Assembly (NCBI GenBank): GCA_023205875.1
Contig: CP060765.1
Span: 558,001 to 622,000, forward strand
Length of the DNA: 64,000 nucleotides
Source: Chloropicon primus
Taxonomy: Eukaryota; Chlorophyta; Chloropicophyceae; Chloropicales; Chloropicaceae
Direction: 5' to 3'
Made by a program: the position numbers and the translations under genes. The notes under the pieces were generated by a model. The model was not told the origin of the DNA, searched no databases, and worked only from the letters and a program-made list of their open reading frames with translations. Positions 1 to 64,000 of the stretch are shown piece after piece. The first letter of the stretch is position 1. Every line of letters starts with the position of its first letter.

Positions 1-133
1 TAGGAGTTTTGCAAAAAAAAACCTACAAACAACAACAACAATTGAGTAAGAGTAAGAGTTTTGACATGTTAAACTCGCGACGATTAAAGTAATTATTTCC
101 AGAACTTCAAAAAGAAAAGAAGAACCACACGGT

Positions 134-943
134 TCACTGCTTCAGGTCCTCCTGCCCCTCCTCGTCCTCGTCCTCGATGCCGAGGTGGCCCATGATCTTG
201 AAGAGCATCTTCTCCGCGTTCTTCCTCCTCTCCTCGTCGGAGAGCTGCGCCGACTGGTCCCTGGCGCTGGCAACTTTGGCGAGCAAGCTCTCGAAGTCCT
301 CCAAGTCGCCGGTCGGATCCCCGGACGTGGGCGGAGCCTCCTCCTCCTCCTCCTCCTCCTCCCCTTGGTGGTGGTGGCGAACTTGTCTCTCCTTGAGCGT
401 TTGGCCGGGCCACCGGTGGCAGTGCAGCACCTCCACGAGCCGAGACACGCCCTGCTTGTCCCCGTAAAGCGTCAGGCTCTCGTCCAGCTCCTCACTGCCC
501 ACTGAGGCCTCGACGTACTCGAAGCCGTTCTCGAGGCACCAATCGTAGCACTTGGAGAGCCACCCGCCCTCGTCCTCCTCCTTCTCCAGCGACTGCTTCG
601 GATCCGACAGGCAGGCCAGGACCACCTTGGTTTCCACGGCCTCGTGGTCGTCGCGGCGCCCCTCGAGACCCCGCCTCAGCTTGGACCACTCCTCCTCGCT
701 CGCGATGTCGAACACCCCGACGACGGCCTCCTCCGACCCTCCTGGCCCAGAGCTTGCGGCGAGGTCCTCCACCGCCGCGGCCACCCGCAATCTCGTCGTC
801 GCCTCGTAGTATGGCGTGTCTATGTTCCAGCGATACCATTTTCCCTTCTCGATCTCCTTGAGACTCTCCCACTTGCTGCACGCGGCCAGGTCCCTCCCCA
901 GGCTCCCCACCACCGATACGTACGACCCCTCCTCCCTCGTCAT
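134..943 (-). CDS. AAGAB: alpha/gamma-adaptin-binding protein p34 (AAGAB/IRC6-like)
   Basis: A 269-residue protein resembling p34/AAGAB, the cytosolic chaperone that helps assemble clathrin adaptor complexes AP1 and AP2. Seen: a WNIDTPYYEA segment in the N-terminal third, like the family's W-x-I-D-x-x-Y-Y signature, and a C-terminal FESLLAKVASARDQSAQLSDEERRKNAEK-like helix (about residues 220-260) that matches the family's end domain. An acidic run of Glu lies before that helix. The first ATG giving a normal-length protein is at 943; the open frame continues upstream only as low-complexity sequence. The gene is divergent from the guanylyl cyclase. Confidence 0.8.
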   Translation of the reverse strand: MTREEGSYVSVVGSLGRDLAACSKWESLKEIEKGKWYRWNIDTPYYEATTRLRVAAAVEDLAASSGPGGSEEAVVGVFDIASEEEWSKLRRGLEGRRDDHEAVETKVVLACLSDPKQSLEKEEDEGGWLSKCYDWCLENGFEYVEASVGSEELDESLTLYGDKQGVSRLVEVLHCHRWPGQTLKERQVRHHHQGEEEEEEEEAPPTSGDPTGDLEDFESLLAKVASARDQSAQLSDEERRKNAEKMLFKIMGHLGIEDEDEEGQEDLKQ

Positions 944-1243
944 AACACTCCTTCTGCCCTTCTGCCCTTCTGCGTTTGCGTTCTCCTTCTGCTCTGCTTC
1001 CCGCGCGTTTTCTTTCTTTTTTTCTGGTTGGATTTTCTCTCCTTCCCGCGGGAAATCAAAAAGATAACGGGCGAGCACGAGGCCAGGAGGACGACGAGCA
1101 CGAGAGAGAGAGGGCGAGGGAGAGGGAGAGGGAGAGGGAGAGACGAGGACGGGACGGGAGCGGGCTGCGTAGGAAGAGAGAGGGAGGGACGGAGGACAGA
1201 AAAGAAGGAAGGGGCGCCATCTCGTGCTCTTTCGAAAGAGAGA
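944..1243. promoter_or_regulatory. divergent intergenic region, GA-rich
   Basis: A 300-nt spacer between the diverging p34 and guanylyl cyclase genes. It holds a purine tract of GAGGGA/GAGAGG units at about 1103-1145. No core promoter element is recognised. It probably contains both promoters. Confidence 0.4.
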
Positions 1244-2986
1244 ATGGTTCTTCTGGGTTTCGTGTTCGAGAGGTTGTGCGGAAGCTGGCTCCACAAGGAG
1301 AACTTCGTCTTCGACGCGCACTTGCTCGAGGCGTCACAGAGCATGAAGAGAGGGAGACTGGCGAACCCTCCGCAACAATACTTTATATTCGGCTTCAAGG
1401 ATCGGCGTCTCGAGCAGAGGTACCTCGACTCGGTGGCGAGGAATAACAGGTCGAGGATATTCGGAGGCTTCTCCTTGCTCATCATGGTCGTGCTCTTGCC
1501 TCTCATCTTCAGCGTCGTGGACAGCGTCGCTTACTCGAGGGAGGACGCGAACCCGCCGACGGCGAGCGATTGGACGCTCTCGCTTTTCCCGCTGTGCCTC
1601 AGCCTGCTGACGTTCACTTCCGGGTTCGCCCTGTCCTTCTACGTCTACAAGGTTGTGGAGAGCAAGGCCTGGGTCATGCACATTGTGGAAACGGTGTTCC
1701 TCTTTTTCGCCGCTTTCGCCACGTATGACTTTTCGCAGTCGTACACGGTCTTTAGCGTTGGCTTCGGCCTTCACGGCTGGCTTGTGATGGCATCCTTCAT
1801 CTACCTCTCTCCGCTGTTAACGACCTTTATCATGGTCGTGCCGCCGGCTCAGACGCTCGAAGTCACGGGAGTGACTGGTGCCCTGATACTGATCTTCGTT
1901 CCAACGTGGGCGAACTTGTGGTCGCTAAGCTTCAACAACACGCTGATACTCTCGACCCTTGCGCCCGAGGAAGGGAAGCTCGTGCAGTGTTCCGGGAACC
2001 TGGCCGAATACTGCGTGTTTTCCAGCAAGCTCTATTTTTGCTTCTGCCTGTGCGTCATTGTTTTCATTGGGGTCTGTCTTGTCTTTGTCTCGTATGACTT
2101 CCACAGCGAGAGCAGGCAAGCGTTCGTGAACCGACAGGTATTAAGCCTCCTCGCCGAAGCTCGTGAGCTGGAGTACGCGAAGCAAAAGAAGACCCAGGAG
2201 AAACTGATCGAGTCGATCTTCCCGAAAGCGATCGCGAGGGACCTTGTGAAAAGGCAGGAGGAAATCAGAAGCGTCACTGATGCGGGTTTTCGCGGAGAGT
2301 TCGGACCGATCCACTCGCTCAGCGCGAGCGACCTCACCCTGGCCGTTGCTCGCTTCCATCAGGACGTCACCATTCTGTTCACAGATATAGTAGGCTTCAC
2401 GGCAATGGCGGGGGAAGCCCAGCCATTCGAGGTGATGCAGTTCTTGCACGTCCTCTTCACGACTTACGACAGGCTTATCGAGAAAACGAACGTCTGGAAG
2501 ATCGAGACCATCGGCGACGCTTTCATGATTGCTTCGGGGCTCAGCATGGGGTCTGACATCGTCTCGTCCCAGCAGAGTTATTCTGGAAGCTGGGGCAATG
2601 CGAAAACCTCCTCGACTTTGATTTCCTGCGAGACGCTGGACGCCAGGAGCAGCGCGTGGAACGCCATCTTGTTCGGCAAGCGAGCACTCGAGGAAGGCTC
2701 ACAATTGATGATGCCCAACGGGAGGTGGTGCCAAATACGGGTTGGCGCTCACACGGGGGACGTGTGCTCAGGAGTCGTGGGGACTGCCATGCCCCGCTAT
2801 TGCTTGTTCGGCGACACCGTGAACGTGGCCAGCCGGATGGAGAGCACGGGGGAGGTCGATCGGATCCAGATCTCCGAAGATACCTTCAAGCTCGTGTGCG
2901 ACGATCATCGCGAGGGCATCACGTGGCGCCGGCGGGAGTCCCAAGTCAAGGGGAAGGGTTCCATGATAAGTTACCTGACAGAATAA
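1244..2986 (+). CDS. six-TM class III nucleotide cyclase, guanylyl cyclase type
   Basis: A 580-residue integral membrane cyclase. Six hydrophobic segments lie at about residues 73-97, 109-135, 143-165, 172-200, 206-230 and 263-290, followed by a linker helix and one catalytic domain (about 375-575). Metal-binding Asp residues are in FTDIVG and GDAF. Base-selecting residues are of the guanylyl type: Glu in KIETIGDAF and Cys in PRYCLFGDTVN. The transition-state Asn and Arg occur in NVASRMES. It should convert GTP to cGMP as a homodimer (inference). A roughly 40-residue insertion lies between GDAFM and the HTGDVCSGVVG motif. ATG 1244 was chosen because the upstream open frame is antisense to p34 and repeat-rich. 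A TGTAA lies 20 nt after the stop. Confidence 0.9.
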   Translation: MVLLGFVFERLCGSWLHKENFVFDAHLLEASQSMKRGRLANPPQQYFIFGFKDRRLEQRYLDSVARNNRSRIFGGFSLLIMVVLLPLIFSVVDSVAYSREDANPPTASDWTLSLFPLCLSLLTFTSGFALSFYVYKVVESKAWVMHIVETVFLFFAAFATYDFSQSYTVFSVGFGLHGWLVMASFIYLSPLLTTFIMVVPPAQTLEVTGVTGALILIFVPTWANLWSLSFNNTLILSTLAPEEGKLVQCSGNLAEYCVFSSKLYFCFCLCVIVFIGVCLVFVSYDFHSESRQAFVNRQVLSLLAEARELEYAKQKKTQEKLIESIFPKAIARDLVKRQEEIRSVTDAGFRGEFGPIHSLSASDLTLAVARFHQDVTILFTDIVGFTAMAGEAQPFEVMQFLHVLFTTYDRLIEKTNVWKIETIGDAFMIASGLSMGSDIVSSQQSYSGSWGNAKTSSTLISCETLDARSSAWNAILFGKRALEEGSQLMMPNGRWCQIRVGAHTGDVCSGVVGTAMPRYCLFGDTVNVASRMESTGEVDRIQISEDTFKLVCDDHREGITWRRRESQVKGKGSMISYLTE

Positions 2987-3011
2987 CGTATGCAATGTTC
3001 TCTTTTGTAAA

Positions 3012-4289
3012 TTACATCATGAGTAGTCTGGAGCAGTCGCAGGGCATGAACTTAACCTCCCTCCGATCAAATTCGACGAGAAAGTTTTCGAGCATGATGG
3101 AACCAAGGTGGACCTCGTTCCCCTTGCCCTTGCTCAAGAGCAGGCAGAACGCTTTCCTCGGCGCCGGTCCAGATCCCCTGCCCTGGTACAAGTACGCGTT
3201 CGGCCCTAGCGTCATTGTGGCGTTGGGGAAGACCAAGCGCATTGGTGGGAAATCGCTCAGGCTCAGCTCCTCGCCAGCCTTCGAGCCCGTGAAGCAGGTG
3301 GTTCTCAGCGGCGGTCCGCCCTGGACCTTCACCCCCGCCAGAGGGGCCAAGGCCTTCTCCAGCTGCTCGGTGAGCACAGAGTGCAGCCCAGGGGGAACAT
3401 AGGAAAACGTGCTGCCAGTGTCGATGATCATGGTGTAGGACCCTTGCTTCCTCGGGTTGTGGGACGACAGCGGCCCAACGTGCAGCCCCTTGAGCGGAAC
3501 CCCGTGGAGGTGCTTCCTCCCCCTCCTGCTCCGCACGTATGGAACGGATATTCTTTTGCCGCCCAGGCAGCTCGACTTGACCCAGTCCCAGTCCTCGTCG
3601 ATCCTTCCCACCGCGAGCACGCCCGTCGCCTTTGCCGGGCACACCGAAAAAGCTCCGCTGCCCTCCCCAAGCTGGTTTATGAGGGACAGCTTGCTTCTCG
3701 ACAAGCCGAGGATCCCGTCGGCCTTCTGAGAATAGATCAATCCGGACTCGGTGGTGCTGCATCCGAACGTCACCTTGCCACGCAGCGTGCTGTTCCTCGG
3801 CCCAAGCCTCACCACGTCCGACAGCAGCTTCCCCCCGGATGCGCTTCCCTCCGCGTACCGGATCTCGTAGTAACACTGGTTGTGCGAGCACTGGCAGTGC
3901 ACGTTGCCGCACTGGCAGTCCGCCCTGCGGTGGTGCTTGCACCTGACCGATCGGGCTGTGTTGGACTCCTCTGCCGAGAACTTGGCCCTCGCCATGTGCT
4001 TGCCACATTTCTTGCAGTTGGTGCAAGGGACGTAAGTCAAGCTCGACCCGGTGTCCACAATGAGCTCAAACTCCCTCTCAGGGCCCGACCCGAGCGCCAC
4101 GGTGGTCGACAGGTACGACTCCAGTTCTGGTCGGTGCAAGCGAGCTGCCACGACCTGCTCCGCCAGCGACCGGCCCTCCGCTTCATCCCCGGTCACGCCT
4201 CTCCTCTCGAGGGGCAGCAAGACGAAGCCTAGGCTCCCCGAGGTCGCCAGCAGGACGAGCAGGATCACGGCGAAGCATATCATCACCAT
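3012..4289 (-). CDS. pepsin-like (A1 family) aspartic protease, membrane-anchored or secreted
   Basis: A 425-residue A1-type aspartic endopeptidase. Both catalytic motifs are intact: VDTGSSLTYVPC in the N-lobe and IDTGSTFSYVPP in the C-lobe. A hydrophobic stretch at residues 2-22 (MICFAVILLVLLATSG) is a signal peptide or signal anchor. After the first motif comes a Cys-rich insert, typical of plant nucellin-like proteases, so lumenal or extracellular action is likely. The ATG at 4289 shares one base with the NAA38 stop (TGATG). A second in-frame ATG lies at 4283. The frame is open to 4499 but that part overlaps NAA38. The gene is tail-to-tail with the cyclase, 25 nt between stops. Confidence 0.88.
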   Translation of the reverse strand: MVMICFAVILLVLLATSGSLGFVLLPLERRGVTGDEAEGRSLAEQVVAARLHRPELESYLSTTVALGSGPEREFELIVDTGSSLTYVPCTNCKKCGKHMARAKFSAEESNTARSVRCKHHRRADCQCGNVHCQCSHNQCYYEIRYAEGSASGGKLLSDVVRLGPRNSTLRGKVTFGCSTTESGLIYSQKADGILGLSRSKLSLINQLGEGSGAFSVCPAKATGVLAVGRIDEDWDWVKSSCLGGKRISVPYVRSRRGRKHLHGVPLKGLHVGPLSSHNPRKQGSYTMIIDTGSTFSYVPPGLHSVLTEQLEKALAPLAGVKVQGGPPLRTTCFTGSKAGEELSLSDFPPMRLVFPNATMTLGPNAYLYQGRGSGPAPRKAFCLLLSKGKGNEVHLGSIMLENFLVEFDRREVKFMPCDCSRLLMM

Positions 4290-4612
4290 CACAAGTGAAG
4301 CTTCAAGTCCAAAAGGTCCTCCGCGAGAACCTCCGCGTGGCAGGAGACCCTGAGCTCCCTCGGTATCAGCACGGTGCCCACCTGCCTCGTCCTCGCCTTC
4401 ACCTCCACCTTTTCCCGTCCACCCTCGAGCTCTATCAAACGCTTGGGCTCCCCCTCCACAGCGTTGCTCAGAATGATGTTCCCCTGCTTGTCGAGGCAAG
4501 TCAGAAAACCCTGGACGGTCCGCCCGTCATCGAGGTGGACGAAGACTCTCTTGTTCACCAGAGAGGCTCGCGCCTTCTCCACCAGCGTCCCTCCTCCCTC
4601 CTCCTTCGACAT
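4289..4612 (-). CDS. NAA38: NatC auxiliary subunit NAA38 (LSMD1), Sm-like
   Basis: A 107-residue Lsm-fold protein. The Sm core is clear: NKRVFVHLDDGRTVQGFLTC, then LDKQGNIILSNAVE, then a C-terminal VGTVLIPRELRVSCH strand. This combination is typical of NAA38/LSMD1, the auxiliary subunit of the NatC N-terminal acetyltransferase. ATG 4612 gives MSKEEGG; the open frame extends three codons more without an ATG. Its stop overlaps the start of the downstream aspartic protease on the same strand, an arrangement unusual for eukaryotes (see findings). Confidence 0.88.
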   Translation of the reverse strand: MSKEEGGGTLVEKARASLVNKRVFVHLDDGRTVQGFLTCLDKQGNIILSNAVEGEPKRLIELEGGREKVEVKARTRQVGTVLIPRELRVSCHAEVLAEDLLDLKLHL

Positions 4613-4879
4613 AAACACCAACCTTCCTCCTTGCCAAGCCCTTCGTCCCCTCCTCTCTTCTGAGAGAAATGGTGGATCGAGGAGATCGCCGAGGATGGAA
4701 CCGAGGACGAGAGGGATGGGAGGCCACCATGTGATGTCGGAAGCATCTTCCCGTGATCTTTCGAAAGAGATCCTGAATTGAAGAGGAGAGCGTTTGATCA
4801 GCAGCAGTTTAGGTTCTGGTCTGCGATGTCAAAATACATAACGTTTTTTGTTGTTGTTGGTTTTTTTGGTATTTTTCTT

Positions 4880-7800
4880 CTAGGAGTGATTCTTGACGAA
4901 GAGGCCCAGGAGGTCTGCAATGTCCAAGCTGCTCTTCAAGTGATGCTTCGCAAGGGAGTGCTTGCGGCCCACGGTGCAGGTGGTGATGTGCTTGGGACAG
5001 CCCCCGAACGTGGCGGCGAGGGTGGGCAGACCCTCCGCGAACTCCTCGGTGGGCTTGTCAAAGTAGCTGAACAAGTCCTCGTCGCGGTGCATGAAGTGAC
5101 CCGCGCAGAGGATGAAGTCTGGCTTGATCGAAGTCGCCTGGGAGATGGCCTGTATGATCCTTTGCACAGTCCCTCCCTTGGTAACCCCGAGGGGGCGGGC
5201 CTCCACCGACTTTGCACCTCGCAGGATCTCCACCTGCGCGTTGCTGATGGAACCGGTCCACAGGTGCTGCAGCATGTCCCTCATCTGGTTCCTGCCAAAG
5301 TCAATGTCGGCGTACTTGCAGTTCCAGACCAACGAAGTCTCCCTGGTGTCCACGTAACTCCTCGGAGTTCTCTCGCAAAAGTAATCGAAAACGAGTTGGA
5401 CGCTCTCCATCCACTCCAGGTTGACGTTCTCGAGCACGAGCTCCCACTCCTTGAAGGGGGGCTTGAGGAAGATCCCGTTCTCAGCGGCCAGCCACACGTT
5501 GACGCCCTCGAAGATCCTCTCGAGCTTGTAACGCTCGCTCCCGCTCACCACGAGAACCTCCGTATCCGGCTGAGACACGATGCTGCTCAGGTAGCTCTTG
5601 ACCTCCTCGCTGATTTGAGTCAGGGTTCGTATCTGGTCGAACTTGTGGTGGTGGTTGGCCTGCGCCTTTGGATTGGCCGAAGTCGTCAAGGTCGCGTTGT
5701 AGCCCATCACGATCAGTCTGGACTTGCTCGTTCTGTAGTGATCCGCCAGGGTGAAGATGTTCAGCTTCGGCGGAATGTGCATCGTTCGAAGCGCCGCCTC
5801 GATGTGAGTGTCGTGCAGCTCGCTTATGAACGTCTCCCCCCAAGCCTGGGCGGTGTGAACCTTGACGTGCATGAAGTTCTGCCTGTGCCTCTGCTGCCTC
5901 TCCCCGTCGCTCATCTTGAGGGCATAAGCAATGGCGTTGGAGAGCTCGTTCACATTGTAGGGGTTGCTGAGGATCGCACCGGCCCCAAGGCTCTGGGCGG
6001 CTCCTGCAAACTCGCTCAGGACGAGGACGCCGGGGGACTCCTTGCTCTGGCACGCCACAAACTCGTAGCTCACGAGGTTCATGCCATCCCTGAGAGAGGA
6101 GACCACGAGAACGTCCGTGACGGAGTACAGGGCGCAGAGGTTGTGGAAATCCAGAGAGCAGTCAAGAAAGTGGATGGGGTTCTGCGTCAGGGACCCGAAC
6201 CGCCCGTTGATCCTTCCCACCATCTCGTGCACCCCGCTGGTGAGCTTCTGGTACTCTGGCACGTCCTTCCTGGACGGCACCGCAATCTGCACCAGCAGGA
6301 CGTGGCTCCTCCACTCCGGATTCTCCTCCAAGAACTTCTCGAACGCCAGGAGCTTCTGTGGTATTCCCTTAACCATGTCAAGCCGGTCCACGCCAAGCAG
6401 CACTTTCCTTCCGGAGAACTGGCCCCTCATCTCGAGAATCCTCGCCTGCACGCTGGGGGTATCGAGCTCATTGATCCACTTGTCCGGGTCGATCCCGATG
6501 GGAAAGACGGCCACCCTCGTGATCGTTCCCATGTGAGCGTTCTCTATCCCGTCCAAGGTGCCCTCCAGTCCAAGAATCCTGCAGCAGGACGAGACAAAGT
6601 GCCTGGCGTAATCGTAGGTGTGGAATCCCACGAGGTCCGCCCTCAACACGCCCATCAAGATGTCGTCTCTTTGGGGCAAAGTCCTGAAGATCTCCGAGGA
6701 GGGGAAGGGTGTGTGGAGGAACCAACCCACCTTCATGTCCGGCATCTCCTCCTTGAGCAAAGCAGGCAAGAGCATCAGATGGTAGTCGTGGACCCAAACT
6801 ATGTCCCCTTCCTGGTACTGCGACATCACGGCCTTCATGAACTCCTCGTTGGCCCTCTTGTAAGCCTCGTACTGATCCTGCACCGTCTCGGTCTCCGAGA
6901 GCGTGCCCTCCTGCTGCAGGGCAATATAATGAAAGAGCTGCCAAAGGATACTGTTGCAGTAGCCGTTGTAGAACAAATCTGTGGTGTCCGCATCCAGGTA
7001 GACTGGGCAGCAGTCCTTCTTGCCGAAAGCCTCCTTCAGGCTCTCCCTCTCGGTCTCCTCGATGAACTGTCCCGGCCATCCGACCCAGGTCAGGCTGTAG
7101 CCCTCCACGCAGGTGAGTGCAGAGACGAGCCCCCCTGGGCTGACCTGCAGCTTCCAGTCTCCCGCGAGCCCCTTGAAAGCGCTGAAAGGCAGCCTGTTCG
7201 CAACAATGATCAGCCTTTGCTCCTTCCCCGAGTCCATCATCCCAGAAAGTGCCTGCGCCTGCGCCGGGTCCACGCCCACCCCGTGCGCCGGGTCCACGGC
7301 CATGGGCAGGGGGCCGGGCCCGCTGATCCTCATGCCCTTGTCCTTGACGAGCTCATTGTTCATCGTCTCCTGGCCGAGGAGGACCAGCTTGTCCGCGCTG
7401 AAGTTCCTCCAGTCCCCGAGCAGGCTCGAGTCAGAATTCTTCTGTGGCGCGAAGTTGAGCGCGTCCCTCTGCCCTATCTTTGGGGCCAGCCCACCTAAAT
7501 TCATGGGCGACTTCGACCTGGTGCGCAAGGGAAGCTGTGACAGCTCCGCCAGGTTTGTCGAACTGCCAGCACCCCCTGCTCCAACCATCCCCATCCCCAC
7601 CTGGTTGTTCAGCCTGTGACTCAGCGAGATGCTGTCCGAGTCGCTCTGCCTCCTCTTGCTCGGGCTCGCCTTGAGCGGCGACGTCGAGCCCCTCTCCGCC
7701 CCAAGGTAGGCCGAGGTCCCACCGGAACCGGAAGCAAGCCCCCCTTCCATGCCCTCGTTTCCGCTCCCACTGTTCCTCCTGTTCAAGCTGGTCGCACCCT

Positions 7801-8095
7801 CTCCCGGCGATGCTGCGTCCTTCCCCACCCCACCCCCTCCACCGCCACCCCCTTCCCTTTTCGCCGCATTCTGCAACGTCCCCAGCGACTGGCTCCTCCT
7901 CATCTGCCTCTCCCTCAGGAGTCTATCCACCCGCGTCGAAACGTTGCTGAACGGTCCCACATGACTCGTCGTCGCTTGCTGCTGTTGCTGCGGAGGCAGA
8001 GGCGGAGGCGGCATCTCCGCGGCCTGGTTCTCCCCTATCCTGTAGATCACAGGCGTCCCCCCCTCCCCCCCTTCCTCGCCCCCTTCCTCGTTCAT
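4880..8095 (-). CDS. TPS1: class I trehalose-6-phosphate synthase with non-catalytic phosphatase-like domain
   Basis: A 1071-residue protein with the plant TPS1 layout: a low-complexity N-terminal extension (1-290), a GT20 domain (about 290-770) and a TPP-like domain (about 788-1040). GT20 hallmarks include IIVANRLPF, VGWPG, WVHDYHLMLLP, GVDRLDMVKGIPQK and LRDGMNLVSYEF, so trehalose-6-phosphate synthesis from UDP-glucose and glucose-6-phosphate is expected. The TPP-like domain has MGYNATL where active phosphatases have LDYDGT, and CAGHFMHRDED where they have GDD-type residues. That is the same degeneracy as in Arabidopsis TPS1, so it is probably regulatory or structural. ATG 8095 is the first ATG in frame; the frame is open to 8335 without an ATG. 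Confidence 0.93.
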   Translation of the reverse strand: MNEEGGEEGGEGGTPVIYRIGENQAAEMPPPPLPPQQQQQATTSHVGPFSNVSTRVDRLLRERQMRRSQSLGTLQNAAKREGGGGGGGGVGKDAASPGEGATSLNRRNSGSGNEGMEGGLASGSGGTSAYLGAERGSTSPLKASPSKRRQSDSDSISLSHRLNNQVGMGMVGAGGAGSSTNLAELSQLPLRTRSKSPMNLGGLAPKIGQRDALNFAPQKNSDSSLLGDWRNFSADKLVLLGQETMNNELVKDKGMRISGPGPLPMAVDPAHGVGVDPAQAQALSGMMDSGKEQRLIIVANRLPFSAFKGLAGDWKLQVSPGGLVSALTCVEGYSLTWVGWPGQFIEETERESLKEAFGKKDCCPVYLDADTTDLFYNGYCNSILWQLFHYIALQQEGTLSETETVQDQYEAYKRANEEFMKAVMSQYQEGDIVWVHDYHLMLLPALLKEEMPDMKVGWFLHTPFPSSEIFRTLPQRDDILMGVLRADLVGFHTYDYARHFVSSCCRILGLEGTLDGIENAHMGTITRVAVFPIGIDPDKWINELDTPSVQARILEMRGQFSGRKVLLGVDRLDMVKGIPQKLLAFEKFLEENPEWRSHVLLVQIAVPSRKDVPEYQKLTSGVHEMVGRINGRFGSLTQNPIHFLDCSLDFHNLCALYSVTDVLVVSSLRDGMNLVSYEFVACQSKESPGVLVLSEFAGAAQSLGAGAILSNPYNVNELSNAIAYALKMSDGERQQRHRQNFMHVKVHTAQAWGETFISELHDTHIEAALRTMHIPPKLNIFTLADHYRTSKSRLIVMGYNATLTTSANPKAQANHHHKFDQIRTLTQISEEVKSYLSSIVSQPDTEVLVVSGSERYKLERIFEGVNVWLAAENGIFLKPPFKEWELVLENVNLEWMESVQLVFDYFCERTPRSYVDTRETSLVWNCKYADIDFGRNQMRDMLQHLWTGSISNAQVEILRGAKSVEARPLGVTKGGTVQRIIQAISQATSIKPDFILCAGHFMHRDEDLFSYFDKPTEEFAEGLPTLAATFGGCPKHITTCTVGRKHSLAKHHLKSSLDIADLLGLFVKNHS

Positions 8096-8493
8096 CGCCT
8101 CGCCTCCTCTCTTTCGTCGCCAAACGCCTCGCTCCTCTCCCGCCCAAGGCCAAGGGACGCGGGGACGGGGCGGGCGCGGGGTGAATACGCGACCACTCCA
8201 CTCGACGCTTCGTCTAAAGGGCTTCCGAGCTCGTACAGGCCTTGCGACGCGACGAGGCTCGGTATTGGAACACGCTTGGACCACACCTCGCTGAGGCGGA
8301 GAGGGAGAGGGAGCGCGTTTGATGGACAACCTCAATCGATGCCAGTGTTGGTCGGAAGTTTTGAGATGTTATAGATGGACAGGTTCGAGTGTGCGTGTTG
8401 TCCGGAGGCCGTGTGACTGCGCGGCTTGATGCGTCTCTGTCGGGGAAGCGGCTTGGGTTCGTTTGTCCGGCGGAGCGAGGGTTGGGGGGAGAG
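8096..8493. promoter_or_regulatory. divergent intergenic region
   Basis: A 398-nt spacer between the diverging TPS1 and hypothetical genes. Open reading continues through it from TPS1, but without an ATG. No other feature is recognised. Confidence 0.3.
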
Positions 8494-10803
8494 ATGGCGG
8501 AGGCGAAGCTGATTGACTTGGGTGGGGGCGAGGTGGTCGTGGTGGAGCTGGAGGAGGTGAGAGAGATGGTGCGGCGCCAGTGGGGGGCGGAGGGGGTGGA
8601 ATGCAGCCGCGTGCGATGGGTCGCGACGGGGGAGGGCTACGTGCTGTGGGGGGGACCGGGAAATGTGCACGGGGACGAGGAGTGGGAAGCCTTCGGTCTC
8701 ATCGCTGTGGGGGGGAGGACGCCTGCGGAGTCGGCTCGAGAGAAAGGGACTACCTGCGGTGCGGGCGTTCTGAAGTGGGTGTGTGCCACCCAGCTGCGGA
8801 AGGGCTGGCGAATCTGTGAGTGGGACGAAGGCGCTGCATATGTCGCAAGCGGTCCCACTGCGGTCGTAGGAGTGGTTCACGTCGGCACGGCGTCAGTGGC
8901 GGCCGCGGTGCTGCTGCGCGCTGGGGGAGAAGAGACTCCCGGGTGGGAGACCAAACTTTACTGCTTCGGCCCCCAAAAGCATTTCAGGGTGCTCGCTGTC
9001 GATGGTTTCGGGGCCAAAGGCCTCGGTCCAGGAGCAGAGCAGCGTCTCCAGTGCCTGGTTGCATTGGACGAGGACTTCGCGATGACCACCGTACGGACGC
9101 CCGAGGGCGGAGCACCTGGCAGCGAGCGAAGCGGGGCAAACGCACTGCTCCTACCTCCAGCGAAGTTGGCCCAACGCACGACTCAGGCTCTGGTTGTGGG
9201 CGCAGGAAACGGTGCATCAACGTCCACGCCAGACTTGATTTTGGCCACCCGGGAGGGGGAAGTCGCGTGCGTTAGAGGAGGGGTAATTCTGTGGAAGGCC
9301 TCGCTCGGGGTCGAAGGGAGCAAGTTCAGCAGAATCGTTCGGCTCGCCCCGGGCGGCCTCGTTATCTTTGCAGAGTTCTTGGAAAAGTCGCGAATGGGTT
9401 CGATACGGTCTTTCAAAGGATTTGGATTGGGTTCTCAATCCTGCTCCGTCGTTCCCTCTGCGTCAGAACGTGTGGAGATCATCCCCCAAAGCCCAAAGTC
9501 GTTGGGCAGTGGCGTTGTGGCATTGTGTCCGCGACGGGCTGCAGGGGGGCAGCCCGGTGTGACTCCATTGAGCTTCAAGGGAAAGGATGCTCTCGCTTCA
9601 ACGCTTTCTGTTATGCGCTGGGAGGCAGCAGAGGCGCCATCGCCACACCAAGATGAGAACGAGAGTGAGAGTGAGAATGGTAACGCCCAGGACCTGCTTT
9701 CAGAAACGATTCGCTCCAGACTCGTGGAGGAGTTGGACGGGCTCTTGGAGCAGGACAGACAGCGCCTTGACATGGGCGCGATGCTCATGGATTCCAAGGC
9801 GAGGCTGAACGATTGGGCTCACAAGGCCATGTGCGGGGCTTTCAAGCAGGAGGGCAGGCTGCCTAAAGCATTGAAGAGATTTGATCTGGGGACCAGCCTC
9901 AAGTCGAGCATCCTTGTCACGGCTCTTGAAGGAAAGTATGTGGCAGATTCCTTCGTGGTTTGTGGCCGGTTGCGCTTGAGTGACGATGCCTCGGGCAACC
10001 CCATGGACTTCCACATCGTCTCTGCCATTGCCCTGCTGAGCCCTGCACCTTCTTCGGAAACCACCGCGGTGGACTCGTTGTGCAAGAGGGCTCAGTGCAC
10101 GAAATTGAGCCAGGATGCGGCCTACGAGTTCGAGATCCGCATCGATGTCCAGGCTTTGGTCTCTTCGGGTGACCTGGCTCGGGACTCCGGGACCTCGTCC
10201 TCCCTTCGCGTCTTCGTCTGTGGATTCTGCTTGGCCTACGGGGAGGACGAGAGTTCCGAGGAGGGCGATCACTCGCCCTCCTTCACCCAGTCGTGCGGCT
10301 ATGCCACGGACCTCGCGGGCGGGGACACGGCATTCACCCACTACATTGGCAGAGTTGCCATCGATTTTGGGAAGATTATGACAAGAACAGACTTGGTTGA
10401 AGAGGGTCCTGCCATCCCGTACAGCATTCAGGACTTACCTTACAAGATGGAGATGACCTTGACGGACAAGGAGTCGGGGCATCCCGTGAGCTCCGCGTGG
10501 AATCGTTCGCTCCACTTGTCCGCTTGTCTCGAATCTTTTCTGGGGAGAACGGCAAAAAGTGAGGCAGGAAACCTTCTGGTTTGCGCTCGGTCCATCCATT
10601 ATCTGCCTCTCTTGGTGGAGTGCGTTCGCAAGAGCCTCGCGCGTGTCGACGTCGAAGCATGCCCATGCCTCTGCTCTTACGAGAACTTGGACTCCTTCCA
10701 CCACGCCAGCCTCTCCCTCGAACACGAAATCATTTCTTGGCTTGAAAACAAGCCGGTGAGCAGGAGGAGGACCGACGAGGCGTTCTCCTCCTGCGTGTGG
10801 TAA
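8494..10803 (+). CDS. hypothetical protein, 769 aa
   Basis: I do not recognise this protein. It is a long single-exon ORF starting MAEAKLIDLGGGEVVVVELEEV, with no obvious signal peptide or TM segment. The first 400 residues are rich in short beta-like stretches broken by Gly and Pro (for example GPTAVVGVVHVGTASVAAAVLL, LVVGAGNG, GVILWKASL), which would fit a beta-propeller. An acidic linker (ENESESENGN) and a predicted helix (RLVEELDGLLEQDRQRLDMG) precede a second mixed domain with several Cys. The layout, an N-terminal propeller-like part and a C-terminal domain in a protein near 800 aa, recalls FANCB-type proteins, but that is only a guess. TGTAA overlapping AATAAA lies 20 nt after the stop. 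Confidence 0.7.
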   Translation: MAEAKLIDLGGGEVVVVELEEVREMVRRQWGAEGVECSRVRWVATGEGYVLWGGPGNVHGDEEWEAFGLIAVGGRTPAESAREKGTTCGAGVLKWVCATQLRKGWRICEWDEGAAYVASGPTAVVGVVHVGTASVAAAVLLRAGGEETPGWETKLYCFGPQKHFRVLAVDGFGAKGLGPGAEQRLQCLVALDEDFAMTTVRTPEGGAPGSERSGANALLLPPAKLAQRTTQALVVGAGNGASTSTPDLILATREGEVACVRGGVILWKASLGVEGSKFSRIVRLAPGGLVIFAEFLEKSRMGSIRSFKGFGLGSQSCSVVPSASERVEIIPQSPKSLGSGVVALCPRRAAGGQPGVTPLSFKGKDALASTLSVMRWEAAEAPSPHQDENESESENGNAQDLLSETIRSRLVEELDGLLEQDRQRLDMGAMLMDSKARLNDWAHKAMCGAFKQEGRLPKALKRFDLGTSLKSSILVTALEGKYVADSFVVCGRLRLSDDASGNPMDFHIVSAIALLSPAPSSETTAVDSLCKRAQCTKLSQDAAYEFEIRIDVQALVSSGDLARDSGTSSSLRVFVCGFCLAYGEDESSEEGDHSPSFTQSCGYATDLAGGDTAFTHYIGRVAIDFGKIMTRTDLVEEGPAIPYSIQDLPYKMEMTLTDKESGHPVSSAWNRSLHLSACLESFLGRTAKSEAGNLLVCARSIHYLPLLVECVRKSLARVDVEACPCLCSYENLDSFHHASLSLEHEIISWLENKPVSRRRTDEAFSSCVW

Positions 10804-10843
10804 AGGATGGGGAGAGCAAACGTGTAATAAAATCATAATTCCT

Positions 10844-11758
10844 TTACTTTTCGTCCCTGGTGCTCATGACTCGCGCTGCACTGTCAACGGAGACTACTCG
10901 TCCAATCATCGACGGGTCCACTACCCCGTTCCAACCGAAGAAGGGGACGCGATCCCACTCCTTCCTCCCGTACTCTGCCTTCTTCCCCGAGTGAATCGTA
11001 GTCAGAGCCTGGAGTGGCTGCCTCCCCGTGCCTTGGCCAGCCTCCTGATCGACTGTGGTGACGGTGCAGCGGGAGCAAGGCTTCACCAGGTCAAAAATCG
11101 TTGGCTCCGCGGATTCTATTTGTATCTGCTTGATCCTATCCTCCACGAAGGGCTCTCCTAGCCCCTGCAGAACCACGTTGGCCCGAAACCTGTCCATGGG
11201 CACCTTCTCGTCCCCCTGCAGCTCGAGTTGATCGTTCACCGCATCCAGGGACTCCCTCGTGGCCACCAGGAACGGAAACCCGTCACTGAAAGCCGTCTGG
11301 CCTCGGGGAGCAAAGCCTTCCTCGGTTCTCCTGGTGCAGTCCTCGTTGAACCGCACGAGTCTGCAAGGAAACTTGACGAGTTTTGTGAAGAAATCCGCTG
11401 CCTCGTCGCCCTCATCCAGGCACCCCTCCGCCGTGAAGGACCACACCGTGGCCTTCCGCCTCGCCAAGCCCCCAACTCTTTCTTCCAGTGGCACCTCGAG
11501 CGTCCTGTCGTCCACGGAGACCGTCAAGGCCCCCCTCACCGCCGTCGGGTCGGAGATCGTCAAGGCCTCCACCGGAAGCGCCGTCCTCACCCTCGCCAGC
11601 TCTGGACACTTCCTCTGCGTCACCATCCTATTCTTCTCCTCGTCCACAACCATCCACTTCCTGTCGAACCGGAACCCATTCCTCTCCACCAAAGCTTGCC
11701 GGGCGCTGATACCGCCGCAGCTCTTGATGGGATAGATGTGCACCGAGTGAACCGACAT
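10844..11758 (-). CDS. MOSC-domain molybdenum-cofactor protein (mARC-like)
   Basis: A 304-residue protein with an N-terminal MOSC_N beta-barrel (MSVHSVHIYPIKSCGGI, then RKWMVVDEEKNRMVTQRKCPELARV) and a C-terminal MOSC domain (FLVATRESLDAVN, RFRANVVLQGLGEPFVED, KPCSRCTVTTVDQEAG). The Cys in PCSRC is at the position that binds molybdenum in mARC (mitochondrial amidoxime-reducing component) enzymes. There is no clear targeting peptide. ATG 11758 is the first ATG; the frame runs on upstream only through the CAAA repeat. It converges on the hypothetical gene, 40 nt between stops. Confidence 0.88.
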   Translation of the reverse strand: MSVHSVHIYPIKSCGGISARQALVERNGFRFDRKWMVVDEEKNRMVTQRKCPELARVRTALPVEALTISDPTAVRGALTVSVDDRTLEVPLEERVGGLARRKATVWSFTAEGCLDEGDEAADFFTKLVKFPCRLVRFNEDCTRRTEEGFAPRGQTAFSDGFPFLVATRESLDAVNDQLELQGDEKVPMDRFRANVVLQGLGEPFVEDRIKQIQIESAEPTIFDLVKPCSRCTVTTVDQEAGQGTGRQPLQALTTIHSGKKAEYGRKEWDRVPFFGWNGVVDPSMIGRVVSVDSAARVMSTRDEK

Positions 11759-12070
11759 CCTCCTCCTCTTCCAAACAAACAAACAAACAAACAAACAAAC
11801 AAACAATCAACAATAGAACGAATGCCAGACCAGAGTCCCGTCCTTTGTTGCTGTCGTCGCACGCCCGAGAAGCAGGAGCAATCCCGTGCACCAAGGTATG
11901 AATCGAAAGCCCGTGAGACGCCCTTCCGTCCCGTGCCCCTTTCCCCTCGCCCCACGCACAAGCTCCTCCCTCCACAATCGTTCAAGAGACCCACAGACCT
12001 CGCTCTCTCTGTTTCCCGCTAAAAAAAAGAACAGAAACTTTGGCGGGAACGAAGGAGAGAGGAGCAGAGG
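11759..12070. promoter_or_regulatory. divergent intergenic region with CAAA microsatellite
   Basis: A 312-nt spacer between the MOSC and PDZ-like genes. A perfect (CAAA)n tract at about 11772-11804 lies just upstream of the MOSC ATG. The rest is pyrimidine-rich and featureless. Confidence 0.4.
11772..11804. repeat. (CAAA)n microsatellite
   Basis: About eight perfect tandem CAAA units, 14 nt upstream of the MOSC gene start codon. Confidence 0.95.
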
Positions 12071-12919
12071 ATGGAGGTAGGAGTGACGAGGAGGGCGGCG
12101 AGTGGATTGCGAGGGAGGAGGAAGCTTGCGCGGTGGAGGGGATCCCGTCGCGATGGTAGAGTGAGACTGTCGTGCACGGCGTCGTCGTTGGATGAGTGGA
12201 ATGGGGTCTGCTTAAGTCAGGCTTGCCAAGCTGCGAAGAATCAGGCGACCCTGCTCGCGACGACTGGCCCCGTTGGGATGCTGGCAGCGTTTGGATTGCT
12301 GAAGTGGAACCAGGCGGGGGAGGAGGGGAGCGCTTCCAGCAGCGGGGCTTCGGTGGAGGGGTCTCCAGGGGAAGAGGAGGAGGAGGGGAGGGTGGTTGAG
12401 ATGGAGACCGATGTCTATGGCTTGGATGGCTATCGGCTGACTCGAGTGCCCAGAGGCTCCCCCGGCGCCAGGCTAAAGATTCTTTTGCCGGATATGGAGC
12501 GGCCGAGAACTTTCTACTTTGCTGAAACCGCAAAGAGGAAGAGCGTCGTGTTCGCCACGACGGTGGAACGGCCGGTGGGCATCGTCTTCGGGGAGTCTTC
12601 TGAGGGCAGGGTGGTCATCACCCAGGTCGACAAAGGCACGGATGCTTACAGGAAGTCCCAAGTCGCCAAGCTGGGGGAGGGTGATCGATTCTCTGCGCCG
12701 GAGGTGGGCGACCGCGTCCGCGCCTGCTCCTCCATCAATTTCTTCTACTCGCAGGCTTCCCTCTTTGGCGTCAAGCCTCCCGCGAGAACTGTAGTGCTCT
12801 TCGGAACGGAGGGGAAGTCCTTCGACGAGTTCTGCTCCGCTCTCTCCAAGTCCCAAGTGAGCGACGGGGACCTGACCCTCGTCCTGGAGAGAGACAAGGA
12901 GGAGGAGTCATCGCGATGA
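12071..12919 (+). CDS. probable plastid PDZ-like protein
   Basis: A 282-residue protein. The first 50 residues are Arg/Ser/Ala-rich with almost no acidic residues (MEVGVTRRAASGLRGRRKLA), as in a plastid transit peptide. A Glu-rich linker (about 105-115) follows. The C-terminal domain has a PDZ-like pattern: RPVGIVFGE, VVITQVDKGTDAYR, VGDRVRACSSIN. Small plastid proteins with one such domain are common in green plants, with roles mostly unknown. A TGTAA lies 36 nt after the stop. The Fanzor gene follows on the same strand. Confidence 0.72.
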   Translation: MEVGVTRRAASGLRGRRKLARWRGSRRDGRVRLSCTASSLDEWNGVCLSQACQAAKNQATLLATTGPVGMLAAFGLLKWNQAGEEGSASSSGASVEGSPGEEEEEGRVVEMETDVYGLDGYRLTRVPRGSPGARLKILLPDMERPRTFYFAETAKRKSVVFATTVERPVGIVFGESSEGRVVITQVDKGTDAYRKSQVAKLGEGDRFSAPEVGDRVRACSSINFFYSQASLFGVKPPARTVVLFGTEGKSFDEFCSALSKSQVSDGDLTLVLERDKEEESSR

Positions 12920-13335
12920 ACCACGCCCACGCACTTCTGTTTTGTATGTATACATGTAACGTAGGTCTGTCCAGGCATCCCCCTCCCCTCAGCCCAGTAC
13001 TATCGATGCTGGCAGAAGACGGGCGACGCTGGTGCGGGCAATGCCCATCCAAGAGACCTCCCTCTCCCCTCCTCTCCCCTGTCTGCTTCCCCCTTGGATG
13101 ATGATGATAGGCTGGGTGCTGTCCCTCAGTCCAGTCCAGTGGTGTGAGACTCAGCTGGCAGAAGACCAGAGTTGTTGGAGGTTTTCCCCTGTTGGTGGGA
13201 TTCCAGTGTATACCAGTTTGGTCACACCCAAAGGACAACCCACTAAGCGTTTTCTCGTGTTCTCACTTGCTGGACAAGGCCAATCTATAGTTACGAGGAG
13301 TTACGAGGAGGGCAGCGAGTGAAACCCTAACAGTC
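12920..13335. other. 5' flank of the Fanzor gene
   Basis: A 416-nt region before the Fanzor ATG. It contains a 13-bp direct repeat GCTGGCAGAAGAC at 13008-13020 and 13154-13166, and a tandem 10-mer TTACGAGGAG at 13291-13310. No terminal inverted repeat with the 3' flank was found. It probably holds the left part of the mobile element and its promoter. Confidence 0.45.
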
Positions 13336-15507
13336 ATGGCGCGATCAGGGAAGCGCCGTAAGAAAAAGGAGAAGCAGGGGAGTGGCTCGACGAGTTCCAC
13401 AAGGAGGTCGCACTCTGGCGAGAGTCATGCTCAGGGCGCTTCGAAGTCGGGGCAGGAGTCTCCGACGACGGAGCGGCCGTTACTTCCGTTCTGGAATCAG
13501 GGCTTGCAGTTGCTCTACGCGTTGTGCCTGCTTCCTACCGCGGACGACCCCGCCTCTGCGGGTGAGGGTTCGAGCACGCCTCGCAAGAAGCGGGGGGGGA
13601 AGCGGAAGGAGAAGCCGCTGGACGACCCCGCCTCTGCTTTCGAGGAGGGTTCGAGCACGCCTCGCAAGAAGCGGGGGGGGAAGCGGAAGGGGAAGCCGCC
13701 GGAGGCGGACGCCTCTGCGGGTGAGAGTTCGAGCTCGTCAGGCAAGCCTCGCAAGAAGCCTCGCAAGAAGGGCAAGAAGAAGAACAAGAAGAAGGGCAAG
13801 AAGAAGAAGAACAAGAGGGGGAAGAAAGCAGGGAAGCAGCCGGGTGGCTTGGCGGACGACAGCGTGAAGAAGACCTGGTTCTCATCGATCAAGAGAGAAC
13901 TTGAAGAGGTAAAGTGTCCGAAGACGGGATGGAGGTCGTGCTTGAACCTTCCAGAAGATTCTGTGGTATCCGTCGAGACATTGCAGTCGCCCGCCAAAAG
14001 GAAGAGGGAGCAGAAACTGAAGACCTCCAAGCTATTGTCGGAGCGAACGGTGATACGGACGAGGAAGCTTAGGATGCGCTTGAACCCTGAGCAGGCGAAG
14101 TGCCTTTGCAACTGGATGGGAGCTGCGCGTTTCACATACAACAAGTGTTTGGAGGCGGTCAAGAAGGAGGGTTTTCCGCTGGTTTGGACCGTCCTGCTGG
14201 ACAGATTTGTGACGGCCAAACCGCGACGCCCTGAGGTCTTTGAGGGGCTGGAGAAAGAGCTGAAAGAAATCCAATGCTCTCCACGGCCATGGACAAAACA
14301 GGAGGCAGAGCTTTTCGCGGCCAGAGAGAAGAGACTCGAGAGCCAAATTGGAGGCAGACGATTTCGCGCCGAAGTGGCCAAGGGCCGGGACTACGTTAGC
14401 GGGGCCTTTGTGAATCAGGAGCATCCTTGGCTGAAGGAAACCCCCTGTGCCATCGGACAAGCTGCCGTGCGAAGTCTGATCAAGGCATGGGATTCGAACA
14501 TCGCGAAGCAGGAAGCGATGAAGGAGCGCGGCGAGGAGAAGGGGCACCGCTTCGTTCTCAAGTATCGTCAACGTCAGCAACCGAGTTCTTGGACTATTGA
14601 AATTGATGCAAGAGAGTTAAAGAACGTGGAGACGATCGAAAGACCGAGAACGAGGCACAAGGATGACACGAAGCACAAGAAACGACGCAAGTGGACCAAG
14701 CTGGAGGTGTTCAAGAAGAAGATGGCCGGCGGGCCCCTGTACTTGACGGAGGAGGTCCCCGGGGGCAAGATCGAGGGTGCCGTGAAGATCACAAGAAATC
14801 GCCTTGGGCAGTTCCACATGCACATTCCCATCGCGACGCCATGGGATCGCCTGCCACCCCTGAAGCCTGAGAACAAGCGGAAGGTTGTCGCCCTGGATCC
14901 GGGAGTCAGGACCTTTCAGACGTCGTACTCGCCGCAAGAAGGCGTCGGGGAGTATGCCAAGGGCGAGCGAGGCTTCGCGAGGCTGTTCAACCTCTGCTGG
15001 AGGATTGATGAGATCATTTCCGAGCGCAAAGACCCAAAGGTGAAGCTCCCTTACCTCGACCGCCGCGACTTGAAGAGACAGCAATACGCCTGCATGGAGA
15101 AAATTCGAGGTCTCACTAACGAGCTTCACAAAAAGGTAGCCAACGATCTATGCAGGAGGTTCGACACAATCCTCCTCCCGGAGTTCAAGTCCCAAGACAT
15201 GGTGAAGAAGAACAACAACGGGAGACGCCGAGTGATCAGGAAGAAGACGGCTCGCACGCTCTTGACGTTGAGGCACTATGCGTTCAGAACGTTCTTGGCT
15301 TCCAAGGTGCTCTTGCACGGCAGTGAGCTGGCGATCGTGACGGAGGAGTACACCTCCAAGACCTGTGGCAGGTGCGGACACATCAAGAAGAACCTGGGTG
15401 GAGCAGAGGTGTACAAGTGCCAGAAGTGTGGCTTCAAGTGCGGTCGGGATGTGAACGGGGCACGCAACGTCCTCCTGAAGCACTTGCGTCAACCAAAAAG
15501 TGTGTAA
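13336..15507 (+). CDS. Fanzor (eukaryotic TnpB-like RNA-guided DNA nuclease family), Fanzor2-like
   Basis: A 723-residue intact ORF of the OrfB/TnpB superfamily. Domains: a very basic, repetitive N-terminal extension (1-235) with PRKKRGGKRK-type nuclear-localisation-like motifs; the OrfB N-terminal helix-turn-helix (about 238-275, KLRMRLNPEQAKCLCNWMGA, FTYNKCLEAV); a central REC/wedge-like part; and a RuvC fold. Catalytic acids are present: Asp521 (ALDPGVRTF), Glu616 (LLPEFKSQDM) and Asp705 (GRDVNGARN). A zinc ribbon (CGRCGH, then CQKCGF; Cys677/680/695/698) sits between RuvC-II and RuvC-III. ALDPGVRTF, YTSKTCGRCG and RDVNGARN closely resemble IS607-type TnpB proteins of algae and giant viruses (Fanzor2). 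Family knowledge: Fanzors cut DNA guided by an RNA made from the element's 3' end. No TnpA recombinase is visible nearby. Confidence 0.93.
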   Translation: MARSGKRRKKKEKQGSGSTSSTRRSHSGESHAQGASKSGQESPTTERPLLPFWNQGLQLLYALCLLPTADDPASAGEGSSTPRKKRGGKRKEKPLDDPASAFEEGSSTPRKKRGGKRKGKPPEADASAGESSSSSGKPRKKPRKKGKKKNKKKGKKKKNKRGKKAGKQPGGLADDSVKKTWFSSIKRELEEVKCPKTGWRSCLNLPEDSVVSVETLQSPAKRKREQKLKTSKLLSERTVIRTRKLRMRLNPEQAKCLCNWMGAARFTYNKCLEAVKKEGFPLVWTVLLDRFVTAKPRRPEVFEGLEKELKEIQCSPRPWTKQEAELFAAREKRLESQIGGRRFRAEVAKGRDYVSGAFVNQEHPWLKETPCAIGQAAVRSLIKAWDSNIAKQEAMKERGEEKGHRFVLKYRQRQQPSSWTIEIDARELKNVETIERPRTRHKDDTKHKKRRKWTKLEVFKKKMAGGPLYLTEEVPGGKIEGAVKITRNRLGQFHMHIPIATPWDRLPPLKPENKRKVVALDPGVRTFQTSYSPQEGVGEYAKGERGFARLFNLCWRIDEIISERKDPKVKLPYLDRRDLKRQQYACMEKIRGLTNELHKKVANDLCRRFDTILLPEFKSQDMVKKNNNGRRRVIRKKTARTLLTLRHYAFRTFLASKVLLHGSELAIVTEEYTSKTCGRCGHIKKNLGGAEVYKCQKCGFKCGRDVNGARNVLLKHLRQPKSV
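13543..13701 (+). repeat. tandem duplication inside the Fanzor N-terminal extension
   Basis: Two in-frame copies of a 78-81 nt unit (13543-13620 and 13621-13701) encode DDPASAGEGSSTPRKKRGGK and DDPASAFEEGSSTPRKKRGG plus basic tails. A third degenerate unit (EADASAGESSSSSG) follows. The copies differ mainly by three added bases, so the duplication looks fairly recent. Confidence 0.85.
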
Positions 15508-16021
15508 CTCCTCAGGGTTGCACATACGTTTGTTAGTACGGGCTGCCGTGCGTGGGCGGAAGTATTCGTTCATGTACGGTGGAATGGTCGTGGTAGGGCT
15601 GAATTACCCTGCCGAGAAACTTACAAACTCGGTGAAACGACCTTTGCAGAAAACTAACAGGTAAGTTGTGGCCGGTCTTCGCTCTCCGTGTTTCTCTCTT
15701 TCAGTGGAAAGGAGAACTTGCCTTTGTGCTTCCAGTATTGACTGTGATTTTCTTACCGTCCTTTCGTGACTTTTCTGTGTGCTGTTTTTGATCTGATGTC
15801 TGAACACCATAACAAGAGTTGGTGAGGAGGAGGGCGGAGGGCAACGAAGGGGAGGGGAGCCATGAGGGAGGGGGCGAGAGGCGTTGCCCGGCAGGGAGGA
15901 GGATTCATTTTCATGCCCGTCGAGCCTTGGGTGGTGGCGTAGAACAAGACAGCGAGATCACAGGCAGAGAGAGAGACAGAGAGAGAGACAGAGAGAGACG
16001 AGAGACAGAGAGAGATTTTAG
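15508..16021. other. 3' flank of the Fanzor gene: candidate guide-RNA scaffold, then a transporter leader
   Basis: A 514-nt non-coding region. Directly after the stop are several short inverted repeats, including GGTAGGG/CCCTGCC (15592-15613) and CCGAG/CTCGG (15612-15632). At 15661 a perfect donor (CAG|GTAAGT) and at 15704 a good acceptor (TCTCTCTTTCAG) could bound a 44-nt intron. A GACAGAGAGA tract (about 15963-16015) lies just before the transporter ATG. Confidence 0.5.
15592..15632 (+). ncRNA. candidate omega-RNA (guide scaffold) hairpins
   Basis: Two alternative hairpins start 85 nt after the Fanzor stop. One is GGTAGGG pairing with CCCTGCC (one G-U wobble, 8-nt loop); the other is CCGAG pairing with CTCGG (11-nt loop). 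The position matches where TnpB/Fanzor guide RNAs end, next to the element's right end. No guide or element boundary can be set from a single copy. Confidence 0.3.
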
Positions 16022-17222
16022 ATGTATGAATCGCCTTCGTTCGCGGTGCTTCCTCCGGTCGCTGCCGGGGGCGCGCCTCCTGCTGGTGCGGGACAGAGGG
16101 AGGGGAAGATGCAAGTGGCTCCCTTCGTCGCAGTAGCGTCCGCACTCCTCTACGGGGCCGTCGCCATCGCCATGAACTTCGTCAACAAGGCGACGCTCAT
16201 GTCTTTCCCTCTTTCCGGTACGATTCTTCTGCTGCAGATGTTCATGGGGATCGTCATCGTCAAGACTCTGGCGGCGTTGGGGCTCGTTCAGCTCAGTCGG
16301 AACAGCCTGAGGGTGAAGAAGGCGCTCGAGCTCCTCCCGCTTTGCTTGCTGTACAACGGAAACACGGCAGCGGCTCTCATGGGCTTGAACAGGGTGCAGG
16401 TTCCTGTCTACAGCACGGTCAAGAGGCTGACACCCATGCTGGTCCTTGGGGTGAAGGTGTGCGTGATGAGGAAGAGGCCGCACCCTCACGTTCTGACATC
16501 GGTAAGTGGATGCTCTCCCACCGCTTAGGCTCTGGACTAACAAACACACACACACACACACACGCCCGTTCTCACACGCCCGTTCTCTCTCTCTCCTTCT
16601 CCTGTATCAGGTGGTGTTGGTGGTTGCTGGCTGCGTCGTGGCGGGTGCCGGGGACCTCAGCTTTGATGCGGCAGGGTACACACTTTCGTTCATGAGCTCG
16701 TTCTTCCAGGCCGCGTACCTTCTCGTGGTGGAGCACACGGGGGCGGAGAAGGGGGTGGGGTCCGCGGAGCTCCTGCTGTACAACTCGGTGCTCTCCCTGC
16801 CGTTCTTGCTCTTGCTGGTGGTGCTGACGGGGGAGGTCTACCACATTGGGGAAGCTTACAGGGATGCGACCATCCAGGGATCACTTTTTCCACTGCTTCT
16901 GCTCTTGTGCTCGTGCATGGGCTGCCTGCTCAACTACTCCATATTTCTTTGCACGATAAACAACTCTGCTCTGACCACAACGATCGTCGGGGTGCTCAAA
17001 GGGGTCTTGTCGACGCTGCTGGGCTTCTTCCTCCTAGGGGGCGTGAGGTTCAGCTGGCTCAACGTTGTGGGAATATTCATGAACACGTTGGGAGGCTGCA
17101 TGTACACGGCGGTGAAGTACAGGCAAAAGCAGGCAGCCTTGAGAAAGAGGGCGACCGGGGAAGGAGAGGAGAGACTGCTTGGGGGCGCGAATGGGGAGCG
17201 CCAGCACGAGCATGCCGTCTGA
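16022..17222 (+). CDS. nucleotide-sugar transporter (SLC35D/TPT superfamily)
   Basis: Two exons, 16022-16501 and 16611-17222, joined in frame (364 codons including stop). The 109-nt intron has donor GTAAGT, a (CA)n tract and acceptor TATCAG. The 363-residue product has about ten TM segments and the drug/metabolite-transporter fold. Signatures include NFVNKATLM, ALMGLNRVQVPVYSTVKRLTP and NNSALTTTIVGVLKG, as in SLC35D-type Golgi transporters of UDP- or GDP-sugars. The substrate cannot be read from sequence. A second ATG lies at about residue 30 (MQVAPF). The C-terminus is basic and hydrophilic. Confidence 0.9.
16545..16562. repeat. (CA)n microsatellite in intron
   Basis: A tract of about nine CA units inside the nucleotide-sugar-transporter intron, followed by two copies of a CTCACACGCCCGTT-like 14-mer. 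Confidence 0.85.
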
Positions 17223-17288
17223 GGGGCAACTCTCCGAGAATTAATACAAAGGGGTTCGATTTCTGAAAACATTTTTTAATGATTTTTT

Positions 17289-19870
17289 TTACTGGGAGCT
17301 CTGCACCAACCATCCTTGGGCCTTGGCCACCTCCACGCACTCCATCACTTTCTCCCTTGCGTCCGGGTAGTCCAGGCACAGGTCGTCCAGATTGTTCGTA
17401 ACCCTCTGGAATCCCATCTGTATCTGGTTCTCGCTCAGCTGGCCAGTGGAAGACAACTCCCCGAGCAGCTTCATGAGCTGCTTTTCCGCTTCGCCCTTCT
17501 TCTCCAACACCATGATGAGGCCAAGCTTCACAAACTCGTGGTGGAAATAGGTCGCGCTGAGGTCGCGCAGGCACTTGGAAGCCTCGGCAACGTCTTCGCT
17601 CAAGAGGTACTCCTCCAGAATCTTCTTCATCTTTTCCTTGTGCTCATCGGCAGTGGCCCTTGCTCCCACGCCCCAGCACCTGTGTAGCCTTTCCGCGGCG
17701 TGCCTGGCCGCCAGCAGCTGAGCGCAGTAGGTGAGACACTCCAAGGAAGCGGAATTCGTCTCGCTATCTCTGATGGCCTTTTCGATAAACCGGGGCTGGG
17801 CCAAGTCGTCGACAATGGTTCTGGCGAGGAAGAGGGCGCACTGGGTCACCACATCAGGGACGTCCAAGATGAGGTCGTCCATGTTATCGAGAAGCAGGGT
17901 AAAGCCCTTCTCCACATCCTTCATCGCCAGAACGTCGTTGTACATGTCGCAGAGAAGTATGCAAACCATCTCCTTGTCTTTTGGTCGCCTGTCCATAGCC
18001 AGGGTCAAGGCGCGCTTCACGAACCAGCCACAGTACTGAGACTGGTCCAGCTGCCTCAGGCTGACAATAGCTTCGGCCGCATCCCCGGAGTTGAAGTACT
18101 CCACCAGAAGGTTCGTGGCTGCCTCCCTGAAGGCAAGGAACGAAGCATCGAGCTTGTCCTCTGCCCCTGACGGTGGCCCCTCAGGTGCTTGCGAGTGCCC
18201 GTCGCCGGCAGGAATGCCCGCGAGGACGCCGCATGCGGAGGCCTCCTGCATCACCTTGTCGAATTTCACGGAAGCTTTTGGAATGTCAAGCTCCAGGTCG
18301 GGCAACCTCTGCTTCACTCTGTGGAAGCCCGTGGACATCTGGTGGTCGGAGATTAGGCCCGTCTCAGAAAGCTTCTTCAGCAAGCCCATCATCTTCGTTT
18401 GGATCGACTCCTCCTCCAGCATCATCACCACCGCCTGCTTGACGCACTCGTGGTGGAAGAAGGGGACCTTCAGACTGCTCAAGCAATGGCTCGCCTCCTC
18501 CACGTCCTGGCTCGTGTTGTACTCGTTTAGCAGTCCGTGCATGCTCAACTTGGTGGCGTCAATGTCCCTGCCGGCCCCAGAGCCCCAGCACCTCAGCAGT
18601 CTCTCCGTGGCGTGCCTGTGGTTGATGTGGGTGTCCACACAGTTCAGAGCACCCTGCACCAGTTCCGCATCCACCCCGTCGCCACCACCGCACCCGTCGG
18701 CCATCTTGGCGCGAACTTTCTGGGAGAAGCTCGGGGGAAGGATGTCATCGATCACAGCCCTCGCCATGAAAAGGCTCACAAAGTGCACGGCCTGCGGGTG
18801 GTCCAGCAGGATGTCGTCCAGACTGTACAGCACGTTCTCAAACCCAGTGAAGAACTGCTCCGCGGTCAGCACCTTGGGGTAAAGGAACGAGAAGAGCTGG
18901 GAGATCATCTCCCTCTCCCTCTGGCTCCTTCCCAAGCCAAGGAGCACTGCCTTCTTCACCAGCAGGTGATTCAGCTCCGGCGTCGCGAGCTCCTCCACGC
19001 TCCACCTGAAGTCGACCATGTCTCCGCACAACAAGAACTCCTGAAGATCGAGCTCCACCCGGGACTTGAAGTGCTTCATCTCCTCCTCGCTTCCCTTGTC
19101 GAAGGTCTTGCCGTCCTCGCTGCCGTTCGAGCCCCCCTTTGGGCCGGAGTACTCCCTATAATTGTAGTGTTGTACATCCTCATCAGGGTCGTAGTTCGGG
19201 TCCTTCTCGTCCAGGTAATGCTTGCTGTCCCCCGGGGAGGACACCAAGCCCTTCCAGAAGCCCTTGGACCTGATGCTCTTCTTCTCGCTCCTCTTCTTGT
19301 TGTGGGAGCTGTGGTGGGACTGGGCCCGGGCCGCGCTCGACTGCGAGTACGCCACCGGCACGTAGTTCCCCTTGTCAGCAGCAAGGGAGTCAGCCCTCTC
19401 AAGGCTGGGTCGGCGATCCCTGTCCTTCAAGTGGAGGTGCTGCTTCGCATTCAGCTTGCCATCCTCGTACGTCGCGCCCTGCTTTGCAGGGGACTTGTCC
19501 GTGCTCGGACGCCTCAAGAACATGAGTCCACCGTTCTCCCAAGGGTCGATGTCCAGCACGCTCGGCTTGTTGGACTTTTGGCCAGCAGCGTCCGCCTTGC
19601 CTCCGTCCTCCATCTCGTTCAGCTCATCGTCGCGGCGCTTGTCCGACAGAGCCTTCTCCAGCTGGAGCCTGAGGAGAGCAAAGCAACAGAGGCCAAGATG
19701 AATGATGTTGGAAACACACAAAGACAGAGAGACAGAGAGAGAGAGAGATTCCAGTTGAGCTTTTTTTTGAGAGAGAGTGGTTCAAAAGGGGGAAAGGAGA
19801 GACTCCTCCAAGCGCCTCGCACTCACCTCTGCTCTACGCTCAGGAAGCTATCCGCGTTTAGGTGCGCCAT
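17289..19870 (-). CDS. four-MA3-domain translation regulator (plant MRF1/PDCD4-like)
   Basis: Two exons: 19827-19870 (MAHLNADSFLSVEQ plus two bases) and 17289-19668; intron 158 nt, GTGAGT...CTCAG. The product is 807 residues. The N-terminal part (1-220) is hydrophilic, with GFWKGLV and DEKDPNYDPDED resembling the PDCD4/MRF linker. Four MA3 repeats follow at about 225-340, 385-500, 540-650 and 690-800; repeats 1 and 3 share FLARxIVDD/FMARAVIDD-type ends, repeats 2 and 4 share AAERLxRCWG. Two MA3 domains occur in animal PDCD4 and four in plant MRF proteins, which associate with eIF4A and respond to TOR. So it is probably a cytosolic regulator of translation initiation. Confidence 0.9.
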
Positions 19871-20388
19871 CTCGTCACAAAGATAAAGCAGCAAGAACTT
19901 TTTTTGGTTCCCACTTTTTTGGTCTTGGCTCGCTCGCTCGCAGAGTTTTTTTTTATCCCAAGAGGAAGAAACGCAAAACCAAGGTCCCTCGTGCCTAGGG
20001 TGGTATAAACCGTGCCGTCCGTCCCGGTCCCGCGTCGCTTCACACCGCCCCCACGACCGCGCGGTCGTCCTCGTGCCTCGTGCCTCTGCTCCGGGCGCTA
20101 ACCCTTTTTGCCCTTTTTGATGAGGAGGATAGAGGATGAAGGCGGAATATTATCCATCTTTGGAGGAGCAAGGGCGAGAGGGGGAGAACCGTGGATGGGT
20201 GGACTGGATGCAGGGTACGATCGTCTCTCCCTCACGCTTGAAAGGGAGCTGGTGGGTGGTGAGATGGTATCCAACCCACCGACGGCGGGAGAGGAGGATT
20301 AGGATTAGGATTGGGATTTTGTATTGATACATCGATTCATTAATAATTGTTGTTGTTGTTGCTTTTCGGGCCGATCTCGTCACCTCAA
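19871..20388. other. intergenic, between the MA3-gene promoter and the dynein 3' end
   Basis: A 518-nt region upstream of the MA3 gene and downstream of the dynein stop. A short (GGATTA)3-like run lies at about 20295-20313 and a GTT/GTTGTT tract at about 20347-20362. No ORF is convincing. The MA3 promoter is presumed to be at 19871-20100. Confidence 0.4.
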
Positions 20389-23300
20389 TCAGTCGTCCAA
20401 AGCGCACAGGGCCGCAGTGCCCTGCAAGATCCAGAAGTCTGGGTTCGTCTTCGGATCGATCGGCACGCTCAAGTTCAAGACGTAGTTCGTACTCTGTCCC
20501 GTGGTGCTCAGCACACCGGCACGAACCGAGGTCTTGTACAGGGGGCACTCGTAGTTCTCCTTGGGAGGAACGTAGTTCTCGATCGGCTCGAAGTGAATCA
20601 TGGGAAGGCCAGCAAACATGTTGCCGGGGCTGGACTCGATCAGCATCTTCTTCTCGAGGTCGAACTGGGCGCAGACCAGGAAGAGGCCGTGGATATACAC
20701 CCCGTTCTCCGGTGCGGATTCCAGGCCGTCCAAGGCGGTGATGTCGGTGCAGGTGAAGCCAAAGTTGAGCCTGTCGATGGCAATCTGGGTCTTCCTCGCG
20801 TGGTTCTGCAGGGCACCAGTCAGGAAACCCTGGGGGAAGAACAGGCCAGAGAGCCAGAAGGACTTGGGCTCCCCGTTGCAAAGCCAGTCGTCCATGAAAG
20901 CCACCCTCGCCATGAAATCCTTGACCCAGCCGGCCAAAGGCTTCAAGCTCGGGTAACCGTAGCGGTCCCACAACTGCGGCACCTGATTGTTGAGCATCCT
21001 CGTGAACATGAGATCAATGTCGCCACTCATGACGATGGTACCTTGGATCGCCATCTGAATGTCCTTGAGGGACTTGTTCAGGACCTTGATGAGCCTGTTG
21101 AAGCGATCCATCTCTTGGCCCAAAACCGTTCCCAGGGAGTTGGCCTGCCCGCTCTCCGTCACAGCGAAAGGGTTCCTCTCCTCGCTGGCGTTCTCCCTGT
21201 CGAGGATTCTCGGCATCTTTTCCTCGATTTCCTTGGCAAGCTCCGCCACAATATCCTCGCTCGACTTACCTCCGCTTGCGGTGGAGACCTGGGGCTGAAT
21301 GCTCAGCACGACGTCCACCACCTTCTTGCTCTCCTGCATCTGGAACTGCAAGGTGGCGTTATCGTGCATTCCAAAAATGTCTGGAGTGTCGGTGATGGGC
21401 AGGCCCCTGATGTACGTCTGGTAAGACTCCAAGTCGCCCTCCTCTGGGACCCTGTAGATTCCAGAAGGCGTGAGCTTGTACGACTCGTCCAAGACCTCTG
21501 GGTTGTAGTACTTTGCCAGGATGGACATGAGCAGCCTCCTGTCCAAGTCATCTGTCACCCTTCCACCGTAGTTAATCATTCCGGTGACATAGACGAGAGC
21601 AGGCCATGGAATGAAGTCCTGCTCGTCCAAAAAGTTCCTCAGCGTCATCATCGACGTCTCCAGGTCGCTGTTGCTGAAGTCGTAGGCCTTGTTCCAGCCA
21701 ATGGGTCCGAACTTTCTCCTCTCCTGGATCACGGCATGGAAGAAGTTGCAGGCAAACACGAGCTTCTTCCAGGGGGCTGGCTTCGTGCAGCTGTCCAGGA
21801 AGGCTGGGGGCTGGTCCGCGTAAGATCGCAGAATGTTGGCCCTGATTCCCTTGGGGGGCTCCATGGTCACCTTGATTCCGCTCTGCAGGACCGGCACCGG
21901 GAAGTGAGCCGCAGGCATCGACGTGAGCCACAGGCGGAACTCGTCATGAACGTCAGGATCGGTCTGGAGGCCCTCGACGATCTGCTCCATGCGGACCATC
22001 CAACTCTTGGCCAAGTGGCAGTTCTGCAAGCAGACCCAGTCCCCTGTTTCGGTCGCTTGCCTGATCCTCATCTCTGCGATAGGTCCCTGACCCTGACCCA
22101 AGGAAATGATGTGGAGACGCTCGCCGGGTATCCTGTCCTTGGTCACGGCGAACCTCTGCACCATGCCTGTTGGGTCCGCACCCGTGGAAAGGATGAAGAT
22201 GACCGGGGTGCTCTTGTTCGAGTCCTTGTACACCTCCTCAATGTTCAGCGGAGGAATGTCCGTGAACTCCTTGCCGAGGTTGTCCCCGATGTACCTCTGG
22301 ATGGAGAAAAGCAGGGAGTCCTCCCTGAAGATCTTTGTGAACAGAACCCTGTCAAAGTTGTCGATCCCTCCCTCCCCGAGGGCAGGGATGTCCGCATTCT
22401 GGGGCTCTTCTGACCTGAGGAAATCCTCCCAAGCCTTTGGGTTGGACTTGATGGTTTCCGGCAGGGCCTTCATAGAGTCTACCGAAGCCGAGAGACCCAG
22501 AACGTTCTGCCAAGCGCTCTTGGTCATCCAACCTTGGAGCTCTTGAGGCACCTCAATCTCCTCGTTTCCACCGACGGCTCCCCGGAGGAAGAAGTTCCAC
22601 TTCTCTGCCAAGAGGGTGCCCTCCTGCCTCAGGATCGACGAGCAGATCAAGAACGAGTAAATCGTCTTGTGGGCCTCGAAGAGACCTCTGCACACCATGA
22701 GGTACATGAAGCGGGTCGTGTAAGTCATCAAGTTCTCCAGGCGCTGCTCCACAGTGTCCGCCTTCTCAGACTCGTCGATGCAGTAGTTGAAAAGCTGGGT
22801 GAAGTAGGAGAGCGAGTACTGGTACATGGGATCGATCAGGGCGAGGTCCGCGATCACAAAGTAGAGGATGGATCCCCTGATTGGGGCGGGGCGCCATTCC
22901 TCACGAGCGGCGTTGATCTTCGCCTCTGTCTCCTCCGCTTCTTTCACACGACCGGCGATGACACCGGACGTCAGCTTGGAGTTGTTGAGGGTGTTGATAA
23001 GGACCTCGTCGTCCAGGATGTTGCCCTGGGACTCCTTGAGCAGCTTGAGAATCTTGTCCTCGAGGTCCCTCAGCTGCCTCTTGTCGTTCGAGATGCTCAC
23101 CACCAGCCTGTCTTTCTGCTCCTCCAGGTCCGGCCTCTCCTTCCTCACCAAGTCTCCCAAAAGCTGGTCCTCGAGACCCTTGAAGGTGACGGTGAAGTTG
23201 ATCAGAGTCACCTTGATGCAAATCTCCGGAAGGTAATGGGGGTTCGACATCTTTGTCGTCATGTAGAATCGGAAGTTCTCGTCATAGTCAACGTCGCTGT

Positions 23301-26300
23301 CACCGATTCTGATGAGACTGCGGTTGCCCTGCTTGAAGACCTGCTTCTGAAGGACTGGGTCCAAGGCAGGATCCAGGACCTCCCCGATGTCTTCCAGGAG
23401 CACGGGGCTTCCGATACGGATGCTGTTCTCAAGGGTACGCAAGAGGTTGGCATCCGTGAGCTTGATGGTCCTGAGCCCGTTCTTCGCCTGCATGGTCTTG
23501 ATCCACTTGTTGGCCTGAGACTGGGGGTCAATCATGAGCGGCCACCTCTTGCCTCGGGTCACGAGGATGCCATTGTCAACCGAGACATTGTCTGTCGGGA
23601 GGCCTTGGATGTTCCACTCCCTCACTTCGACGGCACTCGCGCAGACCTTCTGCAAAGTGAAATCGTCGCTTACAGGGATGTTGGACTCCTTGCACAGCTT
23701 CATCCAATCGGCGAGGATGTTGTTTCTGTACGACCCAGTGAAGGCACCCAGGTAAGAGATGTAGCCGGAAGCGTTGAAGACGTCTCCGATCAGCAAGACC
23801 ATGGACTCGGCAATCTGCTCTGCCGTTTCGTTCCATCTCACAGCCTCGTCTCCCAGCGCAGACGTAAGCTTTCCGGCCCTGGCGAGCCTCTTCTCGGACA
23901 AGTCAGCCTGGTCCTTGAGCTCCTTGAGCTCCGACTGCGACTTTTCGAGCTGGGCCTGGAGGCCATCGACCTTGTCCACGACTTCCTTGAGCTGGGCCTG
24001 CTTCTCGGCCAACGCGGCCTGCATGGTTTGCAGCTTGGTCTCCGCCTCCCTCAAAGCTTCCCTCTTTGGGCCCACGACCTTTGCGATCTTCGCGTAAGTG
24101 TCCATGGCGCGGCACCACATGCAAAGGCTCTTCGCCGCATTCGACTGCTTTGCCACGGCATCGGGCGTGAAGACAGGGTCTTCGATGTACTTCTTGATCT
24201 GCTTCAGGACCTTCTCGGGAATGTTGTCCTTGTCATAGTCGATCAGCTTGTTGATGAACTGGATGTCACCCAACACCTTCTTGGCAGAGTCCCAATCGGC
24301 TTTCTGCTGCAAAAGAATGCACACGACTTCCATGGTCATCCCCACGAGCGGTGGCGGGTTCTTAAAACCCTTGATCTCCGTGATGTCGCCCTTGTTCAGC
24401 GCATTCAAGGCCTTTGTCGCGCCTTCCAAAGCAGGCAGGGCCTGGTCAAGATCTTTCTGCGCATCATCCTTGATAGCCTGGGTCTCCGCCGTACTCTTGT
24501 CAACCTCCGCCGCTTCGGCAGAAACGACCTTCTTCACCTTTTCTGCCTCGGCCTTCTCCCCCTCGACCTCAGCGATCAGTTTGGTGGTGGACTCGGACTT
24601 ATCCTTCAGGATCGGCTGCAGCTTGTTCAGCTCCTCCTTCATCGTGTCAACGACCTCGTTGGTCTGCTTCAGTTTGTTCAAACCATTCACGAGACGGTCA
24701 CGAGAGATGGAATACTCCTCTCTCTTCTCCGCCAGGAGCTGGACGTACATGTTAATCAGGTCCAAGTAACTCTTTGGGGTGATGTAGTACTTCCTTCTCA
24801 GCTCACTGTAGAACAGCTCGTTCGCCTTGGTGATCGAGAGGTGCACATCCACGCACGCCCTCGCGACGGCCTTGTTGATCTCGTCGGACTCCAGCTTCAC
24901 ATTCGCGAGGTACTGCTCCGACACGGACAGCAAAGCGTCCTCGGGCCACTGGGAGTACCAGTCGATCGTGCAGCAGTTGATCAGAGATGGGAACTGCCTG
25001 CACCTGGCCCTGAAAGCTTCTCCGACCGGAGACATGCAGAGCACGATGTGCAGGTTGTCCCTGACCCTGTCCACGAAAGCTTGGTAGAGCCCGTCGCGGG
25101 ACAGCTGCATGCCCTGGTCATCACACCACTGCCTGATGTCAGCGATGCACTTCTCCTTCTCGTCGGACGTGTACATCCCTGGCACCTCCCCACTGTTCAG
25201 AATGTTGTTGACGTCCTCGACGAAGCTCTCGTCTGCGATCTGGTTGTCCGTGAACAGGAAGGCGAGGGGCGTGCCGTCGATTCCGGCCTTCTTGTAAAGG
25301 CTCTTGATGTCCTCCCTGAACTCGTTCAGCTTGTACCCCCTCTTCAGCTCGATCTGGAAGCACTCCGTGTCGCTCATGTGGCAGGCAAACCTCGTGAGGG
25401 ACTGCTTTCCGGATCCGCCCACGCCAACGAGCATGGCGTTACCCCTGGGCTGCCTCAGGACCCTAGCGAGCCTGTTGACGTGCTCGATGGCATCCCTGAA
25501 GAACACAAGGTTCATGGCGTTCGTGCTCGACATGTTATAGTCATCGAGGTAATCGATCAAGAGCTTCTTCACCTTCTCGAGCTCCTTTACCTCCTCGTAG
25601 ACCTTGTCCTCCCTATCGACCCCAAGACGAAGGTAGTCTCCGAACATAATCGGTTCGCTCTCAAAGTACTCCTCGTAAGACTCCGGGATGCTGAACCTTC
25701 CTCGAAGCATTTGGTGCATCATCTCCATCAACCACTTTTTGTCCTCGTCGTTGATGAGACGGTCGTGGAACACCCTCATGTTCTCGTGGGCCCACAACTT
25801 GGTGAGGACCTCCTTCTGCTGGCAGTTTCCAGGCTTGATGAGCAGGATGCCCTGGAAGACCTTGGAAATGTCTCTCAGGTTGAACGTATAGTGAGACTTG
25901 GTCGGCGTGGGCAGGAGCTCCGTGCTGATTCTGTTGTAGATCTCGATGGTGGAGTCCACCATCGGCTTCAAGAGGCCCTTGAACTCCGGAGGGAAGTCCT
26001 CCAAGAAGCCGCCGCAGATCGACGAGAAGATCTTTTGCATGACCTCCTCGCTCGGTTGCGGAACGTTCAGGAGGGCAAAATGCCTGACGAAGCGGGGGGT
26101 GATTTCCTGCCTTCCTCCTCCCGGTGGAGCGCAAGCAGTGCAAATCACGGTGTCCTCGATGTCCTTCCAGAACAGCTTCTTCCTGTCATAGAAGCCCTTG
26201 AAGTCCTGGAACTGCCTCAGCAGCTCCACCGGTGGCTGTGCGCCGTACGTCTCTCTCGCAGGCATGTTGACGTCGTCCACGAAGAGCACGAACTTCTTCC

Positions 26301-29300
26301 CTGGGGGAGCCCCAAATCTCGTCTTGCGCTTCTTCTCAAGCTTGGACTCGATGAGGAACTGGGTGTCGATCGCGGTCGTCTGGGCACTGAAGTTGGCAAC
26401 GATTGGCAGGATGTTCTTCTCCTGAGAAGTGCTGAGCAGGTTCATCGCGATCGCACTCTTGCCCACACCACTCTCTCCGATGAAGAGCACACTGTAGTTG
26501 ACATCCAGGAAGGTGCCCATCAACCAGCTGTACCTAGTCGTGTCCAGCGTCGGCACGAGGAGCTGGAAGTAAGGCACGTCCGACTTGTACTCAAAGGACT
26601 TGACGATGTTGCCCCACGGCTTGAATTCGAGCTCTTCGTTGATGTAGTAGTCATACAGCTGACCACCGGGAGGGAGGGAGCAGTTCTCCGAGAGCTCCTC
26701 GCGGGCGAATTCATCGAACTTCTCCCAGAACGTCTCGATCACGTTTCCTGAAACTCCCCAGACCAGGGAGAAGGCAAAGAGCTGTCCCAAGGCTCCCTTC
26801 ACAGTCTCGGTGTTGTTCTCCGCCGACCGGTGCGTTTCAAAGAATTGCAGAAGGAGGGATTCAATGACCTTTGACACCGTGGTGACGAGATTGATGTCCA
26901 CCGAGCCGATGTATTCCCTGCAATTCTTGCGAATGTACTGCAGGCAATGGTTGATGTGGGCATCGAAGAGGGCAAGAAGGCTCTGGCAAAGCTCCGCGGA
27001 GTCGGACGCCTTCTTCTCCAGCAGCTTATCCGCGAGGTGAGCAAGCCACGTCTGAATGTAGGGCCTCCACCCCGTCGTCTCAGCTGGGACGTAGACCATA
27101 CCGCATCGACTCACTGTGGCTGGAGACGCCACCGCGAGGTCCTGGACCTCGAAGAGCATCCTCATCGTCGTTGGGTTGAGCTTGATTCTCTCACCATTTG
27201 GCAAGCAAAGGGTGCAGTTGTCATCCAGCACGGTGTTCATGTTCTCGATCCAGATCGCGTCGACAGGGCCATCGAAGACCACCCACTTCTTGTCCTCCTT
27301 CGTGTCCGCCACGGCATTCCTGATCAGGGTCGATCCGAGGCCATCCGTCCACTCGTTGGTCAGAAGGTTGTACTCTCCGTACAGCTCTCCCATTTTGATG
27401 CACTTTGGGTTGAACACGTAAGTGTGCGTCTTCTGGAACGACTCGTTGGGGTTGTTCCTTTCCCTCAACAGGGTCATCGCAGCCTTCAACATCCTGTAGA
27501 TCTCGGTCTTGCCACCACCCGTGGGGCCCACAAGCATGACTCCAAAACGGACGTTGAACGTCTCGTAGAGCTGAATGACCTTCAAGATGAAGTCATCCAC
27601 CGTCTGGAGGGTGGCATCTGTCGTGCACTTCTCGATCGCAGTCTTCAGATCACCGTAGTCGTTGGCAGGCACCTCGACTCCAGGGAAGAGGTCCTTGACG
27701 ATCGCGTTGAAAAGGACGCAATCCTCCTCCAGGAACTTCGGGATGTTGCTGTCCCTCATGGCACGAATGAGGGTGATGTCCTCACTGAGGTTCGGCGAAG
27801 CACGCTTAAGACTGCCCGCCATGACAAGAACGGATTTCAAGGCACGCATACCGAAATCGTAGTGATCCTGCTGAGACAGCTGCTCACTCGACAGCTTGTA
27901 GAGCTTGACCATCTTTCTCGACAGAGTCTTGGCGTCCTCGAAGCCTTCGGCAAAGAGCATGACCTCGGCCACGAGCGCGTAATCTGGAATCATCATGGCC
28001 ACGTTCCTGAAGAGGGCCTTCAAGTTGTCAGGGAGCTCAGTTCTGCCCGCATAACCTGGGTTCATCGTGATGAACACGCCGCATGGGATGAGCCTGATCT
28101 CCCTGCCTTCGAAGACGAACTTGTTCACACCCGCCTTCATCGCGTTCTGAATCGTTAGCAGCTGCTGGGCGACCACAGAAAGCACCTCAATGTCAATTCT
28201 GTTGAACTCGTCGAAGCAAGCCCAAGCTCCGCACTGCGCGAGACCGGAGAAGAATTTGCCCATGAACTTGTAATCCAAGTTATCACCACAGTTGAACACG
28301 ACGCACTGGATACCCAAGGCTTTTCCCAAATCCTTTGTCGTCTCTGTCTTGCCAGTACCGGCTGGACCGGCTGGGGCTCCTCCCAGTTTCAGATGCAGCG
28401 CCCCGGTCAGGGTCATGTAGCACCTATCCGTCATTGGGGTCACGACCAGACGGGGCTGGGCACCAAGGTACTCGTAGCCGTAGACGAACTTCGCGTTGAC
28501 TTGGCGCACGATAATCGAATCCGTTTCTTCGCTCCAGTAGAACCTGAGCTGCATTTGCCAGCCGAAGTCTGAGATCTTGTGAATCTTTTCGCCGATCAGA
28601 TTGGACACTATGTCTCTGTTGTGGACGTCCAGGGTGATCAGGGTCACAAGGATCTTACGCTGAAGTTTCGTCAGGTCGGTTCTCACCAGCTCCGAAAGCA
28701 TGGCCAGGTTCTTGACGTTCTTCTCGAGGAAGGTCTCCAGGTCGCTTCCAGGGTTCTCCGAGTTTGGCGCAAGGCAAGCCTCAAGCTCCCCGCACCAATG
28801 GATGCTGTGACAAGAGAGAACGAGCTGGGCTGGCTGGGCCAGGATCCACTCTTTCCTCTCGCTGCTAGCATAGTCATTGTAGCCCTTTTTGCCCAACCTC
28901 TTGAGAGAGTTCTGCATGAAGGTCTCCACATCAGTGAGCCACTTCTCGATATTGCCCCTGGCCCTCAAGTTCTTTCCGAGGCTCACGTACTCGCCCTCGC
29001 CAGACTTCATGCCGAAAATGTCCGTGCTCTTTGGATCTTCCCCAAAGTCAAGACTCTTGATGCCGTCAAAGCACTTGGACATGTGCGGCTGAACGGCCTG
29101 GACGTTCTTGGTCTGCGAAAGGATCTCCAACAGCTCGTCGTTGGACAAGAAGTAGAAACGAGGGAAGCTCATCCTCTTCGTCTCCAAGTAGTCCTCGAGG
29201 TTCTTCTGGACCTTCTCCAAAGTCTCGTTGCTCTTTTGGAAGAGCTCGAGCCATCCCGGGGTGCTGCCCGCCTGCAAAGCGTTTCCGCGGTCCTTGGTCC

Positions 29301-32300
29301 TCCTCATGATGTCCTTGAACTGCTTATCCACCGCGAAGAACGCTTTCGACTCGTTTGGAAGCTGCCTCTGGATGTCCGCAGCGCTAAAGATGCTCTCGAG
29401 GTACATCCACTGCTTCTGGCACTCCAGCCACTCATCCAGGGTGTCAGAGAACAGGCGCAGCTGGTTGTTCAGCTTGTCCACCTCTGCGCGGATTCCGGTA
29501 ACGAATCGGCTGGCAAGAATGACGCTCATGGTCACCATGCTGTCCTCCAGGGCGGCTATGATCTCGTCCACGCCTCCCAGAATGAACGCATCCTTGAGCT
29601 CCTTGAAAGGAAGGACGGTGAACTCGATGTCCACCCACTTGTCGTTAATCTTCTTCAGCATGCCCTCAAGCGAGGCCTCTTGCGTGGCCTCCGTACTAAT
29701 TCTCGAGATGTCGTCCTTGAAGTTCTCCACGCTGAAGCTCATGAGCAAGCCGAGAGTGAAGGACTCGTCCCTGACGAGCTCTTGATTCATGACCTCCTGG
29801 ACTTTCTCCCAGTGCCTCTCCTTCATGTCCTCGTTTCTCAGGTTCTGCACGATTGGGAGGGTGTCCTTGAACTTGTACACCTTGTCCTTCAAGTTGTCAA
29901 CGACCTTGTTCATCGGAAGGCCCCTCTCGCACTTGAACACAAGCTTGGAGTACTTCATGATCTTCTCCTCCATGTCCGGGACATCCAACTTCTCGAACTG
30001 CTCTTGCTGCCACTTCTCTGCGACGGAGGACCAGGACACTGTTGCGTCCCACAGAGAGTGCTTCAGATCCACCTCCTCGCTGCAGGCGTCGAGGTCGTCG
30101 AACCTGGCCTCGGTGACTCTGAAAAGTCGCTGGTGCTTCTGAATGGTCTTCGCCTGCTGCTTCAAGTCAGCGACCTTGTTGACAAGGTCCTTGGTGTAGT
30201 CCCAGACCGTCTGAGTGTCCGACTTCTCGTCCAGTATTATCTCATTCTGAGCATGGAGCCTGATGTCAACCGCAGTCTTCGTGAGCTCATCGCAGTCGTT
30301 CTCAAGGACGGCACTAAATTTGGAGATGTACTCGTCCTTGGAAGCCTCGGCGACCTCAATCGAGTTCTTGAAGTTGCTGAAATCAGGACCAAGGGTCTGG
30401 TAAGCAGCGTGCTCGATGTCCGGCACCTTGATGGAGAACTCCTCGATGAGATCGTAGTGAGAGACCACCGCCACGTAACGGCTCTCGTAATTCTCCCTCT
30501 CCTCAGAGACCTTGGCCAAGAACTCAAGGAAGTCGACGAATTCCTCGACGGTGGAGGGAACGGAGCTCAGGTTCGAGTTCGCGTTACGCAAGTCCGACAC
30601 AAAGTCTCCGTAGCTCTCGCTGGCCAGCCTTGGCAAGAGCTCGCTGATCTCGTGGAGGCACCTCTGGGGCGAAGGCAAGAACTCGTTCTTGAGGCCCTCC
30701 ATGTTCACCCGAATGATTCCGTTGTCGTTGGTCGTGCTCAACGCCGTGATCTCCTCCAGCTGCTTCTGGTACAGGAGAACATCGTCCCTGAATATCTCCA
30801 GGGTGCGCTGTCCGTTCTCCACTTCCTTTCTCATGTCCGCAGAGTTCACGTCCCTGTTCTCCAGCACGATGTCCCTGTACGGCGCGAAGATCGTCTTGAA
30901 CTCCTCAGCGTCCTCAAAAGCAAGAGCCAGTGAGTCCTTCACTTCGCTGGCGAGGCCGTGGTACTTCTCGTCCGCGACGAGCTCTGCGATGGTGATGCTG
31001 ATCTCTATGTCCACGTTCTGCTCGATGAAGACCTTGAGCTTGTCGTGGGTGGGCAAGCGGATGACCGCTCCCATGACATCCAAGAAGCCTTCCAGAATGT
31101 CTTCCGCCTTTGCCTGGAAATCGTCCACGGAGGGCTTGAAAATGAGCTCGTCCTCCTCGTCCATCAGGATTTCGATCTCGAAGATCGGGGAGGATTGCTT
31201 CTCCACCACCTCGTCCAGCCTGGCGCTCGGGTGGCCCAGCACGTCGAGCACGCCGCCCACCGAGCCGATCAGGACGTCGTGGAGGGTGTCGCAAATCATG
31301 TAGTCCGCCAGCCTGATGTAATTGAACAGTTTGCGCTGCTCCGACCTCTTGGCCGCCGTGATGGCGTACGAAAACTTGTTCTCGTCCTCGATGCGCTGGG
31401 TGTTCTTGCCCATCTTCTTCTCCGTTGCCGTGGCCAAGAAGTCGCCCTCCTGCTCGCTGCCCTTTCCAAACAAACGTTCCTCGAGGATCTCAATAGCGGC
31501 GGAGCAGCTGTCCTCCACCGTCTCCACAATGCTGCTGAACAATTCCCCGAGCGTGTCCCTCACCACCTCCCTGCGCGTCACTTGCTTCTCGTAAAAATCG
31601 TCCAGCGCGTACAAGTTCTCCGTGTCGATGTCGTGCAAGGTCAGGTCAGAGAGCTCGTGGCAAAAGTTCCTGATCTTGAGCAAGCTCTTCTGGAACACTG
31701 GATTCAGGATGAACAAGTTCCTTTCGAGCATCTGCTTGCAGTGCCTCGTCTTCTTGTGCCTCACGCACTTCTTCCACGTCGCGAAGCCCTTCCAGAGCTT
31801 GTACTGCCTGAACACGTCCAAGTTAATGATTTGGTTGTACAGGTGGTACTCCCTCTTCCACTGGTCGAGGGGCGTGAACTCGGCCTGGCCATCGATGAAG
31901 TGGGTGACTCCAGCAGCGCTCATCGTGTAAAAGTGGTCCTCGTCAATGTCCGAGTGGTTCACCACCTCCAAGTCGTATGGGTTGTAAGCCAGGGAGTTGG
32001 TCTTCAGTGGGGCCAGGTAAACGAACTCCAAAGAGTCGTAGTGCTCGCGCAGCATGTTCAGGAAGGAGTACCAGGGCCTGGCCTCCTCGTCCATGCTCGC
32101 GATGCTCAATTGCCTGCCACCTGGCCCGCCAGCCATCTCCGTAGTCTCGTCTCCCGAGGAGCTCGACTCGTCCTGCCCCCTTATTTTTATGGGGTGGTCA
32201 ATGTCTCTCCCCTTCAAGTCTTGGCCGGTTTCGCCGGGCATCTTCGCCGCCGAGGAGCCCTGGGACGTGCCCCTCACCTTGGACTTCTTCGAGGACTTGA

Positions 32301-32469
32301 GCACCGGGAGCAAATTGCCTCGCTTCCCCGAGCGACCGAAGTTTGCAGACAGGGCCTTGGGCTTGAGCCTTCCCTTTTGACCCTTGGCCTTGACATCTAC
32401 AGACATGTAGAGCCCCCTCTCGAGCGGGTTCTTCCCGCTCCCGCTCGCCATCTCTTCCTCACGAGCCAT
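20389..32469 (-). CDS. axonemal inner-arm type dynein heavy chain
   Basis: A single uninterrupted exon of 12,081 nt coding for 4026 residues. Four P-loops mark AAA1-AAA4: AGPAGTGKTET (about 1360), GPTGGGKTEI (about 1640), GESGVGKSAI (about 1990) and GVGGSGKQSL (about 2345). The antiparallel coiled-coil stalk (about 2600-2950) carries the microtubule-binding tip (GFKNPPPLVGM near 2700). The C-terminus YKTSVRAGVLSTTGQSTNYV is typical of axonemal chains. AAA1 lies only about 1360 residues in, giving a short tail, and the length near 4000 fits single-headed inner-arm chains (DNAH1/3/6/7/12 group) rather than outer-arm chains, which are longer. It is an ATP-driven, minus-end-directed flagellar motor. 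ATG 32469 opens MAREEEMASGSGK. Confidence 0.95.
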   Translation of the reverse strand: MAREEEMASGSGKNPLERGLYMSVDVKAKGQKGRLKPKALSANFGRSGKRGNLLPVLKSSKKSKVRGTSQGSSAAKMPGETGQDLKGRDIDHPIKIRGQDESSSSGDETTEMAGGPGGRQLSIASMDEEARPWYSFLNMLREHYDSLEFVYLAPLKTNSLAYNPYDLEVVNHSDIDEDHFYTMSAAGVTHFIDGQAEFTPLDQWKREYHLYNQIINLDVFRQYKLWKGFATWKKCVRHKKTRHCKQMLERNLFILNPVFQKSLLKIRNFCHELSDLTLHDIDTENLYALDDFYEKQVTRREVVRDTLGELFSSIVETVEDSCSAAIEILEERLFGKGSEQEGDFLATATEKKMGKNTQRIEDENKFSYAITAAKRSEQRKLFNYIRLADYMICDTLHDVLIGSVGGVLDVLGHPSARLDEVVEKQSSPIFEIEILMDEEDELIFKPSVDDFQAKAEDILEGFLDVMGAVIRLPTHDKLKVFIEQNVDIEISITIAELVADEKYHGLASEVKDSLALAFEDAEEFKTIFAPYRDIVLENRDVNSADMRKEVENGQRTLEIFRDDVLLYQKQLEEITALSTTNDNGIIRVNMEGLKNEFLPSPQRCLHEISELLPRLASESYGDFVSDLRNANSNLSSVPSTVEEFVDFLEFLAKVSEERENYESRYVAVVSHYDLIEEFSIKVPDIEHAAYQTLGPDFSNFKNSIEVAEASKDEYISKFSAVLENDCDELTKTAVDIRLHAQNEIILDEKSDTQTVWDYTKDLVNKVADLKQQAKTIQKHQRLFRVTEARFDDLDACSEEVDLKHSLWDATVSWSSVAEKWQQEQFEKLDVPDMEEKIMKYSKLVFKCERGLPMNKVVDNLKDKVYKFKDTLPIVQNLRNEDMKERHWEKVQEVMNQELVRDESFTLGLLMSFSVENFKDDISRISTEATQEASLEGMLKKINDKWVDIEFTVLPFKELKDAFILGGVDEIIAALEDSMVTMSVILASRFVTGIRAEVDKLNNQLRLFSDTLDEWLECQKQWMYLESIFSAADIQRQLPNESKAFFAVDKQFKDIMRRTKDRGNALQAGSTPGWLELFQKSNETLEKVQKNLEDYLETKRMSFPRFYFLSNDELLEILSQTKNVQAVQPHMSKCFDGIKSLDFGEDPKSTDIFGMKSGEGEYVSLGKNLRARGNIEKWLTDVETFMQNSLKRLGKKGYNDYASSERKEWILAQPAQLVLSCHSIHWCGELEACLAPNSENPGSDLETFLEKNVKNLAMLSELVRTDLTKLQRKILVTLITLDVHNRDIVSNLIGEKIHKISDFGWQMQLRFYWSEETDSIIVRQVNAKFVYGYEYLGAQPRLVVTPMTDRCYMTLTGALHLKLGGAPAGPAGTGKTETTKDLGKALGIQCVVFNCGDNLDYKFMGKFFSGLAQCGAWACFDEFNRIDIEVLSVVAQQLLTIQNAMKAGVNKFVFEGREIRLIPCGVFITMNPGYAGRTELPDNLKALFRNVAMMIPDYALVAEVMLFAEGFEDAKTLSRKMVKLYKLSSEQLSQQDHYDFGMRALKSVLVMAGSLKRASPNLSEDITLIRAMRDSNIPKFLEEDCVLFNAIVKDLFPGVEVPANDYGDLKTAIEKCTTDATLQTVDDFILKVIQLYETFNVRFGVMLVGPTGGGKTEIYRMLKAAMTLLRERNNPNESFQKTHTYVFNPKCIKMGELYGEYNLLTNEWTDGLGSTLIRNAVADTKEDKKWVVFDGPVDAIWIENMNTVLDDNCTLCLPNGERIKLNPTTMRMLFEVQDLAVASPATVSRCGMVYVPAETTGWRPYIQTWLAHLADKLLEKKASDSAELCQSLLALFDAHINHCLQYIRKNCREYIGSVDINLVTTVSKVIESLLLQFFETHRSAENNTETVKGALGQLFAFSLVWGVSGNVIETFWEKFDEFAREELSENCSLPPGGQLYDYYINEELEFKPWGNIVKSFEYKSDVPYFQLLVPTLDTTRYSWLMGTFLDVNYSVLFIGESGVGKSAIAMNLLSTSQEKNILPIVANFSAQTTAIDTQFLIESKLEKKRKTRFGAPPGKKFVLFVDDVNMPARETYGAQPPVELLRQFQDFKGFYDRKKLFWKDIEDTVICTACAPPGGGRQEITPRFVRHFALLNVPQPSEEVMQKIFSSICGGFLEDFPPEFKGLLKPMVDSTIEIYNRISTELLPTPTKSHYTFNLRDISKVFQGILLIKPGNCQQKEVLTKLWAHENMRVFHDRLINDEDKKWLMEMMHQMLRGRFSIPESYEEYFESEPIMFGDYLRLGVDREDKVYEEVKELEKVKKLLIDYLDDYNMSSTNAMNLVFFRDAIEHVNRLARVLRQPRGNAMLVGVGGSGKQSLTRFACHMSDTECFQIELKRGYKLNEFREDIKSLYKKAGIDGTPLAFLFTDNQIADESFVEDVNNILNSGEVPGMYTSDEKEKCIADIRQWCDDQGMQLSRDGLYQAFVDRVRDNLHIVLCMSPVGEAFRARCRQFPSLINCCTIDWYSQWPEDALLSVSEQYLANVKLESDEINKAVARACVDVHLSITKANELFYSELRRKYYITPKSYLDLINMYVQLLAEKREEYSISRDRLVNGLNKLKQTNEVVDTMKEELNKLQPILKDKSESTTKLIAEVEGEKAEAEKVKKVVSAEAAEVDKSTAETQAIKDDAQKDLDQALPALEGATKALNALNKGDITEIKGFKNPPPLVGMTMEVVCILLQQKADWDSAKKVLGDIQFINKLIDYDKDNIPEKVLKQIKKYIEDPVFTPDAVAKQSNAAKSLCMWCRAMDTYAKIAKVVGPKREALREAETKLQTMQAALAEKQAQLKEVVDKVDGLQAQLEKSQSELKELKDQADLSEKRLARAGKLTSALGDEAVRWNETAEQIAESMVLLIGDVFNASGYISYLGAFTGSYRNNILADWMKLCKESNIPVSDDFTLQKVCASAVEVREWNIQGLPTDNVSVDNGILVTRGKRWPLMIDPQSQANKWIKTMQAKNGLRTIKLTDANLLRTLENSIRIGSPVLLEDIGEVLDPALDPVLQKQVFKQGNRSLIRIGDSDVDYDENFRFYMTTKMSNPHYLPEICIKVTLINFTVTFKGLEDQLLGDLVRKERPDLEEQKDRLVVSISNDKRQLRDLEDKILKLLKESQGNILDDEVLINTLNNSKLTSGVIAGRVKEAEETEAKINAAREEWRPAPIRGSILYFVIADLALIDPMYQYSLSYFTQLFNYCIDESEKADTVEQRLENLMTYTTRFMYLMVCRGLFEAHKTIYSFLICSSILRQEGTLLAEKWNFFLRGAVGGNEEIEVPQELQGWMTKSAWQNVLGLSASVDSMKALPETIKSNPKAWEDFLRSEEPQNADIPALGEGGIDNFDRVLFTKIFREDSLLFSIQRYIGDNLGKEFTDIPPLNIEEVYKDSNKSTPVIFILSTGADPTGMVQRFAVTKDRIPGERLHIISLGQGQGPIAEMRIRQATETGDWVCLQNCHLAKSWMVRMEQIVEGLQTDPDVHDEFRLWLTSMPAAHFPVPVLQSGIKVTMEPPKGIRANILRSYADQPPAFLDSCTKPAPWKKLVFACNFFHAVIQERRKFGPIGWNKAYDFSNSDLETSMMTLRNFLDEQDFIPWPALVYVTGMINYGGRVTDDLDRRLLMSILAKYYNPEVLDESYKLTPSGIYRVPEEGDLESYQTYIRGLPITDTPDIFGMHDNATLQFQMQESKKVVDVVLSIQPQVSTASGGKSSEDIVAELAKEIEEKMPRILDRENASEERNPFAVTESGQANSLGTVLGQEMDRFNRLIKVLNKSLKDIQMAIQGTIVMSGDIDLMFTRMLNNQVPQLWDRYGYPSLKPLAGWVKDFMARVAFMDDWLCNGEPKSFWLSGLFFPQGFLTGALQNHARKTQIAIDRLNFGFTCTDITALDGLESAPENGVYIHGLFLVCAQFDLEKKMLIESSPGNMFAGLPMIHFEPIENYVPPKENYECPLYKTSVRAGVLSTTGQSTNYVLNLSVPIDPKTNPDFWILQGTAALCALDD

Positions 32470-33197
32470 GGCTCAATGTTCCCCTCGCTGCTTTCTCTCG
32501 AACACAAGAAACAAGGAACACAAGAACCAGCAACTAGGACAAACTCTGACCCATTGAATTACCCAACCGAAGCAAGGTCTCTCTCTCCCTCTCCCTCTCC
32601 CTCTCCCCCCCCCCTCTCTCTCTCCAGTCGTCCAATCACCCAACCGATCAAGGTAAGGTCGTCGTGGCCAGGTCTCTCCTCACCACCCGAGGCGTCCCCT
32701 TGCGCCGGTCCCTGCCGTGGTCGCGCGCGCCTTGGCGTTCCCTCAAAACTCCCCTCCTCCTCCCTCCTCCTCCCTCCTCGCGTTTGAACTCTGCAGACGC
32801 CACCTTGGGAATTACTTAATGAAATACGACGACCTCGAAAGAGGAGCGAAGATTTCATCAAGAGGAATAAGGGATAACAAGGGATATCTACAAGGGGGGG
32901 GGATTTTGACGACATTTGACGAGGACTCCAAGCTCCAGGGTAAGAAGGAGTGTAAAAGGGGGGGAGAGAGAGACCAGGAGGGGAGGAAGGCCGAGGGGGG
33001 GTTCAGGCTTGGGAGGGTGCAAGACATCAAGTTGTAACGTACGCGGCGGCCACGTCGTGTCGGCGTGAGGAGGAGGGGGGAGGAGGAAAGGTCAGGGTGG
33101 CACAGAATACAGCTACAGAATCTGATCAGAATACATGATTTACAGTCTCACATACCATGGTGGGCTTGCTCTGCGAAGGAATCCCCCTCCTCACTCT
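32470..33197. other. 728-nt region upstream of the dynein gene, largely unexplained
   Basis: It contains the dynein promoter area, a (CTCCCT)n pyrimidine tract (about 32580-32612), a possible GTAAGG...CTGCAG intron (about 32655-32796) and a locally AT-richer stretch at 32800-32910. A 72-codon plus-strand ORF lies at 32819-33037 (separate entry). G-runs of 7-9 bases occur at 32895-32903 and nearby. Confidence 0.4.
32819..33037 (+). CDS. doubtful small ORF, 72 aa
   Basis: Opens MKYDDLERGAKISSRGIRDN and ends RLGRVQDIKL. It is hydrophilic, basic at the C-terminus and matches nothing I know. The preceding sequence looks like a spliced leader intron ending CTGCAG at about 32796, which is why it is listed. 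Codon use is less GC3-rich than in neighbours, and the other forward frame also stays open for 26 codons. It may well be non-coding. Confidence 0.2.
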   Translation: MKYDDLERGAKISSRGIRDNKGYLQGGGILTTFDEDSKLQGKKECKRGGERDQEGRKAEGGFRLGRVQDIKL

Positions 33198-33662
33198 TCA
33201 CACATATAGCTTCTTCGCCTGGATCCGACCAAGGATCTCTTTGGTGTGCAAGCTCCCTCCCACCTCTTGAAGAACGCGATAGATGGCATCCAGAAGCGTT
33301 CTCTTTCCATTCCTAGTCTTGATAGGACGTGCGTTGCCTCTCATCATAGTCACCTTCTCTGGCACTGTCTGTGCTTGCCAGGACGACTCCGCTCCACCAC
33401 TATCAATACCCTCCCCACTATCACTGTCTTCTTCTTCGATGATGGTGGTGGAACAAGTCAAGAAGCTCTCGAAAGCCCTTGGATCCATCCTCGTGACAAC
33501 ATCCTCTCCTCTCTCGAGACTCTTGCTGACGTCCCTGACAAACTTTTCCTTGCTCATCTTGCTGCTATTGTTGCTTGTGGATGGTCCACTGCCACCATCA
33601 CCACCACCATTCGTCCCTCTGGTGCGTGTCCTGGGACTTTGTCTCGTGGGTCGCCTCATCAT
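33198..33662 (-). CDS. HARE-HTH-like small protein, ends uncertain
   Basis: At least 154 residues from ATG 33662 (MMRRPTRQ); the frame is open further upstream, so the 5' end may be longer or spliced. The middle is acidic and Ser-rich ([15 protein letters not shown]). The last 35 residues, [26 protein letters not shown], resemble the first two helices of a HARE-HTH winged-helix domain, a module linking chromatin proteins and nucleases to DNA. The domain appears cut short by the stop, so a 3' exon may be missing (a GTGTGA donor-like site lies at the stop). A TGTAA lies 54 nt downstream. Confidence 0.5.
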
Positions 33663-34092
33663 CGAATCCAGCACTGCGCACAATACTTCACTGCTCGTTG
33701 AGTTCTCTTTCTCTTCCCCGACTGAGCTCACAAACCAGTCCTCTGGCAGCCAGTCCTCTGTCCTCTCCAAGCGAGGACCGCTCCTCTTTGTCAAAACCTT
33801 CCACCGAGGTGTCAATCGAAAGCCCGTGCGATGCCCTTCCGCTTGCTCAACACCTCCTCCCCTTCGCCCCCGACCATGCACAAAGTCCTCGACAACCCCC
33901 CCCCCTATGCCATCGCCATCGACCGAGAGCGAGTCTGTCGTATTCTCAAGTGGTTTGCACCAGAGCGAGAAGCGAGGAGCGAGGAAGGAGGGAGGAGGGA
34001 GAGGAGTTCGTGTTGTCTTCGTGGAGGGAAGGGGCGAGGGGAGTGGCACGAGGGGAGGTGCGTCTGACGTCTCGACGGTTCGGTTCGGTGGG
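33663..34092. promoter_or_regulatory. divergent intergenic region
   Basis: 430 nt between the HARE-HTH-like gene and MMTAG2. The minus frame of the HARE-HTH-like gene stays open through it, so part may be its 5' coding sequence. An AGCGAGGAAGGAGG-type purine stretch occurs at about 33962-34000. Confidence 0.3.
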
Positions 34093-34881
34093 ATGACGAG
34101 GGGAGGCACGAGGGGAGGGAGGGACCAGTTCTCTTGGGAGGACGTCAAGGCGGACAAGCACAGGGAGAACTTCTTGGGGAACAGCGTCAAGGCCGCGGTG
34201 GGACGGTGGCAGGAGGGGAGGGACATACTATGGTACTCGAGGGCGAAGAGGACCGAGGCGTCGAGCTCGGGGGGGGGCGCAGGAGTCACCAGGCAGGAGG
34301 AGCAGGAGAGGGCAAGGGCCGAGAGGGAAGAGGTGAAGCGGAAGGAGGAGGAGCTGGTACGTGCAGAACGGACTGAACTCGAGAGTTCGGTCCCGTCGAA
34401 TCACTCGCGCGTTCGTTCGACCTGACTCTCGTTTGGTTCTTTGCTCGAACAGATGCAGGAGGCTCTGGGCTTGAGGCCACCCTCTCTTGGTGGGGGGTCC
34501 GGCGGTCAGAAGAAGATGTTGGAAAAGCACGACATGGCGGAGCTGCTTCGGCGCGGGAGATCCAATGAGGAGAGGGACGACAGGTTCGTGGAGTCAGAGC
34601 GCATCACGGGCCTGGGAAACGTTTACCAGTCCACCAAGCACGGCGTGGAGAGGGAAGTCATGGAGGGCGTAGGCCTCGAGGCGGACGAGGGCGCCGGGGC
34701 GGAAGGGCTGGGTGGAGAAGAGGGCAGGTCGTCTGAGCCCAAGCACAGGCACCGGAGCAGGAGGCACAAGCACCGGCGGGACGAGGGCAGCAGAAGCCGC
34801 CACAGGAGGAGCCACCACAGGAGGAGGAAGCACCGAGAGAGGAGCAGGAGCAGGAGCAGAGAGAGGCATGATTCTGACTGA
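34093..34881 (+). CDS. MMTAG2: MMTAG2/C1orf35-family protein
   Basis: Two exons, 34093-34356 and 34453-34881; the 96-nt intron runs GTACGT...GAACAG. The 230-residue product begins [31 protein letters not shown], then [17 protein letters not shown], the diagnostic start of the MMTAG2 family. The join gives [14 protein letters not shown], matching the conserved helix of the family. The C-terminus is an Arg/His/Ser-rich tail ([17 protein letters not shown]), like splicing-associated RS proteins. It is probably nuclear; the molecular role in any organism is poorly known. Confidence 0.9.
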
Positions 34882-34967
34882 TGGGCCGTTGCGTGTATCA
34901 TATTATAGCAATTATTATGTCATAGCCTGGCGTGCAGCTTCACGTTCCAATTCTTTGGTTTTCTCCG

Positions 34968-35559
34968 TCACTGCTCGTCCTTTGTCGGGAAGAGTAGGGC
35001 TTCCAGCCTCCCCGTCTCGAAGGCCAAGACGGTGTCGTCGCCGCCCCCGATGAGCCTCCCCCGGACGAAGACCTGGGGCACCGTGCGGATCCCAGTGATT
35101 TTGGAAAGAGTTTCCTGAACCCTCGAACCGTCCTCCATCCTGTCAAGCTCGTACGCTGCGCAAAACAAAACGCGAGGATCATTGAGATGGTGAGCCAAGT
35201 TGAGAAATCGCTGGTCAGTTTGAAGCATTGAGTACGGACAGTCCTCCTCGTCCGCCGGTCTTACCAAAGTACTCCGTGTCGAGCTCGTCGAAGACGTCCT
35301 TCGCCCTTCTCGAGTACGGGCAGTAGCTCTTGCTGTAGATGACCACCTGGTGCTGTTTGGTCTGCATCCTTATCTTGTCCTCCAAAGTGACACCTTTTTT
35401 CTTCCCCTTCCCCTTGACTGACCACCCCACCAAGGTGGCCACCACGAGAAGTCCGAAGAGGGTTAACCCTGCGACCTTCCTCACCCCGGATCCCCCCCTC
35501 CTCCCTCCCCTCTTCCTCTTGGGGTCGTACTCGTCCCCGAGCACACCTCCCCTCACCAT
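34968..35559 (-). CDS. membrane-anchored glutaredoxin (CPYS active site)
   Basis: Two exons: 35265-35559 and 34968-35155; intron 109 nt (GTAAGA...GCGCAG). The 160-residue product has a basic N-terminus, one TM helix (VAGLTLFGLLVVATLVGW, about 27-44) and a glutaredoxin domain. Key residues: active site YCPYS, cis-Pro in TVPQVF and GG in LIGGGDD. The join reads ELDTEYFAYELDRMEDG, in register with the second glutaredoxin of this window. It is a class I dithiol/monothiol oxidoreductase using glutathione, probably facing the secretory lumen or cytosol at a membrane. Tail-to-tail with MMTAG2. Confidence 0.92.
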
Positions 35560-35820
35560 CTTGGCGCTCTCTCTCCTGCTCCTGGTCTGCAGCCTGTCCT
35601 TGGGATCCGAGCACCGCGCAGGACAACAAGCGAGAGAGCGCACGCCACGGGTCTTCCGGGAGGCGAGGTCGTGAGTCAAGGACGCGGGGAGCGACTCGAT
35701 GCCATAAACAACCTCTTGCTCTTTCCACAGACCCCTCACTTGCGTCAAGAGCGACCAGGAAGACCAGTTTCTTCTTCTGCATCTCTGCAGCTGCACGAGG
35801 AGAGACGAGGAAGGGAAGGA

Positions 35821-37176
35821 ATGATGATGAGGTTGTCGGCGCGCTCGCTGAGGCAGCTGGGGGGAGCGTACCCGAAGCTCTGCCGCGGTCACCAAGGGAA
35901 CGCCCTCTACCACGCGGCACAGGCATCGAGGAGCCTGGGGACGAACGTGGACGAGGAGGAGAGGAGGGGAGGAGGAGGCGGATTGTGGACGAGGAATCGC
36001 GTGGCGGAGTTGGCACCAGGGGTGGGAGCATCATTTGGCGTGATGACGGCGGGGTATGAGACGGCAGAGTTCCTAGGTCAAGGTCTCCTGAGCTTGCAGG
36101 GAGTGGAGTCCTCCGTGAACCCCATCTCCGGGATACCTTGCTCCATCCTCCTCGGCCTCGCCATCAAGAATGTGTTGCCCTTGGAAGCCTTGGGCGGGAA
36201 AGTTCTCGCCCCTGGAATCAAGTTCTCCTCCAAGGCCCTCCTTCAGCTCGGCATCGTGTGCGTTGGGGCCAAGCTCAGCGCGGCCGACTTGGTGTCGACC
36301 GGGGTTATCGGGATCCCCGCGGTCGTGGCCAGCATCACCTCAGGCCTGCTTTTCGTTCCTTGGCTGGGAAACAAGCTGGGGCTGCCGCACAAGATGAGCA
36401 CCCTCATCGCCTGCGGAACTTCGATCTGCGGGGTCACGGCAATAAGCGCGCTGTCCCCGGCCATCAGGGCGACGGAGAGGGAGACGAGCTTTGCGATCGC
36501 AAACGTAGTCGCCTTTGGGACAATTGGAATGCTCGCTTACCCGTATCTTGCTCACCACATCTTGCCAACGACGCACCAGATCGGCATGTTCCTTGGCCTG
36601 GCGGTGCACGACACGTCCCAAGCGATTGGGAGCGCGCTGACGTACAGCAGCGTGTACGGGAGCGAGGAGGTCGTCAAGGTCACCGCGATCACAAAGCTGT
36701 CCCGAAACCTGTGCCTTGCCGCTGTCATACCAGGGCTCACGTACACCACAGCGAGGAGGGAAAGGAGGGAGAGGGAAGCCGAGCATTCGGGCGGGTTGGC
36801 CGCGAGCGCCGGGGAAGACGCAGGATCCCTTCTTCCCACGCTCGAAGGGTTGAAGAAGTACGTCCCCGGTTTCGTAGTCGGATTCGTTGCCATGTCAATC
36901 CTCCGCTCGGCGGGCGATTTTACTTTGGACCACTACGGCCTCGCCCTGGGCCTCGTCGATGGATCGCAGTGGAAGGAGCTCACGAGCGTTGTCGGTTCCG
37001 ACCTCGGCTCGCACTACCTTCTCGGCACCGCCATGGCCGCCGTGGGATTGAGCACGAGCACCTCAAACCTCAGAGGCGTCGGATACAAACCATTCGTGGT
37101 GGGCCTCGCAGGTGCGGGGGTCGTGGGAACGACGGGTTTTGCGTCCACCATGCTGCTAGGCAACTTGTTCCTGTGA
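35821..37176 (+). CDS. YeiH/UPF0324-family membrane protein, organelle-targeted
   Basis: A 451-residue polytopic protein. The first 35 residues (MMMRLSARSLRQLGGAYPKL) look like a mitochondrial or plastid targeting peptide. About ten TM segments follow with UPF0324 signatures: IPCSILLGLAIKN, KVLAPGIKFSSKALLQLGIV, CGTSICGVTAISALSP and GLAVHDTSQAIGSALTYS. Bacterial YeiH-like proteins are putative anion or sulfur-compound exporters; the substrate here is unknown. It lies between the two glutaredoxin genes. ATG 35821 starts the MMMR run. Confidence 0.88.
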   Translation: MMMRLSARSLRQLGGAYPKLCRGHQGNALYHAAQASRSLGTNVDEEERRGGGGGLWTRNRVAELAPGVGASFGVMTAGYETAEFLGQGLLSLQGVESSVNPISGIPCSILLGLAIKNVLPLEALGGKVLAPGIKFSSKALLQLGIVCVGAKLSAADLVSTGVIGIPAVVASITSGLLFVPWLGNKLGLPHKMSTLIACGTSICGVTAISALSPAIRATERETSFAIANVVAFGTIGMLAYPYLAHHILPTTHQIGMFLGLAVHDTSQAIGSALTYSSVYGSEEVVKVTAITKLSRNLCLAAVIPGLTYTTARRERREREAEHSGGLAASAGEDAGSLLPTLEGLKKYVPGFVVGFVAMSILRSAGDFTLDHYGLALGLVDGSQWKELTSVVGSDLGSHYLLGTAMAAVGLSTSTSNLRGVGYKPFVVGLAGAGVVGTTGFASTMLLGNLFL

Positions 37177-37335
37177 TTGGGGCAAACAGTTTTGAAACCA
37201 CCTCCGGAGAGAGCGAACGGAGAGAGAGAGAGAGAGAGAGAGAGGATGGCAAAGATAACACGCTGGTTGTCCTAAGATTTTTTATTTTCATGATTGTGTT
37301 GCGACTCACGCGACTGGCTATCCGCCTCCAATCGA

Positions 37336-37976
37336 TTAGAGCTTGGCCACCAGCTTCTGGAGGTCTCCCCTCGCCAGCGCCTCCTTGGTGTCTACACGGG
37401 AAAGAGAGAGAGAGAGAAGAGTCAGACAGTCAGGCACGGAACCGAACCAAGGAGGAGGCCTTTGCGTTCCCGTTCAATCTTACCGTCACACCCTCCGATG
37501 AACTCGCCTTTGACGAACACCTGCGGCACCGTCCTCACCCCCGTCAACTCCTGAAGGGCTTCTTGCACGTCGGGTCCCTCCTCGATCTCGTCGAGTTCCA
37601 GAGCAAAGTACTGCGTGTCAAGACCATCGAAGATGGCCTTCGCCTGGCTGCAGAAAGGACACCAGCTCTTGCTGTAGATCACGACGCCGTTCTCGGCATT
37701 CAGGCTGGCGATCTTCTCCACCAATCCTCCGCCGTCCTCGCTTCCGCTTCCCCCTGCCTTGGTCATCACGCTCCTCCGTCCCACGCCACGCGTGGTGGTG
37801 CGTGTCCTTGCCGGTTCGAGGGCGTTGGCCTTCGTCTTCGTCGCGCGCCTCCTCCTTCCAGCAAGGGACGACGGGCCAACGGAGGACGACGCGAGGCTTC
37901 CTGCGGTTCCCCCTGCGCTCCACGGCCGCACGGTGCGGACGCGACTTGCTCCTGCCTTCCACGCACCGGTCGCCAT
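37336..37976 (-). CDS. plastid-type glutaredoxin (CPFC active site)
   Basis: Two exons: 37484-37976 and 37336-37391; intron 92 nt (GTAAGA...GTGTAG). The 182-residue product (from ATG 37976, MATGAWKAGASRV) has a long Ser/Arg/Thr-rich N-terminus typical of plastid import, then a glutaredoxin fold: YSKSWCPFC, TVPQVFVKG, GGCDD. The short last exon adds TKEALARGDLQKLVAKL, the normal C-terminal helix. An alternative in-frame ATG at 38063 would add 29 residues. It should reduce glutathione-mixed disulfides in the plastid (inference). Confidence 0.93.
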
Positions 37977-38054
37977 CCTCCTGCAATGTCTGCTGCTGGC
38001 TTGGCTTGCCAACCCTGGAGGAGGGAGGGGGTTACAGGGGAAGGATGATGGATC

Positions 38055-38330
38055 CACGAGCATGCATTGTTGGGAAGCGAGCCCTGGGCCTCAGCCTTGC
38101 TCTCTGTGCTCCGAGCACAAGGCCAGGATGCGATTCAGGATCTCTGGAGAAGGTCTGTGTGAGGGTGGAACCAAGGTCAGGAGGGTCAGTGTGGGGCTAA
38201 ATGCTAGTAACTAATGAATGAAAGAATGAATCCACGTGCATGCATTGTTGGAAAGTGACGCCTGGGGTGGCCGCCTCAGCCTTGCTCTGCTTCCAAGTAC
38301 AGTTTCGAGGCCTTGATGCGATCGGGGGGA
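38055..38330. repeat. imperfect direct repeat at the 3' end of the propeller-like gene
   Basis: The stretch around 38053-38125 (GCATGCATTGTTGGGAAG, then CCTCAGCCTTGCTCT, then ATGCGAT) recurs at about 38229-38325 with the same order of blocks. The second copy includes the last codons and stop of the propeller-like gene. It looks like a partial local duplication of that gene's 3' end. Confidence 0.6.
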
Positions 38331-40135
38331 ACGAGGGCCTCCTCTGTCTTCTCCCCTGGAGGGACCCGGGCGGGCGCAAGGTGGGTCAACCAGTGGCTGA
38401 AGGAAGGTTCCTCCGGCTCTGCAGAATTTGCCAAAACTCGATTCGGGTCGTCGTAACCGAGGCCAGAGAGGATGGGCCTCCAGGACGCTGGAATGTCGTC
38501 GTTCTCCCTCGCCGCAACCGCGTCCACGCCAGGAGCACTGCTGCTCGCATTTTGTGCGGGCTTGGAGGAGAGTTGCCCGAGCCCCACGAGGACGTCCATC
38601 ACGTTTCGGATGGCCTGGGTCCAGGACACCGGCGGCACCGCGGGCTCCGTTGTGGTCGCGTTTGCCTCGACTTTTCTCTGCACCGACCTTATCGCGAGGG
38701 CGTCGGTCCCGACGCTCCCCTCGTCCTCGGGCTCCTCCCCCTCCTCCTCAGTGTCCTTGGGCTTGGCTCTGCAGGTGATCTGCTCCACGTCCTGCCAGCC
38801 CTTCTTGCCCAGGGACTCCGGAATCGCGAACAAGCTCCTGCCGTCGTGGCTGTACACGATGCTCTCCACCTGGTCGAACCTCGGCAGGCCCAGCTGCCTC
38901 GGCTTGATGTCCTTCAGCTCCTTGAAGTTGAGGGGCTCGGAGAAGACGTACTCAAAGGCCCCCGAGTAGGTCTGGACGGCGAGCCTCTTGCCGCTGGGGT
39001 GCAAGTTCGCCCCCGTGATCATCCAGAAGATGGGGGGAAAGGAGGTGCAGTCCGTTCCGTTCATGAACATGTCGATCAGCCCCTGCTGGTTGCCGTACTC
39101 GTGGAGCTTCTTGTACTTGTACACGTTCGTTGCGATCTTCTCGTCCTCGATAATCTTCCTGCCGAACAGGGCGTTCTCGGGCCGGGAGAGCCACTCCCAC
39201 GCCTCCGGCGCCTTCTCGCAGGCCCTGGGGAAGGTCGTGATCTGCCTCATCTTGATCTGGACGAACCTGTCCTTGCCCGCGCCCGCGAGAGCCTCGGCAA
39301 TGTCGTCGCTCTCGAAGACCCTGGGCCACGCGTAAACCTCCTTCTCCCAGTGCTGCTTCTTCTCGAACAGCCAGACCTTGTTCCCCTGCGGGGCGACCAC
39401 CATGGCCTCGACGTCGAAGCTGCCGCCCTTCACCCACAACCCCGTGCTGTCGTCCGCGTACTCGAACTCGAACTGGAAGGTCCAGTGGTCCTTCTTGCAC
39501 ACGTGAATGTCGTAGAACTTGCCGCTCCCCGCGGTGCCGTGGTTCATCTCCACGTCCGGCTCCACGACCACGTGGACCCGCTGCCTGTTCCTCCTCTTGC
39601 TGTTGTCCCCCGTGTCGGCGATCCAAAGGCAGCTGCGCCCCGAGCCGTCCGGGCAAAGGCCGTTGTCGATGTCCTCCCAGTCAGTCTGCCTCTCCACCTG
39701 GCTCGGAAGGTGGGCCCTCGCGATCACGTCCCCGGGCTGGTGGCGATGGGGGTACCCGCGAAGGCTCTCGTCCGTCCCGAGCCTGATGGCGAACACGTCA
39801 TTCACCTTGCCGTCGTTGTGCCCCCAGAACACGTCGTTGTGGATCCCGCTCCTGGCAAGGCCACTCAGCTCCCGCAGCCACCCGCTCCTCACCTTGTACG
39901 ACTGGCTCGGGAACGGGTCGTAGTCGTGCGTGCCATCGCACGCCTCCAACGCCGAGGCGGCGATGTCCTCCCTGGCCTGCTTGGCCAACTTCTGCTCCCT
40001 GGAGAACACGAACTGCGTCGGCTGGGACGAGCACACGTCCGCCCGAACGACCGCGAGGCAGAGCGACAGAGCGACAACGCCAACGACAATGCCAACAACG
40101 CCTACCCTCGGCCAAGAACCCCTCGGCATCGCCAT
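38276..40135 (-). CDS. secreted propeller-like protein of unknown function
   Basis: A 619-residue protein. A classic signal peptide (VGVVGIVVGVVALSLCLAVVRA, cleavage near residue 32) leads to a large Trp-rich domain: SGLARSGIHNDVFWGHNDG, TDWEDIDNG, CLWIADTGDNSKRRN, VEAMVVAPQGNKVWLFEKKQ, VESIVYSHDGRSLFAIPE. The DWEDI and IADTGDN motifs are typical of bacterial and algal extracellular beta-propellers that lack a defined enzymatic role. The C-terminal 150 residues are low complexity (EEEGEEPEDEG). The first ATG is at 40135. Divergent from the YjgA-like gene. Confidence 0.75.
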   Translation of the reverse strand: MAMPRGSWPRVGVVGIVVGVVALSLCLAVVRADVCSSQPTQFVFSREQKLAKQAREDIAASALEACDGTHDYDPFPSQSYKVRSGWLRELSGLARSGIHNDVFWGHNDGKVNDVFAIRLGTDESLRGYPHRHQPGDVIARAHLPSQVERQTDWEDIDNGLCPDGSGRSCLWIADTGDNSKRRNRQRVHVVVEPDVEMNHGTAGSGKFYDIHVCKKDHWTFQFEFEYADDSTGLWVKGGSFDVEAMVVAPQGNKVWLFEKKQHWEKEVYAWPRVFESDDIAEALAGAGKDRFVQIKMRQITTFPRACEKAPEAWEWLSRPENALFGRKIIEDEKIATNVYKYKKLHEYGNQQGLIDMFMNGTDCTSFPPIFWMITGANLHPSGKRLAVQTYSGAFEYVFSEPLNFKELKDIKPRQLGLPRFDQVESIVYSHDGRSLFAIPESLGKKGWQDVEQITCRAKPKDTEEEGEEPEDEGSVGTDALAIRSVQRKVEANATTTEPAVPPVSWTQAIRNVMDVLVGLGQLSSKPAQNASSSAPGVDAVAARENDDIPASWRPILSGLGYDDPNRVLANSAEPEEPSFSHWLTHLAPARVPPGEKTEEALVPPDRIKASKLYLEAEQG

Positions 40136-40570
40136 CAAGTCGAGACGAGGCCGAGACCCAAGCTCCTGCTGGGCCAGGCGTTACGGTTACGCACCGAGCC
40201 GCTCCGCTCCTCGCAAGCCGAGAACGCGCGCGCGAGAGAGAGGGAGCAAGGTTCTAGATCACCGATCGTTCGATCGCCGTCTCGCGTGGTTCGGTCGTGA
40301 TGGTCGTGGTCGTGCTAGTGATACGATACGCTTTGTCCTCCTCCTCCACGTGCGATGCCGAGGACGAGGCGCGATTCTTGGAAGCCTCGCCCTCGCTTTT
40401 GCTTCTCTCAACAAACTAACAGGGGAGCACGAGCCACTGCTACAGCCCACCACGAGGCAGAGAGACAGAGACAGAGACAGAAACAGAAACAGAGGCAGGG
40501 AGGCAAGGAAAGGGTTTCGTCCGCTGCCTTCCTCGCTGCCTTCCTCCCTCCTTGGCTTTGGCTTGGCCCC
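40136..40570. promoter_or_regulatory. divergent intergenic region with GACAGA repeat
   Basis: 435 nt between the propeller-like and YjgA-like genes. It contains a (GACAGA)n-type tract at about 40458-40495. No gene is seen in it. Confidence 0.4.
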
Positions 40571-41173
40571 ATGAGAGCAGGGATCCCAACCGCAACCCCT
40601 TCATCGTCCAGGAGACAGAGGGGGATTCGGTTTCGGTTTCGAGAACATCAGGGAAACAGGAACGGGAAAGGAAGCCTTGCGGCGGCGGCTCTCTTGCGGC
40701 GTCTGTCTTCGCCGTCTCCCACTCGGCGGGTGCGGTTCGGGTTCGCTTGCCAAGCGTCTGCCCAGCGTCGAAGACGGCGGGATGGGGTTGATATAGACAT
40801 AGACGGGGATGATATAGACGGGGCTGGGGATGGGTTTGGTCGTCGTCGTCGTCGTCGGGAGGGAGGCCTGTTCGACTTTGACTCGGAGGAGAGCGTGGTT
40901 CGGGACGAGCAGAGGAGGGACAGGTCGAAGAGCGAGAAGAAGAGACAGGCGAAGGAGTACTTCAGGGCGGCGGAGCTCCTGACCTCCCTGGGGAAGAAGC
41001 AGCTGGAGAACCTCGGGCCTTTCCTCGACGACTCGGTGCTCGACCTGGTCAAGCTCGCCCAGAAGCTCTCGGTGCGGAACCAGGGGAGGAAGAGGCTCGA
41101 GCAGACCATCGCGAAGCACCTCAGGACGAGCGAGGTCGGGGTCGAGGACATACGGAGGCACCTCAACCTGTGA
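40571..41173 (+). CDS. organelle YjgA/DarP-like (DUF615) ribosome-associated protein
   Basis: A 200-residue protein. The first 75 residues are Arg/Ser-rich with no acidic residues until the DIDIDGDDID stretch, suggesting a transit peptide. The C-terminal half has the DUF615 pattern: SKSEKKRQAKEYFRAAELLTSLGKKQLENL, then LDLVKLAQKLSVRNQGRKRLEQTIAKHLR. Bacterial DarP (YjgA) acts in late assembly of the 50S subunit, so a plastid or mitochondrial ribosome role is inferred. A TGTAA lies 71 nt after the stop. Confidence 0.82.
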   Translation: MRAGIPTATPSSSRRQRGIRFRFREHQGNRNGKGSLAAAALLRRLSSPSPTRRVRFGFACQASAQRRRRRDGVDIDIDGDDIDGAGDGFGRRRRRREGGLFDFDSEESVVRDEQRRDRSKSEKKRQAKEYFRAAELLTSLGKKQLENLGPFLDDSVLDLVKLAQKLSVRNQGRKRLEQTIAKHLRTSEVGVEDIRRHLNL

Positions 41174-41344
41174 GAGGGGCGGGGCGGAGAGCGACGACGG
41201 ACGGCGAAACCGCAAGCAAGGAGGGCCTCGCGTCGTCCCGAGGTGTAATGTATTTGTACTTTCGAGAAGAAGAACCAACCATCTTATCCAGATTACATGA
41301 CGCGTGTGGTGTGTGCTCCAAGCCGGCCGCCGAGCCAAGACGCG

Positions 41345-42133
41345 TCACGACCTCGTTGGCCTGAGAAGGGAGGTGAAGGAGTTGGTGGGCGTCAAGCCGG
41401 GAGTGGACCCTGGGGTTCCAAAGGTGTCGTTCAGGGTGTAGCCCGTGTTCATTGTGGGCGTCCTCGGCGTATCCGGAGGAGAAACCAGCTCCGCGTCACT
41501 GGCCCTGCCATCGCGATGCACCTTTTGAATTAATTTGGTCTGGATGTCGCTCAGCACGTTCTCCACCGACTCCAAGTACTTGTCCACCGCTTCGTCGATC
41601 TTGGTCTCCTCGGCTCTCCGGGGGCTCTCCGCAGCCTCGCGGGACTGCAGAAAGTCTGCCAGCTCGCAAGCCTTTTGCATCACCTGGGCACACGACAAAG
41701 GTTTGGTCAGCGTCAGCAGGAGGAGGCAAAGACAACGTCCTTTGTCTTCGACTTTTTCACTCACCGGGTAGAAAGCTTCCGTGTCCACGGTATCGCTGTG
41801 CGTGGCGTAGTACTGGGCGACCCCCTGGAGATAAGGCAAGGCGGCGGCGATGAACTCCACCATGTTGTGGTGCCCGTGCTTGGCCAAAGTGTCCATCAGC
41901 CAAAGGGTCTTGATGGTGGACAGGTGGTGCCCGTTCCTTATCCCGTCGCTGAGCCGGGCCCGAAATACGCTGAAGATAATGTGGGCGATCTCGTTGTCCT
42001 CGCAAATATGGCAGAGCTTCAGTATCTTTGCTTTGGTCTTCCTGTTATTGCGTGCCATGCTCGTCACGTCCTCCGCCTTGAGTACGAGCGCTTCCTCCTT
42101 CATTTTCCGTCTCATTTTTTTCATCGCCTGCAT
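41345..42133 (-). CDS. ENTH/VHS-like helical domain protein
   Basis: Two exons: 41765-42133 and 41345-41683; the intron is 81 nt, GTGAGT...GCCCAG. The 235-residue product starts MQAMKKMRRKMKEEALVLKAED. It is alpha-helical, with KAKILKLCHICEDNEIAHIIFSVF and HLSTIKTLWLMDTLAKHGHHNMV, a pattern like the ENTH/VHS superhelical domains of membrane-traffic adaptors. The C-terminal 60 residues are Thr/Pro-rich (TPRTPTMNTG) and probably disordered. The intron has a length divisible by three and no stop, so retention would insert 27 residues. Family assignment is moderate only. A TGTAA lies 48 nt after the stop. Confidence 0.68.
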   Translation of the reverse strand: MQAMKKMRRKMKEEALVLKAEDVTSMARNNRKTKAKILKLCHICEDNEIAHIIFSVFRARLSDGIRNGHHLSTIKTLWLMDTLAKHGHHNMVEFIAAALPYLQGVAQYYATHSDTVDTEAFYPVSEKVEDKGRCLCLLLLTLTKPLSCAQVMQKACELADFLQSREAAESPRRAEETKIDEAVDKYLESVENVLSDIQTKLIQKVHRDGRASDAELVSPPDTPRTPTMNTGYTLNDTFGTPGSTPGLTPTNSFTSLLRPTRS

Positions 42134-42710
42134 CTTGGCCCACGCTACACTACAGACGCCCTCACGTTTCTTTCTTCCAGGTCCAGGCCTCCAGGCGATC
42201 TTGCGATGCTGGTGTCCTGCCAACCTCCAGGAGGACCCAAAGCCAGGCTCTAGCCCTTGTCCTGGGCTGCAGAGACCCAAGGGAGTAGACCAACTAAGGT
42301 TACCTTTGCCTTTACCTTTGCCTTTGCCTTTGCCTTTGTCTGGGAGTGTGAGTGTGAGTGTGAGTGTGAGTGCGTGTGTTGTGCACCACGGGAGTGGGGT
42401 GTGGAGTGTGGAGTGTGGAGTCCTGGCCCCCTTGGCTTCCCTTGTTTCCGCCTGTTTACTTGACGGTTCCCTCGCTTTTGTCCGTTCGTCCGTCACGTTA
42501 TCTCCAGAAAAAAACTCCTGGCTGACAATCGTCCTGAGCGGAGCACCAGGACGGAACAGGAGGAGCAGGAGGAGGGGCCAGGTCGCGGGGGGAGACACGC
42601 ACGGAGAGGATCCATCCATTCGATCTTGATCTTGGAATCTTGGAACCGATCCGTCTCGTCTCCGCCTTGTTCTTCGCGTTCTTCGATTGCTTTGATCGCT
42701 TCGACTGGAG
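42134..42710. promoter_or_regulatory. divergent intergenic region with two hexamer repeats
   Basis: 577 nt between the ENTH/VHS-like and chlorophyll b reductase genes. It contains a (CTTTGC)n tract at about 42303-42338 and, directly after, a (GAGTGT)n tract at about 42344-42371, then GGAGTGT repeats to 42420. The minus frame remains open through the first repeat but no coding signal is seen. Confidence 0.5.
42303..42371. repeat. adjacent hexamer microsatellites
   Basis: About six units of CTTTGC followed within a few bases by about five units of GAGTGT. Confidence 0.9.
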
Positions 42711-44090
42711 ATGGGGATGGGGATGAGGCCTGGAACTGCTCGGAGCTTCTCGGGGACAGGAAGAAGACCGGGAACGAGGAGCGTTCTGCGGAGAAACCGG
42801 GGATCCTGCACGGAGGACGGACCCCGGTTGGACCCAACAGTAGAGGAACAACAACATCATCGTCGTCGTCATCGTCATCGTCGTCCTGGAACGCCCCTGA
42901 GGCACTGGGTCACTTTGCCGAACTTGTCGATCGCCCTGGGGTCGTCCGGCCTCCTGGCCACGATGTGCGACATGACTGGCGTGGATTTTTACAACCACTT
43001 GGTGCCCTTCGCGGCGAGCGCGGGCCTCTGCCTGTCCTTCTCCCTCGCCGCGCAGTACGAGATCGGGAGGTTCAGGACCACGCAGAAGCTGAACAGGCGG
43101 ATGAACGTTGTCATCACGGGGGGGACCAAGGGGATCGGCAAGGCGCTGGCGAGGGAGTTTCTCAGCAGCGGGGACAGGGTTTTCCTTGCGTCTCGGGACA
43201 GCGAGGCGGTGGAGTTGGCGAGGAAAGACCTAGCGGCGCAGACGGGGCGCGGCCTGGATTCGATCCTGGGGGCCAGCTGCGACGTCTCGGATTACGAGGA
43301 CGTGGTGAACTTGGGCGACGAGGCCCAGAGGGGTATGGGCCGCATCGACATCTGGATCAATAATGCGGGTGCCAGTGGATCCTTCAAGTCGTTCCTCGAC
43401 AGCGATGCCGAGTCCATACGAAGGGTCGTCCACACGAACTTGCTCGGCACGATGCACGGCACCAAGGTGGCGATGTCCCTGTTCAGGAAGCAGGGCCAAG
43501 GGGGCCACGTCTTCAACATGGACGGTGCGGGCTACGACGGGAACGCGACGCCAAACTACGCTGCTTACGGCGCGACGAAAGCCGCAATCACTCAGATGAA
43601 CAGGAGCCTTCGCAAGGAGGCGTCGGCCCGGGTCGGGGTGCACACCCTGTCCCCCGGGATGGTCCTCACTGATCTTCTCCTGGAGGGCTCCACTGCCGAG
43701 AACAGGAAGGCCTTCAACATCTTGTGCGAAATGCCGGAGACGGTGGCGAGCAACCTCGTGCCGAGGGTGAGGTACGCCGCCGTCAAGGGTAGCAGCGGGG
43801 ACCAGGTCAGGTACCTGACTCTGAGGAGGGCGCTGGGCTTCCTCGTGAACTGGCACAAGAGGAACGGGAGGTTCTTCGATAGGAGTGGAGACCGGACTTA
43901 CTCGAGCGAGAAGGAGCGATTGACGCCGGCGAGGAGCGCAGAGAGAGAGCTCATGACGGCACTAACGGCGTTGCAGCAGAGAAATCAAATCGCAAAGACA
44001 GTGGACCGCCTGGCGAATTTGTACTCTATGTGCTTCATAGGGATCTACCTGGTCCTGGCAGAGATTGCCACGGCCCAGTCCATTTATTAA
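42711..44090 (+). CDS. chlorophyll b reductase (NYC1/NOL-type short-chain dehydrogenase)
   Basis: A 459-residue protein. The first 65 residues are Arg-rich, as in a transit peptide. The SDR domain (about 143-390) carries the cofactor motif TGGTKGIG, the NNAG motif, and YGATK with the catalytic Tyr and Lys. DGAG-YDG replaces the usual catalytic Ser region, as in NYC1/NOL. IDIWINNAGASG, GGHVFNMDGAG and HTLSPGMVLTDLLL match this family specifically. Hydrophobic segments before the SDR domain and near the C-terminus (about 435-452) suggest thylakoid association. It reduces chlorophyll b to 7-hydroxymethyl chlorophyll a in chlorophyll turnover, and is strong evidence for a chlorophyll b lineage. 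Confidence 0.88.
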   Translation: MGMGMRPGTARSFSGTGRRPGTRSVLRRNRGSCTEDGPRLDPTVEEQQHHRRRHRHRRPGTPLRHWVTLPNLSIALGSSGLLATMCDMTGVDFYNHLVPFAASAGLCLSFSLAAQYEIGRFRTTQKLNRRMNVVITGGTKGIGKALAREFLSSGDRVFLASRDSEAVELARKDLAAQTGRGLDSILGASCDVSDYEDVVNLGDEAQRGMGRIDIWINNAGASGSFKSFLDSDAESIRRVVHTNLLGTMHGTKVAMSLFRKQGQGGHVFNMDGAGYDGNATPNYAAYGATKAAITQMNRSLRKEASARVGVHTLSPGMVLTDLLLEGSTAENRKAFNILCEMPETVASNLVPRVRYAAVKGSSGDQVRYLTLRRALGFLVNWHKRNGRFFDRSGDRTYSSEKERLTPARSAERELMTALTALQQRNQIAKTVDRLANLYSMCFIGIYLVLAEIATAQSIY

Positions 44091-44160
44091 TCTAATGATA
44101 TTCATCGCACTCCCTCGATTGAGATTCGTCGCACCACCTCGAGTCGCGTTGTGGTGCACC

Positions 44161-45199
44161 TCACGAGGACGCTGGAAATGGCGGGAGGCCCCACTCTCCG
44201 GGCTCGAAGTCAAGCAAGCTCTTGAGCGTCTGGTGCGGCTGCTGCTCTGGCTTCTTCACCGCCTGAGCCATCTCGGCATCCGGAACGTGAATCGCTTTAA
44301 AGTTTCCGGCGACTGACACAAACGGAAGAGGAGGAGGAAGGTCAGCTTCGGTAGACAAGAAGAAGAGGAAGAAGAGGAAGAAGAGGAAGAAGAGGACTCA
44401 CTTGCTCCCTGGATTCCAAGAGGGCTGTCCTCAAAAATCAAGCAGGCCTCCGCGTTTGGTTTGTCCTCGAAATCATCCTTGGCTTTGAGGAAGATTTCTG
44501 GGTCAGGCTTTCCCTTCACCACGTCGTCTCCCGTGATCATGTGCAAGAAGACGCTGTTGAAAAGGTCGACGTGCCGAGAGGTCTTGAGCTTGAAATGCGT
44601 TCTGTTGGACGACGTCGCCAGCGCGCAGGGCACTTTGTTGTCCCTCAAGTGCTCCAGGAGGCGCTTCGCCCCCGGCAGGAGCTCCGCCTGAGGCAGCAAG
44701 TCCCTCAGGACCTTGGCCCTCCGCTCCAGGAACTCATCCGGGGTCATCTCCTTCTCGAGGTCCAGCTCCTTCAGGACCAGCCTCGCTGCGTCCTGGGACT
44801 TCCTTCCCATCATCAACGCCTTCAACTCCTGCTTCCTCTCCTGGTACCCGCAGTCAGGATAAGCCTCGAACACCTTGTCCTGTGCGATGGTGTAAAAGAT
44901 CTCCGTGTCCAGCAACAGGCCTTGGCACGGCACAAGAGTGTCATTCCGCGAAACGGGGTCAGTTTCACCTCTCCTCCTTCCGGGCTGTCATCACGACCCC
45001 ACGCTATCATCACGACCCCACGCTATCATCACGGGCGGGTGGATGTTTTCGATGTGATATGATGGTTGGTGTTTTCCCTATCTCTCTTCGCCCCTGCACC
45101 GAGCCGCGGCAACACCAAGTCGTGAAAGTGTGTTGTGGTGTCGTACTCACCGTCCATGTCGAAGATGACGTGCGTTATGTTCCCCATCCCCGCCGCCAT
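44161..45199 (-). CDS. HAD-family phosphatase (pseudouridine-5'-phosphatase / glycerol-3-phosphatase type)
   Basis: Three exons: 45151-45199, 44402-44920 and 44161-44312; introns of 230 and 89 nt, both with GTGAGT donors. The 239-residue product reads MAAGMGNITHVIFDMDG then LLLDTEIFY, with HAD motif I DxD. Motif II is ATSS, motif III is KGKPDPEIF and motif IV is IFEDSPLG. The helical cap of 60-80 residues matches the PUDP/GPP1/GS1-like subgroup. Substrate in vivo is uncertain: a small phosphorylated metabolite. The first exon carries the nucleophile Asp, so splicing is essential for activity. Confidence 0.92.
44988..45033. repeat. 19-bp tandem repeat in HAD intron 1
   Basis: Two full copies and part of a third of TCATCACGACCCCACGCTA within the 230-nt first intron. 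Confidence 0.9.
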
Positions 45200-45287
45200 C
45201 GTGCCTCTCCCTCTCTCCACTTGCCCGTGCTCCTCTCTCCTCAAGCCAACCGAACCGTCCTCCGTGTTTCGTTTCGACCGGGGGCTC

Positions 45288-45356
45288 CAGGAACACGTCC
45301 TCGTGGTCAGGAACACGTCCTCGTGGTCAGGAACACGTCCTCGTGGTCAGGAACAC
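45288..45356. repeat. 20-bp tandem repeat in a divergent promoter region
   Basis: About 3.4 copies of CAGGAACACGTCCTCGTGGT in the 288-nt spacer between the divergent HAD phosphatase and ADAT3 genes. Each unit contains CACGTCCTCGTG, an imperfect palindrome that could bind a dimeric factor. A (CGTCGTCCT)n tract follows to about 45415. Confidence 0.9.
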
Positions 45357-45487
45357 CTCGCGCGCCCTTCCTCGTCGTCGTCCTCGTCGTCGTCCTCGTC
45401 GTCCTCGTCGTCGGGCGCCAGAGGCTCTGCAGTTATTGAAGCGGCGAGGCGACAGAGGAGGTCCTCGTGGTGGTGGTGGTGGTGGTG

Positions 45488-46642
45488 ATGGGGATGAGGG
45501 AGGAGAGGTGGGTGTTCGAGGAGGAGCCGACGCACATCCCCGCGAGGGACAAGCCCAAGCTCGAGTGTTCCCAAGTTGTCATCGCCACCGTGGAGAAGAA
45601 GCATTGTGGTGAGGTCCTCAAGGTGCTGACACGAGAGGCGCCGCTTGGCGAGTACAAACACGTCAAGCGGATCAGGAACAGGGCAGTGGAGGAGGGCAAA
45701 GGCCTCGAGGGGGAGACAAAGGCCAATGGCAAGGGGAGGGCGGACGTCCTGGAGGTCGTCGTGTGCACCAGTCACCCGCAGGAGGGGGGAGGGTGGCCCG
45801 TGGGGACGAGGGGGGTGGAGGGTGGGGAACCGAGGGGGGCTGCTGCTGCTGCGGGGGTTCAGGGGGACGCTTGGGAATGCATGCCTTCGGCACTGAAGTC
45901 AGTCCTGCTGCCTCTCGTTTGCCGGGTTTCATTGGCTGAGGTGCCAAGGCACTCTCCGGAGGACCGCGAGCAGTTGCAGGATTGGAACCGGGTCTGGCCC
46001 GTGTCCTACAAGGTGCCCGCTGGGAAGGTGGTAACGAGGAGCGCCAAGATCAAGGTCTCCGAGGAGGACAAGCACGAGATGCTGAAGCACCTGGGGCTTG
46101 TTCGGGAGCTGGCGACGGGGGAGAGCGGTCAGCGGCGCGAGGCGGGCTGCGGCGCGTGCAACGCTGCCGTCATCGTCAACCCGACCACAAAGGAGGTCGT
46201 TGGCTTGGGCCAAGACCAGACAAAGTCCACGGATTGGACGACCTGGGACTCACGGTTGGTCCACGCCCCCAGCCCGCTGAGGCACGCGGCGATGGTGGCG
46301 ATAGAAAACGTGGCGGAGGGCGTGAGGAGTTGGGGGAACAAGCGCAAAAGGAGCGACACGGAGACGGGTGGTGACACGGCGCCGAGCGTGTCCGACCGGG
46401 GTGATGGTGATCCAGAGGCTGAGCCGTATCTCTGCACGGGTTTCGACTGCTACCTTTGGCGGGAGCCGTGCACGATGTGCGCCATGGCGTTGGTTCACAG
46501 CAGGGTTCGGCGGATCACTTTTTGCGTTCCTGATCCAAAGTGGGGCGCTCTCGGGGGCGCCTTCCGGCTCCACAGCCTGACTTCCCTCAACCACCACTAC
46601 GAGGTGTTCCACTGGCCTGTGATCGAGGCGTCCAAGCCTTGA
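45488..46642 (+). CDS. ADAT3: tRNA adenosine deaminase subunit ADAT3/TAD3
   Basis: A 384-residue protein. Its C-terminal cytidine-deaminase-like domain has the zinc ligands of the family: PLRHAAMVAIE and CYLWREPCTMCAMALVHSR. The usual catalytic Glu of the HAE motif is Ala, as expected for the non-catalytic subunit (Val in human ADAT3). The PxPCxMC loop is intact. Together with ADAT2 it would convert adenosine 34 to inosine in tRNA anticodons, in the nucleus or cytosol. The N-terminal 150 residues are the divergent ADAT3 extension, broken by a Gly-rich insert. Two ATGs (45488, 45494) are possible. Confidence 0.9.
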   Translation: MGMREERWVFEEEPTHIPARDKPKLECSQVVIATVEKKHCGEVLKVLTREAPLGEYKHVKRIRNRAVEEGKGLEGETKANGKGRADVLEVVVCTSHPQEGGGWPVGTRGVEGGEPRGAAAAAGVQGDAWECMPSALKSVLLPLVCRVSLAEVPRHSPEDREQLQDWNRVWPVSYKVPAGKVVTRSAKIKVSEEDKHEMLKHLGLVRELATGESGQRREAGCGACNAAVIVNPTTKEVVGLGQDQTKSTDWTTWDSRLVHAPSPLRHAAMVAIENVAEGVRSWGNKRKRSDTETGGDTAPSVSDRGDGDPEAEPYLCTGFDCYLWREPCTMCAMALVHSRVRRITFCVPDPKWGALGGAFRLHSLTSLNHHYEVFHWPVIEASKP

Positions 46643-46762
46643 GAAGCGAAAAGCTCTTTGTTCTTAGGGTTGGTTCTATACATAAAATGAATTATGGGGA
46701 AGGAACGACGGAATTGTGGTCATCCTAGCAGTCCGCGTCTCTCTCTCTCTCTCCTCGCTCCC

Positions 46763-47899
46763 TTACCCCCTTCCGGCGCCCTGAGGTCTAGCGTCCTTGA
46801 AGTACAGCAAGGACTTGCTGAACTTGTGGTCTTGAGTAGGCCCAAGGGTGTTTCCTGTCATCTTGCCGTAACTCTGAGCGTAAATGTGCTGCTGACCTGG
46901 GATATGCCCGGTGTACCCCACGACCTTGTGCCTTCCCTCGTTCACCTCCTGCATCTCCTCGGTGACCTTCTCCCTGATCTTGTACTCCTTGGTCAACTCG
47001 TGAGTGATGGGCCTGGTCACCGGCTTGGTCAGCTGGCTCACGGTGAGGTTCTCCTTGGGCCTGAAAACCTTTTGGGTGTACAAGTCAATTCGGCCTTGGG
47101 GCCTCTGGTCCGTCAAAGCCGTCAGCTCGCTGACGTTGCCGCCCTGCTTCAGGGTCTTCACGGCCAGCTCGGCCAACTGTGTGCTTTGACCGAAAGTCTT
47201 GCCATAAATGTGGTTATCCTTGGCAACGATGCAACCCGTGTATCCAGGGATCTTGTGGTTGTCCTGGAGCGGCAAGCCCTGAGGCCTGTCGTCACTGTAG
47301 CCCATGAGGCTCTCCGTCTTGCTCAAGGTGGACATCGCCTTGACCCCCTCGTGCTCGTTGTCGTCCTTGAGCATCTTCGTGGTGCTTCCGTACGACCTGC
47401 CGTACACGTGCTGGGCGCCGTGCTGGTGACCCGTGTACCCGGGAAGGTTGCTCGAAGGGTCCTTGGCCTGAGAAGGGAGCTCCTCCTTGGGAAGCTTGCG
47501 GGTGATGAACTCCTTCTTGTGGTATGGCAAAGCCGAAAGGGAAGCAGTCTCCACGGTCCTCGTGCTGTACACCTTGGGCTTCGCGTTGTTCTGGGCGGGC
47601 TGGCCCATGCCAGTCGTCGGCGTGAAAGTCGTCTTGCTCAAAGAGTTTGGAATCTTCACGCTCTGGGTGCTCATGCCAGGCTTGGCCACCTGAGCGTACA
47701 AGAAGTTCCTCCCCTGGGGGCGAGAGTCCACGAACTCGTGGTGGGAGCTCGGGTTCTCCCCCTCCGCCATGAGGTGGTTGGCTATCTGGGCCTTGTTCGT
47801 GGCCTCCGTGTAGCGCTGACCGTGGACGTGGGTCTTCATCGCTGGGATGTAGCCCATGTACCCCGGAATGAATCCCGTCGTCTCCGTCTGGAACACCAT
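46763..47899 (-). CDS. ciliary microtubule inner protein, CIMIP2/FAM166-like (DUF2475)
   Basis: A 378-residue repeat protein. Four units share GYxGxxPG followed by a H[VI][HY]G-x-x-[YF] element: GYMGYIPAMKTHVHGQRY, GYTGHQHGAQHVYGRSYG, GYTGCIVAKDNHIYGKTFG and GYTGHIPGQQHIYAQSYG. Each is followed by a DxRPQG motif. This is the DUF2475/CIMIP2 pattern, found in proteins lining the lumen of axonemal doublet microtubules. It is the longer of two such proteins here; the shorter starts head-to-head 681 nt away. Confidence 0.85.
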   Translation of the reverse strand: MVFQTETTGFIPGYMGYIPAMKTHVHGQRYTEATNKAQIANHLMAEGENPSSHHEFVDSRPQGRNFLYAQVAKPGMSTQSVKIPNSLSKTTFTPTTGMGQPAQNNAKPKVYSTRTVETASLSALPYHKKEFITRKLPKEELPSQAKDPSSNLPGYTGHQHGAQHVYGRSYGSTTKMLKDDNEHEGVKAMSTLSKTESLMGYSDDRPQGLPLQDNHKIPGYTGCIVAKDNHIYGKTFGQSTQLAELAVKTLKQGGNVSELTALTDQRPQGRIDLYTQKVFRPKENLTVSQLTKPVTRPITHELTKEYKIREKVTEEMQEVNEGRHKVVGYTGHIPGQQHIYAQSYGKMTGNTLGPTQDHKFSKSLLYFKDARPQGAGRG

Positions 47900-48580
47900 C
47901 TTTCTGGAAGAATCCAATTCAACAGCAACAACGACTACAAGACACACTAGAAACGAATGAATGCGACCACGAGCGGTTGGGATTGGGTTGGGATTGGGTT
48001 GGGTTGGGTTCCCAAGCAAGCAACCAAAGTTGTAGCTGCAAGGCAAGGAATTGCCGTGTTGTGTCTGTTGGTGTGGTTAAGTTCAAGTTCAAGTCAACCC
48101 TGTCCGTGGTGGTGGTGGTCTCCCTCCTTTGTGCTTGCGCTGGCCCTGGACGTGGTTCCCCTAGTCTAGACTCAATCGACTTCGCCTTGCATGTTAAGAG
48201 AGGGGTTTCCTTAACCAAAACCCAAGAGAACCCAAAGTGTCCATGGGATCCCATGTTCGTCAAGAGAAATGTGTGAGACCGCGTGGTACAATGTGGTAAA
48301 AATACTCAATTTGTGACTTCAATCTTAACGACGCTCGTAGAAATAAAAACGAGGGCCTGGTCAACCGACTCCCTCTCTCTTGACCCTGACCCTGATTCTT
48401 TCTTGACTCGTCGGGGTCCTCCTCGTCCTCCTCGGAGACCGTTCCGTCCTCCGGCATCTCCACTTCCCTCCCTCCCAGACGTTGAGGCCCGCCTCTTCTG
48501 TTCCCAACCCTTGACAATCCAAGCAAGCACGGAACGGATTGGACTTTGGACTGGACTGGACTCAACTCGATTGATTAGCG
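47900..48580. promoter_or_regulatory. bidirectional region between two ciliary genes
   Basis: A 681-nt spacer between the divergently transcribed CIMIP2-like genes. It contains GGTTGGGATTGG-type repeats at about 47977-48010 and otherwise no ORF of note. Both genes are probably driven from here. Confidence 0.45.
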
Positions 48581-49294
48581 ATGGCGGATCCTTTGACGAA
48601 GAAGAAGACGGGGGTCTTTGAGGACTTCCCTTTGCCGGAGCGAAAGCACTTTGATCACAGGGCTTCCAGGGGCTCACTCGGGGCAGGACTCGCGCCCGTG
48701 GAGGACGAAAAGAGAGCCTTTGCACACCTCAGGAGGGACAACACCAAGGGAGACAGTCACGGAAGGTAAGGCGAGGCCAAGCCGGGGGGGGGGCACGGGT
48801 CCAAGGCAAACCGCGGCGTTTCGAACGGGCTTCGTGTCCTCCCTTCTGAGTCGTTGTCGCCCGGAACTTTTGTTTACTGACAGCGGACTTTCTCGCTCTC
48901 TTCTCCCTCTCTGGCTCTCCGCTTCAGCTCCACCATTGGCGGTTGCGATAAGGGCACGTGGAAGAGCTCGTACCAAGCCTTCGCGGACGGCACGGACGAC
49001 ATCGGCAAAGTGAGAAAGTTGTCCAGGAAGAAGAGCCACTCGAACGCGAACAACAGCAACAGGTCGGAGCTCAGCCTGTTCCAGGGCGGGAGGTCCTTCC
49101 AGTCCGGCCTGGGCAGGGAGAACCTGGAGAACCAGAAGCAGCTCCACATGCCGGGGTACACCGGGCACGTTCCCAAGGCCACGAGCGCTCTTGGGCCCGG
49201 GCCCCAAGGAGACTCCAGGAACCCAGCGGACAAGTCCTTGCTGGCTGAGAACTACAGGCATAACGTGGTCGGATACACGGGCCACGTCAAGTGA
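48581..49294 (+). CDS. short CIMIP2-like ciliary protein
   Basis: Two exons, 48581-48765 and 48928-49294; the 162-nt intron is GTAAGG...CTTCAG. The 183-residue product starts MADPLTKKKTGVFEDFPLPE. Two GYTGHV motifs occur: MPGYTGHVPKATSALG (about 137-152) and VVGYTGHVK at the very C-terminus, with GTWKSSYQAF before them. The motifs match those of the divergent neighbour, so it is probably another microtubule inner protein. The family name is inferred from the repeats only. Confidence 0.78.
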
Positions 49295-49697
49295 GGAGGC
49301 CCGGCTACTTCACCAGGGCTGCTCCACGAGTCCACGATTCGACTTGGTGTCCTGATGGTTTGCCGGTCGGATCCTTTCCTTCCCTCCCTCGGAGGTTTCC
49401 TCGACAAGCCCAAGCCCAAGCTCAAGCTCGCGCGTCTTGGGGGGTCCAACCCACCGACAGTTTTGTACAGAACAGATCGAGTCGCCCGCCGTAGTTGCAA
49501 GTGTGTTGTAATCAAGTTTGTGTACCTTTTTTTCTCATTCCTCCTCCTCGCTCTCCTCCTCCTCCTCGCTCTCCTCCTCCGCACCATTGTCGGGCATCAT
49601 CGAACCCCTCGCCTTGTCCCCGCCACGAACGAGGAGGCCACTCCCTCGCTCGGCTCGGCTCGGCGTGGCGTGGCGTGGCGTCGTCGCGCGTGGCGTG
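49295..49697. other. intergenic between ciliary gene and BASS4-like gene
   Basis: 403 nt, same strand on both sides. It has a (CTCCTC)n tract at about 49541-49580 and TGGCG repeats at about 49657-49682 just before the BASS ATG. No separate gene is seen. Confidence 0.35.
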
Positions 49698-51002
49698 ATG
49701 TTGGCACCGGTGACGGGGAAGGGAGGGAAGCGGGGCGGGGTGGGCCTCGCCGCATTACGACCACGACACACGCTCGCAACAAAACGGACGCCTCGGCTTG
49801 GGAAGCGAAACGCGCCAAACCAGCAGCGGCACGTGGAGGGGAAGGACGAGGACCGAGGAGGAGGAGGAGGAGGAGGGAGAGGGAGGTGTCCCTCGGCGGC
49901 ACAGGGGCGTCGGGGGGATGTCGGGGGGGGAGACGGAGGGGAAAGGGTCAGGGAAAGGGCAGGGACGAGCGGGAGGGGGGGAGGTGCCAAGGGGGCCGAC
50001 GAAACGACCCTCCTCGGGTCGGTGGGGGCTCATCTGCAGAGGAACTTCATGCCGTATGGTCTCGTGGCTGCGATATGCGTGTCCGTCGTCGAGCCGAGGA
50101 TTGGGTGCAAGGTGCACGCCCTGAGGCTCCACAAGCTCTCGGCCCCGGGGATATTCCTCATCTCGGGCCTGATGCTCAAGCTGGGGGAGGTGAAACGGGC
50201 TCTCAAGTCCCCTCTCCCCCTGCTCCTCGGGCTCTGCACCATATCCCTGGTTCTTCCCCTGAGCGCCCAGCTGGCTTTGCGGTGGCCCTTCCTGTCCCAA
50301 GACCTGGTGTACGGGATGGCGATCTTCCTTTGCATGCCGACCGCTCTGTCGACCGGGGTGCAGATCTGCACGCACTACGGCGGGAACCCGGCCCTGGCTC
50401 TCATGCTCACGGTGGGCTCCAACTTGCTGTCCATAGCCACGATACCCTTCTTCGTGAGCTACGTCCTGGCGCAGGGCAGCGAGATCAAGCTCAGCGTGGA
50501 CGCGTTCGTGCTCTTCAAATCCCTTGTCAAGTCCATCCTGGTCCCGATGCTGGCGGGCGTCGCCCTGAGGAGCAAGGTGCCCCGCGTCACGGAGTGGGTG
50601 GATGCCAACAAGAAAGCGCTGTCCATGGTCTCGGCGTCTCTCCTCATCTCGGTGCCGCTAGCCGAGCTGAGCTCGTCGGTGGCGAAGGGCCTGACCCTCC
50701 TCCCCTCGGAGCTTGCTCAGGTGGCTGCCCTGGGGGTGTGCTTCCCCGCGGCCTTCATGGCTTTCAATGCCGTGACCACCCGTTGCTTCCTGGGCGGCCT
50801 GCCTCAGGACATCAGGAAGACCCTCGTGATCGTGTGCAGCCTGAAAACGCTCCCCTCTGCGGTCATGGTGGTCCAAAAGATGCAGGAGATCGTGCCAACG
50901 CTGTCTGGGGCGGCCCTCGTGCCCTGCATGATGTTCCACATCATCCAGACCCTCCTCATCTCGGCCGCTGCCTCCGGGGCCAGTCCGGCGAAGCAAGTTT
51001 AG
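49698..51002 (+). CDS. bile acid:sodium symporter family protein (SLC10A7/plastid BASS4-like)
   Basis: A 434-residue transporter. The first 110 residues are Arg/Gly-rich without TM, consistent with a plastid transit peptide, though low complexity. Nine to ten TM segments follow with SLC10A7/BASS4 signatures: LSAPGIFLISGLMLK, AIFLCMPTALSTGVQICTHYGGN, ALALMLTVGSNLLSI, SLKTLPSAVMV. It is a Na+- or H+-coupled organic anion carrier; the substrate is unknown. ATG 49698 is the first that avoids the upstream simple repeats. A TGTAA lies 37 nt after the stop. Confidence 0.88.
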   Translation: MLAPVTGKGGKRGGVGLAALRPRHTLATKRTPRLGKRNAPNQQRHVEGKDEDRGGGGGGGRGRCPSAAQGRRGDVGGGDGGERVRERAGTSGRGGGAKGADETTLLGSVGAHLQRNFMPYGLVAAICVSVVEPRIGCKVHALRLHKLSAPGIFLISGLMLKLGEVKRALKSPLPLLLGLCTISLVLPLSAQLALRWPFLSQDLVYGMAIFLCMPTALSTGVQICTHYGGNPALALMLTVGSNLLSIATIPFFVSYVLAQGSEIKLSVDAFVLFKSLVKSILVPMLAGVALRSKVPRVTEWVDANKKALSMVSASLLISVPLAELSSSVAKGLTLLPSELAQVAALGVCFPAAFMAFNAVTTRCFLGGLPQDIRKTLVIVCSLKTLPSAVMVVQKMQEIVPTLSGAALVPCMMFHIIQTLLISAAASGASPAKQV

Positions 51003-51185
51003 TTTCGTTAGGTGAAGCAGTCTCTCTAAGGAATCGTTTGTAACATTACTTGTTGAGCCACAGAAAGTCTTGAATATTACACAACTGGTACACACTATTT
51101 ACTTTATTTGCTTTCTCTCCACCCCTCCCTCTACTCTATCATTATCATTATTACTGTCTGTTGTACATACATTCTTGATTGCTCG

Positions 51186-52688
51186 TCACCGCCTGGCGCG
51201 CGCGCGGCGTTTTACATTCTTGCCCACCAAAACTGCCGAGACCGCCAGAAGGCCAACGGACCTCCATCTCCTCCCGAGCGCTCCCAACTTGTTCCCGCTC
51301 CCCGTCGTCGCGGCAGAGTCTCCCTTGCCCCCGGCCTTGGGTCTCTTCCCTCTCGGCTCCCCAGCCCCCGGGCCTCCCTTGTTGCGCTTCACGTACTCCC
51401 TCAGCCCGTTGGTCTCCAGGCCGGCGATGAACCAGCCAAAGAAGGTCTTCATGGCCAGCTTGAAGATCGAGTTGGGGAAGCCGAGGTTCTCGTAGTGGAG
51501 CAGCATCGTCTCCACGGCCCACTCCCCCGGCCTCTGCTCCGAGGGCACGAGCCTGATCCTCCAGGACGAGTAGTACTCGTTCACCCGCTTGATCTTGGGG
51601 GGCACGTCGCACTCCGTGGACTTGCTGACCACGTAGACCGTCCTCCAGCCGTCCTCGTCGACCTCGCAGAAGCTGCGGCGGGCGATGATGTACTCCCTGG
51701 GCGAGCAGAAGGCCGGGAACTTCCTGACCCACCTCACCACCTCGCCGCACCCCTTGGTGCACGACTCGTGGCACCCGCACTCGATGACCTTCTCCGAGCT
51801 CACGAAGCAGCGATCCCACTTCCCCCTGAACCCGTCATCGATCCAGAAGCTCTCGACGTCGGAGAACCGGACGTCCTCGAAGACGGTCTCGACCAGCATC
51901 TGCATGCAGATGGACCGGCTGCCGCACAGCGGGTCGTCCGCGTTGCTCTGGAGGTACTGCTGGCTCGCCAGCTGGGAGGACTTCTTCTTCGCCATGAGCT
52001 TCCAGCCCGGCTCGTCGGCGCCCTTGTTGTTGTTGTTCCTCCTCCTCCTCCGTTCCTGGGAACCTGCCGCTTGCGCCGCGGGGGCCTGCGTCTTCAGGGT
52101 GCTCAGCCTCCTCTTGAAGTCCTCGAGGTCGGCCTGGCCGATGAGCTCCTCGAGGTCGAGGGACTTCCTCCCGGCCTCCTGCTCCTCCTCTTCGCGGCGG
52201 CGGCGAGCCCTCCTCCGCAGCAGGGCCTCCGCCAGGAAGGACTTGAGGTAGAAGAGTCCGAAGCCGGCGCTCGCCAGGGCCACGGCCGTGCGCACGATCC
52301 TCTCGTACCCCGAGAGCTCAGAGAGGAGGGACCACGTCGTGCCTCCCGGCGGGCGGCGGGGCACGGGGATCCTCAGCGCGTTCGCGAGCGCGCCCACCCA
52401 CTGGGACTGGGTCACGACCTGCACCGCGTTCAGCACGGCCCACCCGAGGATGTTCCAGGCCAGCACGAACGCCGCCGCCTGGGCCGCGACCCTCCACTCC
52501 TTGGCTTGCTTCCAGTCCCCGCCGTAGAGCAGGGTCGAGGTCCCGCCCGTCCGCAGCTCCGACACCAGGACGGACACGAACACCAGTAAGCCCGTCGCCG
52601 CGCAGGCGACAACCTTCCTCCCCGCCTCCCTCCACGACGACGAGGGCGAGGAGGAAGAGGAAGAGGAAGCGGAAGCAGTTGAACTCAT
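51186..52688 (-). CDS. membrane-anchored START-domain lipid-transfer protein
   Basis: A 500-residue protein. Three hydrophobic segments in the first 180 residues (VVACAATGLLVFVSVLV; AAFVLAWNILGWAVLNAVQVV; TAVALASAGFGLFYLKSFL) are followed by a basic/acidic linker. A START domain spans about 230-430: SICMQMLVETVFEDVRFSDVESFWID, KFPAFCSPREYIIARRSF, WRIRLVPSEQRPGEWAVETML. It resembles plant and PCTP-like START proteins that move phospholipids or sterols. The frame is open 51 codons upstream through Ser/Thr runs encoded by GATGAG and GTT repeats, so ATG 52688 is preferred. Confidence 0.85.
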   Translation of the reverse strand: MSSTASASSSSSSSPSSSWREAGRKVVACAATGLLVFVSVLVSELRTGGTSTLLYGGDWKQAKEWRVAAQAAAFVLAWNILGWAVLNAVQVVTQSQWVGALANALRIPVPRRPPGGTTWSLLSELSGYERIVRTAVALASAGFGLFYLKSFLAEALLRRRARRRREEEEQEAGRKSLDLEELIGQADLEDFKRRLSTLKTQAPAAQAAGSQERRRRRNNNNKGADEPGWKLMAKKKSSQLASQQYLQSNADDPLCGSRSICMQMLVETVFEDVRFSDVESFWIDDGFRGKWDRCFVSSEKVIECGCHESCTKGCGEVVRWVRKFPAFCSPREYIIARRSFCEVDEDGWRTVYVVSKSTECDVPPKIKRVNEYYSSWRIRLVPSEQRPGEWAVETMLLHYENLGFPNSIFKLAMKTFFGWFIAGLETNGLREYVKRNKGGPGAGEPRGKRPKAGGKGDSAATTGSGNKLGALGRRWRSVGLLAVSAVLVGKNVKRRARARR

Positions 52689-52705
52689 GATGATGGTGAT
52701 GCTTC

Positions 52706-52737
<32 letters not shown>

Positions 52738-53702
52738 CTTGTTGTTGTTGGATGTTTTTGATGAGATGAGGATGAGGATGAGGATGAGGATGAGGATGAG
52801 GATGAAATCTCTCTCTCTCTCTCTCTCTTCTCGTCGTCCAACCGTCTCAGCGAAAGCCAGCGTCCCCCTCACCCCGTCCGTCCCTCGTCGTCGTCGTCGT
52901 TGATGCTGAAGAAGAAGAAGATGATGATGACGACGCTTGCCTCGTAGAGAAAGAAGTCTCTAGACGGCCCGTTTTCCTCCTCTCCTCGCCCGCCAAGGAC
53001 TGGCCTGGCCTGGAAAGTCCGTTGGTTCGTGTTCCGTGGGTGTTGTGTTGCGTTTGATGCTTGTGTGTTGTGTTGTGTATGACGCCCGGGTTCCCCGAGG
53101 ATGACGGTCGTGGTCGTGGTCGTGGTCGTTCTCGTTGTCGTGTCCTCGGGTTTCGTCTGCGATGTGTCTCTTGAGAGAAGATCTCGGCCAGCCGCAGCCA
53201 TCCGTCGATTGGCTGGCCCCAAGGATTTGAAGATAAAATCCTTCTTTTTTATCCTGTAGTTACAACCCTCTTACAACCTCAGACCACGAGGGGGAGGGGG
53301 GAGAGATTCGTACAAAGGGATTTTCTACACGGAGGAGGGGGGTTATCAATGAGTGTACGTAATTACACTCAAGATTACACACACAAGACGAGACGAGGAC
53401 CCGGACCCGGACCAGGGAAAGGTGACGAACCCAGGAGGGACAAGAGAGAGAGGCGAAGAGGAGGAAGAGGAAGAGGAAGAGGAAGAGGAAGGGAGGGTGG
53501 GATCACGTAGGCCAAGAGGTAGGGGGAGAAAAAGGGCCAGTCTTGAGCGGTCCTGCTTTCACGACACGACGGACCTCCATACGTCGTCCTCTCCTCGAGC
53601 AAAGGCACCACCAACACCAACGCCAACGACACCAACAACAACTAGAGGAGCGAGCGAGCAAGCAAGCAAGATCGTCGATCGTCGATCTGTTTGTTGTCTT
53701 CG
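52689..53702. promoter_or_regulatory. 1-kb divergent region, simple-repeat rich
   Basis: The largest gap in the window, between the START and IFT22 genes. It contains a (GTT)n tract (about 52707-52750), a (GATGAG)n tract (about 52762-52803), a (CT)n tract, GGTCGTGGTCGT at about 53107-53130 and a (GGAAGA)n tract at about 53460-53490. No convincing gene was found on either strand. Confidence 0.5.
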
Positions 53703-54263
53703 ATGTCTTCGTCGGGCGGAAAGGGCACGAACGTGCTGAAGGTTTGCGTGGTGGGTCACAAGGGAAGCGGGAAGACGGTGCTGTGCAAGCTTCTGGCCGA
53801 GCAGGTGTTCTCGGCGTCGTCAAGCCGGGAGTACCAGCCCACCGCGGGGCTCCGCGTCCAGGAGTTCGACTTCCTGCACAAGGGGGTCCAGAGGCAGGTC
53901 CAGCTGTGGGACTGCTCCGGGGACCCGACGTACGAGAAGTACTTCCGGGTGATGGCCAAGGGGACCCAGGGCGTGCTCCTCGTCCACAACGCGTCCAAGG
54001 ACCAGGAGGCCGACCTGGAGGTGTTCTACAGGATCTTCGCCCAGCCGAACAAGCTGACGATGGCCCAGGTGGCGACCATCGGCACGACTTTCACGGGCGG
54101 GAACGGCCAGCAGCAGCAGGCGGTCCCCCTGCAGAGGAAGCTCAAGACCCTGGACCACTTCCAGGTCGACTTGGGGCAGCTGGTGGGGAAGCAGAACACG
54201 GGGAAGGCCATGGCACTCCTCAGGCCCAAGTTCGAGACCATCGTCGACACTGTCTTCGGGTAG
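53703..54263 (+). CDS. IFT22: intraflagellar transport GTPase-like protein IFT22/RABL5
   Basis: A 186-residue Rab-like protein of the IFT-B complex. P-loop GHKGSGKTVLCKLL, then EYQPTAGLRVQEFDF and LWDCSGDPTYEKYF (in place of the usual WDTAGQE) are characteristic of IFT22. The canonical NKxD specificity motif is not evident, as is usual in this family. There is no C-terminal prenylation Cys. It is needed for flagellar assembly and, with the dynein, shows flagellar capacity. A TGTAA lies 18 nt after the stop. Confidence 0.9.
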   Translation: MSSSGGKGTNVLKVCVVGHKGSGKTVLCKLLAEQVFSASSSREYQPTAGLRVQEFDFLHKGVQRQVQLWDCSGDPTYEKYFRVMAKGTQGVLLVHNASKDQEADLEVFYRIFAQPNKLTMAQVATIGTTFTGGNGQQQQAVPLQRKLKTLDHFQVDLGQLVGKQNTGKAMALLRPKFETIVDTVFG

Positions 54264-54429
54264 AAAGCCACCGCCACCCCTGTAACAAAGCCCTGCATAA
54301 AACAATTTTATTTTATCAAACACACACACACACATATATATATATCGAACTCTCTCTTCAATCGTTCTGCTCGTCTGCTTCAGCTCCTCGTCTTCATCGT
54401 TGTGGCGTGATGCGATGATCCCCAGTCGA

Positions 54430-55836
54430 TCACCTCGAGACGACGATCTGAAAGAGCTTGTCCCCAAAGGCCTTCCTCGAGAACTTGGCCCTCACGTGGC
54501 GCCTCGACGCCTCCCCCATGCGGAGCAGGGCCCCCTCGTCCATGGCGCAGAGCCGACCCATGGCCGACGCGAAGGCCCTCGCCGTGGGCTCGCAGATGAA
54601 CCCGGTCTCCCCGCTCACGACGGTCTCCAGGGGGCCGCCGCTGTCACAGGCCACCACCGGCCGCCCCGCCGCCATGGCCTCCAGGGGCACGATGCCAAAG
54701 TGCTCGTTCTGAGGGGTGTACACGACCGCCGCGCAGCCCGAGAGCAAGGTCTCCCTCTCCTCGTCCGTGAAGGAGGGGAAGAACGACACGTGGTCCTGCA
54801 GGTCCAGCCTCTGGCACAGGTCCTTCAGGTGGCTCAGGTACTCCACGTTCTCGGGAAGCCTCTTGTCGTAGCCCCCCGCGATCACGAGCCGGGGCAGGGG
54901 CCCGCTGGGCGACTTCTTCCCCCCGCCCTCCGACGAGAGGTCCGCGTGCAGCTCCTTCAGGGCCGTGACCGCCAGGGCAATGTCCTTCTTCTTCTCGAAC
55001 CTGTTGATCGAGAGGAAGGTCTTGGCCCCAGCCGCGCGACCTGCTGCCTTCTCCTCCTCCTCCTCGTCGTCGTCGTCGCCCCCCACCCTCACGGCGGGGT
55101 ACACCACCCTGACCGTGATGTTCCTCCTGGCCAGCCTCTCAAAGGTGCGGAAGAAGACCCCCTTGGTGAAGTTGGAGTTCACCAGGACGACGTCCGCCAG
55201 CCCGGTGGTCACCTCCTCCACCCAATCCAGGGGAACCCGGTACAATCGCTTGAGGTTGTGGACCGCGAGCCTTCCGAGCCCCCCCCTCCCCGAGCCCTTG
55301 GGTCCCTCCCTGCTGCTCAGCAGGAGGTCCGGGTAATGGCAGTAGAACACGACGCGGACTCTCCTCCGCCGAGGGAGGAACCAGTTCGCCACGACGAACG
55401 GGACGACCGCCACGCTCACCTGGTCCACGAACACGACGTCTGGTGCCGTGGCCCTCGCCGTCGCGGCCAAGACCGCCACGTGAGCGGCCACCACCAAGCA
55501 ACGGATCATTGCGCACAAGGCGACGAACCGCCCGAGCACGGTCCTCGGGAACCAGGACCCCTTGACGGTGACCCCGAAGGCCGGCTCGTCCCCCTCCGGC
55601 CTCCCCTTCTGCTTGGTCTCCTCGAAGCACCTCTCCTCGTCGTGGTGCGCGGTGTAGACCTCGACGTGGCACCCGTGTCCCTCGGCGAGCTCGGAGGCCG
55701 CGTCCACGACGAGTCGCTCCGCCCCGCCCAGGCCCAGGTCCGGGTGCACGAAGGCCACCCTCACCCTCTGCCGACCCTCGCCCTCGCCCTCGTCGTCCCC
55801 CAGGCCACCGCCAAGCGGGAAGCTCTCCACCGCCAT
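54430..55836 (-). CDS. ALG2: alpha-1,3/1,6-mannosyltransferase ALG2
   Basis: A 468-residue GT4 glycosyltransferase. N-terminal VRVAFVHPDLGLGGAERLVVD, VVFYCHYPDLLLS and WVEEVTTGLADVVLVNSNFTKGVF are ALG2 signatures. The EX7E motif is present in NEHFGIVPLEAMAAGRPVVA. It adds the first two mannoses onto Man1GlcNAc2-PP-dolichol on the cytosolic face of the ER. A hydrophobic stretch (about residues 100-130) may anchor it. The next gene upstream on the same strand is ALG7. Tail-to-tail with IFT22. Confidence 0.93.
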   Translation of the reverse strand: MAVESFPLGGGLGDDEGEGEGRQRVRVAFVHPDLGLGGAERLVVDAASELAEGHGCHVEVYTAHHDEERCFEETKQKGRPEGDEPAFGVTVKGSWFPRTVLGRFVALCAMIRCLVVAAHVAVLAATARATAPDVVFVDQVSVAVVPFVVANWFLPRRRRVRVVFYCHYPDLLLSSREGPKGSGRGGLGRLAVHNLKRLYRVPLDWVEEVTTGLADVVLVNSNFTKGVFFRTFERLARRNITVRVVYPAVRVGGDDDDEEEEEKAAGRAAGAKTFLSINRFEKKKDIALAVTALKELHADLSSEGGGKKSPSGPLPRLVIAGGYDKRLPENVEYLSHLKDLCQRLDLQDHVSFFPSFTDEERETLLSGCAAVVYTPQNEHFGIVPLEAMAAGRPVVACDSGGPLETVVSGETGFICEPTARAFASAMGRLCAMDEGALLRMGEASRRHVRAKFSRKAFGDKLFQIVVSR

Positions 55837-56110
55837 GGCGCCTCTCCCTCTCCGGATTGACAGCTGGAGAGCGGAGCGGAGGGAGAGGGAGGTGGCTCGG
55901 CCCCACTCCACTCCACTCGACTCGACTTGGCTTGACTTGGATGAAAGAATGGTGGTGGTAGTGGGGTTATGGTTTACAATGGAGGGAGGAAGGCCTTGAA
56001 TCGCTCTGCCTTCGGCCTTCCTCTCTGCTTTTACTTATTATTACTAGCAGTATTCGTCCGTCAATCAACGTCGTTTCGAGTGGTGGTGGTGGGAGTGGTG
56101 CCTCTTCTTG

Positions 56111-57571
56111 CTATTTGTAGACTCCCGCCAGGACGTGTCTCAGGGTGAACCCAAAGGCGCAGCAGACGAACTGGAAGAAGAGGATCCTGTTGCACAGCTG
56201 CTTCTCGGTGCAGGGCCCGAAGAGCCTGAGGAACAGGGTCACCAGGTTCAGGTTGTACCCCCCGTCCTGCCTCCTGGAGGGGTGGAGGAGCCCGGTCTCC
56301 CTGTCGTACACGGGGAGCCTGTGCCGGGGGCACGGGACGACCTTGAACAGCTGCGGCGTGGAGTACACGAAGTTGATGATCTGGGGGATGAAGAACACCA
56401 GGAGGGTCTCGCTGAAGTGCCCCAGGATGCCGCTCACCGCCAGGGCCATGCCCGCAAAGTACGTGTACGTGTCCCCCACAAAGACCCTGCTGGGGTAGTA
56501 GTTGAACAGGAGGAGCGCCGCGGTCACCGCCACCAGGGGCAGGGTGATGTAAGCGGAGAACAGGTGGGCGTCCCTGACCCTGACGTCCTCCAGGGTGAGC
56601 TCCGGCAGCGCGACGATGGAGCTCAGCTTGGTCACGTTGAACAGGAGGACCGCCCCGGCGATGATGAGGGTCTGCCCCGCCTCCAAGCCGTTCAGCCCAG
56701 CCAGAATGTTGATCGAGTTGGTGCAGAAGACCACGACAAGGACCATGAAGATCTGGTACAGGACGCCCAAGTCCACCAGGGAGCACCCCACGAGGTCCCT
56801 GAGGGGCAGGGGGATCAAGATCGCCGTGGACCCGGTGTAGGCCGCGATGATGGGCAGGGTCGCCACCGTGGGCAGCACGAGCTTGGTCCTCCACGGGATG
56901 TCCAGCACGTCGTCCGCGAACCCCAGGAAGACCATCAGGGAGATCGACGCCAGCGCGGAGTTGTACTGGATCAGCCACTTCTCCGTCCAGTCGTCCAGGC
57001 CGTGCTGGGGCAGGAGGTAGGACGGCGAGGAGGCCGGGTAGGGAGAGTCGCTGGGGCCGAGGAGGGCGTCCTTGAGGCAGCTCCACCACCCCTCGTGGTG
57101 CCGCTGGCTCGAGGGCGGCGGCCTGAGGAAGTGCGTGTGGATCACCTGGAACAGGACGATGCAGACGATGTGCACGAGCCCGGTGGCGAGTCCCAGGGAC
57201 TCCGGGATCGGTATCTCCCCCCCCTCGGTCCCCCTCTTGTTGATGTCCTTGCCGAAGAGTCCCTTGGCGAGGTTGGCCCTCGCCACGACCGGGATGAGTC
57301 GCTTGCAGGCGAAGAATCCCACCAGGCTCAGCAGTCCGCTGCACACGATGCTTTCCTTCTCCCTGGAGGGTTTGAATCCCCCCATGGCGAGCGCCAGTAC
57401 TGCGGGCAGGAGTGCAAGTGCCACGATCACCCCCACGTCCCTCGTCCTCTCCCCACACGTCCTCACGTCCGCTTCCCCCTGAACCTTCCCCTCGTTGTCG
57501 TTGTTGTTGTTGTTGTTGTTGTTCTCCTCCTGGTGTTTGTTGTTTGTTGTTGTTTTTCGTTGGTTGTCCAT
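56111..57571 (-). CDS. ALG7: UDP-GlcNAc:dolichyl-phosphate GlcNAc-1-P transferase ALG7/DPAGT1
   Basis: A 486-residue polytopic enzyme of the first step of N-glycan precursor synthesis in the ER. Signatures: GLFGKDINKRG, FLGFADDVLDIPWR with the metal-site Asp pair, NSINILAGLNGLEAGQ and YPSRVFVGDTYTYF. About ten TM segments. The N-terminus has an Asn run (encoded by GTT/GTTGTT) after ATG 57571. An in-frame ATG at 57667 would add 32 Arg-rich residues. It is separated from ALG2 by 274 nt, same strand. Confidence 0.93.
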   Translation of the reverse strand: MDNQRKTTTNNKHQEENNNNNNNNDNEGKVQGEADVRTCGERTRDVGVIVALALLPAVLALAMGGFKPSREKESIVCSGLLSLVGFFACKRLIPVVARANLAKGLFGKDINKRGTEGGEIPIPESLGLATGLVHIVCIVLFQVIHTHFLRPPPSSQRHHEGWWSCLKDALLGPSDSPYPASSPSYLLPQHGLDDWTEKWLIQYNSALASISLMVFLGFADDVLDIPWRTKLVLPTVATLPIIAAYTGSTAILIPLPLRDLVGCSLVDLGVLYQIFMVLVVVFCTNSINILAGLNGLEAGQTLIIAGAVLLFNVTKLSSIVALPELTLEDVRVRDAHLFSAYITLPLVAVTAALLLFNYYPSRVFVGDTYTYFAGMALAVSGILGHFSETLLVFFIPQIINFVYSTPQLFKVVPCPRHRLPVYDRETGLLHPSRRQDGGYNLNLVTLFLRLFGPCTEKQLCNRILFFQFVCCAFGFTLRHVLAGVYK

Positions 57572-58218
57572 CCTGTTTTTCCTGTTAGTCCTGGCCCTCC
57601 TGGGTGGCACGGGCGGCGAAGGCGACCTCGTCCTCGTCCTCGTCCTCATCCTCATCCTCGTCCTCATGGTCTCCCCCCGGAGTCCTCGTCCTCCTCCTCG
57701 TCCTGGTTGTCCTGGTTGGGGTCGTGTTTTTAGGTTTTCATGTATTTAGGTTTTGTTGTGGGGAGATATTTCTTGTTCGTTGAGTGAGTTGACCTCCTAG
57801 ATATTTATGACACGAGGGAGGGGAGAAAGAAAACCACCTCAGCAAAGAAACAAAGACAGAAGGGGCAACAACACGCAACAGACACCATCACGACAACGAC
57901 AACGAACAACGAACAACAACACGGGGGGGGACGGAAACAAACACACACACACACACGACCATAGGACCAACCAACAACACGACGACACGACGACGACGTC
58001 GAAGAGGAAGAAAAGAGTCACGACACGGGACAGGGACAGGATACAACCTCCTCGATCCAACCACTGTACGACGTGACGGAGGGAGGGACGGGACTGAACC
58101 CGGGGAAACAGACAAGAAACAACACAACGCAACACACGAAGAGACGCGACGCGCGGAAAAGGAACACGAGGAAACGCAGACCGGGCGCTTGCTTGCTTAC
58201 TTGGTCTTCAAGAGAAGG
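57572..58218. promoter_or_regulatory. divergent region between ALG7 and the F-box/kelch gene
   Basis: 647 nt. It contains a (CCTCGT)n tract at about 57628-57662 and another at about 57681-57703, and a purine-rich, AC-rich stretch (ACACAC at about 57940-57955). No LOV or other coding exon was found on the plus strand. Confidence 0.45.
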
Positions 58219-60789
58219 ATGGAGCTGAGGGCGGAGGAGGAGAGGGGCTTTGGCCCGCCACCTCCTCTCCAGGACAAGAACGAGAACGAGAAGGAGAACA
58301 AGGGAAACAACGAGAAGGAGAATGAGGACAAGATGCTGCTGGGAACGAGGAAGAGGGACGCGGACGAGGCAACCACCTCGGGGGAGAAGAAACCGGCCGC
58401 CAACCCGTCGTCGGCCTTCTCGCCCAGGAGTCACCACCGCCAGCAGGAGCAAGATCCTCGCGGCGACTCGCGACGAAAGCAGGCGGACGTGGTGTTCTCG
58501 GCGAACCAGTGCAGCAGCAAGACGACGACGGCGAGGGCGACGACGAAGAAGAAGGAGGAGGAGGTTCGCCGCCACCGGGACTCGTGCCCTGCTGCCGCTC
58601 GGCAGGGATCTGGAAGGGCTTCCGCCTCCGGAGGTGGTCACCACAACCCCCGATCTTCGTCGTCCGTGTACATCGCCTCCCTGGGGTGCCGGAGGCCGTA
58701 CCCGACGTGCTGCGACCTGTACTACAGCTCGGACAAGAGCGACTCGGACGACCTCCCGGAGCCGGCGCTGTCGCTCCTGTCCAGCAGCAATCAGAGCGCG
58801 CGCACGACCGAGCAGTGCAGGAAGAGGCTCGGGCAGGACCAGGCTCAGGCTCACAACAAGAGCAGCAAGCTCATGAGAACGGCGACCGCCGGCGCGGGGG
58901 CCGGGACCGTCGCCGTGGCCGCCACCCTGGAGTGCCTCAGCGAGGAGCTCCTGCACAAGATCGTGTGCCACCTGGACCCCAAGAGCGTGAGCAGCATGAG
59001 GTGCACCAACAGGCACTTTCGGCAGATCGTCGACAGGGAGGACGGCCAGGTGTGGAGGGAGGCCATGCGGAACTACTGCGGGGACCCGTGCGCCTCGCAC
59101 CTTTGCGAAAAGTACCTCGGCAAGTCCCCCAAGGGGACCTCCGCCTGCGGGGAGGCCAGGGACCTGGCGAGGAAGCTCGTGACGCTCGAGAACCTGAGGT
59201 GGACCAAGAGGACCGTGGGGGGCAAGGTGGAGCCCACCAGGTGCAACTTCTCCTCGTGCGCGGTGGGGCAGAAGATCGTGATCTTCGGGGGGGACCACGG
59301 GCAGCACGCCCTGAACGACACGTACGTCCTGGACCTGACCGAGGACCGACGCGACTTGACCCCGAGCAAGAGCCCCGGGTGGAAGCGCCTGCACATGAGG
59401 AGGTCCCCCCCCGGGAGGTTTGGCCACACCATCAGGGCCCTGAACGACCACATGTGCGTCCTGTTCGGGGGCTGCGGCAACAACGGCCTGTTCAACGACT
59501 GCTACCTGCTCGACCTCAACGACAAGGAGCCCCAGTGGAGGCAGGTGGTGACCCACCCCAAGCCCGCAGGCGAAGGCCCGATGATGGAGGCGGAGGAGGC
59601 GGATGACTACCTCCTCGGGGGGAGGGACTACTTGCAGGGCGGCGCGAGGGCCGGCGAGGCGCCGGGGGAGGTCAACGTCCCCGTGGAGAGGGTGTGGCAC
59701 GCGGCCTGCATGGTGCAGCAGAGCAAGCTGGTGGTCTTCGGGGGCTGCGACAACGTCGGGAAGCTTCTTGACGACATGCACATCCTCGACCTCTCCCCCC
59801 TCCTGTCCTCCAAGGGGAGCAGGGAGGCTGGGGCGGACGGGAGCAAGAGGGGGACGCCGCCGAGCAGTGGGAGCTCCAGGCCTCCGACGATTCAGCAGCA
59901 CGCCGAGGTCGCCCCGGAGCAGCAGCACCAGGAGGGCCAGCAGCACAGGCAGCAACCGCCTGTGCAGGGCGTGACCTCCCCCGACTGGAGGGAGGTGGCC
60001 CCGCCCTCCCAGGGCCCGGGGGTGCTGAAGCCGAGCAAGGGCAAGAAGCCCGCGCTGGTGGATCAGCTCCAGTTGGACAACACGGCGGCGACCACGAGGG
60101 TGGCGGCGATGAGGACGACCCAGCACCAGGAGGGCGAGGCCGAGGCCGGCACCCTCCTTCGCTGGAGGAAGGTGGAGACGGGAAGCGGCTTCAAGCCTCC
60201 CGCGAGGATCGGCCACTCCCTCGTCGTCCTGCAGGAGGAGGGGACCAAGGTCATGGTGTTCGGGGGGATCGCGAACGTGGGCCCAGTCCGAGCGAGGGAC
60301 AACTCGGCCTTCGTGATCGACATCGCGGCCAAGGAGCCCAAGTGGGTCCCGGTCGGCCGCACGCCCGAGGCCCAGCACCGCAACAAGCAGGTCTCCGGAG
60401 CCGCTCCGCACCAGCACCACCGGGAGCACAGCAGGGGTCGCCACGGTTCCAGCAACCTTCCCTTGCCCTCCCCTCGGCTCGACCACGTGTGCTGGAAGCT
60501 GCCGGGGGACAGGCAGATCGTCTTTGGCGGCTCCGCTTCGGTCTTCGGCAAGGGGAGCCAGAGCGACCACAGGGGCATGTTTTTGCTGAACGGCGAGGCC
60601 CAGGACCAAGGCAAGTTGACCGCCAGCTGGACCAAGATCGAGACGTCCCAGGCGGGCTGCGAGGGCCCCCAGTCGGCGTGGAACCACTGCGCCTGCGTCA
60701 TGGATCACGGAATGAAGTGCGTCGTTCTCGGCGGGAGCAAGGGTCAGGACTGGCTCGTGAACGAGCTCCACGAGCTCAGCATCATGTGA
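58219..60789 (+). CDS. F-box/kelch protein of the ZEITLUPE/ADAGIO type without a LOV domain
   Basis: An 856-residue protein. Residues 1-235 are low complexity (Glu/Asn/Ser/Arg-rich). An F-box follows (TLECLSEELLHKIVCHLDP, about 236-285), then ENLRWTKRTVGGKVEPTRCN and a kelch propeller: KIVIFGGDHGQHALNDTYVL, GRFGHTIRALNDHMCVLFGG, KLVVFGGCDNVGKLLDD, VMVFGGIANVGP, RLDHVCWKLPG. It closes with VVLGGSKGQDWLVNELHEL, the same ending as plant ZTL/FKF1/LKP2. Those proteins have an N-terminal blue-light LOV domain, absent here. It probably acts as the substrate receptor of an SCF ubiquitin ligase. ATG 58219 is the first in frame. Confidence 0.87.
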   Translation: MELRAEEERGFGPPPPLQDKNENEKENKGNNEKENEDKMLLGTRKRDADEATTSGEKKPAANPSSAFSPRSHHRQQEQDPRGDSRRKQADVVFSANQCSSKTTTARATTKKKEEEVRRHRDSCPAAARQGSGRASASGGGHHNPRSSSSVYIASLGCRRPYPTCCDLYYSSDKSDSDDLPEPALSLLSSSNQSARTTEQCRKRLGQDQAQAHNKSSKLMRTATAGAGAGTVAVAATLECLSEELLHKIVCHLDPKSVSSMRCTNRHFRQIVDREDGQVWREAMRNYCGDPCASHLCEKYLGKSPKGTSACGEARDLARKLVTLENLRWTKRTVGGKVEPTRCNFSSCAVGQKIVIFGGDHGQHALNDTYVLDLTEDRRDLTPSKSPGWKRLHMRRSPPGRFGHTIRALNDHMCVLFGGCGNNGLFNDCYLLDLNDKEPQWRQVVTHPKPAGEGPMMEAEEADDYLLGGRDYLQGGARAGEAPGEVNVPVERVWHAACMVQQSKLVVFGGCDNVGKLLDDMHILDLSPLLSSKGSREAGADGSKRGTPPSSGSSRPPTIQQHAEVAPEQQHQEGQQHRQQPPVQGVTSPDWREVAPPSQGPGVLKPSKGKKPALVDQLQLDNTAATTRVAAMRTTQHQEGEAEAGTLLRWRKVETGSGFKPPARIGHSLVVLQEEGTKVMVFGGIANVGPVRARDNSAFVIDIAAKEPKWVPVGRTPEAQHRNKQVSGAAPHQHHREHSRGRHGSSNLPLPSPRLDHVCWKLPGDRQIVFGGSASVFGKGSQSDHRGMFLLNGEAQDQGKLTASWTKIETSQAGCEGPQSAWNHCACVMDHGMKCVVLGGSKGQDWLVNELHELSIM

Positions 60790-60974
60790 GCTCCCAGGAG
60801 GCAAGGCAAAGGAGAGGAGGAAAGAAAATGGCAAGCAAACGAATACTTTGTACCTTTATATATATTTTTTTTTGGTTCTAATTGCATCTTTATTGGCTTG
60901 GTTTCTCTAGCGAGCTTTTAGCTCTCTCTGTCTCTGTCTCTCTCTAGGTGTTGCTCAGGCCCAGCCCCCCTGGA

Positions 60975-61866
60975 CTAGACCTCCTCGGGGGTTTTGCACG
61001 ACATTCCGTCTACCGCGTGAACGGCCTCCTGGAGCTCCTCCCAGATGGCCTTGTAGACCAGCCTCTGCCTCTGCACGCTGGTCTTGCCCTCGAACACCCT
61101 GCTGACCACCTCGATGTACACGTGGCTGCCGTCCCCAGACGCGTCCGTCACCGATACCCTCTCTCCCTCGTCGTTCCCGGGGTTCAAGCCCGCGGAGATC
61201 TTCTCCGTCATGCTGTTCATCAGATCCTCCGTGATTTGCCCGCTCCGGTCATCCCCGGCACTCGTCGCCAGCCAGCCCCTCTGCCTCAACCCAGTTGTGG
61301 TGGTGGGTGACCGCCCCCGCGGCGACGACCTCTTCCTCGAGCCTCTGCCCGCCCCCAGGTCCCCACCCAAGACCCCTTTCGAATGCAAGAGGAAAGCGCA
61401 ACAGAGAGAGAGAGAGAGCAAGTGGTGAGAAGGCGGACGACGCGCAGGCGGGGAGTCAGGCAGGTGGTCTGACCACCTGCCTTCCTTCCCGCAGTTGTTG
61501 CTTGTTCGAGTGGTTTGGAGGATTTTGGTTCTGTCCGCCCTCCCCGCCCTCCCGGTGCCTTCCCGGCAACACCCGCCGCGCGTGCGAGGCGCCGCGAGCG
61601 CGCCGTTCGAGGTCCGGGTCCGTGCGACCGAGCGGCGAGGAGAAGCAGTGGTCGGTTTACTCTTGGGACAAAGCCATTTGATCTCAAGCCATTTCCGCCT
61701 GGACGGCGAACGGCGTGGAAATTGGTAAAAGTGCCCCGTGTTTGTTCTTTTTTCTTTCGTTTTTCCCGCGCGAGTGCGAGTGCGAGTGCTCACCTTTGTG
61801 CTCCCCTCTGATGCGTCCTGGTCCTCCCCCGGTGGCCCCTCGCTTGGTGGCGAACGACGCCAACAT
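60975..61866 (-). CDS. BolA-family protein, probably plastid
   Basis: Proposed exons 61794-61866 ([20 protein letters not shown]) and 60975-61375; intron 418 nt, GTGAGC...AAAG. The 157-residue product ends in a BolA domain: [58 protein letters not shown]. The conserved His near the C-terminus (EAVHAVDGM) can share an Fe-S cluster with a glutaredoxin. A Cys/His-type cluster ligand in the beta region is replaced by Gly-Ser-His. The domain is certain; the exon 1 assignment is inferred from a good donor and phase, and the acceptor is weak. Confidence 0.75.
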
Positions 61867-62083
61867 CCTCCTCTCCTCTGTCCTTTTCCTCGGCTCGGGG
61901 CCGCCAAAATCCAAAAGGAGGAGCCCGCCTTCTTGGCCAGAGCAGAGCAGAGGATCAGGAGTAACAGAGAAACGAAAGGCCTTGTCTTGTCGTCATGCAA
62001 TGCAATGCAAGGGTGGAAACCAAGGCAAGAACGAGGGCTTCAGAGCAAGATGGCAACGACGATCCAGGGACGGTGGTCCTCAG

Positions 62084-63178
62084 TCAATCCTCGTCCAAGT
62101 GGAGAGAAAGGGACGCGCCGAGGCCACCGCCCGTGGCTGACATGAGTCTTGACACGCGCAGCCTTTCCTCCATTTGGTCCACCTCCTCCTTCAAGGAGAT
62201 GGTCTTGGCCCGGGCCCTGATCACCTGGAGCCTTCTCTCGGAGGCTCGGCCCGTCGTGGCGTAGCTGGGAAGATCCCCCCGGCCGGCCGGGAAAGGCAGA
62301 AGCTCCACGAGTCTCACGTAGGAAAAGACCTTCTTGTTGCCGTACCGGACCACCTCCGCCTCCCCCAAGGAGGGGCTGTCGCAGTTGTCGGCCTCGTTCC
62401 AGGCCACGACCCTGGCGATGGCTTTCCTCCACTCTCCCCCCCGCCCCTCCTTGCTCGTTCTTCGTCTGGGAAAGTGCTCGTGGTTCAGAAGGCACTCCTC
62501 GACCGTGTCGTAGACGTAAAACCCTCCGGCGTGGTTGGCCCTCGCCTCGCTGTAAAGGGTCACGCCCTTCCTGTACTCGGTCTCCCCGTCGAACACGGAG
62601 AAGCAAGTGTCGTGCGACGCGTGCGACTGGGAGTCCTCGCGCTCCACCCCGACCCTGCACGGGTCTTGGCTCTCCCCCTCCCCCTCCCCCTGGCGTCGCA
62701 ACTGCCTTCGTCCTCGTCGTCGTTCGTCTTCCTCCTCGTCCTCGTCGCCGTCGCGGGCCCCTCTCTCCTTGACCGGAACCCGGACGATCTTGTAGTACGC
62801 CTTGGCCCCGGCGGGGGGCTCCCTGCTGGAGAAGACCGGCCTGGACGCCCTCTGCCTCGCCCACTCCCCCACCCCGCCGCAGTACTCGGACCTGGTCTCT
62901 AGCCGCCCGGTACTGGATGCAAGACCCACGAGGTCGTAGCCCAGGATGCTCGCCAGAGGGCCCGGCGGCGCCTCCTCGACCTTCTTCTCCGATCCCCACA
63001 AGCCCTCGAAGCTCAGACCGTTCTCCTTGCCGAGGTTATCGTAGCTATTGCACAGCCTTTGGTCCCTGCTTCCGTTGTTCCTCCTCTCCTCCGTTCGTAT
63101 CTTCTTGGTCACCTCCTCGAGTATGGCGCGGGACACGTCCTTGGTGAAGTCCACCGCACCGTCCTGCCCCCCCTCCAT
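62084..63178 (-). CDS. hypothetical protein, 364 aa
   Basis: I do not recognise it. From ATG 63178 it starts MEGGQDGAVDFTKDVSRAILEEVTKK. Features: SILGYDLVGLAS, KAYYKIVRVPVKERG, an acidic and Arg-rich insert (DGDEDEEEDERRRGRR), then ECLLNHEHFP and IARVVAWNE blocks that resemble the small cytosolic domains of DUF5758-like proteins, only loosely. The last 40 residues form a likely helix (TISLKEEVDQMEERLRVS). No targeting signal or TM. The frame is open upstream to 63502 through low-complexity sequence. Confidence 0.65.
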   Translation of the reverse strand: MEGGQDGAVDFTKDVSRAILEEVTKKIRTEERRNNGSRDQRLCNSYDNLGKENGLSFEGLWGSEKKVEEAPPGPLASILGYDLVGLASSTGRLETRSEYCGGVGEWARQRASRPVFSSREPPAGAKAYYKIVRVPVKERGARDGDEDEEEDERRRGRRQLRRQGEGEGESQDPCRVGVEREDSQSHASHDTCFSVFDGETEYRKGVTLYSEARANHAGGFYVYDTVEECLLNHEHFPRRRTSKEGRGGEWRKAIARVVAWNEADNCDSPSLGEAEVVRYGNKKVFSYVRLVELLPFPAGRGDLPSYATTGRASERRLQVIRARAKTISLKEEVDQMEERLRVSRLMSATGGGLGASLSLHLDED

Positions 63179-63647
63179 CTCCCCTGAGACGAAAACCGTC
63201 CCTTGAGAAAGTGTTCTTGTGCAAGTCTTGTACTGGCAAGCCCCGTCCCTTGAGGCCTTGAGACTCTCCTTCCTTCTTGTTGTTGTTTGTTGTTGTCGTG
63301 TTGTCGTGTTGTTCCTTGTTATCTGTTCCTTGTTGTTTGTTTCCCTGGCCCCCTGGCCCCCTGGCCCCCTCCCTCTGTCCTCCTCCTCCCTCTGTCCTCC
63401 ACCTCCTCCTTGCCTTGCCTTGGTTGGGTTGGGTTCTGTCCCCTGGAGTTTTAAAGGGGGCCTCCCGGCCAAGATCATGATCTTGGGTGCAAAGTAGTAC
63501 ACTCATCTTGGGATGGGGCGCTCATCCCATGGAAACGAAAAGAAGAGAAGAGAAGAGAAGAGAAGAGAGAGAGAGGGTTGACCAGGAACGAACGAACGAA
63601 GGCCAAGGCCAAGGAGGAGCGGTGGAGATACCAACACACACACAAGG
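63179..63647. promoter_or_regulatory. divergent intergenic region
   Basis: 469 nt between the 364-aa gene and the truncated gene at the right edge. It contains GTTGTT/GTCGTGTT repeats (about 63278-63345), (CCCCCTGG)n at about 63346-63372 and an (AGAAG)n purine tract at about 63541-63570. Confidence 0.45.
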
Positions 63648-64000
63648 ATGGTGAGCGGAGGGGTGAAGGTGTACAACAGGGACCTGCTTCAAGAGGTGTG
63701 CCAGGCAGGGGACCACGACCTCACGCAAGGGGGACCTGGAACGAACGAAGGGGAGAGCTCCAGCTTCAGCATTCAGGGAGGAGAACTGGGTGGTTTGGGG
63801 TCGGACTACGAGTCTTCGAGCTTGGTGTCCCTCGGGGGCCGAGGAAGCGGAAAGGATGCGGATCAGGGGCAGGGAGGGGCCAATGACAGGTTCTTCGCGG
63901 CGAACCTGGCCGGGGCGGACGGAGCGGAGAAGGTGGGGGGACCGAGCGGGAGCGGGAGGGCGAAGAAGAGGGAGGAACCGGCGAGTGGGGGCGTGGGGAG
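63648..64000 (+). CDS. partial gene, N-terminus of an unknown protein
   Basis: An open frame from ATG 63648 (preceded by CACAAGG) that runs off the window end with no stop, at least 117 codons. It begins MVSGGVKVYNRDLLQEVCQ and continues Gly/Ser/Asp-rich (SSFSIQGGELGGLGSDYES, GGRGSGKDADQ). No domain is identifiable from this part. It is listed because frame, GC3 bias and position opposite a divergent neighbour fit a real gene. Confidence 0.55.
   Translation, partial: MVSGGVKVYNRDLLQEVCQAGDHDLTQGGPGTNEGESSSFSIQGGELGGLGSDYESSSLVSLGGRGSGKDADQGQGGANDRFFAANLAGADGAEKVGGPSGSGRAKKREEPASGGVG

Follow-up and report, generated by a model that had tools for sequence, protein, structure and literature searches.

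The Fanzor gene in the window (the whole 64,000-nt stretch analysed here, Chloropicon primus RCC138 contig 12, 558001-622000) belongs to one of 30 long copies (L001-L030) of a 2.64-kb element with the ends TGTT...AACA. On balance, we lean towards a reading in which an IS607-derived Fanzor2 gene and its reRNA were captured in a carrier transposon, the guide is internal to the element, and the cutting of sister copies leaves scars. What is new here is a predicted scaffold end inside the element, together with the adjoining near-invariant 15 nt and a hypervariable window. The features are collected in Table 1.

Table 1 Features of the Fanzor-bearing element, in positions of the window.
Feature	Position	Strand	Basis or remark
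Whole element, 2642 bp, TGTTGGAGG...CATAACA	13173..15814	+	Copies align inside and diverge outside
Left target-site duplication, AGAGT	13168..13172	.	Identical to 15815-15819
Right target-site duplication, AGAGT	15815..15819	.	Pairs with 13168-13172
Fanzor2-lineage nuclease gene	13336..15507	+	723 aa; Asp521, Glu671 (putative), Asp705, zinc ribbon Cys677/680/695/698
5' part common to Fanzor-free carriers	13173..13288	+	L061, L062 and L063 match element 1-116, 94-98%
3' part common to Fanzor-free carriers	15685..15814	+	L061 and L064 match element ~2510-2642, 98%
Predicted omega/reRNA scaffold, ending ...AACTAACAG, 5' end undefined	15508..15660	+	Fold, near-identity of 30 copies, eleven remnants ending there
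Pseudoknot 5' arm, TGTTAGT (predicted)	15531..15537	+	Complementary to 15653-15659
Pseudoknot 3' arm, ACTAACA, at scaffold end (predicted)	15653..15659	+	Complementary to 15531-15537
Candidate guide, GTAAGTTGTGGCCGG	15661..15675	+	Near-invariant in family; exact matches only in element copies
Hypervariable segment	15676..15701	+	28 sequences and 19 lengths in 30 copies

The nuclease gene is a single open frame running from ATG to TAA. Its product matches the Pfam families Cas12f1-like_TNB (residues 647-712, E 9.9e-18) and HTH_OrfB_IS605 (E 7.7e-7), while OrfB_IS605 (E 0.05) falls under the family cut-off and NCBIfam guided_TnpB reaches 93 bits against a cut-off of 100. The best solved structure is that of the TnpB-like protein L79 (PDB 9b0l; E 2.7e-19, residues 506-716), which is viral and differs in having 520 aa; we take it to be from mimivirus. 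A chance open frame is excluded, since all 723 positions stay open, with no stop, in 16 loci of the same genome (L001-L016, the window's included), at 96-100% identity. A genuine basic extension is present at the N-terminus, with in-frame repeats that differ from copy to copy, and the four zinc-ribbon cysteines, like Asp521 and Asp705, are invariant across 52 aligned sequences. The first-pass annotation, which had described a full-length intact TnpB/Fanzor-type ORF with these two features in a green-algal nuclear genome, is thus sustained on each of these counts. RNA-guided cleavage by the protein would be expected by analogy with characterised family members. Neighbouring genes in the window include one with a MOSC domain, one with an MA3 domain and one that looks, by eye, like an intron-containing transporter gene; the ORF at 12071 has no Pfam match.

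Two of the three RuvC acids proposed earlier, Asp521 and Asp705, agree with the alignment of 62 relatives (non-identical proteins of at least 440 aa, out of 86 extracted), in which Asp521 is shared by 62, Pro522 by 60 and Asp705 by 61. The third, Glu616, does not: this residue is Glu in the window protein but in 0/62 relatives, whereas Glu671, six residues ahead of the first zinc-ribbon Cys, is Glu in 62/62. The Glu671 column is biased rather than independent because EEYTSKTC served as one of the search peptides; the residue-616 column is independent of the search. These columns indicate that the catalytic RuvC-II Glu would be Glu671 and not Glu616. The protein carries the DPG motif of RuvC-I (Asp521-Pro522-Gly523), and Glu671 appears to occupy the alternative-Glu position (Ealt, six residues before the zinc finger), with Ecan not used. 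DPG and this Glu are the Fanzor2-lineage fingerprint given in the available text of PMC10711439, and therefore the protein should be of the Fanzor2 lineage with residue 671 as its catalytic Glu. The Fanzor/TnpB motif D-X(125,275)-[TS][TS]XX-C4-X(5,50)-RD, as worded in the available text of PMC3627910, is present as D521, T673-S674, C677/680/695/698 and R704-D705.

Placement among relatives points in the same direction. A contig-database search confirmed 150 relatives, and the 80 that were kept are all cyanobacterial; a viral scan with the C-terminal part of the protein returned 7 loci, and viral scans with the exact RNA pattern or the whole protein found no relative. In a quick 39-row tree, composed mostly of cyanobacterial relatives, with L080 as the only other eukaryotic row and L085 as a viral contig, the window protein is sister to L086 (a protein on a 252-kb virus contig) with an SH-aLRT of 99 and a long-branch warning. 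It thus groups with IS607-type TnpB and viral Fanzor2, and the suggested Fanzor2/IS607-like branch stands for the protein (DPG, alternative Glu, L086 as sister) but not for its surroundings, where no canonical IS607 element is found. The cyanobacterial pro-Fanzor TnpBs, which belong to IS607 elements, have DPG and the alternative Glu in common with the window protein; they differ in showing 25-33% identity, in lacking the basic repeat block and in residing in a different mobile element.

Searches of the genome (17,584,162 bp in 20 contigs) yielded 62 protein matches and 45 matches to the 3' region, from which the 30 long copies, the further copies that had been asked after, were resolved. Both ends are kept, by pattern, in 19/30 copies. 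Exact 5-bp duplications flank 16 of these 19 (all except L020, L025 and L026), compared with 5/342 mismatched pairs. Full-length open frames persist in 20 copies (L001-L016, L018-L021), and stops or frameshifts interrupt the other ten. For the whole protein, pN/pS is 0.64 among the first 16 copies and 0.61 among all 30; for residues 506-723, a part with very little synonymous diversity, it is 1.63 and 1.03, respectively. Selection on the Fanzor protein thus looks weak, which we count against our preferred explanation.

The inverted repeat of the element is TGTT/AACA only, and the 2642 bp hold no apparent transposase gene and no second long plus-strand gene. With the 5-bp duplications and without a second gene, this is not a canonical IS607 element; some published Fanzor2 elements likewise lack TnpA. 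When an autonomous partner was sought through the common 3' end, one of 27 matches with up to three mismatches lay outside the known copies and carriers (C18:118924, 3 mismatches). No transposase was found. The last ~14-57 bp are missing in seven copies (L007, L012, L013, L016, L019, L021, L030), and two of these shortened ends recur on carriers, both Fanzor-bearing and Fanzor-free (the latter being L062 and that in L065). Two Fanzor copies, L018/L065 (C5) and L021/L074 (C20), have an alternative 5' region of ~1.2 kb, 99.5% alike, which replaces the carrier 5' end and whose reverse strand resembles an ankyrin-repeat gene by eye.

A Fanzor2 gene carried by a non-IS607 transposon with a clear target-site duplication is also what has been reported from this species. 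According to the available text of Yoon et al. (2023, PMC10711439), Fanzor2s of C. primus, named Fanzor2*, reside in DNA transposons of the cut-and-paste type that have TIRs and TSDs, and the available text of PMC6731263 lists 25 C. primus genes similar to IS605-family transposases. This kind of gene is consequently known, and the candidate new Fanzor of the first-pass annotation is not a new find. PF07282 has 43 matches in the genome, four of which (C5:154870, C5:821497, C13:73514, C2:358209), of similar score, belong to another gene. Since this other group looks Fanzor1-like (judged on L080 only), the published Fanzor2* is very probably the present element. The available text of PMC10711439 was found to contain no census of the copies and no mention of Fanzor-free carriers, of remnants, of an internal scaffold end or of a hypervariable segment.

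Further mobile-element-like sequences were seen in the same genome. L080 (C5:153800-157400), the one of the four loci that was examined, holds a second, divergent Fanzor-like gene with a weak Cas12f1-like_TNB match, probably a Fanzor1. A separate repeat family (L076-L079; C2:316320, C3:1404945, C16:68745, C9:638220), ~98% alike over at least 3.1 kb, may be another transposon; its encoded protein, up to 986 aa long, carries a serine-recombinase (Resolvase) domain.

Short Fanzor-free elements with the same 5' end lie at C1:1611466, C4:428457-429032, C5:347941-348490 and C2:1220323-1220610. These carriers share element positions 1-116 (1-68 in the C5 carrier) and parts of 2513-2642, some without the extreme 3' end. 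L061 measures 571 bp and has, by eye, the flanking repeat AGTGG, and L064, a Fanzor-less fragment, consists of the 3' 133 bp only; it starts in the variable segment, where three CCGTGTTTCTCT units stand. The shared sequence implies that a carrier already in existence either took up the Fanzor gene or lost it. We infer capture rather than loss because older Fanzor remnants exist without the carrier 3' part.

The pattern of the scaffold end has 43 matches in the genome, comprising the 30 main copies and 13 others. Eleven remnants were examined (L066-L073, two of which the pattern missed, and L081-L083); three one-mismatch matches (C4:451701, C9:529192, C18:196785), the second C16 copy of L066 and more diverged fragments (for example, C14:513915 and C9:68664) were left out of this set. 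Element-like sequence stops at AACTA[A/G]C[A/G]G in 11/11 remnants, of which nine end in AACTAACGG, L068 in AACTAGCGG and L073 in AACTAACAG, the last being the reading of all 30 main copies at this point. Beyond these ends the sequences are unrelated, barring simple repeats or a few bases in some pairs (L081-L083 by eye). The point where the remnants stop represents the right terminus of an older unit; by comparison with IS607 elements, it would also be the end of the reRNA scaffold. L083, a remnant of ~20 bp, lies between 17-bp direct repeats (score 17, where 110 mismatched pairs reach 12 at most); no convincing duplication was found in the other ten (scores 4-9, against a median of 6 in mismatched pairs). 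The Chlamydomonas Fanzor1 elements CRe-1/2/3, as described in the available text of Bao and Jurka (2013, PMC3627910), likewise include copies that are truncated on the 5' side and share a fixed 3' end, many of which carry direct repeats such as that of L083, but they are Helitron-associated, and a repeat is clear in only 1/11 remnants here.

The 157 nt from the stop codon on (15505-15661) fold with a z of -3.68, and the predicted scaffold end lies inside the element, 154 bp short of the element end. The two predicted pseudoknot arms, the 5' arm starting 122 nt upstream of the 3' arm, are present in 30/30 main copies and 7/11 remnants (by eye, truncation or deletion has removed this part of the remaining four); such a 7-mer arises in 1.2% of mononucleotide shuffles of the stretch. 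In the available text of PMC10711439, Yoon et al. predict this kind of pairing in TnpB and Fanzor2 reRNAs and report it as needed for the activity of one IS607 TnpB. Rfam at gathering thresholds gave no match in 12900-16000. With the scaffold ending inside the element, the guide would come from the element itself (GTAAGTWGKGGCCGG and a variable tail) rather than from flanking DNA. The candidate 15 nt read GTAAGT[A/T]G[T/G]GGCCGG in the family, with an extra T in L009 and L027; positions 7 and 9 are biallelic, which counts against the internal guide. The 15-mer has 28 exact genome matches, all in element copies (28/30), and three one-mismatch matches outside them. A guide aimed at a host gene was considered and rejected, as the 20 matches of the window-copy 20-mer (up to three mismatches) are all in element copies.

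Directly after the candidate guide, the copies cease to agree. Among 25-bp windows along the alignment, element positions 2501-2525 stand out with the haplotypes and lengths given in Table 1; the next most variable window has 11 haplotypes and falls within the coding repeats, and the 5' capture region has at most 9 per window. The segment (3-54 nt) is made up of a few copy-specific bases followed by carrier sequence that is variably shortened or repeated. Its lengths occupy 11/12 classes modulo the 12-bp unit, so slippage of the unit alone is no explanation. No indels are seen in the corresponding tract of three Fanzor-free carriers (L061, L062 and the short one in L065), a weak control because each holds a single CCGTGTTTCTCT unit and cannot slip; in the fourth carrier, L063, the tract is gone in a larger deletion. 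The RCC138 assembly was built from Nanopore reads with Nanopore and Illumina polishing and manual curation, and base-level errors in repeats, though possible, are an unlikely source of 19 length classes at one spot.

The indel-rich segment begins at nt 16 past the predicted scaffold end. In the available text of PMC10432273, the Fanzors of Saito et al. cut their target at nt 14-21 (one enzyme at 9-14 on the target strand), and native Fanzor guides measure 11-21 nt. These positions fit a mechanism in which an IS607-derived Fanzor2 gene with its reRNA would have been captured by a short non-autonomous DNA transposon, the resulting 2.64-kb element would now spread by being moved in trans by a transposase, and the protein with its RNA would target sister copies, since the guide matches exactly only the element's own copies. 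Cutting may then occur ~15-21 nt past the scaffold, and end joining may leave a different scar in each copy. Taken alone, sister-copy cutting with end-joining scars is a tentative proposal to which we give less than even credence. The TAM would have to be compatible with ...AACAG, and such cutting would be costly. Per 100 bp, element 1601-2500 has on average roughly a quarter of the diversity of 301-1600 (hand average), which is at most suggestive of gene conversion near the break.

Cutting and repair directed at the element itself is attractive but unproven, and its main rival is a slippage-prone short intron. In that case a short spliceosomal intron (GTAAGT...TTTCAG) would have the segment as its interior, free of constraint and unstable through its pyrimidine-rich 12-bp repeats, with the Fanzor not cutting there. 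A short intron is possible because the variable segment is bracketed by a block that opens like a 5' splice site (GTAAGT, invariant in 30/30 copies) and by a 3'-splice-like TTTCAG at its close; the apparent intron of the neighbouring transporter-like gene also starts with GTAAGT (by eye), and two or three CCGTGTTTCTCT units stand in several copies as well as in L064. However, the implied lengths of 24-72 nt contrast with a mean of 152 bp in the available text of PMC6731263, the TTTCAG site is missing in L060, and the segment lengths are not multiples of 12. Splicing also gives no reason for the conservation of GGCCGG at nt 10-15, and the 5' capture junction shows no comparable haplotype number. 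We regard the intron as a serious possibility, though one that falls short of an even chance.

Two other readings concern the element as a whole. The reRNA might continue through the carrier 3' end, the TIR and the TSD, so that flanking genomic DNA serves as the guide and the internal pseudoknot is a leftover. This is what Yoon et al. state for Fanzor2*s in the available text of PMC10711439, where TIR and TSD are put inside the reRNA, against an internal guide, and the terminal 110 bp are mostly conserved among copies that keep them; but the remnants stop at the internal site and the pseudoknot arm lies there too, and we consider this arrangement unlikely. The TG...CA ends, the 5-bp duplications, the short forms without a Fanzor and, adjoining the carrier L063, a gag-like (by eye) open frame of 252 codons or more would also suit a solo LTR of a Fanzor-carrying retrotransposon. 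That frame, beyond which ordinary-looking long ORFs follow (L075), has no Pfam match above cut-off, and retrotransposons of the RVT_1 and rve kinds seem nearly absent, as genome-wide searches gave one RVT_1 match (C6:907829, a 1590-codon frame) and no rve integrase match. The solo LTR was rejected on these grounds as highly improbable.

Returning to a Fanzor2 captured with an internal guide, the element may, although we hold this to be rather doubtful, represent a natural self-targeting RNA-guided nuclease, with the guide locked in the element, its own copies as the sole exact matches and a scar beside the guide in almost every copy. In barcodes based on self-targeting guide RNAs, the guide's own locus is the target, and scars accumulate. 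The likeness to those homing guide RNAs, which are engineered, would be one of principle. Among the matches listed from the Fanzor, TnpB and homing guide RNA literature, including PMC11423790 in its available part, no title describes such a self-targeting locus. The question is testable, with an apparently element-encoded guide, thirty copies, carriers and remnants in one complete small genome and with two sequenced strains, RCC138 and CCMP1205, which are 99.91% identical. If the scars are Fanzor-made, the element would be a natural counterpart of the engineered self-targeting barcodes, and the scars would be evidence for Fanzor cutting in its native host.
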